This document shows positions 1 through 64,000 of a DNA stretch of 64,000 bases, one piece after another; the stretch's first letter is position 1, and each line of letters opens with the position of its first letter. The notes beneath the pieces are model-generated. The model saw nothing but the letters and a program-made list of their open reading frames with translations, searched no databases and was not told the DNA's origin. The position numbers and the translations under genes were made by a program. The DNA comes from Antedon mediterranea (taxonomy: Eukaryota > Echinodermata > Crinoidea > Comatulida > Antedonidae): NCBI RefSeq assembly GCF_964355755.1, contig NC_092677.1, positions 3,043,001-3,107,000 on the forward strand, in the 5' to 3' direction.

Positions 1-131
1 CATAAAAGCGTGAGGGCGCCATAAGTTACAAATCTTCTGTACGAGCACTCCTGACAAAGGCGACGACAATGATCGCAGACGGCTTCGGTTATCTTTTGGT
101 TCCAAACGCACAATGATTCGAACCAACCCAT
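1..131 (-). CDS. Partial N-terminal coding start, unrecognised protein
   Basis: On the minus strand an ATG at 131-129 lies in a textbook Kozak context (GCCACCATGG). It opens a frame with no stop for 43 codons up to the window edge. The peptide begins MGWFESLCVWNQ and is cysteine-rich, with CDHC and CQEC pairs at about residues 19-22 and 29-32 that could bind metal or form disulfides. I do not recognise the family. No splice donor is visible before the edge, so the exon continues to the left. Codon use looks like coding sequence, but 131 bases is a short sample. It could be the first exon of a gene read leftwards or a chance open frame. Confidence 0.35.
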   Translation of the reverse strand, partial: MGWFESLCVWNQKITEAVCDHCRRLCQECSYRRFVTYGALTLL

Positions 132-240
132 GGTGGCAGTACGTGCTCAAACCTGTTAATAGATAAAAGGTAGAGCTCAGTGAAACATTATATCAGATTA
201 ACCAGAATGTTTTTCTTAATTGAAGTAGTAGTAGTAGTAG

Positions 241-388
241 TACTGTCAACTGTGTAACATGTCTGGTATTCAGAATGTGTTTTTAATGGTAAAAATTAAT
301 TTGGGACCTTTTAAACCCTTATAAAAAGTCTGGTTTTGGGAGAGTTTTCGGTTTTCAGAGAGGCTGGTATTGGGATAGCTGACTGTAT
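241..388. repeat. Family A MITE-like element, diverged copy
   Basis: The segment has near-palindromic ends: it starts CTGTCAACTGTG and ends GGGATAGCTGACTGTA. Its interior (CAGAATGTGTTTTTAATGG and TTTGGGACCTTTT) recurs at 59188-59271 and, in reverse, at 32252-32425. A short internally deleted copy lies at 16657-16754. TA-flanked CAGTCAACTCTCC-type ends resemble pogo/Tigger-like mariner MITEs; that assignment is inference. Confidence 0.5.
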
Positions 389-1139
389 TATTAGTAAGTA
401 GCATGGCATTTTGGTTTGGGGTAATACAGTAGGTGAGGTCACTTTATAGCCTAAATTTGTTCTTACCAGCTCTTCTTATAAACAGTGTTTGGAAATCTTG
501 TCACTCCCCTTTATAAAAATGTCCTATGTCTTCTGTACACAAACATACATACGTACATAGAGTTAATAGTACAACTACATTTAATATAACTTTCAATTTG
601 CAACTTTAACTATTGCATAATGCCACAAGGACCCTGATATTTGAACTGTGTCAGGTTGATTATACAGATTTAAGATAACAGAACAAAGGTGCACTACCAG
701 TAAAACTCAATGAAATTACAGTACAAAATTAACAATTATAATGACTGTAGGAAATTAAAGACAGATGACACATATTTAGCCAGTTTTTTTATTTCTCTTT
801 GGTTTGTTACGTTGTTGTTGTAAGATGTAGCTTTTGAAATCGGTCGCGATAAAACTTTCATTTTTGCCTACAAAGGTTTAGGTCGGCTTTACTCTCACCA
901 TGTTGCCTAAAATGTTTTTTTGGGTGAGTGAAGTAAAGTATGTTATTATTTAGCTAGCGATGATGAACACAAAATACCAGAAAATGATTTTATTGCGACC
1001 AAATTCCAAAAACAGAATAACACACGATCAAATACAAACACAATATATATTGGTCTTTATTTGATCTCAACATAAGATATATATATACTGTGTATGTAAT
1101 CATAATATAAAAACCCTTCAGTTCAGGGTGAAGGGGTGT

Positions 1140-1520
1140 GGGATAATCTAAATAAATTCATGTAGGCCTGGGCCTTACCCTAGATAAACAAAAAGAATTA
1201 CTAAAGAAGTAGGTATTATTAGACCCCTACTAGGCTAGCCTAGGTAGTAGTTTAGGCCATATAACTAGTAGTAGGCCTAGTGTAGGACCCAGCCCAAGTT
1301 AGACTGGCCTAGGTCTAGTGGTACTAGCCTAGGCCTAGTAGGACTAGGCCTGAAGTAGTAGTAGTAGTTAGAGGCCTATATAACTATCCTAGGGCCAGAC
1401 CTAGCCCTCCTCTAACTACTAGTTAGAGGAGCCGTCCTTGCTTAGCCTAGCTAGCTAGGCCCCTAGTTAAACGTTAAACTAGCCTAGGCCTACCTAGTAC
1501 CTAGTTAGGCCTAGCTTTAG
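1140..1520. repeat. TAGGCCTA/CTAG-rich low-complexity island
   Basis: Dense, irregular repetition of AGGCCTA, CCTAGG and TAGTAG motifs on both strands without a fixed period. Similar islands occur at 25500-25695, 27033-27300, 61140-61345 and 61795-62060. The word is its own near-reverse complement, so the islands have no strand. Confidence 0.7.
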
Positions 1521-2157
1521 TAGTAGCTAGCTGTTTAAATACAATGTTCGCCTTAAAACGCCAATAAGCTCACTTACAATACTTTCAATCGAATCACAAA
1601 ATACTATACACATGCTTAGTCATGTCAGCCACGTCCTTTTTGCGGTACAACGTACATTTCCTAACAATAAATGTGAAGAAATACAATCATCTGATTACAA
1701 TATCCCTTTTGATGTGTGTGGGGTCACCGTTGTATTTTGTGGGCTTGGACTTTCACAACGTCAAGTGTGACTCATCGTCAAGGGATTTCTTGTGTAAAAC
1801 CGTACCACAGCGCATCACTCTGTGCATATCCTTGACTCACCTTGACAAGAGCTTACATGTCGCCCTCTATATTATGAATATGATTTGATTTGAATTTATT
1901 AGGAAAATCATCATAAAAAATACATATACAAAGTGATTACGGAAATAATACATTTATAAAAGATTTTCCAGGATAGCCCAAAAAGCTTATTAGCTTATTT
2001 CCATTGGGATTAATGAATTCATTAATTTTATCACGAGCGCAAGCGATTACTTTTTTTTCGTAGTAGGCTACTTAGGCCTATGTATACCTTATTTACGATC
2101 GCGTGTGTTAGTTACTTGGCAAAAAGAATTTTGCCAAGTAGGCCTATAGTATTTACT

Positions 2158-2220
2158 TTGTTTGTTTGTTTGTTTGTTTGTATGTAATGTATGTATGTAT
2201 GTATGTTTGTTTGTTTGTTA
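2158..2220. repeat. Tetranucleotide microsatellite (TTTG)n(TATG)n
   Basis: Runs of TTTG, then TATG, then TTTG again over about 60 bases with one interruption. Nothing else is visible in it. Confidence 0.85.
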
Positions 2221-2366
2221 GCACGATAGCGCCTACAGTTTTCAAGTTATCTTTCTGAATTTTTGGTGTAGATAGGTAGGCCTATATACTTTCAGACCAT
2301 GCCTATTGAAAATCAACAAAATTGGTTTATTAATAACTTCACAAATAACAAAAATGATATTATTTT

Positions 2367-2660
2367 CAGACCGGCTAGTGTTAAAAGATAGGAGACAATT
2401 TTCAAAACCCGGTGTGAGCAGTCTCAAAGTAACACGTAAACTGAAATTACATTTTCTCGAGAACTACTAGTCCAAAAAAACCTCATTTTTGGACAAGAGG
2501 CAAGGGTTATAAGTTGTGATTTGTAATTTTAAAACAAAAGTTGATTTAATGTACCGGCTTTTTCATACGAGTAGTTTTAAAAACCTATTTCTTTTCAAAT
2601 TCACCCGTTTGTTTTTGGCGTTGCTGTTCTATTGTTATTCAAATTAAACTATTGTTAGTT
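2367..2660. repeat. Dispersed repeat, copy 1 of 2
   Basis: Shares long near-identical blocks with 3308-3575, including GCTAGTGTTAAAAGATAGGA, TTTTCTCGAGAACTACT and AAGAGGCAAG. The copies are in direct orientation about 940 bp apart. They look like fragments of one mobile element or a segmental duplication. No coding pattern is visible. Confidence 0.7.
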
Positions 2661-2872
2661 GATAATTAGTTTTGTTAGTACCGGCGTGTGTCCTGCCTTA
2701 TTTCATTCTGTACATAGCTATACTTACAGAACATGCCTATTGATTTTCAGGAAAATTGATATATTGGTCATGTCACAAAAGCTTATCTTCCGTACGATAT
2801 ATTAAATAGCACGCATTCTGTCTTCTGTTAACATGGACATAATTATTCTTTGATATGGACCAAAACATTAGT

Positions 2873-2950
2873 CGACTGGTCAAGCGGTTAAGCTCACTAC
2901 ATGGGTTAAGGCAGAGGCGCCGCAAATCGGCACAGCTTCAAGACACTCCT
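2873..2950 (+). repeat. tRNA-like (SINE head) fragment
   Basis: An A-box-like TGGTCAAGCGGTTAAGC is followed by GGGTTAAGGC and a weak B-box-like GCTTCAAGAC, in the order found in leucine-type tRNAs. The B box is poor and no acceptor stem closes, so this is probably a decayed tRNA-derived SINE rather than a tRNA gene. Confidence 0.3.
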
Positions 2951-3307
2951 CCTCGATCATTATTCTGGTCAATCTTGATTTTAGAAAGGTCATTGTTGCA
3001 ATGCCGGAATTGTTTGTATCCAAAAATTATTAACCCCCAGTAATATTTTAACCATGTAAAGCTAATACCTAAAGCAAAAAAATGTATCTTTCAACATGCT
3101 CCGAGTCAGTGGATATATTTTGCCAAGTACTTCACTCAGTTTCTGAGTGCTTTCATTTGTTCGTTAGCAGGATTACTCAAAAAGTAATTACAAGATCTTT
3201 ACCAAAATGAATATACAGATAGATATGTGGTCAAGGACCATTCCATTAAATTTTGGGACCATTAGGGATCATGGTCCCAATTCTGAACCACTTTTTAGTA
3301 TACTTTT

Positions 3308-3575
3308 CAGACCTGCTAGTGTTAAAAGATAGGACAGAATTTTTCAAAAGCCGGCTGAAATTGCATTTTCTCGAGAACTACTTGACCAAAAAACTTCATT
3401 TTTGTACAAGAGGCAAGAGTTATAATTGGTGATTTGTAATTTTAAAACATAGTTTGATTTAATGTGCACCTTTTTTGATGCGAGTAGTTTACAAAACCTA
3501 TTTCTTTTCAAATTCACTCGTTTGATTTTCGCGTTGCTGTTCTATTGTTAGTCAACTGAGGCTATTGTTAATTGA
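3308..3575. repeat. Dispersed repeat, copy 2 of 2
   Basis: Direct-orientation partner of 2367-2660. Both copies end with a stretch containing TTTCGCGTTGCTGTTC or TTTGGCGTTGCTGTTC. Confidence 0.7.
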
Positions 3576-4306
3576 AAGGCTTGTTACATAACCATTACAC
3601 CAAACTCGCATACACATGCTTGTAGTGAAATTAGCCTAAATCACAAACAGCATTAAGACACACACAAATATATATATTTTTTCCGGAGAAATCTTATGTA
3701 GGAGAATTTTACAGTAGGCGGAGGTATGCACTCTCGGAGTGGCTTTCTAGTTCTTTTTGTATTGTAAATGTGTTTTAAAAACGCGTGCCGCTGTTAAAAG
3801 CATATGTTCAATAAATAAATAAATACAATAAAGTACATTTTAATTTGACGAGAGACTCTCCACCACTATTTATTGGTTGATTAGACTTATCGTTTTTGTT
3901 ACTATAAAAATGAAACGATAGTTGAATAATTGGTGGTCCTTTAATAGATAATTTATTGGGTGTTAATTGGTCTAAAACACTAACAGAACAGGAAAATCCG
4001 ACATTTTGTTTTTCCGTTTTACAAAGTTTAACTGGAATGAAACATCTGCAGTAACCTATTTCATGGTTGTATTTGTCTAATCATGCATACAGTTGTATTA
4101 TTATTTTTATACCTCGTGTTTGCATCCGTAATCAGTTACCCTTTTGTTTTTGCCATTCTGATGATCTGTAGTCGTGAAATTCAACACTACACCGGGTCGG
4201 ATTAGCGCAACGGTGCATATTAATATACCCAATATTTATGAATAACTATCAAATTGTGGGTCATTTTTAATCGAACAAGGTCCAATGTAAAGTGACAGCA
4301 GTAGAA

Positions 4307-7300
4307 ATGAGACAGAAAGTATTTGGGGTTCTTTTATTCGTAGTTATAGGTTGTAGTTATATTTACGAATGGAAGATAGGAGGCGTATCTGGTAAGTATG
4401 CACGCGCGCGCTTAATAACAAGTTGCAGTGATGCTGGACTAGACTGAAGGTGGTCCTTGTACTCGTTCTTCTAGGCCCAGGCCCTATAAGTTCAAATTTA
4501 GTGATCAATATCAAACTATCTTTCTTCTGAACAAGATAAAACAGATTTAAAGACAGTATTTTTAAATAACGGTATTTCTCGACGGGTACACATACAAAAA
4601 AACCGATTTTTAAATTCGGTTTTAAAATCTCCATTTTATTTAGGTCTCGATTGTCAAAATAACGTGTTTTTTTAAAAGGTTTACGTGGAGCAATTTTTAT
4701 CTTTTTTAATTTATGTATGTTGGAAATAAGTTAATGGTCAACTTACTGCTCATGCTCTTCCAACATAATAATGCATTATTTACACATAGTAGGTTGGTTG
4801 GTTAATATGTATAATATAAAACAGTTTTATGGTAGGCCTATTATTCGATGTGTAGTTTTTTCGAAAGGTGTTCGGTAGTTGTCTGTGCTCACTTTATCGC
4901 CCGTATTCTTAAACCGGACTTTAGTCGTAGTTCGAGCTAAAACTAAAAAAATGACGTCATTTTAATTCATAAACAGAACTTCAACTAAATCACCGACTAA
5001 ATCAGGTCAACCTCGACTAAATCGAGACGGATTTTGATCGATTTTTTTAGTCCTGGAGAGGGCAGACTAAATGGTCGACTAAATGGTTTTTAAACGATGT
5101 TTATAAAAAACGTAACAGTCATTGAGTTGTTATATTGGCCAGATATTGAAGAATGAAATATCTATATTTATATTAGCTTAATTAAATATACATTGGTATA
5201 AATTATAATAATGAAAATCATCTTTATTTACAACTGTATACAAATTACATTATTTTCTTCGCGCAAGTCCGACTTGAGCTACGTCACGCCATAGCGACAA
5301 TGGGAGATGCGGCAATTCACCACGCGATGGAATGTTTAGGGGGCCTAGCGCTTTCTTGTCACGCTATGAAGTGCGTGGTTCGTGGCGATCATACTTTGTT
5401 GGGGGCCTAGAAAATATAAAAGTTACCGTACCGCCATGGTTCCTAAATATATTTTTAAGATTTTATTTGTTGTTAATCAAATATACTTCACTGTTAAATT
5501 ATTACTGATATTGTTCTAATAATTAACGATTAAAATTATTTTTCATGTATATAGTCCTGATGCGTAAAAAGTGTTGTAAGAAATGGAAAGTGATATCAAT
5601 GCGCAAAATTTCGTCTGCTCCTCAAAATACTCTCTTGTCATTGGCCAATGTTTAGCCTTTGTAACCCAGACGTGTGCAACTCGACTAAAAGCTCGACTTC
5701 ATTAAGTCGAACTGCAAACTTCGACTACTTCGTTTTTGAATCGAATTTCAAGTAATAGCTCGAACTACGACTTTTCCAAGTCGAACTTCGAACTACCACT
5801 AAAGTCCGGTTTAAGAATACGGGCGTATGACCGGCTAGAAAAGTTAACAGAGTTGTTCAATTTGCCGTTAAATACACAGTGAGAATATTTAAACTCTGGT
5901 TGTGTCTTACGCCCGTATTCTTAAACCGGACTTTAGTCGTAGTTCGAGCTAAAACTAAAAAAATGACGTCATTTTAATTCATAAACCGAACTTCAACTAA
6001 ATCACCGACTAAATCAGGCCAACCTCGACTAAATCGAGACGGATTTTGATCGATTTTTTCAGTCCTGGAGGGGGCAGGCTAAATGGTCGACTAAATGGTT
6101 TTTAAACGATGTTTATAAAAAACGTAACAGTCATTGAGTTGTTATATTGGACAGATATTGAAGAATGAAATATCTATATTTATATTAGCTTAATTAAATA
6201 TACATTGGTATAAGTTACAATAATGAAAATCATCTTTATTTACAACTGTATACAAATTACATTATTTTCTTCGCGCAAGTCCAACTTGAACTACGTCACG
6301 CCATAGCGACAATGGGAGATGCGGCAATTCACCACGCGATGGAATGTTTAGGGGGCCTAGTGCTTTCTTGCCATGCTATGAAGTGCGTGGTTCATCGCGA
6401 TCATACTTTGTTGGAGGCCTAGAAAATACCGTACCGCCATGGTTCCTAAATATATTTTGAAGATTTTGTTTGTTGTTAATCAAAAGTACTTCACTGTTAA
6501 ATTAATACTGATCTTGTTCTAATAATTAACGATTAAAATTATTTTTTATGTATATAGTCCTGATGCGTAAAAAGTTTTGTAAGAAAATGGAAAGTGATAT
6601 CAATTCGCAAAATTTTGTCTGCTCCTCAAATACTCTCTTGTCATTGGCCAATGTTTAGCCTTTGTTACCCAGACGTGTGCAACTCGACCAAAAGCTCGAC
6701 TTCATTAAGTCGAACTGCAAACTTCGACTACTTCGAATTTGAAGTAATAGCTCGAACTACGACTTTTTCAAGTCGAACTTCGAACTACGACTAAAGTCCG
6801 GTTTAAGAATACGGGCGTTAAAGCCCGGCGCACACTACAGCTTCCGGCTGAGCCAACTGCCACGAGTAACACTTGTCTCACAGTGTGCGCCGGGGATTTC
6901 GTGAGGAATCGGCCACGCGTGCCGCTGAGGAATCGAAAATATCTATCGTGTTTAATATTTTTTGGCACGCGTGCCATTTTCCTCAAGTGTGCGCCGAACG
7001 TGAGCTTCCTGCTCACTAAAAAATTCCACTGCGCATGACATGTTCTGATTTATTATATTTCAGCGCGTGCTGTATAGCGTAGTAAGTAATTATCCAATCA
7101 GAAAATCGCGTACTGAAGGCGTTTAGTGTGCGTCCGATAGAACGCGATCACAATTTGCGGCAAATTTTTTAGTGAGCCAAGTGTTACTCGTGCCAGTTGG
7201 CTCAGCCGAAAGCTCTAGTGTGCGCCGGGCTTTAGCAAAGCATCAGACTTATGTGTTGAGTCTCCGCGCGCGCGTGACAATTTCACGCACGTACGTACCA

Positions 7301-9060
7301 ACGAAGTACGCAAATTTATAATTTAATTTCACTCATACTTGTCATATTTATAGCCTGCTAGGCTATAGGCCTATGTCCGTTAAATGGTGTGCTTAATTGG
7401 TTATAGACAATGTAATCGCAGCATCTGTTGTTTTTCGATCGAACAATAAGGTTATTTTTAGTAACTGTTGCTTTTCATCAGTTCGTAAATGATCCAACGG
7501 GTGACCGTGTTTTTCATTCACGGCTGACTACGGTAAAAGAATACCAAAATCCGAACCATACTTAGACGCAGCGCAAAAACTTAAGGCGCACTTCAAGTAA
7601 TTTGACCACCTAAAGTCGCGGTTGCTTGCTCACTTAGGCTGACATTTATTTCTTTAAACTTAGTCAAGATAGTATAAGTGAAAACATTATCAAAACACTA
7701 ATTTTCATATGAACGTACGTGACTGGACTTCACTCTTCAACCGCGCAATTTGAGTAAAACATCTAAAAAATGTCTTTCTAGCACGTTTGGTAATGTGACT
7801 TTTGATATTTATTTACAGATTGGATGGTGTACTACCGTAGTCAAATTCAAAACGCAACACGAGTAAGTACAATGACGTCACTGTTTCCCGGTCTTAGCGC
7901 GCGAATCGAAAGCGTTGTCCAAATTTACTACTTTTTGTGTGACGCGATAAATTGGTCAACCAATCAGAACTCAGGAATCTTCGAGAGGGAATAACTACTG
8001 TGAAACCCATACGTAGTACGGTAATTCCCTTTTAAACGCCGCCTGTCTTTTTCCGACGACTCATGCGCAGTAAAGTAAAATTGAAATTTATATTTTGCTT
8101 TTTTTTTACAGGTTGTGAATCAAAGTCGAAATCTTTTCATGGAGGTAAATTAAAATTAATTCAATAATATTTTATCAACAAATAAAAAAAATATCAGCCT
8201 ATATGTTGTTTCAAATCATGTTCTGTGTTAATTGTCGATTTACATTGTAGGTTCAACAATCAGACGACGATCGGATCCGTCAACGATTCGAAAACCGCCG
8301 GAAACACATCAAGGAATTATGTTCGCATGAATTATATCGTGAGGCTCTTTCATTGCAGAATATTTTTGTGGAAGACAAATTTAAAATTATGTACTGCTCA
8401 ATACCAAAAACAGGCTGCACTAACTGGAAACGGTTGTTTTTAGTTTTACGCGGGTTATTTAGATCGACGAGTGACATCCAACAAACAGCCGTGCATACGC
8501 CGAAGTTTCACACAACACTTAAGAGTAAAACGCGGGACGAAATCGCTACCATTTTAAAAACTTATAAGAAGTTTATGATATTAAGGGAACCGTTTTCACG
8601 GATTCTCTCAGCATACAGAAATAAATTCGAAGAAAATAACCGTATGTCGATACTTTTAAGAAATAGTTTTGTACCGAAGATCATACGGAAGTACAGGACG
8701 AAACCGGAGCAAACAAAAGGAATTAAATCCGTAACATTTCGAGAATTTATAAATTATTTAGCGGATACTAGTAATGGTCTGCTAACTGATCCTGAAGAAC
8801 ATTGGCGGGAAGCTTATCGTCTGTGTTACCCGTGTGAAATAGATTATGATTATTATGGCCATTTTGAAACATTGACAGAAGATTCAACTTATATTATTAA
8901 AGCTTTGAACTTAAGTATCGAATATCCTCAGTCAACCAACCCAACAAACAGTTCAGAAACGTCTATTCTTGAGGAATATTACAGCCAGATTAGTTCGGGA
9001 GAAATTGAAAAACTTAAAGATCGTTACCGCATTGATATGCTGTTGTTTGATACAGTGTGA
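4307..9060 (+). CDS. Carbohydrate sulfotransferase, HNK-1ST/CHST8-14 family
   Basis: Type II Golgi enzyme predicted to transfer sulfate from PAPS to a glycan. Exons: 4307-4391, 7819-7862, 8112-8144, 8251-9060; phases agree throughout and give 323 aa, normal for the family. Residues about 5-20 form a hydrophobic signal anchor after MRQK. The 5'-phosphosulfate loop PKTGCTNWK lies at about residues 106-114. The 3'-phosphate motif REPFSRILSAYR lies at about 166-177, where the family usually has RDPF. A family-typical YYGHFETL follows. The start was chosen because it precedes the membrane anchor and a good GTAAGT donor. The 3.4-kb first intron carries three mobile elements. The TGA stop sits at the edge of a minisatellite. 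Which member (CHST8, 9, 11-14 or CHST10 type) cannot be settled by eye; echinoderms usually carry many such genes. Confidence 0.88.
4898..5825. mobile_element. Harbinger-like non-autonomous element, copy A (928 bp)
   Basis: Terminal inverted repeats begin CGCCCGTATTCTTAAACCGG and end with the complement, followed by subterminal TAGTCG/CGACTA-rich arms. The flanks suggest a 3-bp duplication (TAT on both sides). No transposase frame is present. It is nearly identical to copy B at 5910-6817 and in the same orientation. The 3-bp target site and end sequence suggest PIF/Harbinger; this is inference. Confidence 0.8.
5910..6817. mobile_element. Harbinger-like non-autonomous element, copy B (908 bp)
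   Basis: Same ends and interior as copy A, lying 84 bp downstream in direct orientation. It is flanked by TTA on both sides, a clear 3-bp target duplication. Small indels (for example loss of a few bases after CTAGAAAATA) and substitutions separate the two copies. The right-hand TTA directly adjoins the next element. Confidence 0.82.
6821..7232. mobile_element. GC-rich MITE with long inverted repeats (412 bp)
   Basis: Begins AAGCCCGGCGCACACTA and ends with the reverse complement TAGTGTGCGCCGGGCTT; the inverted match continues for roughly 60 bases (GCTGAGCCAACTG, ACGAGTAACACTTG). TA flanks both ends. A second inner inverted pair (GGCACGCGTGCC) lies near the centre. It is much more GC- and CpG-rich than the intron around it. 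No coding capacity. Confidence 0.8.
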
Positions 9061-9320
9061 ACGCCCTACCACCACCCTGCAGTAACCCACACGCCATACC
9101 ACGCCACCCTCCCCACGGAATGCACACCAACCCCCACACAATCTACTCCTGTCACACCTCCACCAGCGTGAACGCAATACCACCACCCTGCAGTAACCCC
9201 ACCCCAGCCCCCCCCCCCCACACGCCATACCACGCCACCCTCCCCACAGAATGCACACCATACCCCCACACAATCTACCCCTGTCACACCTCCACCAGCG
9301 TGAACGCAATACCACGACCC
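9057..9320. repeat. Minisatellite of about 112-131 bp units, 2.2 copies
   Basis: Units start GTGAACGC at 9057, 9169 and 9300 and share CCACCCTGCAGTAACCC, CCATACCACGCCACCCTCCC and CACCTCCACCAGC. The second unit has a C-run insertion. It is strongly C-rich on the plus strand, unlike its AT-rich surroundings. The first unit overlaps the sulfotransferase stop codon. Open frames across it are by-products of the biased composition. Confidence 0.8.
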
Positions 9321-9506
9321 AGTTCCCCACGTTTGTTTTACTTTTGTAGACGATTGCCTGAAGGACCTATGATCTATATTATTTTGGACAATTTTCGTTT
9401 CGCATAAATTGTCAAATACGGCTACAGTTTATTTTATTAGTTTCTTTGTTTTAATATTTATATTTATGGATTAACAAATCTGAATTAAAAGTATGAATGA
9501 ATGATG

Positions 9507-9512
9507 AATAAA
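9507..9512 (+). terminator. Poly(A) signal candidate of the sulfotransferase
   Basis: AATAAA about 450 bases after the stop codon, in AT-rich sequence. A cluster of AATAAA copies also follows at about 9665-9690. Either could end the transcript. Confidence 0.45.
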
Positions 9513-11192
9513 TATGTAGGCTTACTCTACTAAAGAACAAGACAAAATGTGGTTCAGTCATCCGTTTTTAGATATAGGCCTAAAATTATTTAATGATTAT
9601 TGTTTTGTTTTATCCCAACCTGTTAGTGGAGGTTTTTTTTTTTATCTCTGTTTGATTGTAAATTGAATAAATAAATAAAAAAATGAATAAATGGTTTTTA
9701 TTATTTGTTTGAGTAAGACAACAGAACAAATTTAATTTTCATGGCTCTAACGATTTGTCCAAAAGAAAATTATAGAGGGCGGCATTAACAAAATCCTCTG
9801 CTAAAAAAGTCGTAGGCTACTTACTACTACTGAATACGATTTTGGATTTCTGTTTTGTAGTTCATTTGATGAGAGATTCATATACTCAATTAATGACCAA
9901 TTAACAACTATGAACTATTGTTCATGAATAAACAAAATGACTATTGTTCATGCATAAACAAAATGACTATTGTTCATGCATAAACAAAATGTTGAAAAAA
10001 AAGGAAACTATAACATTTTTTTTTGCGCGCGAGAAAGGTGTGTAAGCCTACTACTACTACTAGTCATCAGTGGGAGTGTCCAGCATACAGTGCATGTATT
10101 TTAAATATATAAATACGTAACATGATATTTGTTGTAAACATACACAATTGTTGTTATAATAGGGCATTAAAAATAGTGAAAATTCTACTCTTGCTACGTA
10201 AATTGCGGCAAGTTTTAACACGCTTTTACTTTATCATCATTAGTACGCCGCAAAGTACAAAATATAGTAGTGGCTCTACTACGCATGCGTGTCGAACCGG
10301 TTTTGGAATGATGGAATGAGGATCGGTAGCAACGCCATTTTACCAAACTGTAAATGCTTGTTAATATCCTTGTTTGACAAGTAATTTTCTTCTTTTTTGT
10401 GGACCTAAAATGAGTTTTTTGTAATGGTGGTGAAAAGCAAAGATATGCCAATGTGTTTACAGCGATAAAGGTGTTTATATATTTTTATTTCATTTGATTT
10501 GTATGTAATTTTCATTGAGGTTGTGGTAACACTTTACGAATTTTTGTATCATGAAACTGAGTGTGGCCATCCAGCTCATGCCAGTCGGAGGGAGAGGGAT
10601 CGCTGGGCGTGTAAGTTCTGTTCAGAGCTTAGTGGTTGCTCTTTCTCTACAACCGACATGCCGGTGATTTGCTCTCAAACTTGTCCAGTTAGAAACCAAG
10701 GCCTATAAAACATATCTCTTCAACAATTATTAATTTTCAGATAAGTACATGGATGTTGAGTGTTTGACAATGCATGAATTTTGTTTAAAATATGTATAAT
10801 TGTGAGACTTTGTTTAACAAAGTTCTTATGTACAGGGTCTCCCTCCTTCTTTCTAGGCCTATATCTAGTAGGCTCAGGGCCAGATGATAGCCCAGATCAA
10901 TCACATGATCAGAAGAAACAGCCCTGTTTCTGGGGAAAGTCTTGTTTTCACCTAGGCCTAGGCCTAGCTAGTTGAGTTACCTGCTTTGTAATAAACTGGA
11001 ATAAAGAGCTGTTGTAATATGAAATTGAAACAAGTTTTCTTCACACGGAAAAATAAAAACGAATACCATTTTAAATGTTAATTAATATTAATAAATTTGC
11101 CATATATTGTGAATATGTATTGTTTTTTGCTTTAAATATTAATTTTTTTATAGGATTCTGGTAAGCTGGCTAAAAATACAATTGCTTGATTA
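9513..11192. other. Intergenic between sulfotransferase and CK2 alpha
   Basis: Contains a 26-bp tandem repeat (9907-9990), AT-rich filler, a small CpG-containing patch at about 10255-10345 (CTACTACGCATGCGTGTCG, GCAACGCCATTTTACC) that might be a remote first exon or promoter, and scattered CTAGGCCTAGGCC words at about 10850-10970. A 69-codon frame at 10499-10708 has several cysteines but no family I recognise. Confidence 0.5.
9907..9990. repeat. 26-bp tandem repeat, about 3 copies
   Basis: The unit contains CTATTGTTCATGCATAAAC and repeats three times with one substitution in the first copy. Confidence 0.85.
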
Positions 11193-11745
11193 AAGATGTA
11201 TTGTCCCTTGAAACACAAAAAAATGATGGTCAAAATATTCTAAATTTAAATTGGCCATATCAAAGTAATATTAAAGTTATTCACTTTAAGTCGAAAATTC
11301 GAGCCAAAACAACAAGTTTACGTAAATAACAGGTAAATTAGTTTGATAAAATTTCGTCTGGAAAATTGTCGCGAGCGAAAGTAAACAAAGATTTCAAACC
11401 ACGAGTACGCATATTGCATATGCTAATTAGGATTATTTACAACTCGTCACAGTTGAGAAGGTATTTTCACACAGATCGTAAAGAAGTTTTTTGAAATATG
11501 CATACAGAGTAGCGAAACAAGCACGTTTCATTATGGGATATGTTTTGATGGAAAACTTTGACTGGAAGTCAAAGTTATTTTTTAAACAAAAAAACGTCTG
11601 TATTTTAGTTAAATGATTTTTTTTTCGACAAATTTTTGGTGATAGTTAATAACTATTATGATACTTCAAAATGACCCACCTTTTTTCGAAATCTTTAATT
11701 TTTTAATTTTTTGGGATTAGTCAAAGGGACAATACATCTTTAAAC
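11193..11745. mobile_element. MITE with TTAAAGATGTATTGTCCC ends (about 553 bp)
   Basis: Left end TTAAAGATGTATTGTCCCTT and right end AAGGGACAATACATCTTTAA are exact inverted repeats. No transposase frame. The same ends bound the larger structure at 25052-27667. The right end lies only about 195 bases before the CK2 alpha start codon, so this element probably forms part of that promoter region. Confidence 0.75.
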
Positions 11746-11939
11746 ATTGATATTATTAATTTTCTTTTTTAGAATTTTATACAAGAATAGTTTTTTAAAG
11801 TGGGAGACCTTTTGGTTGATCTGTAGTGGCGCGTCCATCGTTTTTCTTTCAACTGTGTCTGTTGTTTCAAAACAGACTACGAACTGCAACCCTGAATCCC
11901 AAACAAAGACACAGGAAGCTAGCGTCGTCATCTGACACA

Positions 11940-19952
<8,013 letters not shown>

Positions 19953-22883
19953 ACTGAGCAACCATCCCGGGCGCAAAGTTCGTCACAGGGCCACGTTCAA
20001 CCAACTTAATTGTGTAAGTCACCGGTGTTTGAGACAAAAACATTTTATTTGATTGGTTTTAACAGAGAAATAACGTGATATTGAAAACCAGGGAAATGTT
20101 TTCATCGTCTCAAGACAAAAAAAAAGACTTGTCCATTAATTAATTAACTGTTAAAATTGTGAAATAAGTCTGCTAGTGAATTTTATTTTGTTATCGAAGC
20201 ATTGGCAACTATTACAAAAACAAATGTATGTATTAGTAATTGTATTGGTAGAACTTACAAACCCATAGTGTGTTTATGTGTGTTAAAGTAACAATTATTT
20301 TTTAACATTCTGACATGAACACAAACATTTTCTATATAATCTTAAAATATATATATTTGAGTTTTTGTGCTCATTTATGTTTTGCTACCAGGGATCTAGA
20401 AAATAGAAATTCATCTTGAATTTGTACTTGATTATGCCTCTAAAACTTAGTTCCAACTTTATTATCCATTCCACCTATCATTTCATGCGCAAACAAAGTC
20501 ACACGCCTTGTTCAACATATTTTGTTTTCTTTTATACTAGCCAATATCAACTAAAATAATCTGTGTACAAATATAAGCAGACAGGCCTTTAAAAAGCTGT
20601 GTACAAACTATATACACGTTTGCGCAGTTTTTAGCAGGAACTAACTTTTAGACCAATCACATCTTAGATGCTAATCTCATTAACAGTATTATTAACCACA
20701 TAGGTGTATATACAATTCTTAATAGCGTGTGTTTTATAACAGTTTTTGATTAAAAATTTGAAAATTAAATTGTAAATGAAGAGTAACATCTCTTATGTAC
20801 ATCACCGTACAAAATGAATTTGTAAATTATTTTGTTTAAATCACAAAATGTTATATTTATCATTTAAATTTAAGTTCAACATTTTTGTTTGTAAATTATT
20901 TTTTATTTTGTTGTAAGAGATGTTACCGTTTATTAATTTTCATAGATGAGATTTCTGTTTTGAAGAATTTAGCGCAGTTTAATAAAAAAGGTTTTTTTTT
21001 TCAGTAATTTATTAAAACTTTTTTGATAAAACTTTGTGCTAAATTGTCTGAAAGTAGGTTAATAATTTGTGAGCAAACTAAACAAATTGTGAATTGCATC
21101 AAAACTTTTAGATTAATTATCAAGAATTTCATCAACAAATAGAATAATTATCAAGCATTTCTTCAAAACATTTAGAATATCAAAACAGACATGTTGGTAT
21201 TAGTATAATAGTGTAGTTAGTATTTTAATTTTCACACTGTTTATTTCTGTTTGATGGGTATGATATACATAAACGTCTGTGTAAACGGTTTTAGTAGATT
21301 TTATTTGTAAACCCCCTTGTTCCTAGAAAACCAGCTAAGATGAAAACTCTATCCCACCGCACAAAGTTCAGTTTGGTCATTCCTAGTCGGAAGAAGTCGA
21401 CAAGAAAAAAAGAATGACATAGGGTAATTGGTGATTTAGAGATTGCCTCCGCTTATTCTATGCATTAAAGGGGCTTCGTTTTTTCGTTATTTTTAATTAA
21501 AAATATATACAGCAATTGTAATAATACTGTATATTATTTTTGTTATTATTTTTAAATTTGCTATCTTTTATCTAATATGCATTTTGTCAACTTGTTTATT
21601 ACTGTCGACAAAAACAGATTCATTTTGTGCATTTTAAAAAGAATCGACTTCTTGTAAAAAAAAAAATTGAAGGAAATGTTTAGACGATTATTTGCTTTTG
21701 AGAAATTTTTGTTTTTAGTGCACGAAGCAACGAGTGGTTACGCCAATTAATGTTTTTATTAAAAGGCTATTGTAGCTGAAGATAATAAACTATTAACAAT
21801 TCAACGAATTTACTATGTATTGTTTTGTTAACGAGTCGAAAGACATTCGAGAGGTGAACATCGTATCCAATTTTCGCATAATCATACCCACAGCGTCGAT
21901 ATGTCACTGTGTTGCGTTCTTTAAGGGAGGACCTTGTAAACTAGTGTGTAATATTAAGTGAACTGTATTATCATTTATGCTTTGATTGTAACATCAAAAA
22001 TGTTGAAAAAAAATCGGCAAAATCTACATTAAAAAAAAAAACAATTGGTTTATGTACAACAATTGGCACATATCCTGCCAATTAATTTATTAAACAATTA
22101 TGTAATATTTCTGGAAACGGTTTAAAATACTTGTACACGCATCGTTCAGAATACTGACAGAGAAAATACAAAGTCTTCTGGGTACAAGATATAAAAAACG
22201 TATATCCTACGGTCGTTGATACGGCCCCACACAATAGTAATTTTCCTCCAAAACCTAAATTTTTTTTGTCAAAATGAAAGCAGCACAAACTGTAAACAAT
22301 GTTTAAGAAACAGAAAAGATGACAAAATGTGCCCCAAAATGAGACTTTGGATCCATTACCGATTTGACTGAACACAAAATTGGTAGATGGGCTTACCAGA
22401 GAAACAATATAGCATATTATATATTATAATAGATTGGGCCCGTAGCCTATATATGCATACTGCTATGTATATTATTACATACTGTGTACAAATTACTATA
22501 CTATGTTCTTAAAAATGCATGCATTTTAACTACAATTTTAATATTGTACAGTGACCACGCCCAGTTTAAGCATATGATTGTATAAGATTAAATAATTTAA
22601 CTTTTAATTATATTAATACCTTCATTGTTATGAATTGTATAATATACAGTATATACATTGATAGTAAGAACTCCTTTTAGTTAGAAACTTATCAATGATA
22701 AAAAAAACATCATCATTATTAATATCTCAACTTTAATGCAACAAATTTAAATTTGATATTATTTAACAATATTACATGAACAATTCAACATTTTCAGAGC
22801 TGATAAAATCGGTAAAAAGTATTTAAAAATGTTTTGTTTAAGAACTTTTGATAAGTTTTCTTTTTGCTGGTTTCTTTCCGAGT
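19953..22883. other. CK2 alpha 3' UTR and convergent intergenic region
   Basis: AT-rich, with no supported exon. The proximal part should be the CK2 alpha 3' UTR (plus) and the distal part the CFAP20 3' UTR (minus). I could not fix either poly(A) site. A 97-codon minus frame at 22082-22375 is hydrophobic and cysteine-rich, but has no splice or homology support. Confidence 0.5.
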
Positions 22884-24806
22884 TTATGGCTTCGTTTTGT
22901 TTTGTACAGGTAAATACAATTTAAATTCTGCAGGTAATTCATCTTCTGAGTAGAGTCGATCGGAGAAGTAGACACGTCGGATTCGACAGTTGGCGTGAAT
23001 TTGAACTCTGAGCGTTTCAATGTAGTTTGTTCCGTATGCACGTCTCGTGAAATCTGACAAGTTGAACTGAAAGTAAAGAAAGTAATTTAATTAAAACAAT
23101 AGGAACATTGTTATTGGCTCTCAAGCAATATTATTTACCAACAGGAACTTATCGGTTAAAACAATCACTATGGTAAATGCGTCTCAAGTTTGTTGCCATG
23201 GTGAATTCTAAACAAAACAATGTTTTAGATTTCCATTTTCACACATGCATACTAGAATCTGGAGAAAGCATAGTTGTGCACTATTTGATTGGTCAGTTCA
23301 ATACCAAGAGCAGTAACAACTTGGGACAAAAGGCCTCTCATAGGTGTGATTTTCACAAAATTGTCTTCACACTTCAAACAAACCTGGTTACAACAAGTTG
23401 TTACTTTTTGGAGGTGTGAAAAGGGTATTAGGGTTTTGTAACTATGGTTTGAGGTCCCCTTTGTTCAATAGCTTGGCCACTTAACATTTATTGTTTTATT
23501 TCAATTTTAAAGTTATAATACTAACTTGAATCTGATTCCATCCGTCATCTAACCTCATAGGCATTGTGCAGATGAATGGTTTTACTCGCGTCGTGCTTTG
23601 ATAGTTACTCGCTCTAAATCGTCGTTTTACATTCTTATCGTCGAGTACTTGAACTTCGAAGGTAAAGTATTTCTTCAAATTTTTAATAATCATTACAAGA
23701 AACGGTAGTTTAATTCCAAGTGTTTTCTTTGTTTCTGCTGGACAGGTAATATATGTTGTACTGAAAATGATAAATGACAATAATTAATAAAAAATAATGT
23801 GTAAAAAAATTTAAAATGTTAATCTATTAATAAAGCTCTGTCTACACTTTCAAACTTTATGTGACAAAAAAAATGTGATGTGTCCATATATGGACATGAT
23901 GATGTCATATCACTACCATATTTAGGCATATCACACACTTTTTGTCACATAAAGTTTGATAGTGTAGACAGAGCTTAAGTCAAATAAAAGTATAAAAAAA
24001 TCAAATTAAACCATTCTTCTTAAGCTGAATTAACAATACAAAGTGCAAAATAACATTTTAAATTAATATTAGTAAATGAAATCGAATTGTTGAAATTTAA
24101 AATAATATTTGAACAATTATTTTTTATAGAATTATAAATCAAATTACCTGACATTTGTACCAACAATTTCTAATACTAATGATTGAATATCGTTGTCTGT
24201 TATTCTTTTGATATGACCATTCCTCACCTATGCAAAACAAAAATAATGAAAATAGTCAACAAAATAAGAAATTAATTTCTTTACATGAGTCAATCAATAA
24301 TCAATAGGGCCTACAGATGATGTAGATGGGCGTGCCTAAAAAACTAAAACTGTGCATGTGATTGCACTGATAAGTGATAACATACTAAAAATAAACAAAT
24401 AAAAAATAGGCCTACTGACAGTGACTGTAAAAAAAGGCAAACAGAATATTGAAACAAAGGATACCTAAAACAAAATAGCCTAGGTCTAGGCCTACAAAGG
24501 TATAGATGCAATAATACAACAAAGTAATAATCAATTAACAGTAATTAATTTACAAGAAAAAGTATAGGCCTAGCCTAGGCTGAGTATTTCATTTTGCTAA
24601 CTAATCGACAGACCCGGCCCATGTGTGTTGTGTTGACAACGCTGCCTCTCTAGTGTAAAAAACCACACACCACTCATTTCATTCATTTCCACCCGGCCTA
24701 GCAAAACACAAATAAAACTCACCTTTTTATCCCATATCTGCAATGGTTTACTACCTATACTATATAATATGGATAAAAATCCACTTTGAAAAGTATTTTT
24801 GAACAT
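22884..24806 (-). CDS. CFAP20: Cilia- and flagella-associated protein 20
   Basis: Microtubule inner protein of ciliary doublets (BUG22/GTL3/C16orf80, DUF667 family), also seen in centrioles and nuclei; needed for normal ciliary beat and length. Exons in reading order: 24806-24723, 24227-24148, 23760-23526, 23066-22884; phases agree and give 193 aa, the same length as human. The sequence is almost unchanged from the vertebrate protein: it opens [18 protein letters not shown], has [19 protein letters not shown] and [20 protein letters not shown], and ends [10 protein letters not shown]. The start is fixed by this conservation. It is convergent with CK2 alpha. Intron 2 (23761-24147) holds a family B MITE. 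Confidence 0.98.
23832..23977. mobile_element. Family B MITE, copy 3
   Basis: AAGCTCTGTCTACACTTTC start and AGTGTAGACAGAGCTTAA end. It contains CCATATATGGACATGATG and ATGTCATATCACTACC. TTAA-like flanks on both sides. CFAP20 intron 2. Confidence 0.88.
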
Positions 24807-25359
24807 GTTTTACTTGAATAAAAGGTAATATAGAGACAAAGTAAGCTGATTTTACAGCGCTCACAATAAACACAACCTCACTCCGTGAATATCTGTTGCC
24901 AAGTGGCCTACCTTTTGTTTTGCTGCCTGCCTTCTTTTCGGCGGTAACCTAGTGACCACATGACAACAACATTAGATTGTGTTACGCACACTGTGCACTG
25001 TTAATTATTAGACTACTCATTGTTGTACCTCCAGTTAAGTCATAGAACTTTAGTTAAAGATGTATTGTCCCCCTGAAAACATTTTTTTTTTAAATATTTT
25101 TGTTGAATAGGCCATTTTAATTGCACATAAAAGTTATTCACTTTGAACTGAAATTGGATCGAAAAAAAAAATGTTTTACTCGAGAAAATCGTAATTTAAA
25201 GCAAAAATTAACCAACCGGAAGCTATTTGTCTGGAAGACAAACGTGTTCCGGTTTAATTTAACCCTTGACCTGAGTTAGCTCATAAATATTCATATTGTA
25301 TGGATACATCTTGTGGATGATGGTTCTCTCAACAAACAGCCAACAACGCGACGATAGCA

Positions 25360-25481
25360 ATGCATAGAGAGAGTCGAGTAGTGACGCGAGACGATCTTGA
25401 AGAAAACACGAAAACTATAGCTAGCAGAATACTAAGTAGAACTGCAGTTGGTAACTTTGATGTTGAATCTTATTCATTTAG
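25360..25481 (+). CDS. Candidate first coding exon, unrecognised
   Basis: An ATG opens 40 codons plus two bases (begins MHRESRVVTRDDLEEN, ends VESYSFR), running without a stop into a strong GTGAGT donor. The best downstream acceptor (TTTTTTTCAG at about 25944-25953) would add only a couple of residues before a stop, giving a tiny product, so the real partner exon is unknown. It lies in the left arm of the 2.6-kb inverted-repeat structure. A TAGGCCTA island follows directly, as in other first introns here. May be a non-coding first exon. Confidence 0.25.
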
Positions 25482-25499
25482 GTGAGTTTTTGTTTCGCT

Positions 25500-25695
25500 A
25501 GCAGGAGAGGCCTAGCTAGGCCTAGGCCCTAGGCCCGAGTTTTCTGCTACTGTATACTAGTCTACTACATACTAGTAGGCCTAGTACTAACTAGCACAAC
25601 CACATGGCAGGCAGTCTCGAGTAGCCTTACTGCTGCCTCCTGTTTCTATAAGTAGAGGTAGTAGGCCTAGGCTAGGCAGTACACTACTAGCTAGG
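25500..25695. repeat. TAGGCCTA island
   Basis: Dense CCTAGCTAGGCCTAGGCCC-type words, directly downstream of the candidate donor at 25482. Confidence 0.75.
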
Positions 25696-26863
25696 GCTAG
25701 ACCACCACCAGGAGAGATGTATTTTTTTTTTATAATTTTGTTTGGCATCCTGATAAATTGGTTTAATTTGTTAGGATTTCAACTATCTATTCTGCAGAGA
25801 AAATTACCAAATAAATCTAAATATTGTTTTGAATGTTTACTGTACAGTATTTTAAAAATATTTTCTGCATCAAATGCAATAGGTTCAAATCAACATTTGC
25901 ACAATTAACCATTTTATGCAGATATTTGACACAATTTTCTTCTTTTTTTTCAGGTATTAACATTGATTGAACAATAAGAGCAAGTGAAGTAGTGAGAAAC
26001 ACAAAATGTATCGGCAACATTCACAATTTATTGAAACATTTCTTACTATTAAAATGACACTTTGTAATGGATATGAGCGATCTTAGAAGACTATAGCTGC
26101 CGTAATTACTGCCACAATCAACACATTGATATTAGTAGACAAATTGACACAAAAAACAATACAGGAATTCAATAAGATATACTGTAACTGTATATAGGCC
26201 TAGGCCTATATATATTTTTTATTAACTCCTTTTGCAATGTAATATTTACAGTAACATTATGAAGTGTAAGTAAAATTGAAGAATTTATTCTGTGTACTGT
26301 TGTAGTAGTATTTTTTATTTATTGAATGTTATGTTTACAAAATAATATACTGTACAAATATTATTGCTTTATAAAAAAAATTATACTGTACAACATTTTA
26401 CAAGCTGAACAGGAACATATTGGCCGAATGCAGCATCACAAATATTTTTCTTGCAATATCCAATCATATACAGAGTCTATCATCAGTTGTCTTTATGAAG
26501 TACAAATGTGACCTCTGTTCCAGTCTTCATCAGCTCAACGTCTTTAAATAAAAATGTTTAAATAATGATGTATAAATAAGTTAAATATTTCACAAAATCT
26601 AAAGTTTTTAATTTCGGCAAAGTACGAAAACCTGGAATTTGGTATTTATAAATAGGTCTAGATCATGCACATTTAGTGCAAAATGTGGGCTAGTGAAATT
26701 GCTTGCTTTGACAAATAAGTACACTAACTTTCTATGGTAAAACACATTACAACTAAGACTTAATAAAGAGAAAACAAATATTTGACTTACTACAGTACAG
26801 AGTTACATGGTAAAGAACAGTAGTTTGTGTGGTAAAATGGCTAAGCTGGCTTTTCCCCTCTGT

Positions 26864-27398
26864 CTACTTGTACAGTGCTGCTGGAGGAAGGTTCTCAACT
26901 TCAGGCTTGTAAGTTGTATTGTAACCATTTTCCCTGAAAAAATGTTTGTTTTATTTTTATCATAAAAACTAGTTAAACAAGATTCAACTGTAAATTATGT
27001 ATATGGTACAGCAGGCTGGCTGTATTTTCGGATTGATGGCCTAGCCTAGGCCAGTCTATGAAGAGTACAATGTATAGGGCCTAGCTGGGCATTTTCTGCA
27101 GAGACCCGATTGTCCCAGCAGCCTGCCTCCTCTACTACTACTACTACTAGCCTAGGCCTATGCATGTATTATTCTAGGCCTAGCCCTGAAAAAATCCCAG
27201 GCTAAGTTAATTAATTACCTTCCTGTTATTACAAACGTCTGTCTAGTTTGCGTTATATATATAATTATTATATTTAAAATAACCGTCTAGGCCTACTTAC
27301 CGACAAATTAACAGCTTAGCTTTACATACGATCAGGGGAAACCCCCAGTCGAGTCGCGTCGATCTGTGGGTGTTGTGTACACAACGTGCATCATCCAT
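26864..27398 (-). CDS. Candidate 55-aa two-exon gene, unrecognised
   Basis: Minus-strand exon 1 (27398-27301) starts MDDARCVHNTHRS and ends CKAKLLICR at a GTAAGT donor. Exon 2 (26933-26864) follows a TTTTTTCAG acceptor and encodes ENGYNTTYKPEVENLPPAAL then YK and a stop. The split arginine codon (CG|G) joins in frame. The exon 2 peptide has a real protein character (YKPEVENLPPAALYK); exon 1 is less convincing and lies in the right arm of an inverted-repeat structure, so another upstream exon may be the true partner. I do not recognise the family. A TAGGCCTA island fills part of the intron. Confidence 0.35.
27033..27300. repeat. TAGGCCTA island
   Basis: Scattered GGCCTAGCCTAGGCC, TAGGGCCTAGC and CTAGGCCTAGCCC words with a CTACTACTACTACTA run, within the intron of the small candidate gene. 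Confidence 0.65.
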
Positions 27399-28287
27399 GT
27401 TTGTTAGATCAGATCCCAGCTGTGTCGATGCTCATTAACATATCATGCATATTTATGAGTTAGCTCTATCGGCCTAAATTTTGAGCTGACAAGTTGGGAA
27501 AATTGATTAACTTATTTTGCTTTTTTCTTAGCGAAATTAATAATTTTTTTCGGATTTTTTTTCGGCGAAAGTGAACAACTTTATTATAGCTACAATATGG
27601 TCTATTCAAAATTTGATTTAATTGATCTTCATTTTTCATGTTTTGGGGGACAATACAACTTTAAGCCGCCGAGCTGTATTATTTGAAAAGAATAGTATAG
27701 TGTAAAGACACTGACGACTACAGTAACAGTGCCATGGCCTTAATTTAGCTCTGAAAGAATCATTGTGAAAAACAAACATTTAATCATGGAGGTATCCTCC
27801 ATGATTTAATTTATGAAACACAATTAAATTTGTACAATTTAATAATAATAATAATATTGTTTGCCGCAGTATACACTATATAGGCCTATTTAATGTAATA
27901 ATGTAGTAGGCCTATAATTGTAGCAGTACTAAATATTGTGATAATAGTGACACAAGACATTTGAAATTAGATATACAATGTATTTGTGTACAAATTGTGA
28001 GTCATCGTAAGTATTGAGTTCAATGTGTACATCATGTGCTAGTTGCCTAGGATACCAAAATTATGCAAATTGACAGGTGTCATCGACCGAGTTCCTCTTT
28101 TTATTAAGGACCTACCATTTAATATCATTCATATAATTATGTTGCTTTAAATATTGGGAAACTTGTAAATACTATAAAATTGTAAGAGGATGTGTTCGTG
28201 CGAATTTCTACGCGTTACGCGGATAACAGATAATAGTCCTAAACGCTTAAAAAATCTAATTATTATTATTATTGATTGATCGATTTA

Positions 28288-28440
28288 TAAGGTTTATATC
28301 GCAAATAGCTTCTACAATGCATGATGGGAAGGGTTTGGGAGCAAACGTCACAACGTGTACGTACATGATTTGTTGACGTTTTCTCCCAAATCCTTCCCAC
28401 CATGCGTCGCGCACGCTATTTGCGATAAACCTTGTTTTAT
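28288..28440. mobile_element. MITE with AGGTTTATATCGCAAATAGC ends (about 150 bp)
   Basis: The left arm (TATCGCAAATAGC, ATGATGGGAAGGGTTTGGG) is mirrored by the right arm (CCCAAATCCTTCCCACCATG, GCTATTTGCGATAAACC). The hairpin centre contains GTCACAACGTGTACGTAC. It lies in the SNRK upstream region. Confidence 0.75.
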
Positions 28441-28560
28441 ATTTATTTTCAGTTATCTGCAAAGTCAATTTTTGCCTATAGGTAACCATCTCAAGTTTGA
28501 AAATTTAGAACACGATTAAAGCAACTATGTCTATTTATATTTAATATAATTTAGTATGTA

Positions 28561-28755
28561 GTAGCAATGCCAATAGTAGCAATGCCAATAGTAGCAATGC
28601 CAATAGTAGCAATGCCAATAGTAGCAATGCCAATAGTAGCAATGCCAATAGTAGCAATGCCAATAGTAGCAATGCCAATAGTAGCAATGCCAATAGTAGC
28701 AATGCCAATAGTAGCAATGCCAATAGTAGCAATGCCAATAGTAGCAATGCCAATA
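28561..28755. repeat. 15-bp minisatellite, 13 identical copies
   Basis: The unit GTAGCAATGCCAATA is repeated 13 times without visible variation. As 15 is a multiple of three, every frame stays open and produces spurious pentapeptide-repeat frames (MPIVA on plus, WHCYY, LALLL and IGIAT on minus). Not CRISPR, as there are no spacers. Confidence 0.95.
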
Positions 28756-28801
28756 GTCCATAAACTGCCATGTAGGCCTACATGAAGCATATAAAATTGT
28801 T

Positions 28802-29032
28802 AAAGATTTCGAGGGTGTAGCCAAGGATGACTTTTTTCAAATGAGAAGTAACATTAGCAGAATTACTCGAGGGCATCACCTGAGATTTTTCAAGCCTATT
28901 TTCCATAAAGGATTGAACTGTAGAAGACATACTTTCTCGCAATGAGTAATAAACCATTGGAACAGTTTACCAGCCAACGTTGTCAATTCTGAGACCACTA
29001 ACACCTTCAAGAATTGCATCGACACAATGTAG
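28802..29032 (+). pseudogene. Decayed non-LTR retrotransposon reverse transcriptase C-terminus
   Basis: One frame of 77 codons reads KDFEGVAKDDFF, then RITRGHHLRFFKP, RRHTFSQ, a TGA stop, then VINHWNSLPANVV and NTFKNCIDTM, ending at a TAG. The block 'RxxFsqRVINhWNsLPxxVVnaxsxxxFKnxlD' is the standard 3' end of LINE reverse transcriptases common in invertebrates. The internal TGA sits where an arginine codon (CGA) is expected, so it is a dead copy. The rest of the element is missing. It starts about 45 bases after the 15-bp minisatellite. Confidence 0.8.
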
Positions 29033-29639
29033 TTGATATGGGGTTAAAAAGGCACCTCGCCTAAACTTTCCCATTATAATTAAACTAAACTAAACAACTG
29101 ATTTAGTACATTATTAAATTCAAGGTATAATAGATAAGATATAAATAAAAGGAACAAAAAGCAATGACAGATTTGAATAAAGAATTATTATATTGAGTTA
29201 AAAGTAAAAAAGGAAAGATTGTTTTTGTTTTGTATTTTGTGTATAAATGTTATCTTTAAACTTTGAATACACTTATTACATTATCAAAATTCTCGTTACC
29301 ACGCAAAATCAAACGCGCTACTAAGTACTCGTACTAGGGCCTTAGCCAATTAAGTGTTTAATTAGTTGTAACTCTACAGTATATTTAGTTTACAATAGTT
29401 TGCAGTAAAATACAATTCATTTGTTCCATTGAAAATGCTTTACTTTATTTTTAGCAATGCGGAATGTACAAAATAGTTGAAATGAATGTTTTTATATCAA
29501 TACAACCGCATGGAGGTATAAAAATATTTATACCTCCATGATATAACCATCTCTATGATACAACAGAGAGTATGTACTTAAAATGTAATAAATTATATAA
29601 ATTTCTGTCATGACTTCTTACACGTTTTCCTAATGGTCT

Positions 29640-29950
29640 ATGTTGATTTATGACGATGTATTTGACCAATCAGCATCAGCCTGTTATAGCGACAAGACTT
29701 TTATTGCGCATGTGTATGATAATATTTCGACCCCCTCGGATCGTATCGTCATCTCGGTTGGTTCTCTAGGCCCGGCTGCTGTGGCTGGCTCACCTACTCT
29801 TCTTTCAGAGCGACGACTAGGGGAGCTCTCCTCTCTCCTGTGCCTGTAGTGTTATTGTTAGACTTAGGTAGTCATTCATGTAAATATAACTGGATCAAAA
29901 TGCTACTGAAGAAAATATGATATCCAGCAATTTATTAGTGTATTTCAGGA
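29640..29950 (+). promoter_or_regulatory. Probable SNRK promoter and 5' UTR region
   Basis: A GC- and CpG-richer patch at about 29700-29850 (CCCCCTCGGATCGTATCGTC, GGCCCGGCTGCTGTGGC) precedes SNRK, and a TATTTCAG acceptor ends at 29948, 62 bases before the start codon. This fits a non-coding first exon spliced to the first coding exon. The first exon's donor could not be fixed. Confidence 0.35.
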
Positions 29951-30010
29951 ACTTTTCCGGCGTATGGTAAACATGATTTATTCTATTTTAAAAGCTTTAC
30001 GAGAGGTTTT

Positions 30011-33000
30011 ATGATGACCCATCAGAAGGGGTCTAGCCTAGCGCCTGACAGCAAAATGACCGGTCTGTATGACATCAAGGAGACGCTAGGCAGGGGTCAT
30101 TTTGCTGTTGTTAAGTTAGCCCGTCATGTGTTTACTGATGAAAAGGTAGCTGTCAAAGTTATTGATAAAACTAAATTAGATGAGATATCAAAGGCACATC
30201 TTCTACAGGAAGTGACATGCATGAAACTTGTACAACATCCAAATGTGGTGCGGTTATATGAAGTTATTGACACCCAAACAAAACTGTATTTGATCCTTGA
30301 ACTTGGTGATGGTGGAGATATGTATGATTACATAATGCAGCATGAAAATGGGCTAGGAGAAGACTTTGCGAGAATATATTTTATACAGATTGTTCAGGCC
30401 GTCTCGTACTGTCATAAACTTCATGTTGTACACAGAGATTTGAAACCAGAAAATGTTATATTCTTTAAAGATCAGGGAGTCGTAAAATTAACTGATTTTG
30501 GGTTTAGTAATTGTTATAATCCAGGACAAAAACTTGAAACAAGTTGCGGAAGTTTAGCATATTCAGCACCGGAAATTTTACTAGGAGATTCATACGATGC
30601 CCCAGCTGTTGGTTAGTATATTTATTTTGTACATGCAGAAACATTAACTGATTCACGTCACACGTTAAACAAACATCCTCATGACCATAGCTATCATATC
30701 CAAAAATAATTTTTTTCACATCATGATATCCAAATTCATTTTTTTTGCATCAATTTTATTTGATATTTCTCATTTGATATTAAATAGGAATTCATATTTT
30801 TTTATTGTTTTGTTTTTTCCTGTTATTTCTCTTCTACAATTCGTCCTATCATGTTTATATTCATTGTTCTTTTATATTCTCAGTTATTTATGACGTTTGT
30901 TCATACGTCATAATCTTTTCCTGAAATTTTTAATTTATCTATAAATATATGTAAAATAGATATTATCTTCTTTTCTTCTTTCATAAAATGATTACAATAT
31001 AATATGCAAATAACTTGAAAAAAAAAATTGTTTTATTACAAATAGTGATTAAGTACTGTATGTATGAGTTTGAATATAGTTTTATTACAAATTTACTAAA
31101 CCACTACAGTATGTTCAAAGTTTATTTATGTAATTAACATGAACCATCAGAATCAACATAAACGTTCTAGTTTAATACACCATCATCATTCATGAATATT
31201 TATAACAACATTACAGTTTCCTCGTTGACTTACTAAATACTGTTTGCATGAATACAGTATCAAATCAGGCCTGTAGTAGTAAATATATTTGATTATTATG
31301 ATGGTCATACATTAGCTACTATATGATTGTATGGTGATTGACCACTGTAGGTCTAAATAGGTAATGCGTTGAAACTATTCCATGCAGCATTTTCCGGTAT
31401 TCAAATCCACATTTTCTGTTTATGGTGGTTTGTTTACTAACTGTGCGTAGTGACTTTTGCATAAACAGGGGTGTGGATACTGCAAAAGGGAGGAGTGAGG
31501 CCGATTTATGTCATGGAATACTGTATGTACCCTTGGCTGGCGCTAGATACTAGTGTAACTAAGGATTTAACAAAAATACAAAGGCTCTGTCTACACTATC
31601 AAACTTTATGTGAAAACAAATTGTGATGTGCCCATATATGGACATAATGATGTCATATCATGTCATATTTGAGCACATCACATTTTTTTGTCAAACTAGT
31701 GTAGAACTTGTAGACCAAATTTATTTCTGTATCTCATTTCTTCTAATTTATCATTTTCAGAACTAGAAAATTAATTTTTTTTAAACAACTTTCCCTTTAC
31801 AACATACGTCATCAACATACTGACTTTACTGGTAGTAATTTTGATATCACTTTAAATTGTTATTAGTGGTACTACAGTAGTTGTAGATTGCTTTAATTGT
31901 ACCGTCCTGGATAAATGGAATAATCTACATGATTTTATAATCTCTATGTATTATTGAGGATGAAACCATCTATCTAGACTACTTGCCTGATGTTTATAAT
32001 TGTTAATATAAATAGATACATTCATCATAATTACATAATCTTTAAGTATGTTTTTTCGAGAGTTATTTATAGTATCGTTAAAAAAATAAAATCTTTAAAA
32101 GATATTTCAGGTCATTATACTATGAAGGAAAGAGATGATTACCACGGTCTCAATTTGTGTAACACTTCAAACCACTACCCATTTCCTTCTCTAGGTCAAC
32201 CTTAGGTCAACGGGAAAGCCCGCAAATACTGATTAGAGGTTTACGAAACAGTATACAGTCAACTCTTCAAATACCTGGACTCTTTGAAAACTAGACTCTC
32301 TCCTAAAAACCAGTCTTTTCTTGAGGATTAAAAAGTCCCAAATTTATTTTTACCATTAAAAACACATTCTGATTACCAGACTTTCCAGAAAACCAGACAT
32401 ATTAGGTTAGCTCAATGGTATTGGGAAAGTTGCCTATTAACTTTTTGGCCACCACAGTAATACTGTACTAAAAAAAAAGATGGTAGGAACATTAATTTTA
32501 CAGCTCCATGTTCCTACTAAAATGTTTAATAAATTATTATTGCTTTCTAATCAAAATTTTAAAAAAATAAATAAATTATTAATTATAATTTAATGAATGT
32601 TTTTATTTTGTAGATGTTTGGAGTCTTGGTGTGTTACTTTATATGCTTGTTTGCGGTGAACCTCCTTTCAATGAAACCAACGACAGTGAGACATTAACAA
32701 TGATTATGGATTGTAAATATACATTCCCAAGTCATATTTCTGAATCCTGTAGAAGGTAAGGAGAATTATGAACCTTGACCTAAACATTTCTTAATGTCAA
32801 AGGTCAGTAAAGGTAGAAACATTTGACCGAGCGAAAGTTTATTTGCAATGTCTATTTAAAATTGAAATAATAAAAACAAATTTTACTGTTTGTTTTTATT
32901 ATTTCAATTCTAAATAGATATTGCAAATAAACTTTCGGTCAAATTGAGAGAAAATTTCTTATGGCCAACAAGTTGGGGTGTTAGTTGGTTTCTTTCGGTT

Positions 33001-36000
33001 GTTACAGTTTTTAAAAAGCGTTTTTATCCCGACGTTCTACGCGGCACAGTACCATGATTCTTGGGTAGAGTGCTTCTACCATAAAGCTTTGTATACGGCC
33101 ATGAGGCTTAAAAGTGTTACCGACAAAAAATAGATTAATATTGAGGTACTGTAGATGGCATTATACTCCAATAGTTTGTAAAACGAACAGGACGATCGTG
33201 TTCTAATAAATTAATAGAAATGGCCTTGATAAATTTATAATAATGTATTCATTCATACAGTATACAAATATAAATACAATATGTACAGTATAAGTATAAT
33301 AAATATAATACAATATGTACAGTATAAGTATAATAAATATAAATACAATATGTACAGTATAAGTATAATAAATATAAATACAATATGTACAGTATAAGTA
33401 TAATAAATATAAATACAATATGTACAGTATAAGTATAATAAATATAAATACAATATGTACAGTATAAGTATAATAAATATAAATACAATATGTACAGTAT
33501 AAGTATAATAAATATAAATACAATATGTACAGTATAAGTATAATAAATATAAATACAATATGTACAGTATAAGTATAATAAATATAAATACAATATGTAC
33601 AGTATAAGTATAATAAATATAAATACAATATGTACAGTATAAGTATAATAAATATAAATACAATATGTACAGTATAAGTATAATAAATATAAATACAATA
33701 TGTACAGTATAAGTATAATAAATATAAATACAATATGTACAGTATAAGTATAATAAATATAAATACAATATGTACAGTATAAGTATAATAAATATAAATA
33801 CAATATGTACAGTATAAGTATAATAAATATAAATACAATATGTACAGTATAAGTATAATAAATATAAATACAATATGTACAGTATAAGTATAATAAATAT
33901 AAATACAATATGTACAGTATAAGTATAATAAATATAAATACAATATGTACAGTATAAGTATAATAAATATAAATACAATATGTACAGTATAAGTATAATA
34001 AATATAAATACAATATGTACAGTATAAGTATAATAAATATAAATACAATATGTACAGTATAAGTATAATAAATATAAATACAATATGTACAGTATAAGTA
34101 TAATAAATATAAATACAATATGTACAGTATAAGTATAATAAATATAAATACAATATGTACAGTATAAGTATAATAAATATAAATACAATATGTACAGTAT
34201 AAGTATAATAAATATAAATACAATATGTACAGTATAAGTATAATAAATATAAATACAATATGTACAGTATAAGTATAATAAATATAAATACAATATGTAC
34301 AGTATAAGTATAATAAATATAAATACAATATGTACAGTATAAGTATAATAAATATAAATACAATATGTACAGTATAAGTATAATAAATATAAATACAATA
34401 TGTACAGTATAAGTATAATAAATATAAATACAATATGTACAGTATAAGTATAATAAATATAAATACAATATGTACAGTATAAGTATAATAAATATAAATA
34501 CAATATGTACAGTATAAGTATAATAAATATAAATACAATATGTACAGTATAAGTATAATAAATATAAATACAATATGTACAGTATAAGTATAATAAATAT
34601 AAATACAATATGTACAGTATAAGTATAATAAATATAAATACAATATGTACAGTATAAGTATAATAAATATAAATACAATATGTACAGTATAAGTATAATA
34701 AATATAAATACAATATGTACAGTATAAGTATAATAAATATAAATACAATATGTACAGTATAAGTATAATAAATATAAATACAATATGTACAGTATAAGTA
34801 TAATAAATATAAATACAATATGTACAGTATAAGTATAATAAATATAAATACAATATGTACAGTATAAGTATAATAAATATAAATACAATATGTACAGTAT
34901 AAGTATAATAAATATAAATACAATATGTACAGTATAAGTATAATAAATATAAATACAATATGTACAGTATAAGTATAATAAATATAAATACAATATGTAC
35001 AGTATAAGTATAATAAATATAAATACAATATGTACAGTATAAGTATAATAAATATAAATACAATATGTACAGTATAAGTATAATAAATATAAATACAATA
35101 TGTACAGTATAAGTATAATAAATATAAATACAATATGTACAGTATAAGTATAATAAATATAAATACAATATGTACAGTATAAGTATAATAAATATAAATA
35201 CAATATGTACAGTATAAGTATAATAAATATAAATACAATATGTACAGTATAAGTATAATAAATATAAATACAATATGTACAGTATAAGTATAATAAATAT
35301 AAATACAATATGTACAGTATAAGTATAATAAATATAAATACAATATGTACAGTATAAGTATAATAAATATAAATACAATATGTACAGTATAAGTATAATA
35401 AATATAAATACAATATGTACAGTATAAGTATAATAAATATAAATACAATATGTACAGTATAAGTATAATAAATATAAATACAATATGTACAGTATAAGTA
35501 TAATAAATATAAATACAATATGTACAGTATAAGTATAATAAATATAAATACAATATGTACAGTATAAGTATAATAAATATAAATACAATATGTACAGTAT
35601 AAGTATAATAAATATAAATACAATATGTACAGTATAAGTATAATAAATATAAATACAATATGTACAGTATAAGTATAATAAATATAAATACAATATGTAC
35701 AGTATAAGTATAATAAATATAAATACAATATGTACAGTATAAGTATAATAAATATAAATACAATATGTACAGTATAAGTATAATAAATATAAATACAATA
35801 TGTACAGTATAAGTATAATAAATATAAATACAATATGTACAGTATAAGTATAATAAATATAAATACAATATGTACAGTATAAGTATAATAAATATAAATA
35901 CAATATGTACAGTATAAGTATAATAAATATAAATACAATATGTACAGTATAAGTATAATAAATATAAATACAATATGTACAGTATAAGTATAATAAATAT

Positions 36001-39000
36001 AAATACAATATGTACAGTATAAGTATAATAAATATAAATACAATAAGTAATAAGCAGAGTATAATACAAGTACCAAAAAAAGTTGATGGAATTTGTCTAC
36101 ATCTACCTTAAGTTCTGTAAAATACTACAGCCATCTTCTATGCAGAGTGTGCCATGGCAAAAAATTAATGATGTTCATATTTTTTTTTTTTTTTTTTTTT
36201 TAATTTATTTTATATCATTTCCACACAAAATGTTTTTTTGAATATTTTGACCAAATGTTCATTATGAAGTATGTTACTTATTGTAAATGTGAACAAAATA
36301 AATTGACAATATATGTTGTTATACAACTGTATACAAGCAAGTTCTTAAGTTCAACTGTGCAATTGGTCGACACAAATTGCTTGTCTTTTTCAATGATAGA
36401 TGATGTTTCAACTCTGCTTAGTATTTTTCTGCCTTCCCTACATTTTCCAATTATGTTGTATAAGACGTAAATTGCTACACATCTATTACCGTACTGTACT
36501 GGCCATTTGCAACCCACACAATCAGTTCATATTAAACAATAAAATGTACAAATATACATTCAAAACTGTATTGAGACAGCAATGCATTGCAACCTGGCTG
36601 GTATACAGTAGTAAATCACATCACAGCTAATAATGTGGGCTGAACAGTAAAAAAATGTTTTAATTGTTTATGTACCTGTTGCAATCGGATGCTACAATAA
36701 TCATTCCACTCACGACAATGAACATCAGGGAACAAAACATCGAGATGAGTGGAAAATTTAACTGAAACACAAAATTATCTATGAAAAGAAATATTATAAT
36801 ATCCAGGAACAGATCCCAGATTTTTTTTAATGAGGGAACGCTAACATAATATTTATAGTTTCAAGTCAAAATAGACTTATAAATAAAGTAGTTAAATTAA
36901 TTTAATTTTTATAGCTGTCAAAATGGAGGAGTATGCTATCCCCTTCTCATTTCGTATCTATGGTAACATGAGGTCAAAGGTTGTAGCAAACTGGAGTAAA
37001 TAAAATGATACATTTATTCACCAACTATCACAATGCAATCTTCCTCTGTAGACTGAAAGGACCTTTTAAAATTAATTTTATACATTAAAATTTTCTATAG
37101 TAATAATTTAATATTTTATGGTGGAGTTGATGTTTATTATTCTCCATTTCTTTACTGTAACATATTTTTAATTAAATGCGTGGCTTGCATTACAAAGCAC
37201 TAATCATCGTAGTATTAATAGAGTCTGAACAGAAGTCTATCTGGATATTTAATAGATAAATTCTATCACTGTTGGATAGGGAACAGAGTAAGCTTACTTA
37301 CAGCAGCATTTAATAGATCATAAAATACTCGCTGTGACGTCTATGGAAAGTGCCCTTTGAAATAGGCCTTTGTGTAATATCGTGTATGTCTGCTGATACA
37401 GTACAAAGGCCAATTTAATTACACTATTCATTATTGTATTCATTTCCTTGTAAATATATTAGAAAATTACTGGGAGTAAAAATGGCAATTCTGTAGATCT
37501 CAATGGCGAATATAATATAATAATAATAATAATATAATATTAATATAAGCCATGAACATTATTAATTACCCCAGTAATGTTTTTAGGGTCAAACACGTAT
37601 GGAAACATACTCCCGTAATGCAGCTAGTAATCAACGCAAAGTTGTGTCTTGATCTAACCGGGTTCCCATTTATACACCTGGGTGGAGAGAGGCAAACGTA
37701 AGTAAAGTAGCTTGCCTAAGGATACAAGGAATGCAGCAAGAGTTTGATTTAAACCTCAGTAGTCAACGTCCAACATACTGCATCACACGCCCTTACAATT
37801 ACATATAAATCTGTATTATTAAGTAAAAAGACTGAAATCAAAATGATAAAATAAAACTCTGTCAACACTATCAAACTTTATGTGACAAAAAAAAGTGATA
37901 TACCCAAATATGGTACTGTAGTGATATGATGACATCATCATGTCCATATATGGGTACATCACATTTTGTTGTCACATAAAGTTTGATAGTGTAGACAGAG
38001 CTTTAAACAGCCAGAATGAAAGTGAATAGGCTTTCGGAAAACATTGTACAGTATCTTTTATTTTTAGCGTTTACAATACATTGTCAATGATTACAGTATT
38101 AAAGATTTAAACCTGTAGTATTATTCTATTGTGATACTCAGAAATTCATTAATTATACAGAATTAGTGAGTTACTGAGAAACTATAGTCAATTGCATGTG
38201 TTAATGCCTTTGGCAAATGCTATATGTTAAATGTCTACAGTACAGTAGCTGGTATAGTAACTTTTACAAAATTGACACATGGTGCAATGCCAAATGAGGT
38301 TTATTTATTGTTAATAATTAATAGAAACCTGGATCTTATAATTTTCTTAAATTGTGGGTGGGGGAATGATTATGAGTAATATTTGATACCGAGAGGTCAG
38401 GGTCGTTTTTTTTCTAGCCAAACTTTATATTTTTAATAACTTGCACTAATATACAGCATACTAGCATTAAGCTGAACATTTTACTAACTACAGCAGTATC
38501 TAGGGACCGTGTAAAAATTATTACAAAGTTACTGTGCAGTGACTACATTTTTCTTAAGATCTTACTACAATATCAAAATTTATGTGATAAAAAAATGTGC
38601 TGTGTCCATATATGGACATGATGATTTCATATCACTGCAATATTTGGGTTTATGCAATTAAGTAGCCAACCATTTTGCATACAGTAGACTGCTTATTTCA
38701 GTGACTGGCTGATTAACCAAGTACAGTACAATAAAGATAGATACATCTATTGTGCAGTAAATGTGTATTAACTGCAGTAACTGCAGTAGAATATTTTTGA
38801 TGATGAAAGCGTAGCAATAAATGCATCCATGTTATATCATAATAATATAATTCATATTTTAAAAGAGAAACATTAAAACATCAAATTAATGTCAGTTATT
38901 ATACATTAAGTGTTTTGTTATAGATATTAGATTAAAATAATCACATGTCACTTCCGTACAGATATAGTAATAAAATACAAATTTATTACTAATCTTTATT

Positions 39001-42000
39001 TCAGTTTGATATCGAAATTACTAGTACGTGATCCGGAGAAACGCTTGGACTTAAAGACAATCGAGAATCACCCGTGGATCACGATGAATACCGTACCCAT
39101 CGCAGTGGAACCACTTATCACTAAGCAAGACATTTCGTTAGGATTACATTCAAGTATTATAAACGCTATGATATGCGGTAAAGTTGCCGATAAATTGACA
39201 ATTACAAGGTACGTTGGCCTTGTCGTCATCTTTTTCACAAGTACCAGTCAGCTGGAAGTGTTTTTGTTTATTGTAGTTTTTGTGTATTGATTTTCTGCAA
39301 TGTTATATTTGTCCATGTGTAGTTGATTGTGAAATAGTATGTTTCTGTCGAGCATCATTGTTGTTTTTTTATACCTGTAGTACACTTTAAATGATCTTCC
39401 TTTATCATAGAATCATATGATAGAATTCAATATCTATTAGTCTATTTTGTGCCTAACTTATCTGGATAAACAAAAAAATAACCAATTATTCTCAAAGAGT
39501 AAGATATAACTCAAAAAGTGCAAAATTGATTGACCACCCCTATCCACAAATGGGAGCCTCCCCACAAGAGTCATGGAAAGTATACAATAAACAGCTTGCT
39601 TGCAGAGTCATTGTGGCTAATAGCATTCAATATGTATTAGTCTATTTCATGCCTAACTTACCTGGATAAACCAAAAATAACCTATTCTTCTGAAAGAGTA
39701 AAGACATAATGTAAAAATTGCTGTAGAAAATGTATTGAACACCCCTATCCACAAATAGGAGCATCCCAACAAGAGACATGGAAAGTAATAAACAGCTTGT
39801 AGAGGCATTGTGGATGTAGCATTCAATTTTTTTTCCATTATTTATGTATTGTCAACAGGAATGAAATATGGCCATAAAATTTAAGGTGAAAGTATTGACC
39901 AATCACAATGAATCCTAAAGTATCAATTGACCAATCAAAATTAATTCTAAAAGTATTAACCAATCATAATTAATCCTAAAAGTATTGACCAATCGCAATG
40001 AATCCTAAAGTATCAATTGATCAATCAAAATTAATTCTAAAAGTATTAACCAATCATAATTAATCCTAAAAGTATTGACCAATCGCAATTAATCCTAAAA
40101 GTATTAATTGACCAATCAAAATTAATTATAAATGTATTAATTGACCAATCACAATTAATCCTAAAAGTATCAATTGACCAGTCATAATTATTCTTAAAAG
40201 TATTGACCAAAACATATTCGAATACCAACTGTATTTTCACTTCTTTGAATATTGTTTTCCAATTCTGTACGGAAATTGATTAAAATGACCTTTAAAAAAA
40301 AAAAAATGTGATTTAACTTGTTTTGATTTTGCTTCCTTTAAATGCCAACACGATTTCAGTAATTCCTTTTGGTAAATACTCTGTATTTATAAAATACTGT
40401 AAACTGTACAGACACGGGGCAGCTAGAGTGTAGATTAGCACACTCAGACAAACAATTACTCTTTTCGATTGGTGTACATAATTTTCAACTGCATGTGGTA
40501 CACAGGGACCAACTGTTTTAGTCCCATCCGAAGGACGAGGCAATGATAGAGTAAAGCATTGTACCTAAGGATACAATCAATATGAAGCAGACAGATTCGA
40601 ACCCATGATACCTTTCACATGCTATTGTGCCCTACAGACTTAGCACTGTAGAAAAAATGTCAACATACAATACTACTGTATTTGTAAGTTTTTAGTAGTG
40701 TTAACATTTATTTTGAATAAACTGTTTTGTTTTTATACATTGTTATTCTGTTTGCTACATAGATTTAGAACATTAAATAATTTATTCTCTTAATTCATGT
40801 TGTCTAACTGTACATTTATAATGTTAATATCTGTAGCAATTTCAAATAATTAACATTCTCTTTCTCGTAAATATATCAAAATGTAGCACTATGATGAATT
40901 ATGGTATTATCATCATTAGCCAATCACAATACAGCATTACTCGCACTCTAGAATGTTATGTATTGTACGATTCTGGCAATTTATATCTGTATATTATCAA
41001 CAGGAGTACAGTAGTGATATATTATAAATTTATACAACTTATTAATTAAATAAAATGTAGGTAGATGCTATCAGCTATGTTATCATCCATCAAAAACTTG
41101 TGTGTTTGTTGTCCTCAAAAATGTCACCCTTATCGTCAACAAAAGTATCAATCTAGTATATCTAAAAAAGTGCAGCATCAAATAGCTTTTAACGACAGTG
41201 AATGTGTTCAGCATTTGATATTCTGTTTTTTTTTACTGCAGTTACTGCGGTAACTACAATTTGTTGACACTTTTAACTGTTTATGCAATTATTAATAGCA
41301 AGCTTTATTTTTGCTAATCAAAATACACTGTTGCAGTGACTTCCTCATAAATCTCTCCATTGAAAAAAACTTAATTCAAATGTCATTGTCAGAAAAAATG
41401 TGTAATAACTGCAGTAGGATTATTTTGACATTTAAGGTTTGTTAATCAATATCTTTGTTTCTTTTTTACCCAGCGCTCTTGAAAGCGACTCGTACAATCA
41501 CATCACAGCTACTTACTTTCTGCTCGCTGAGCGCAAGATGAAAAAAAATGTCACAAAGAAAACAAGTCAACTTGATTCACCAGGTCAAAAATCTAGGTAA
41601 TGTAAATCGACCATTTGAACTTACTACAAATAGACTAAGTTGTGCATTTTACATTCTGTTTAGTAAAAAATAGAATTACTGTATGTAGAACTCATTTACA
41701 TGTCCCTGTAATTGCATCCTAGTGCGAACCACGCTTTAATTTAGAATAGTATGACTGTATGTAGAACTCATTTACACTTAGGTGTATCTGTAATTGCATC
41801 CTAGTGCGAACCACGCTTTAATTTACAATAGAATTACTGTATGTAGACCTCATTTCACTTGTGTGCCAGTATTGTGTCGTAGTGCAAACCAAAGCTTTAA
41901 TTTAGGCCACCTCGCGAGGTGCTCCAAATGGGTTGGGCAAACCTAAACCCAATCAACTGTGACCAATCAATGGCTTGGAGTAAATGAATCGTTGGAATGG

Positions 42001-44651
42001 CAGTGTAAACATGAGACACACACAAGTTTATTTTGGACTGGCACAGGTCCTAAACATACTGTTTAGTAACAAATTCCAGCAATATAATAATAATATATAG
42101 CTACATTAATTTCAATCTGAAAATACATTGCATTGAATTACACAGATTGAATGGAGAGGATCGTGGGAAAGCAGTGAGCGAACCAAAAGCTATTGAACGT
42201 TCACCGAAACCTCCGCTTGAACGGCAAAAAAGCACGGAAGCGTTTCCACATGAAGACACCACCCTCGGAAGCAGTCCACGTCGTCATCTACCCGAACGAG
42301 AACATCTCTCTATTCAACCAAGACACAATTGGAGTATTGTTAAAGAAGGCATTGAGAGCCTTGAGGTTAATATGAATTAATCATTCATCCAGTCTAGAGT
42401 TTAAAAAAACTAGTTTAACTAGAAACTGATTATTTGGTTAAGCCCTTGTGAAAATACCGCACGATTCTCTATACACCCACAGAACCAGCAGTGCATAGCC
42501 TACCCAGATCATCACACCGAGAGACAATCCCTTACTCTTTTTTAATAGTGTACTGTTCTTTTAACATGCACTGTTACCAACGACTTTACTTCTCATCCGA
42601 TGGACGGGGCAATAAGATTAAATATGTTTAAAATTATTTTTGTTTTTTAGGAAGAGGAAGAAGAACACCATCTTTTATTTGAAGACATGGATCTGTCGAA
42701 CGTCGCTGGAGGATCCAAGACAGCAAATAGGAGACAGCAAAACACAAGTAATCGTGCAGCGTTTCAACAGCGACGAACAACGCCCACTACTTTGAATCAA
42801 ATCACCGAAGAAGAAGGTAAAGTGTCATTCTTTACTTTGTATGAAATGCATTTTTCTATAGTTTTACAATAACCTTATTACAGAAAATTATTTATGTTTA
42901 TTTAATATTGTGATATCATTTCTAAACGTTACCTCAATATTTCTTTTAAAATAATAATAATTTTAATCACTATAAAGTCTTTAGTTTTCTGAAGTACCAT
43001 CTGGTTTTTTGTCATAAATACAGCAAAATCAATAAAAACAACAAATTATTGTCATTTATAAACCTTTTGCTATTACTCACACAGCATGCTGTGTCAAAGT
43101 TCAATTTAATTGCACCTGCCTTTTAAACATTGGCATGCCCTTTGCCTTCTAATCAATAACATTGTCTTTATGCTGTCATACAACTGTTTAGTTGTAATGC
43201 CATCAGCTCGCTCTGGGATTTGCATTTAAAGATTTTCAGATAAAAAAAAGATGAAAAATGTTAGCTTATTGCCTAATGTTGTCATCTACTGTGTAGTAGA
43301 CATATGATAAAATATAGTAACTAGACATATAGACAAGATGTGTATAATATCCATTAATAGCCGTTATAACAGAAGACTGCACTTTACATTAACAAAACAT
43401 TTTTCTTAGAATAATAATATCTGTGGAATTATACATTTTGGAAACATGGGAAACATGCCAAATGTTTTGCAATTTTTTTATTTATTTAAAAAAAAAATTA
43501 TAATTGTTTGGCTTTTTATATTATTTCTTAAGCTCTGTCTACACTATCAAACTAGTTTGACAAGAAAGTGTGATGTGCCTAAATATGGTAGTGATATGCC
43601 CAAATATAGTGGTGATATACCCACATATGGTAGTGATATACCCAAATGGTAGTGATATGACATCATCATGTCCATTATTATGAGTACATCATATTTTTTG
43701 TCAAACTAGTTTGAAAGTGTAGACAGAGCTTAAATTTATCTTGTGTTGTCCAAAATGCGAGTAACATTTTATTTAATTAAATTTTTATTTTTTATAGGAG
43801 AGTCGGAAGAAGATGAATATGACGATTCAAAAAATGACAAGTATTCAAGTCCTGGGAACAATAATGGACGGCAGACAATCACGATGAAAAAAGCACCGCA
43901 GTTCAAACGAGGAAAATTGAAGAAACCTAATGCCAGTAGAGGGGGCTATAGTTCATCCGACGCGAGCGACGAAGATTCAGACACTAGGAGACGGTCCGAC
44001 AAGTTCGACCTTCCGTCTCGAGGCAAGCGCAGAGGTAGTAAAGACGGCCCACCGGGGGATGGTAATGGCGGCGGCAGCAACAACAGCAAGCAAGGACGCA
44101 ACGGGACCAGCGGGAAGAATAACAACAACGGGAGTAACGCACGTGGCGGATATAAGAAAGAAAGCAAAAGCAGTAATAATTCTAACAGCACGTCGGGAAG
44201 TTACGAACAAAAACGTAATAATGAATTGCGAGACAGCTTGAAACAAAGCAATCTCAGCGTGAACTCCTCGCATTCATCAAGTTCGTATAGTATAAGTAAG
44301 TACGCGATAGATCCTAATAACACAACTCCTAGCGATTCTGACGATCAAGCCACAGAGTTGCATAAAGTCTGGTCTAAAAATAGCATGACCAAATCTGACA
44401 GTAATCTTTACATAATTCCTTCAGAGTTAGAGAAGAAAAATTCACTTACAGATTCGGAGATCGATAAGAGAGAAACAACGCTGTACATTGATAAATTGAA
44501 CATAGATTTGAACAGCAACGGTAACCAGTGGAAGGTTGAGTTAAAGAAAAAGAGGAACAGAATACGTCATTTTGACGACATCGACGACGAAAGTCCTGTA
44601 CCCAATAAGACATCGTCGCGAGTTGAAAGCAACTGTTGCCGTCTGTTTTAA
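30011..44651 (+). CDS. SNRK: SNF-related serine/threonine-protein kinase
   Basis: AMPK-family kinase activated by LKB1, with metabolic and neuronal roles in vertebrates. Coding exons: 30011-30611, 32614-32755, 39005-39208, 41474-41596, 42146-42365, 42651-42816, 43798-44651; phases agree, 769 aa (human 765). Kinase domain about 20-275: glycine loop GRGHFAVV (27-34), K49, HRDLKPEN with D143, DFG (162-164), T-loop LETSCGS with T177 as the LKB1 target, [13 protein letters not shown]-like region follows with [14 protein letters not shown], then a low-complexity acidic/serine/asparagine tail with ESEEDEYDD and [15 protein letters not shown] as in vertebrates. It ends CCRLF, a CaaX-like tail. ATGs at 30011, 30014 and 30056 are in frame; the second best fits human length. 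Intron 2 (32756-39004) contains the large 35-bp satellite. Confidence 0.96.
31581..31715. mobile_element. Family B MITE, copy 4 (decayed right end)
   Basis: GGCTCTGTCTACACTATC start and CCATATATGGACATAATG centre; the right arm is reduced to CAAACTAGTGTAGAAC. SNRK intron 1. Confidence 0.75.
32252..32425. mobile_element. Family A element, reverse copy
   Basis: ATACAGTCAACTCTTCAAAT start; the interior complements the copies at 241-388 and 59188-59271 (AAAAAGTCCCAAATTTATTT, ACACATTCTGATTACC). SNRK intron 1. Confidence 0.6.
32824..32941. repeat. Near-perfect 55-bp inverted repeat (hairpin)
   Basis: The left arm begins GACCGAGCGAAAGTTTATTT and includes TTGAAATAATAAAAACAAA. The right arm is its complement, ending AAATAAACTTTCGGTC, across a loop of about 8 bases (TTTTACTG). 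Only a few mismatches. It could be a tiny MITE or a source of double-stranded RNA when the SNRK pre-mRNA is made. Confidence 0.85.
33265..36045. repeat. 35-bp AT-rich satellite, about 79 copies
   Basis: The unit contains AATACAATATGTACAGTATA then AGTATAATAAATATA (35 bp, 5 G/C). From about 33308 the copies look identical to the end at about 36042, repeating exactly every 420 bases. The first unit carries a small deletion and the last is cut at ACAATAAGTAATAAGC. The unit has no stop codon on the minus strand in any phase and 35 is not a multiple of 3, so all three minus frames stay open for over 900 codons; these are not genes. It lies in SNRK intron 2. Confidence 0.97.
36046..37559. other. SNRK intron 2, AT-rich sequence without clear features
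   Basis: A T-run of about 22 bases at 36180-36201, short open frames at 36255-36630 without protein character, and microsatellite scraps (AATATAATAATAATAAT near 37510-37545). No exon or recognisable element. Confidence 0.5.
37560..37800 (-). repeat. tRNA-derived SINE, reverse orientation
   Basis: On the plus strand it reads AACACGTATGGAAACATACT, TCCCGTAATGCAGCTA, CTGGGTGGAGAGAGGCAAAC, TTGCCTAAGGATACAA, ending TGCATCACACGCCC. This is the reverse of a tRNA-headed SINE. A related copy lies at 56930-57180 and a shorter one at 40485-40645. Confidence 0.65.
37852..38004. mobile_element. Family B MITE, copy 5
   Basis: Complete copy from AACTCTGTCAACACTATC to AGTGTAGACAGAGCTTTAA, with CCAAATATGGTACTGTAGTG inside. 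SNRK intron 2. Confidence 0.87.
38505..38805. mobile_element. Family F MITE interrupted by a half family B MITE
   Basis: AGGGACCGTGTAAAAATTAT and AAAGTTACTGTGCAGTGACT open the element; TAACTGCAGTAACTGCAGTA and a TTTTTGATGATG end close it. Inside, at about 38555-38650, is a left half of family B (CTACAATATCAAAATTTATG, CCATATATGGACATGATG), showing nested insertion. Confidence 0.6.
39428..39613. repeat. Family E repeat, tandem copy 1
   Basis: CAATATCTATTAGTCTATTT, TGTGCCTAACTTATCTGG, TATCCACAAATGGGAGCC, AAGAGTCATGGAAAG. It matches the next 200 bp and a fragment in CK2 alpha at 17215-17370. Confidence 0.75.
39628..39835. repeat. Family E repeat, tandem copy 2
   Basis: CAATATGTATTAGTCTATTT, TCATGCCTAACTTACCTGG, TATCCACAAATAGGAGC, AAGAGACATGGAAAG. 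Direct tandem partner of copy 1 in SNRK intron 3. Confidence 0.75.
39895..40210. repeat. Tandem array of TTGACCAATCA units (about 28-35 bp)
   Basis: About ten units of the form TATTGACCAATCACAATGAA followed by TCCTAAAAG, with a higher-order repeat of roughly 88 bp that alternates TTAACCAATCATAATTAATC and TTGACCAATCGCAATGAATC. Each unit carries CCAAT. SNRK intron 3. Confidence 0.85.
40485..40645 (-). repeat. tRNA-derived SINE, reverse orientation
   Basis: Plus strand: GTCCCATCCGAAGGACGAGG, TGTACCTAAGGATACAA, AGCAGACAGATTCGAACCC, TGTGCCCTACAGACTTAGC. Read in reverse, GGGTTCGAATC is a good B box, and an A-box-like stretch precedes it. SNRK intron 3. Confidence 0.65.
41225..41440. mobile_element. 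Family F palindromic MITE
   Basis: Opens TTTTACTGCAGTTACTGCGG and TAACTACAATTTG; closes AATGTGTAATAACTGCAGTA with TTATTTTGACAT. Its right end lies about 35 bases before the acceptor of SNRK exon 4. Confidence 0.7.
41671..41905. repeat. 76-82 bp tandem repeat, 3 copies
   Basis: Units share ACTGTATGTAGAACTCATTT, GTAATTGCATCCTAGTGCGA and ACCACGCTTTAATTTA. The third copy is more diverged. SNRK intron 4. Confidence 0.8.
43529..43732. mobile_element. Family B MITE, copy 6 (internally expanded)
   Basis: TTAAGCTCTGTCTACACTAT start and AGTGTAGACAGAGCTTAA end with TTAA on each side. The interior unit CAAATATGGTAGTGATA is repeated four times with changes, making this the longest copy. It ends about 65 bases before the acceptor of the last SNRK exon. 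Confidence 0.88.
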
Positions 44652-45896
44652 CATGATCGCGTCCGTTACCAACCAGAAAACGGAACTGCCTTGTATTTTA
44701 AAGTCGTCACCTCATCTCGTCATTCTTATTATGTCTCAGCCAAAACTGAACACAATCTGTAACGTTATCGTAGCATATGACCTTCGACCCAGACTGACAT
44801 CAGTGGTAGTAATATAACAACCTATTCATTACATCTATTTTTCAAATTTATTTTTAAGTATTTTAAAAGGTATTCATGAATAATAATTAATAACATGATT
44901 GTTCAATCTTCACTCATATTAAAAAAACACTTTCCTATGAAACTAACAATGTATATTTTAACACAACATTCAACCCCTCTTTCAGATGACCTCTATTAAG
45001 GGGACAGTTTTGGTCCCCTAATAGGGGTTCTACTAAAAATGGTGTTCTACTCACATTTTGTTTAAAACAAAAATATGTTCGTTGTTGAGCCACCATACCT
45101 TTATAATTAAACATTAGTGAATTTAAATATATTGCTTTGTACTTAATAGTAAGTATGCTGTGTTTTTTTGTTGGTTTATTTCACTGTTTACCTCAATTTT
45201 TTTTTCAATTTAAAACTAAGCTGCCTTTTGATTTAATTAATTTATTTAACTGTATATAATTATTTTGTGATTAATTGCTTGGATAAACTAAACTATGTGC
45301 CATTATCTCTGGAAAAAATCCCTGTTGAAAAATTATAAATACAAGAAGTAGATATATATACTATTTTAAAATTCTGTTAGACTATTCCATTCAGATTGAG
45401 TGGGGGAGGGTTGGGAGTGGTAAACTGGCATATATGTTATTCAAGTAAGTATCTCGTTATCATTGTTTTTTTCTTACAATACATTATTGTTTAATTTAAT
45501 AATTCGTTAATGGTCAGGTAAAATATAATGCAACCACCTGTGAATTGAGTTTTTTTCATCTTTTTATTCTACCTAGGGTGTCATTATTCTTTATTTACCA
45601 GAAATGACTACCCAAGTTGACAAAAAATTAATTCACTTGTAATTATAATAATTGATGTGTGAAATTAATTTTAACAATTTTATTTGATTTGTAAACAGAT
45701 ATATGTGTCTTACCAATTGGGTGAGGAGACGACAGATTTGCACGAATATTATATATATGTATGTAGATGCTTAGTGCGAAGATTTATTGTAAATAGAGAA
45801 ATTAAATGCAATATGTATGAATACCTTGGCGGCTAATGTAACATCACTTATCCACCATTTTGTTCCTAGTCATTTTATATTGTTTTTATACATTAC

Positions 45897-45980
45897 ATGT
45901 CCCACCCATCTCCCATGCCCCACCCATCTCCCATGCCCCATCCATCTCCCATGCCCCACCCATCTCCCCCTCCCCACCCA
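45897..45980. repeat. 18-bp tandem repeat, about 4 copies
   Basis: The unit CCCCACCCATCTCCCATG repeats with one C-to-T change. Pyrimidine-rich on the plus strand. Confidence 0.9.
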
Positions 45981-46186
45981 AATAATACCCAAGTAAACTG
46001 TAATAGGACATAGAGAAAAATAACCTAACCTCGCCTAAAGTTCTTCCTTAATTTTTCAAAAATAAAACTGTTAATATTAATTAGAAAATTTAATATATTG
46101 AAATAGAAAATTAATAGTGGCACTGTTGACCTTATTGTGACTGGCTGGACATCCGGTGACCCAATTACCTTCTGAAAATTGTCAAC

Positions 46187-46372
46187 ATTATTTTACTGCG
46201 ATCACTACATTTTATTACTTATGTAACAAACTTTTTTGTTATGGTAATCATACACACTGTTTATTGCAGTGACTGGCTCATAAATGTCTAAATTCAAACA
46301 AGCTAATAAGTTGATGCTGTGAAAAAGTGTAGTTTCAGCAGTAACTGCAGTAGATTAATTTTGACATGATCC
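46187..46372. mobile_element. Family F palindromic MITE
   Basis: TTTTACTGCGATCACTACAT start; end AGCAGTAACTGCAGTAGATT then TTTTGACATGATCC. About 185 bp. Confidence 0.65.
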
Positions 46373-46553
46373 ATTACAAAGCATCCCAACTTCTTGTTAG
46401 CTAGTCCCCAGCAGTAAGTCCTATCATCAGCCGTGTCATTTAGTACTGTCTTTCATTGTATAGTTGCAAGATTTAAATAGATTTTATATAAAAGATGTTT
46501 GTGCTTGTATGTCAAATGTTCAACATCGTAACCTGTAGCCTTTGTGTTTTAAA

Positions 46554-46559
46554 AATAAA
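46554..46559 (+). terminator. Poly(A) signal candidate of SNRK
   Basis: AATAAA about 1.9 kb after the stop codon. Chosen because no convincing nearer signal precedes T/GT-rich sequence; others are possible. Confidence 0.3.
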
Positions 46560-47084
46560 CCAATACACTATAAAATCGTTTAAATTTCTCTGACGTCATC
46601 ACGCAATCCAAATCACTCCAATACATGGCGTTTGAGCTATATTATAGTGTTCTTACATTCACCAAAATGGTGTTCTTCCACAAGTATGGTACAAGCACGT
46701 AGTTCCTAGTGCCCTTTTTAAACTAGATACCATCAGAGAAAATAGGCCAACTCATGAAAAATTGTGGGTTAATTTTACTGAACCAGCTGGCAAGTTATTT
46801 TCATCTGCTAGACTAGGCCTAAATCTATTTTTTATTCAGTTACTTTACATTTTACATGCTCCTGATGATAACAACCTTGTGGTATGTGAGTGGGCCTGTT
46901 AACGTTGCGTTGGTATTTTCACTCTGCAACAGTAGGAATTAGTACAGTAATTGTTGTTTACTTATCATATCGGCCAGAATAGATTACAGGTTTTATTTTT
47001 TTTAATTACTGTGATTTGTAGACACAGTTGTAAAATACTGTAGTTAAAGATAAATTTATACCTTGGTGTGTTTACAACAAAGAG

Positions 47085-47230
47085 GTAGGCGCAGATACAA
47101 GGGATTAGCGCTAGGGGGGTATGCAAGGGGGTAACATAGGGGGTAGCGCTAGAAGGTGCACAAGGGGAAGCGCTAGGGGGTGCGCAAGGGTTTAGTGTTA
47201 GGACAAAAGGGGGTAGCGCTAGAGGGCCTA
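47085..47230. repeat. G-rich degenerate repeat with AGCGCTAG core
   Basis: Five to six loose units of GGGGGTAGCGCTAG with GTGCGCAAGG or GTATGCAAGG between them. Several G-runs of 4-6 lie close together on the plus strand, giving G-quadruplex potential. Confidence 0.7.
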
Positions 47231-48054
47231 CCCTTTCGACAGCTTAAATTTCATTATCTATTTTTGACAGATTAATTAAATGTTAGCGCTCCCCTTTAGA
47301 TCCACCTGCTGAGAGCTTATACAATTAACTATAGCCTGACCTCCTATGTAATCAAAACTTATAAAGTGAAAATGGGATATGGTTACATTACACTGGCAAA
47401 GCATTAAACTAAATGAAATGATATAATTCCCCTACTAACCCAGGCTTAATGATAATCTAAAGTTATCTCTGGCATGGCATAGGTAAAACAGTTAACAGTT
47501 CAGTTTCTTTGATCAATCTTTGTTGTTATTTTATTTAATGTCAGAAAATCTATAATAAATAATTTGTAGGTTTGTAGGTAACCTAGGTAACCTGTAGATA
47601 TCCTGTGTGCTATTATTATATTCTATTGAATTCATGAAATAGTATAGACCATTGTATAGTATAGACCATTGCAACATAGTACATTGCAACATAGTACATA
47701 ATGCACGGGTATATTCAATTCTAATGTAAATGCATTTTAGTAAATTACAAGTTGATATTGGTTGACGTTTGCAGTGCCTCTTCCAACGGTCGATTCAGGG
47801 TCTTATTTTCTCAGCTCTGTAAATTACTAATTTTTGTTTGTGAACAACATGTTTAAACCAAGTTTAAGTTTGATTTAACATGATATCATTTGATTGGCTA
47901 ATTAATCCCATTGTTGGTGTGTGAGGTATCTACACAGTAAAGCATTACCCCAGCATGATTGGTGTGTGAGAATGGTTGAACTATTCAATAATTATGATCT
48001 AAATGTTGTGATTATTTCAGATAAATGTTGTACCGTAAATAAATAATCTAATGT

Positions 48055-48285
48055 ATTGATAATATTGATAAGTATTGATAAATATTGATAAATATTGATA
48101 AGTACTGATAAATATTGATAAGTATTGATAAATATTGATAGATATTTTTAAGTATTGATAAATATTGATAAGTATTGATACATATTGATAGATATTGATA
48201 AGTATTGATACATATTGATAGATATTGATAAGTATTGATAAACATTGATAACAATTGATAAGTATTGATAAATATTTATATGAAT
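48055..48285. repeat. 10-bp tandem array (AAGTATTGAT/AAATATTGAT)
   Basis: About 22 units alternating AGTATTGATA, AATATTGATA and CATATTGATA. The minus-strand frames rich in INTYQYLSI are by-products. Confidence 0.93.
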
Positions 48286-48362
48286 TGGTGAATGAGTGCT
48301 TCGTCTAGGATGTTGATATATATATATATATAGTATGTGATCCGAGTTGTCTCTTACGTAAA

Positions 48363-48545
48363 ATTTGGTTCCCACTAGGACACAACACAAGGACGTAAGC
48401 GCAACATAAGTAATTTGACCAATCACAACGCGATGGATCATCCAAACTGTGATTGGTCAACTCACAGCGTTGTGTTTTGTCCAATTAGAAATGGAAACTA
48501 AGTTTTACTTGCATAAGTATGTAAATGTGTTCATCATAAAACAAG
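48363..48545. mobile_element. MITE with TTTGGTTCCCACTAGGACAC end
   Basis: The left arm (TTCCCACTAGGACACAACAC, then TTGACCAATCACAACGCG) is mirrored by TGTGATTGGTCAACTC, ACAGCGTTGTGTTTTGTCC, and more loosely by ACAAGGTCCCAAT at 48541-48553. No coding capacity. Confidence 0.6.
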
Positions 48546-49099
48546 GTCCCAATGAAAAAGGAAAGTTATATTGTGGATAGGAGGAGCTAATTTAAATAAA
48601 CGAACCTGTTCTCATTTCTGGCTTTGATCAATGCTATATTCAAATAAGCAGATAATTTGAATATGCACCACAAAAATGACAATAGGTTTCATGATGATTG
48701 TGAGGACTATGCGAGCATAGTGTATTAAACAGAAAGATGGGTACCTAGGGTACCTTACAGTGTTTGCATCATAGGCCATTGTAACCACTGTACCAATGGT
48801 AAGCTTAGTGTAATTTTATTACTATGTACAATTCCCAGACATATGAAAAAATGTTATTTAGTGTTTTAACAATGTACACATTAAAATAATTTTTATTGAA
48901 TAGAATATTTTGTTTCTTGACTGTGTTCTTAAAGTTGTAGGACAAAAGTAATAATCTATCCAGTAGGATGCTGGAATATCCGGATTATGCTTGACAGGGA
49001 ATTTCCCCTTCCCTTATTGGACAGAGAAGTTTCCCCTCACATACAAGACATAACAAGACAAATCTCTTTTTTCAATATAAGTTTTTTTTGTATGAACGT

Positions 49100-49256
49100 A
49101 TATAAATTGGGCAGAATTCGGAAGTGAACTCGGCAACTCTTTGTTCTGCCAATTCGTGACGTAACCAAAAGCCGCCATATTCATCGATTTCACACAAGGA
49201 AAACGAGTCGAGGACGTTGTGCTGTTTTTTCTGGAATTCTCGTTTGAAATACACCG
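49100..49256 (+). promoter_or_regulatory. Probable RBM39 promoter and non-coding first exon
   Basis: Contains a CRE-like TGACGTAA at 49157-49164 and a YY1-type GCCGCCATATT at 49171-49181, then purine-rich sequence ending ACACCG|GTAAAT, a usable donor at 49257. The first coding exon has an acceptor 16 bases before the ATG, so a separate 5' UTR exon is required; this is the best candidate. Confidence 0.45.
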
Positions 49257-49662
49257 GTAAATTTATATTTTTATGGATTGAATAAGTGTATATATATTAA
49301 GCAATAAATAGAGAATTGATTTAGTAGAAATTATGTTTTTAATAGATTGCTAGTGATCGTTTTATACTCGAGCCCAAGTTAAGTAGCGTCCAGCAAAAAA
49401 GCATTTTTCAAGCAAGATAATGCAATTTTGTCGGCAGGTCATGCTGCATTCTTTTGGGCTGTGTACGATTTTTTGTAACTGGGTGCAACTTTAGGCTTTC
49501 TTTGGTATCTTTCTCACGGTCACCATGTTTGTAGTAGGCCTCATACTGTTGCTTGTTTGTTGCTTGACTATTTTTCAATTACATTACTTCACTTTTTGTA
49601 CAGTATCGTCATCAAATGAATGAATTTTTTTTTTTTTTTTTTGCAGACTTTACACAAGCAAT

Positions 49663-52600
49663 ATGATGGCTGAAGACATTGATGTTGAAGCTATGCTGGA
49701 AGCACCCTACAAAAAAAATGTAAGCATTTATTACGGGATAAGATAATTTACACAGAGTTAGAGAAATACTTTCATTTAGAAGGGTCTACTAAAATTACAA
49801 TGTAATTTTTCTGCGAAAAAAAACATAATACATGCATGCAAGGAATCCATAATGCTCTACCTCAACATAGTAAATCAATATTTTTTTTTTCATAGTTTTT
49901 AGAAATAAAGAATCTTAAATTTTTATCAAGTTTATTTTTTTATTTGAATAACCAGAAAAAAAAGTAATGATGTAAAATGTGAGTTTTTTTTTCGCATGAA
50001 TTGTTGTCTTTAACAAGTATTTAAGTATAGGGAGATATTCAATTCAACAATTAAACTTTTTTGTTTAAAATTTATTGTAGGAATGAGACGAGTATATAAA
50101 GGAAATGCGTGTAATTCTGTGGTTTGTATTCTAATTGTGATGAATGATATAAAATTAATAAATATTAAAATTATTGACCTTCCGACGACACTAAAAAATA
50201 ATAGTGTTTTCTCTTATAGCGTATTAATTATTGCACTGACATTTAGCTGATGCCATATGGCTAAATACATAATTATTGCATAATAATAAAATACAATTTT
50301 TTGTGTAAAAGAGAGCTTAGGGTGCAAAATATTGAGTTGAAAATGCTAGGAGGTTAAACAAAGACTTGTTAATGTTAAAAGATGTGCTAGCTAGAAAGCA
50401 ATTGGTCCTTAGGTCGTTAAAAGCTAATAGTTTTAATCAATAGGCAGGCCTACTATGTTAGGCAGAATTTTGTGTGTGTGAAGTTGGTTGTGATTTGAGT
50501 GAGCCAATTATTGATATTTTTGCCAATTTCATTTCTTATAGACTCACATTGACTTGAGTGATGGTCGCTGAAAATGATGAGGTCGTTAACCTCTGCTCCT
50601 ACATATAATCTCGCTGAACTTTGACCTTGGGTCATAAACATCTTGAAGGTTTAAAGATCAACAATATAATGTTTACAATGTTCAACATAGTTTAATAACT
50701 ATTCTTGAAAAACAGTTAAATTTATTCGTCTGTGTTTCAATGATTTAACTTGGCTCAATTTGAAGCCGATCCACTTCTTCCCAGCATTGTCTCTCTTATA
50801 CCAAAAAATAATACTATTCGATTGATAAATCAATAATAATATTCTCCAATTTTGAATTTCTGGAGAAATTAATTTTCTGATCTAGAGAATGTAATATAAA
50901 ATATCCTTGCATAAACTCTTTAAGTTAAATTTCTATTTTATGATTTTCGTGAATTCTTGTGATGCATTATAATTTTGGTTTTTATTAATCAAAAAGTTGC
51001 AGGCATGTAATTATTATATAGAACCAAAACGTTACAGGCATGGAATTATACGTTGCATAAACTAGCCACTTTGCTAGGCTACCCAAAAAAAGATGTTTTA
51101 ATAATTGTTTAAAAAAAACGTACTAAAAGTTATCCAATCCCCTCTTGCTGTAGGGTTGTATGAGACAAGATATGGAAGAATCGAAGATGGTACTCTTGGA
51201 CCAATCCTTCACACTTACCATAACGGCTGGCGGCTCTATTTGTGGGAAGGGCGGGTTTTTTTTAGGTACCTGTACCGGTTTACCTGTTCCAACTGAACTT
51301 GGCAACAATTCAAAGAAATTTACTGGAATTAAAATGCTTTATACACTCACTCTTAGACAGTTGTAGATGCTCACAATGATTATACATATGTTATGTTAAC
51401 AATTTTTTCTCCAATGCATAGCCCAATAGTTGTTATGTAGTCATATATATATATCAACAGGCACAGAACAAATTCTAAACTAGCTGGTGATATTATTACT
51501 GAATATTAATTAATTTAAAACAATAAAGATGAAGAAACATGTGAGAATGAACCTTGAACCTTCTGCTTGATATGCAGATTTCCTAACCATTATATATATT
51601 TCATTACTGAAGCACTACTTAAAAGCACATTCTGCTGTATGAAGGAAAATGTGAAAAACAATAAGACAGTGATAGGTTGAACAATTAAGCATTTTTATTA
51701 AAGAGGCGTGGCAGTTTTCATTGACAAGGAAACAAACGACAATTGTCTTTCCTTAACAAATACTATAGTACAAAACCAGTGTGATTTTATGTTGGCAGAA
51801 CCTTTCTTCCCATACCTCTAATTATGCAGTGAAATATGCAGAATGCAATTATGATAAAAAATTTAGTATTTTTCTGTACTTTGTTTCATAAGAAATATAA
51901 ACATTGTTTTCCCCAGCTGTCAAGAACTGTATCCTCAAGTAATTTTTTAATACAAATTTTCATCATTTTATAAGCAAAGTTAAAGGTGAGGCATTTAAGT
52001 AGTGGAACAATGCTATAAGCTTTTGTCATTGACACTGTATGTGTTTTTTTTCTTCTTTTCTCCTCCTCCCAACCCTGTTTGACAACCTTGCTGTTTGTTT
52101 TGGACATCTTAGGGCGATGCATCGTCACTGGCACTTTCAAAGAAAGACGAGTCAAGGAGGAGGTGAGTTTATCTATTTTCCTTTTTTTTTAATTTAAAAA
52201 AAAATCTGTCTGAATAACTAACTAAAGCTCTGTCTACACTATCAAACTTTATGTTACAAAAAACATGATGTGCCCATATATGATGATGTCATATCACTAC
52301 CATATTTGGACACATCACACTAGTTTGATAATGTAGACAGAGCTTAAGAGAAGTAACAAACTTTGTTGAATTAAAATAGTCATTTGAAATTGCACAATTA
52401 AAGGATTGGAGGATAAAATACAAATATTCTGTGTTCTAGGATAAATGGAACAGAGCATTACTTGCAATGATCCACAATTAACCTTATTTATGAAAATTAA
52501 CCTTTGACTTTTTTATGCCTATTTGGAACTATTTTCATGATTTTATAAATATTCTACAATCATTTATGAAATATTTAGCCGTCGTTTGTGAATTATCAAT

Positions 52601-55600
52601 TATTTTTAAGGCTATTGTAGCATTTGTGACTGGTTTTAGGCTAGTTCATTTATTTGTTATATTGTATAGGCCTACAAAAACTAATCTGTAACAGTATATA
52701 CAGTAATACCCTATAGTAGGTTGTGTATTATATTAATTGTGTTAGCATCATAGAAACTTTAGTTAATAAAAATATATGTCAACTGTCATTAGGTGACAGC
52801 CTGCGGACTAATAATAAAGATGTGATAAGTGGCCGTGATTGCGGCAGATTGTCATCGTAGATCACAAAGGTGGGTGATGCACAGTCTCAGGTGAGAGGTA
52901 ACTGGGCCAATTCTAACCCCCCTTCCCTGCTCAACTAAGTGGAGTTTTCCCCTCCATGCATATCTTCAATACATTCAAAATGTAGCAGAATTTATATACA
53001 TCTCCTGGTAAGATTTGAAGAAAAAAAATCTGACACCAGTTTGTCATTGTAATTACAAATAAAGAAAACCCTTACTTTTTGTTATTTAGATTAATCAAAA
53101 AACTGATTTAATGATTTTTGTTTTTCTAAATTTGTAGACATTCATCAAAGAGTAGAAGTAGAAGCCGTGACCGAGACAGACGGTAAGCTTAAATTTCTGC
53201 CTATCGTTAAATAACATGTAAACTGCATGTGATAAGTAACTTGATTTGAGAGAATATGTATATACACAATCTGTGAGAGAATGCAGAATCTGTATATACA
53301 CAATCTGTGAGCGAGTGCAGAATCTGTATATACACAATCTGTGAGCGAATGCAGAATCTGTTTGAACTTTAGCCTATTCTAAAGTTCTGTCGACACTATT
53401 AAACAAAATCAAAGTATTGTGGTGATGTGCCCGCATATCACATTTTTTTGTCACATAAAGTTTGATAGTGTAGACAGATCTTAACTCCTTGTTGTTAATC
53501 ATTGGTTTGATAGTGTAGACAGATCTTAACTCCTTGTTGTTATTCATTGGTTTGATAGTGTAGACAGATCTTAACTCCTTGTTGTTATTCATTGGTTACT
53601 GAATAAATATTATTAAGTAGGAGTGTTAGTAAATAATTGTTTTTTTTGTGTTATAACTATTTTTAGACACCGAAGCAAGAGCAAAGATAGAGAACGAAGG
53701 TATGTAGTTTATTTCAACTTGAATTTCTCTTAGTAACTTCATCCATACCCAAGTGTAGTACAATTTTGATCATTTTTATACCCCATTTGTGTGTTTATGT
53801 TTATAGATACAATAAATTAAAATATATGAAATTATGTATTTTATGTAAATTTCTCTACCACCAGGAAAGAGAGAGATCGTCACGGGCGTAGCGGAAGCCG
53901 CGACAGGTCAAGAAGAGATGGAGACAGAAATAGAGAACGTGAACGAGACCGTAGTAGAGGATGGGAAAGGGATGGTGAACGAAATAGAGGTGGAAGAGAT
54001 AAAGAACGCGACAGAGGAAGTAGAGGTCGTGATAGAGAAAGAGACAATTATAGAGGAGGTGAGAGACGAGAACGAAAGGAGAAGCGAAGCAGATCAAAAG
54101 AACGAGTGAAAGAAGTAGTTGTACCTGAACCAAGGTTAGTCTTATTTTTGGTTATTACAATTTAACACTGAGGATTATTTTAAAGACTTTTTAAGAGTTT
54201 AATATATTAATAGCAGAGATCTTAAAATATACATCCTCCTTGTACAGGAAATAAAAACCAAGTTAATTAATATCAGATTTGCAATCTTGTTTTTGACTTG
54301 ACTTTAAGTATGATCTCAAAGGCCTGGCCTGAACAATTAGTAGAGGAATAATACTTAGATTATATTAACAATAGCATTAAAACCTAGTTTAAATTAGATG
54401 TTGATATTATATTATACTAGTGTAGTTCGAATATACAGTAGCAAAATATAAAATAAAAAGAACAGAATTTTAAATAGTAATGAACTATTAATATTTTTCT
54501 ATTTAGACCAAAATCTCCTGAGTTGACGCCAGAACAAAGAGATGCAAGAACCGTGTTTTGCATGCAGCTCTCGGCAAGAATCAGACCGAGAGATTTAGAA
54601 GAATTTTTCTCGGCAGTTGGAGAAGTAAGATTAAACATTCATTATAATACAGTTTATTTTGTTAAAACTGGATAGTTTTAAAACTTAAAATTAAGCTAAA
54701 TTTTAATAATCATTTTGTTTGTATTGCAGGTGAGAGACGTTAGAATAATTTCAGACCGCAACTCTAGAAGATCAAAAGGAGTTGCTTACGTCGAGTTTAA
54801 AGATGAAAAGTGTATTCCATTGGTAAGTAGTCTCTTGCTGTTTATTTTAGAATAAAATCAAACTTTAAATTGGCCATTTTGTAGTTTTAATCATTAATTG
54901 AGTATCTATTATGTGGCATTAAAATTGTTTACAAATGGTATTTTTTTATATCATTTAAATTATAGTAGGTAATTGGCATATGTGATTGGGTAACCTTTGA
55001 GCTAAATTGAAAATCAGTTAATGTTAGTTTTAACATTAATACTTAATGTAAACTCTAGGTGCTGCTAGTTAAAACACATCACAACACATGTATTGAACAT
55101 ATTGAGACTTTTACACCTTTTTGTTATTTTGGTAGGCAATTGGATTGAACAATCAGAAATTGCTAGGAGTGCCAATCATAGTACAAGTGTCACAAGCAGA
55201 GAAGAACAGAACAGCCAGCAGTAATCTGACCCTTCAGAAGGGTAGTCAGGGACCCATGCGCCTCTATGTTGGCTCTCTGCATTTCAACATCACAGAGGAG
55301 ATGTTGAGAGGGATATTTGAGCCATTCGGACATGTAAGTTGAATGATTTGATGATACTCTAAAGCCCTGTCTACAATAGCAGACTAGTTGGACAAATGTA
55401 ATGGGCTCAAATATGATAGTGATATGACATCATGACCATATATAGGCACATCACACATTTTTGTTTAAAAAGTTTGATAGTGTAGACAGAACTTGAGGTT
55501 TACTTCACTTGGAAAAATGTAGGTTTTTGAGGCCTTACACACAAAAAAGTGTGATATGTCCTAATATGGTAGTGATATCCCCAATATGGTAGTGATATGA

Positions 55601-57809
55601 TGTCATCATTTCCATATTTTGGCACATCAAATTTTTATATTGCATAAAGTTTGATAGTGTAGACAGAGCTTTAGTGTGGAAATAGCCAGCTGTTCACACT
55701 TGTGATATTTTAGTAGCATATTTCTCAACCTGTTTTTGTTTATTCCAGATTGACAGTATCCAGTTGATTATGGATACAGAAACAGGTCGTTCCAAAGGAT
55801 ACGGCTTCATATCTGTAAGTTGGACAACTTTTATATTTTATTAATTTTACTCCGATAGAAAAACCATTTTTAGAGTTTTATTTTTGAAAAAGATATATAA
55901 TGATATTCACCTTAAAAAATTGACATTCCTAGCATGCACTTAATGATTATTAGATCATAACCAAGTACTACATGGCTGTGTTGAGTCTATTGTAATTATA
56001 GTAAAATATCATGTCAAAAGATTTTACTGTAATAACAAATGATTTTAGTTTGTGTCACTGTCACTGCAATAAACACCTTGTATGATTACCCCAAACAATT
56101 GCTTGCTAAATTATTGCAAAACCAAGGTTAAATAAACATAATGTAGTTTAACATGGTCCATAAATGCAGATTATTATTTTTTTTTTAATTGTTTAAATCC
56201 ATCCAGTTTCATGACTCTGAAGATGCTAAGAAAGCTTTGGAGCAGTTAAATGGCTTTGAGCTTGCAGGCCGACCAATGAAAGTCGGTAATGTAACCGAAA
56301 GGACCGACGGTCAGATGGCATCATCATTCTTGGACAATGATGAGCTAGATCGCACTGGCATTGAAATGACCACTACAGGACGATTACAACTTATGGCCAA
56401 ATTAGCAGAGGGTATGTAGAATCATTTTAAATGATTATTAGATCATAACCACGTATTACATGGCTGTATTGAGTCTATTGTAATTATAGTAAAGTATCAT
56501 GACATTAGCAATAATCCCATAGGCGGTTTGCAGTAAATAAATAAAAAAAATTATAAATAAATTATTTTTCTTGGCAGGTACTGGATTCCAGATTCCAGCT
56601 GCTGCAGCATCCGCCCTCAATCCCCTATCCCAAATGCCAGGCTCAGGCCTACCACAGATACCAGGCCAACAGCAGGTGGTTCCAGGTGCTGCACCCACTC
56701 AAGTCAACCTTCAAGCCTCACTGGCAGCTGCTCAGGCCCAGGCTCAACAACATGCCGCTGCCATAAGTCAACAGGCATCCACCGCTGCTCCGTCGTCTAT
56801 CACGGCATGCTTTATGCTCTCCAATATGTTTGACCCAAATACGTAAGTATATTTTAAAATAGCGGAATATTTACTCACCTTATATAGTCAAGTTTGAGGT
56901 TGTGCTGCCACAAGATTTCCCATTACACTCCTCAATAATAATATTTTGGATTTATAAAGCGCCTAATGTTGTGAAACCTCTAAGCATATTATTACCAAAG
57001 TCATTTTTTGATCAAACACGTATGGAAACATACTCCCGTAATGCAGCTATAAAGCGGCGCAACCCTCCTGGGTGGAGACGGCAAATGTGAATAACTAGTT
57101 TCTTACAAGCAATCCAAATAGTTGGATTCAAACACACAGTCTCATGATCTATAGTCCACACGCCCTCACGATGAACCATATGATTTATTTTGCAGTGAAT
57201 CGGGTGCTAATTGGGACGCCGATATCCGTGATGATGTTATAGAGGAATGCAATAAACATGGAGGGTGTACACATGTATATGTAGATAAAGGCTCACCCCA
57301 AGGCATGGTGTACGTTAAATGTCCTACACCTACCATAGCACAGGCCGCTGTTAGTGCATTACATGGTAGATGGTTCGCTGGTAAGCCTATTGCTATGTTT
57401 TAAATTCATTGATGACTCGTATTTCATCTCAAGCTCTGTTTACACTTTGTGACAATGTGATGTGCCCATATATGAACATAAAGATGTCATATTACTACAA
57501 TATTTAAGCATATATCAAGGCTCTGTCTACACTATCAAACTAGTTTAAGAAAAAAAGTGTGATGTGCTCAAATATGGTTATTTTGTCACATAGTTTTATA
57601 GTGTAGACAGCTTTATCGTATTATTTGTTACTGAATATATTGTAAAGCTATGTTCTACAAAACCACAGTCTATAGGGTATTACTTGAATTTGTTCTCCTC
57701 TTTTACAGGTAAAATGATCAACGCAGCGTACGTACCTCTTGCAAATTATCACACAATATTCCCACAGGCTATGAACTCATCACAACTATTATTATCTGGA
57801 CAGAGATGA
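49663..57809 (+). CDS. RBM39: RNA-binding protein 39 (CAPER alpha)
   Basis: SR-related splicing factor and transcription coactivator. Coding exons: 49663-49719, 52113-52162, 53138-53182, 53667-53699, 53865-54134, 54507-54624, 54730-54822, 55136-55333, 55749-55814, 56207-56411, 56578-56842, 57196-57380, 57709-57809; phases agree, 561 aa (human 530). Start MMAEDIDVEAMLEAPYKKN matches vertebrates; ATG at 49666 is equally possible. Arg/Ser/Asp/Glu-rich domain about 40-150. RRM1 about 165-241 (RNP1 KGVAYVEF 207-214). RRM2 about 263-340 (RNP1 KGYGFISF 304-311). An Ala/Gln-rich linker, then a UHM-type RRM3 with its RWF loop at 525-527, for binding ULM peptides such as U2AF65 and SF3B1. The RS domain has more RDRE repeats than the human one. 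Convergent with NOB1. Confidence 0.97.
51154..51265 (+). promoter_or_regulatory. Candidate RBM39 poison (NMD) exon
   Basis: In the 2.4-kb intron after the first coding exon, a pyrimidine-rich CCCCTCTTGCTGTAG acceptor is followed by 112 bases of GC-richer, purine-rich sequence (GACAAGATATGGAAGAATCG) and ends TTTAG|GTACCT. Spliced to the flanking coding exons it keeps the frame open through itself, but 112 is not a multiple of three, so the next exon is shifted and meets TAG in the following exon. RBM39 is known in vertebrates to autoregulate through such an exon; orthology is inferred, not shown. Confidence 0.4.
52225..52347. mobile_element. Family B MITE, copy 7
   Basis: TAAAGCTCTGTCTACACTAT start, TTTGATAATGTAGACAGAGC end. 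RBM39 intron just after the exon ending at 52162. Confidence 0.87.
53260..53361. repeat. 34-bp tandem repeat, about 3 copies
   Basis: The unit includes CAGAATCTGTATATACACAA then TCTGTGAGCGAGTG. RBM39 intron after exon 53138-53182. Confidence 0.85.
53380..53595. mobile_element. Family B MITE, copy 8, with its right end tandemly triplicated
   Basis: A shortened family B copy (53380-53483) whose right terminus plus flank is repeated: TTTGATAGTGTAGACAGATC followed by TTAACTCCTTGTTGTTA occurs three times with a 45-bp period up to 53595. Confidence 0.85.
55361..55494. mobile_element. Family B MITE, copy 9
   Basis: AAAGCCCTGTCTACAATAGC start, TTTGATAGTGTAGACAGAAC end. RBM39 intron after exon 55136-55333. 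Confidence 0.85.
55531..55675. mobile_element. Family B MITE, copy 10 (left end lost)
   Basis: Starts inside the interior (AAAAAGTGTGATATGTCC, two GGTAGTGATAT units) and ends AAGTTTGATAGTGTAGACAG AGCTTTAG. Only about 35 bases from copy 9 in the same intron. Confidence 0.8.
55943..56012. repeat. 70-80 bp direct duplication, intron copy 1
   Basis: TGATTATTAGATCATAACCA, TACATGGCTGTGTTGAGTC and TGTAATTATAGTAAAATATC match 56431-56508 almost exactly. The two copies lie in the introns on either side of RBM39 exon 56207-56411. Confidence 0.8.
56431..56508. repeat. 70-80 bp direct duplication, intron copy 2
   Basis: TGATTATTAGATCATAACCA, TACATGGCTGTATTGAGTC and TGTAATTATAGTAAAGTATC. See the partner at 55943-56012. 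Confidence 0.8.
56930..57180 (-). repeat. tRNA-derived SINE, reverse orientation
   Basis: Plus strand: ATTTTGGATTTATAAAGCGC (tail), AACACGTATGGAAACATACT, TCCCGTAATGCAGCTATAAA, GGGTGGAGACGGCAAATG, ATTCAAACACACAG, CCACACGCCCTC (tRNA-like head). The same family as 37560-37800. It ends just before the acceptor of the exon at 57196. Confidence 0.65.
57432..57516. mobile_element. Family B MITE, half copy 11
   Basis: AAGCTCTGTTTACACTTTGT start and CCATATATGAACATAAAG; the right half is missing where the next copy begins. Confidence 0.7.
57517..57614. mobile_element. Family B MITE, copy 12 (internally deleted)
   Basis: AAGGCTCTGTCTACACTATC start, ATAGTGTAGACAGCTTTA end, about 98 bp. Abuts half copy 11 in the last RBM39 intron. 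Confidence 0.82.
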
Positions 57810-58394
57810 GATACAGACAAGTGATAGCAAACTAAGATGATATTAAGTCGAAGATAATGGTGATACTCAGTTAAACCTAATCTCGCTTGAACAGTTGTAG
57901 ATAATTTTGAATTTTTAATCTTACACTGTACTGAAAATAGGTCATTTAAAACTCGCGTTTTTTATTTTATAGCGGAAAAATGAATTTGTTTATATTGTAG
58001 GGCTATGGTACTGGCACGACATGCCGCGTTAGTCTGTGAATACTTAACTTTATCGCGCATATCATCATGGAATCCGTAATAAGGTTTAAATACAGCGAAA
58101 CCAGTTTTTGAAATACGTTTTTTTAAGTGATTTTAAATGTGTGAACTTTCGTGTACTTTGTTGCTAGATTAAACAAATTGAGGCAAGTATGTGGAACATA
58201 ATACCTTGTATATAAGACAATTTTACATATGTATAATTAGGTTATAAAAAACAATTTATATAAGGATACTCTTTAAAAAAAATCTTTGGTGAAAAGTACT
58301 GCAAGAAGGCATACATTAGCTGGTGATTTCTTTAATTACATGTGTCAATTATTAATGGTTTATTGTAAAACAAGATCACAATTATTCTTTTGAA

Positions 58395-58400
58395 AATAAA
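58395..58400 (+). terminator. Poly(A) signal candidate of RBM39
   Basis: AATAAA about 590 bases after the RBM39 stop, followed by TGTTTTGCTTGG. It lies about 110 bases from the NOB1 signal on the other strand. Confidence 0.55.
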
Positions 58401-58507
58401 TGTTTTGCTTGGTATTTTAAATCTGGTTTGTAAATACAATACATTATTAGTAACATTTACAAAAAATTGTAAAAAAAATGACTCTGAATATCATACACAA
58501 ATCATGT

Positions 58508-58513
58508 TTTATT
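58508..58513 (-). terminator. Poly(A) signal candidate of NOB1
   Basis: TTTATT on the plus strand (AATAAA on minus), about 38 bases after the NOB1 stop, implying a very short 3' UTR. Confidence 0.5.
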
Positions 58514-58550
58514 AGTGTATACATTCGTGCGTTAAAATCATATTCAACAT

Positions 58551-61435
58551 TTACTTTTTGCGACCTTTTTTACGTCTGACTTCATTTGGATTACGTCGTC
58601 TTGAATTACTACTCGCACCAGACATGCCAATCTGAGCTGCTCTACTTGTGACATCGTTAACCGCGAATGGCGACCCTCTAGCTACGAAATCTGGGTCAAA
58701 CGCGTTGATTTTTGCAAGTGTTTTCTTGGCTGGTTTGTTTTGCGGCGCTGGTTGATCTTCGCAAAGTACGGGGTTCATAGCATGCTTTCCTCCTTTTGGT
58801 AGTGGAAGTGGATACTGCAATACAAACAAAAGACCAGTGAATCACACCATTAAACTTGTTAATGTAATGTTATATATTTCAACTGAAGTTGAAACGGCTT
58901 CAGTTAGCAACACTTTTAAAATTGTATAGGAGTTATACTTTATTTACCTTTAGACCACGTGTATTGATGGCCCTCCTGGATGACAGGTGGTACCTCTGTG
59001 TTCCGTCTTCATCCACGGTTACTGTCACTTTTGTCATCGTCTTATTGCCACATTTGGGACAAAACACTTTCTGTGTGTTACTAGTAATTCTGTAAAATTT
59101 ATATTTATTTTTTACTTTTATTGAAGAAGCTAAATTAAATGGTAATACAACTCAGCCAACACTAGACACTTTGCGCTGGTGGTACTGTATTCAGAATGTG
59201 TTTTCAATGGTAAAGAGGAATTTGGGACCTTTTGGACCTCAAGAAAAGTCTGGTATTGGGAGAGTTGATTGCTAAAATCTATCAATCCCGTAAATACCCA
59301 CCAAATGATAGATGATGATAGATTTTAGCAGACACTTGGACAAATGGAGATGGCACTTACTTGAAACAAGAGTAACACCTCAGAGCGTAACTCTTCGCTC
59401 TTTTAATCAGCATGCCATCAACAGATACAACAGAAAGGCCTATCTGTATCAACACATTCTATTAAGAAAAAAACATAAAATTGTTTACTAAAATTTGCAT
59501 TGCTCCCATTGTATTTCAGAACAGGGACATATAACCTGAATTACAAACCTATGATATACCATACCTGCATTGCGAAATCAGTTGTAAGACAGCCGACCCC
59601 AACACCACTTGCGGGTATCTGTTCCGATTCATTGTACTGTTTAACTTGGCTAATATTACTTGGTGTTATCCACCCAATCTCCTCATCCTCTTCCCCATCC
59701 ATGTCAACATCATTTACAGGATCCTCATCAATTAAATTATCTTTACTTAAATCATCTTTATTTTCTAATTGTTCTGCTTTTTCAACATTATCGCCTTCTT
59801 CCATTTTAGTTTCATTTAATTTAGTTTCAGTTTCTTGATTGTTTTTAACTTCATCTGCTGATTCTTCAACATTTGAACTTATGATTTCTTTCTCTGAATT
59901 TGTCTTAACATTTAAAATTGAAAAAGAAAAAAAAATATTAATATTGTAAATAAATCAAACCAAATAATAGCCTCAAACATATATAGTGGAGTTGTGGCTT
60001 GGTGGTTATGATGCTTGGCTACCAATCCAAGGTGAATGAATTCGCTTATGGTTATCCTTGGCAATTTGCCTAAATATAGTCAATAGTTCATAAAATGACT
60101 ACCTTGTCTGGATAATAAAATCCCTCGATATCGGTTGCTTTTTGTAGAGGTTTTTTACTGCAAGTGATTGTCATCTGAAAGAAACAAGTACATAGTGGAG
60201 TTGTGGCTTGCTGGTTATGATGCTTGGCTACCACTCCAAGGGTCCTGGTTTCAAGTCCCGTCACATATCAGGATTTTTTCTAAGGACAAATTTACAACTC
60301 CACTCCCAAAGACTTGTAATAAGACTTTGTTTATGTAGAGCATCTTGTGTATATGTTTGTCTTGTGAACCTAAGAGGTCCCCTAATGATCAGCAATTGCT
60401 GGATGGATCACCCTCATTAAATATGGTAAAAAAACCCTATGGGAAATGAATTTTAAAAAGGCAAGGTAAAGCCACACCCTTCACTTTGCTACAAAAACCT
60501 GCTTTAGCAATACTGATGTTTTTAGAGTAGACTTATTTAGGAATATTAATTGTTTAGTCTAAAATCCACTTCAGGTACATGCATTTATCACTAGCATTTC
60601 TCTACCTTCTTCTCTGGTACTTTCTTAAGATGTTCTGAGCCCACTTTCTCTTTAGTGAGTTGGTATGTTAGTGCCATCACTTTGATGTCAGTCGCTGATA
60701 AACTTCCCCAATCGCCTGTCTTTTTAGCAAAATCAGAAACTTAAAATAAAAAATATATTTTATTCAATGAACTAATCAATAAAACTGTAACATACATTTA
60801 CTACTAAGCAATTAAAGGATTTTATATTTTCCAGATTTTTACATTACCATGTGTGATACTTTCAGTTGATGGTGATTTAAATTTAAGCTCATACGGTAGC
60901 ACTGCTAGACGTTGTCGTGTTGCAGAATCTCGGATTTCGTTCACAACTTCCTGAATCGTGTATATGTTGTCTGCAAGATCCTGAAATTTAACAACTTAAT
61001 ATATAATAAAATTAAAAACTAATTTAATAAAAATGAGCATGTGATATTTTGTGGATTGTTTGTATCTTATTCTTAATGATACATTTTTACATAAAATACA
61101 ACTTACTTTGTATGTTGTACAGTGCGAGTTTTAAAATGTATAGTTTTGGATAGGCTAGGCCTAGGGTAAATCAAAATAATCTTCAGGAGTCTGCATCATC
61201 GCGCTGGGCTTTCCCTTCTTTATTTCAATTTTATATATATATGTGTACCTAGACTACACGTAGTAGGCTAGGCTAGGCCCTATATACTAGGCCTAGCTAG
61301 TAGTAGAGGCTAGTTAGTAGGCCTAACCTAGCCTATTTAGGTACTGAGGGGCTTATTATACACATTTACCTGAAGTTTAACATTTTTCAGAAATCCAGCA
61401 GCGTCAACTATCATATGTTCTGTTTTTGTAGTCAT
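58551..61435 (-). CDS. NOB1: RNA-binding protein NOB1 (20S pre-rRNA endonuclease)
   Basis: PIN-domain nuclease that makes the final cut at the 3' end of 18S rRNA in pre-40S particles. Exons in reading order: 61435-61370, 60980-60848, 60739-60606, 60174-60103, 59903-59565, 59458-59361, 59089-58948, 58814-58551; phases agree, 415 aa (human 412). PIN domain about 5-107 with acidic residues D11, E37 and D84 at expected positions (YTIQEVVNEIRD, LSATDIKV). An acidic linker (about 150-225), then GWITPSNI and GCLTTDFAMQ. Zinc ribbon with C276/C279 and C291/C294. A KGGKHAMNP motif and a basic tail ending RRKKGRKK. The start fits vertebrate N-termini. Two SINEs occupy introns 3 and 4. Shares a promoter region with CHMP1. 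Confidence 0.97.
59188..59271. repeat. Family A element fragment
   Basis: CAGAATGTGTTTTCAATGG, TTTGGGACCTTTTGGACC and GTCTGGTATTGGGAGAGTTG, matching the interior and right end of the 241-388 copy. NOB1 intron 6. Confidence 0.6.
59984..60102 (+). repeat. tRNA-derived SINE beside a NOB1 donor site
   Basis: AGTGGAGTTGTGGCTTGGTG head, partial tRNA-like body, then CAATAGTTCATAAAATGACT. It runs up to the 5' splice site of NOB1 exon 4 (exon end at 60103, minus strand). Confidence 0.6.
60194..60430 (+). repeat. tRNA-derived SINE, near full length
   Basis: AGTGGAGTTGTGGCTTGCTG with an A-box-like core, B-box-like GGTTTCAAGTCCCG, a middle segment, and tail CTAAGAGGTCCCCTAATGAT, AGCAATTGCTGGATGGATCA. 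NOB1 intron 3. Confidence 0.72.
61140..61345. repeat. TAGGCCTA island in NOB1 intron 1
   Basis: GGCTAGGCCTAGGG near 61150 and dense TAGGCTAGGCTAGGCC, ACTAGGCCTAGCTAG words at 61255-61345. Confidence 0.75.
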
Positions 61436-61726
61436 TCTGAATTCTAAAAACTAAGCAATAACCAACTTTAGATTAGAAAAAAAATTATACTGTTTCACAA
61501 CATCGCACCCACCACATGTTGGTCCAGTCGTTTTAATTATTGTCAGTTACTTATCACGACTGTAAACGTTAGTCTATTATAACATTGCCTTACTGTGAGG
61601 GCGCACTACACGTTACATATTCTCTAAAAATAACAATTAATTGTTTGAAAGAGTACTAAAAGTCAGACAAAAACAGGTCATCCGGTTTCCTGATTCCCTT
61701 TATAAAACACACGTATACATAATAAT
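61436..61726. promoter_or_regulatory. Bidirectional NOB1/CHMP1 promoter region
   Basis: Only 291 bases separate the divergent start codons, so both core promoters and 5' UTRs must fit here. A TATAAA lies at about 61701-61706 (plus), probably too near the CHMP1 ATG to be a TATA box. GGGCGCACTACACG and CATCCGGTTTCC (ETS-like core) are the GC-richer words. Confidence 0.6.
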
Positions 61727-63156
61727 ATGCCCAGTATGGAAGGTAGGTTATCTTTGTAATTTTTAACTTATATTTAAGCTAGAGCGATGGTAATAAGGGA
61801 AGGGACCACCAGCCAGCAGTGTGTAGTAGGTAGGAACTACTACACTACTAGCTCCCTAGGGCTAGGCCTACCCTAGCTAGGCAGGCCCAAAGAGTGTAAA
61901 TAGAAGTAGGTATAGAGAGGCCTAAGTACAGTAGCCTAGTTTATAATAGTACTACTAGGCCTAACTAGTTTAGTAGGGCGGCCTAGCTAGGCCCTGTAGT
62001 CTTACTAGTTAGGCCTAACTAAACTCCCAAAAGAATTAATAAATACTCCTAGCTAGGCCTAGCCTACCTCTAATTAAACCTAGCTAAAAAAATTTGTTTA
62101 ACACAAAAATAAAATTATGAAATCTTCATCTATTTTATATATTATAGGCCTTTTAGATAGGCCTAGAATTGTATTTCAAATTTTAATTTTTAAACTGTAA
62201 CTATTTACCTTTTTCAGATACACTTTTCCAGTTAAAGGTAAAATAAATACTGTATTATGATTTTAATTCATTTAATTATATACTACATTTTTACTGAATG
62301 TTATGCTTCCAGTTTCTTTAGAATGATCTTAATTTGTTTTAATTCTTTTTCCTCAAACTAGTTTGCTACCAAGCAGTTGGAAAGACTGGCAAAAAAGTCA
62401 GAAAAAGAACAAAAAACGCAACAAGCAAAGGTCAAAAAGGTCAGTATCATGTGGTATTATTTTCTGTACATGTGATCTATGCTTCCTATAACTGTTTACT
62501 TAATGCTTAAGTTTCATTTTTACATTTATTTTAGGCCATACAGCAGAAGAATATCGAAGGAGCAAAAATCTATGCAGAAAATGCGATAAGAAAGAAGAAT
62601 GAAGGGCTGAACTACTTGCGTATGGCATCAAGGGTGGACGCTGTGTCATCGAGGGTGAAATCAGCTATGGCGATGAAAGAGGTAAAAACCATAATATCTT
62701 GTAAGAATTAGTTGTTACAAAACAGGTCATTACAGGTCACATAATCAGCCAATCAGTGCATCTGATTCAATGGTGAATAATAATATAGTACATTTTTAAT
62801 CATTGTGTTTTTTTTTTTTTCTCAGGTTACAAAGAATATGGGGAGTGTAGTAAAAGGACTTGACAAGGCAATGGCATCAATGAATCTAGAGAAGGTAAAC
62901 TTACTTTTTATTTGTTACTTCTTACTTTCTTTTGATGTGCCCATGTATGGACATGATGATGTCATATCACTACCATATTTGGGCACATTACACTTTTTTT
63001 TGTCAAACTAGTTTGGTATTGTAGAGCTTAAGATAGATAACTCTTTAATGACAGATGCTAATATAAATTACTGTAACTCTATTATATTTATTTCAGGTTT
63101 CTCAAATCATGGAGAAATTTGAAGGGCAGTTTGAAGACCTTGACGTCCACACACAG
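61727..63156 (+). CDS. CHMP1: Charged multivesicular body protein 1 (ESCRT-III), 5' part
   Basis: ESCRT-III subunit for membrane scission at endosomes and the midbody. Exons: 61727-61742, 62218-62237, 62362-62439, 62535-62681, 62826-62894, 63097-63156; phases agree, 130 residues so far of about 200. Helix 1-2 sequence includes [13 protein letters not shown] and [20 protein letters not shown]; then [19 protein letters not shown], typical of CHMP1. The frame opens MPSMEDTLFQLKF: the first Met matches CHMP1B-type N-termini and the second (61736) matches the CHMP1A start. The remaining exons, with the C-terminal MIT-interacting motif, lie beyond the right edge; nothing in 63157-64000 looks like the next exon. 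Confidence 0.94.
61795..62060. repeat. TAGGCCTA island in CHMP1 intron 1
   Basis: Dense GGGCTAGGCCTACCCTAGC, AGGCCTAACTAG and CTAGCTAGGCCTAGCC words. Confidence 0.78.
62934..63031. mobile_element. Family B MITE, copy 13 (left end lost)
   Basis: GATGTGCCCATGTATGGACA and ACCATATTTGGGCACATTAC, ending GTTTGGTATTGTAGAGCTTA. CHMP1 intron 5. Confidence 0.8.
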
Positions 63157-63170
63157 GTTAGTAATGGAAA

Positions 63171-63290
63171 ACACCATAGTGGTATGATAGCATGGTGCTT
63201 AACATGCATGCTTACTATTTCCAGGATCCTAGGTTCTATCCCTGGCTCTACTGAATTCACCAATCACACTTGACTGAGATATTTCACTTA
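63171..63290 (+). repeat. tRNA-like SINE fragment
   Basis: TAGTGGTATGATAGCATGGT head and CCTAGGTTCTATCCCTGG with a B-box-like core. CHMP1 intron 6. Confidence 0.55.
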
Positions 63291-63424
63291 AATACCAACT
63301 ATTTGACTTAAGTTTAACTATTTGTTATCATGTTTTTTAACCTTGGAATACAAGTTTCAATGTATTTGTATTTATTTAAATAAATTTGAAATTGAACTGA
63401 AGTCAATATTTAAGGTTTTCACTT

Positions 63425-63640
63425 AAAAGCCAGTGGCCGTATTCACCAATCACACTTAAGTGAGATATTTCCCTTAAATCCTAAGGATTTCCCTTAAATC
63501 AAGAAAATATTAAGGGTTTCACTTAAGTGGTATTCACAAAGGGTTTAAGGTTAAGGGAAACCCTTAACTTGGTCTATTTTCCCCTTAACTTTTAAGGGAC
63601 CTCAGATGTCCCTTAAAAGTTTCCTTAACTATTCAGTACC
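63425..63640. mobile_element. MITE fragment with GGCCGTATTCAC ends
   Basis: GTGGCCGTATTCACCAATCA and repeated TTTCCCTTAAATC/AAGGGTTTCACTTAAG words in both orientations, with a second GTATTCACAAAGGG inside. A shorter relative (GAATTCACCAATCACACTTG) lies at 63251-63270. Probably overlapping copies of one family. Confidence 0.6.
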
Positions 63641-64000
63641 TTGGTTGTGCTGACGATTCTGTATGTGCGAGTACTATGCCTACTTGTAGATGGCCCCAGT
63701 CTAGGCTAGGTAGAGATGCTAGGCCCCCTGTTGGTCTGCCCAGTAACCAGCCTAGGATGCATATGCCTCAATACAGACAGGTTTAGGCCTACACAGAATG
63801 TTGGTGTGTTAGTAGCATCTAGGCTAGACCTATTTTTCTTGATCCTCATACAAATTAGTCTAGGTTTAATATTCATTTACTTGTTTTTGTTTTGACTGCC
63901 ATCGTCCATACACTTTTCTCTTCATCCTCCCCGTCCCCCCAACCCCTTACTCTTTTTTTAAATATGTAAATTAGTTTTAGAGAGGAAAGTGATTGGACCA
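63641..64000. other. CHMP1 intron sequence to the window edge
   Basis: TAGGCC words at about 63700-63840 and a pyrimidine-rich stretch at 63920-63960. No exon fits the next part of CHMP1. Confidence 0.5.

What the first reader, a model, noticed from the sequence alone, without database searches (positions are those of the whole stretch)
51154..51265. Candidate poison exon in RBM39, possibly ancient autoregulation
Seen: a GC-richer 112-bp block with acceptor and donor inside an AT-rich 2.4-kb intron, open in the incoming frame, whose inclusion shifts the next exon to a stop (TAG in the exon starting 53138). Known: vertebrate RBM39 limits its own level through a poison exon early in the gene. 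Inference: the same control may exist in this invertebrate, which would date it before vertebrates.
Basis: partly seen in the sequence, partly recalled or inferred. Interest (0 to 1): 0.6.

Follow-up and report, generated by a model that had tools for sequence, protein, structure and literature searches.

The report
Doubtful poison exon in crinoid-like RBM39
The proposed self-limiting exon in this animal's RBM39 gene has the right letters at its edges, but its splice signals are no better than chance; a cluster of strong splice-donor sites one intron further on is a better place to look, and self-limiting splicing of this gene has already been reported in flies and worms.

Summary
Block 51154-51265 has AG before it and GT after it, is open in the incoming frame, is 1 mod 3 long, and its inclusion gives TAG at 53153-53155. 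As evidence for an exon this is weak. The acceptor is the best in the intron, but 23% of same-length control tiles hold one as good. The donor (TAG|gtacct) scores below all 12 real donors of the gene. About 61-63% of tiles hold a pair at least as strong, 60% hold an equal GC peak, and 96.5% of random segments of this intron would also be 'poison'. The element that makes human exon 2b RBM39-dependent, N(G/U)NUUUG at the 3' splice site, is missing, although the RRM2 residues that read it are identical. The block is single-copy and matches nothing. Conservation and RNA could not be tested. Intron 3 holds an outlier: four strong donors (52869, 52890, 52897, 53007) within 140 nt, a pattern absent from 556 kb-strands of control; segments ending at the first three put a stop in frame. 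That is the better candidate. That RBM39 splicing-NMD control predates vertebrates is already in the literature (fly caper, worm rbm-39).

The parts
49647..49719 (+). RBM39 exon 2, ATG at 49663 (MMAEDIDVEAMLEAPYKKN), ends in phase 0, donor AAT|gtaagc
49720..52112 (+). intron 2, 2393 bp, 30% G+C
51121..51127 (+). TACTAAA branch-like site upstream of the candidate acceptor (A 28 nt before the exon start)
51236..51242 (+). CUAUUUG, the only match to the RRM2 motif N(G/U)NUUUG in the block; inside the exon, not at its 3' splice site
51422..51595 (+). copy of a dispersed repeat (over 50 scored matches, about 70-88% identical for the long ones) downstream of the block; overlaps one of the rival splice-site pairs
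51799..51985 (+). highest-scoring splice-site pair of intron 2, using the intron's strongest donor AAG|gtgagg (8.0); TAA in frame; single copy
52113..52162 (+). RBM39 exon 3 (50 nt, phase 0 to 2); three N(G/U)NUUUG motifs in the 45 nt before it
52163..53137 (+). intron 3, 975 bp, holds the donor cluster
52670..52890 (+). best-scoring splice-site pair in the introns of the gene (15.1); stop 19 nt into the segment when joined to exon 3; single copy
52793..52897 (+). G+C-rich core of intron 3 ending in tandem donors 52869 CACAAAG|gtgggt (6.6), 52890 CTCAG|gtgaga (7.8), 52897 GAG|gtaact (3.8); stop in frame from every candidate acceptor tried; preferred candidate region for unproductive splicing
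53007..53007 (+). fourth strong donor of the cluster, CTG|gtaaga (5.3), last exon base
53138..53182 (+). RBM39 exon 4; carries TAG at 53153-53155 when the 112-nt block is included
53667..57808 (+). remaining RBM39 exons (10 exons): RS domain, RRM1, RRM2, linker, RRM3

Best explanation
Block 51154-51265 is most likely ordinary intron DNA that happens to hold a good 3' splice-site-like sequence and a poor 5' one: a pseudo-exon, spliced in rarely or never. If this RBM39 limits its own level by unproductive splicing, as its orthologues do, the more likely site is intron 3. There a segment ending at the tandem donors 52869/52890/52897 would be kept when RBM39 protein is abundant. RBM39 would bind U-rich RNA at the 3' splice site through RRM2 and hold U2 snRNP through RRM3. 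Inclusion puts a stop in frame just after exon 3, and the mRNA would be degraded by NMD. Shown here: gene identity, frames and stops, chance level of the block, the donor outlier in intron 3, identity of the RRM2 contact residues. Inferred: use of the intron-3 sites, dependence on RBM39 level, decay by NMD.
For: Pair score of the block reached by 61-63% of control tiles; donor below all real donors of the gene; 96.5% of random segments of this intron would be 'poison'; no N(G/U)NUUUG at its acceptor, whereas the human exon depends on CUCUUUG directly before the AG, although the nine RRM2 residues compared are identical. Intron 3: four donors of 3.8 or more, two of 6.6 or more, within 140 nt; that pattern 0 times, and two such strong donors once, in 556 kb-strands of control; best donor of every other intron except intron 2 is at most 1.7; single copy; all combinations tested stop early. 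Unproductive splicing of RBM39 orthologues in fly and worm is published.
Against: Poison exons often have weak, regulated splice sites, so a weak donor does not exclude the block; its acceptor is the best of the intron and sits at the intron's G+C peak. The intron-3 cluster was found after the fact while scanning about 8 kb of introns (expected about 0.014 such donor pairs in that length), with thresholds set after seeing it, and no acceptor there is as clear as the donors. It could instead be an alternative first exon (ATG at 52877 in frame with exon 4) or unused. No RNA data and no second species were available.
Confidence: 0.55

Rival explanations
1. Block 51154-51265 is a genuine regulated poison exon: rising RBM39 helps U2 snRNP at its 3' splice site despite the weak donor, inclusion gives TAG at 53153 and NMD.
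For: Best acceptor of the intron with a TACTAAA branch-like site; at the intron's G+C peak; open in frame with a downstream stop, and the human exon is also said to give a stop downstream (PMC6547761); single copy; weak donor predicted to pair locally, as a superficial parallel to human SLi.
Against: All features together are at chance level; no RRM2 motif at the acceptor; folds are no more stable than shuffles (z from -0.28 to +1.60).
Confidence: 0.13
2. The strong donor cluster of intron 3 belongs to an alternative first exon: a downstream promoter makes an mRNA starting MHSL- at 52877 that joins exon 4 in frame and lacks the N-terminal residues encoded by exons 2 and 3.
For: ATG at 52877 is in frame with exon 4 through donor 52890; G+C-rich single-copy patch.
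Against: The frame match has a 1 in 3 chance; no promoter evidence; three tandem donors are not needed for a first exon.
Confidence: 0.15
3. A poison exon of intron 2 uses the strong donor 51985 (for example 51799-51985, in-frame TAA), not the reader's block.
For: Strongest donor of intron 2 (8.0; 6% of control tiles reach it) and pair score 14.9; stops in frame; single copy.
Against: 12% of control tiles have as good a pair; acceptors are mediocre; no RRM2 motif nearby.
Confidence: 0.12
4. The G+C-rich block is a relic or an antisense exon: a decayed coding or repeat fragment, or an exon on the minus strand using donor 51219 (ATG|gtaagt).
For: The minus strand carries a better donor (5.7) than the plus strand in the same patch; open frames of 63 and 71 codons cross it.
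Against: No match in Pfam or Rfam, no convincing match in the PDB, no second copy in the genome as DNA or protein; minus-strand acceptors are weak.
Confidence: 0.05

Closest known systems
Human RBM39 autoregulatory poison exon 2b (Campagne et al. 2023, PMC10477243)
   Same: Same gene, early intron, cassette whose inclusion gives a premature stop; RRM2 contact residues identical in this species
   Different: Human exon has CUCUUUG directly before the acceptor AG and a 5' splice site paired with ACCUUUG; the block has neither motif, and inclusion, RBM39 dependence and NMD are untested here
Drosophila caper poison exons (PMC10332324, PMC8652244)
   Same: Invertebrate RBM39 orthologue, several PTC-containing isoforms; Caper protein binds its own mRNA
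   Different: Shown from annotated transcripts and immunoprecipitation; their sequences do not align to human or mouse; not compared with this locus
SRSF5 poison exon conserved in position from anemone to human (Lareau and Brenner 2015, PMC4379411)
   Same: Model for an ancient poison exon kept at one intron position, detectable even in sea urchin
   Different: There ESTs and sequence similarity support it; neither is available here

Membership tests
RBM39 autoregulatory poison exon (human exon 2b type) | lies in an early intron of an RBM39 orthologue | tested here: met
   RBM39 gene model and domains; identity of the intron with the human one rests on my own knowledge and was not tested
RBM39 autoregulatory poison exon (human exon 2b type) | usable acceptor and donor | tested here: inconclusive
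   acceptor 5.8 (10.4 with branch site), donor 0.1; pair at chance level
RBM39 autoregulatory poison exon (human exon 2b type) | inclusion creates a premature stop upstream of exon junctions | tested here: met
   TAG at 53153-53155; but 96.5% of random segments of this intron do the same
RBM39 autoregulatory poison exon (human exon 2b type) | RRM2 motif N(G/U)NUUUG immediately upstream of the acceptor AG | tested here: not met
   none in the 45 nt before 51154
[quoted passage not shown]
   donor GGTACC is predicted paired, but z is +0.58 for 51180-51290
RBM39 autoregulatory poison exon (human exon 2b type) | RRM2 that can read UUUG | tested here: met
   nine contact residues compared, all identical to human
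RBM39 autoregulatory poison exon (human exon 2b type) | sequence conservation in relatives | not testable with these tools
   no other echinoderm or vertebrate genome is held
RBM39 autoregulatory poison exon (human exon 2b type) | inclusion rises with RBM39 level and product is degraded by NMD | not testable with these tools
   no RNA data

The most novel reading that the evidence does not exclude
This crinoid-like RBM39 carries an unproductive exon with tandem donors in intron 3 (ending at 52869/52890/52897) that autoregulates the gene, possibly at another intron than the human exon 2b, so that the feedback is kept while the exon turns over.
Probability: 0.35. Interest if true: 0.4.

Novelty: new member of a known kind. 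Interest (0 to 1): 0.2.

Why it matters
If an echinoderm RBM39 has an unproductive exon, it adds a non-vertebrate deuterostome to the record of feedback on this splicing factor and helps tell whether the exon itself or only the habit of having one is old. Fly and worm data already point to the habit, so the gain is one more data point, plus a concrete target for RT-PCR.

Tried and rejected
Rfam over the gene and intron 3: nothing above threshold. tRNA scan of the locus: none. Pfam, PDB and whole-genome searches with frames crossing the block: nothing convincing. RNA folding of the block: not more stable than shuffles. Human elements CTCTTTG and ACCTTTG: none in intron 2. The one N(G/U)NUUUG directly before an AG in intron 2 (50491, TGATTTGAG) is expected by chance (0.71 expected) and has no pyrimidine tract. 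'CAAAG|GT' at donor 52869 equals the complement of the human ACCUUUG, but one 7-mer is not evidence of homology. Paper searches for a sea-urchin, other-invertebrate or ultraconserved RBM39 exon gave no sequence to align. The human exon 2b sequence is not in the text of the papers read, so no alignment was possible.

Full report
What the locus is. The window lies on contig C8 of a 354-Mb assembly with 11 large contigs, which fits a crinoid (own knowledge of chromosome number; not tested). The + strand from about 49150 to 57808 is an RBM39 gene. The exon model gives a 561-aa protein with an RS domain, three RRMs and the RBM39-specific linker PF15519. The closest solved proteins are human RBM39 chains, and a whole-genome protein search finds this one locus.

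The observation. The coordinates and frame logic are correct. Exon 2 ends at 49719 in phase 0. Block 51154-51265 is 112 nt, open in that frame, and shifts exons 3 and 4 so that TAG appears at 53153-53155. The peptide would be 78 residues, and many junctions follow the stop, so NMD would be expected under the usual rule.

Is it more than chance? I scored acceptors (pyrimidine tract, AG context, best branch site) and donors with generic metazoan matrices. The acceptor is the best of intron 2 and has TACTAAA 28 nt upstream. The donor TAG|gtacct scores 0.1, below the twelve real donors of the gene (0.6 to 8.3). In 100 control tiles of the same length from elsewhere in the genome, 23% hold an acceptor as good, 61-63% hold a pair as good and 60% hold an equally G+C-rich 112-nt peak. 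Random introns with the same dinucleotide content give a pair as good in 74% of cases without the branch term. The 'poison' property is nearly automatic: 96.5% of random 25-250-nt pieces of this intron would give an early stop. Within intron 2 three other pairs score as well or better, the best using donor 51985 AAG|gtgagg.

What else could the block be? It has no second copy in the genome as DNA or protein and no Pfam or Rfam relative; the only PDB hit is insignificant (E 1.1). It is therefore neither a recognisable repeat nor a recognisable gene fragment. The repeat that does lie in intron 2 starts 157 nt further on (51422-51595). The minus strand of the block has a better donor (51219, ATG|gtaagt) than the plus strand, but only weak acceptors.

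Comparison with the human element. In human, RBM39 promotes inclusion of exon 2b. Dependence on RBM39 needs CUCUUUG directly before the acceptor AG, read by RRM2, and the 5' splice site is held in a stem-loop with ACCUUUG (PMC10477243). The nine RRM2 residues I compared are identical in this species, so the reading ability is probably kept. Yet the block has no such motif in the 45 nt before its acceptor, and no significant fold. It works like the human exon only in the trivial sense of introducing a stop, and one defining feature was tested and not met. Whether human exon 2b sits in the homologous intron was not tested.

A better candidate. Scanning all introns, only intron 3 stands out. Within 140 nt it has donors 52869 CACAAAG|gtgggt, 52890 CTCAG|gtgaga, 52897 GAG|gtaact and 53007 CTG|gtaaga, scoring 6.6, 7.8, 3.8 and 5.3. 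The best donor of every other intron apart from intron 2 is at most 1.7. In 556 kb-strands of control the full pattern never occurs and two such strong donors occur together once, so about 0.014 such pairs are expected over the roughly 8 kb of introns scanned; the thresholds were set after seeing the cluster. The patch is single copy and 49% G+C. Each acceptor-donor combination tested there puts a stop in frame 1 to 58 nt into the segment. The acceptors are less clear: 52670 scores best with the branch term, and 52793 or 52800 would give short exons. An ATG at 52877 in frame with exon 4 leaves an alternative first exon open. I note as a coincidence only that CAAAG|GT matches the complement of the human ACCUUUG.

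Other lead. The acceptor of constitutive exon 3 (52113) has three N(G/U)NUUUG motifs in 45 nt, against 0.2 expected and 0 or 1 at the other acceptors. If RBM39 acts on its own pre-mRNA here, it might do so at this site.

What is known. A review lists RBM39, Rbm39, Caper and rbm-39 among AS-NMD-regulated genes conserved across Metazoa. It states that fly caper has three poison exons that do not align to mouse or human, and concludes that the mechanism rather than the sequence is selected (PMC8652244). Caper binds its own mRNA (PMC10332324). The human exon is 98.6% identical to Xenopus (PMC6547761). SRSF5 shows that a poison exon can keep its place from anemone to human, and its paralogues show that such exons turn over after duplication (PMC4379411). 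So 'older than vertebrates' is not new, and an unalignable exon in another intron would fit that pattern.

Verdict. Unproductive splicing somewhere in this gene is likely from orthologues, and intron 3 is where I would look first. No step rests on RNA or on a second species, which is the main limit.

Noticed in passing
52869-53007: Four strong 5' splice-site-like sequences within 140 nt in intron 3 of RBM39, a pattern absent from 556 kb-strands of control DNA; used here as the better candidate.
   Followed up: partly
52068-52112: Three N(G/U)NUUUG (RBM39 RRM2) motifs in the 45 nt before constitutive exon 3, against 0.2 expected.
   Followed up: partly
52230-52340, 53387-53567, 55367-55666, 57523-57610 and further sites upstream in the window: CTGTCTACACTATCAAACT occurs 21 times in the window in both orientations (0.03 expected), often as inverted pairs about 70-190 nt apart: probably the ends of a short dispersed inverted-repeat element.
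   Followed up: partly
51422-51595: Dispersed repeat with over 50 scored matches in the genome, inside intron 2; not identified.
   Followed up: no
53251-53597: Two tandem arrays in intron 4, periods 34 and 45 nt; the 45-nt unit contains the end of the dispersed element.
   Followed up: no
52877-52890: ATG in frame with exon 4 directly before the strong donor 52890, compatible with an alternative start.
   Followed up: no
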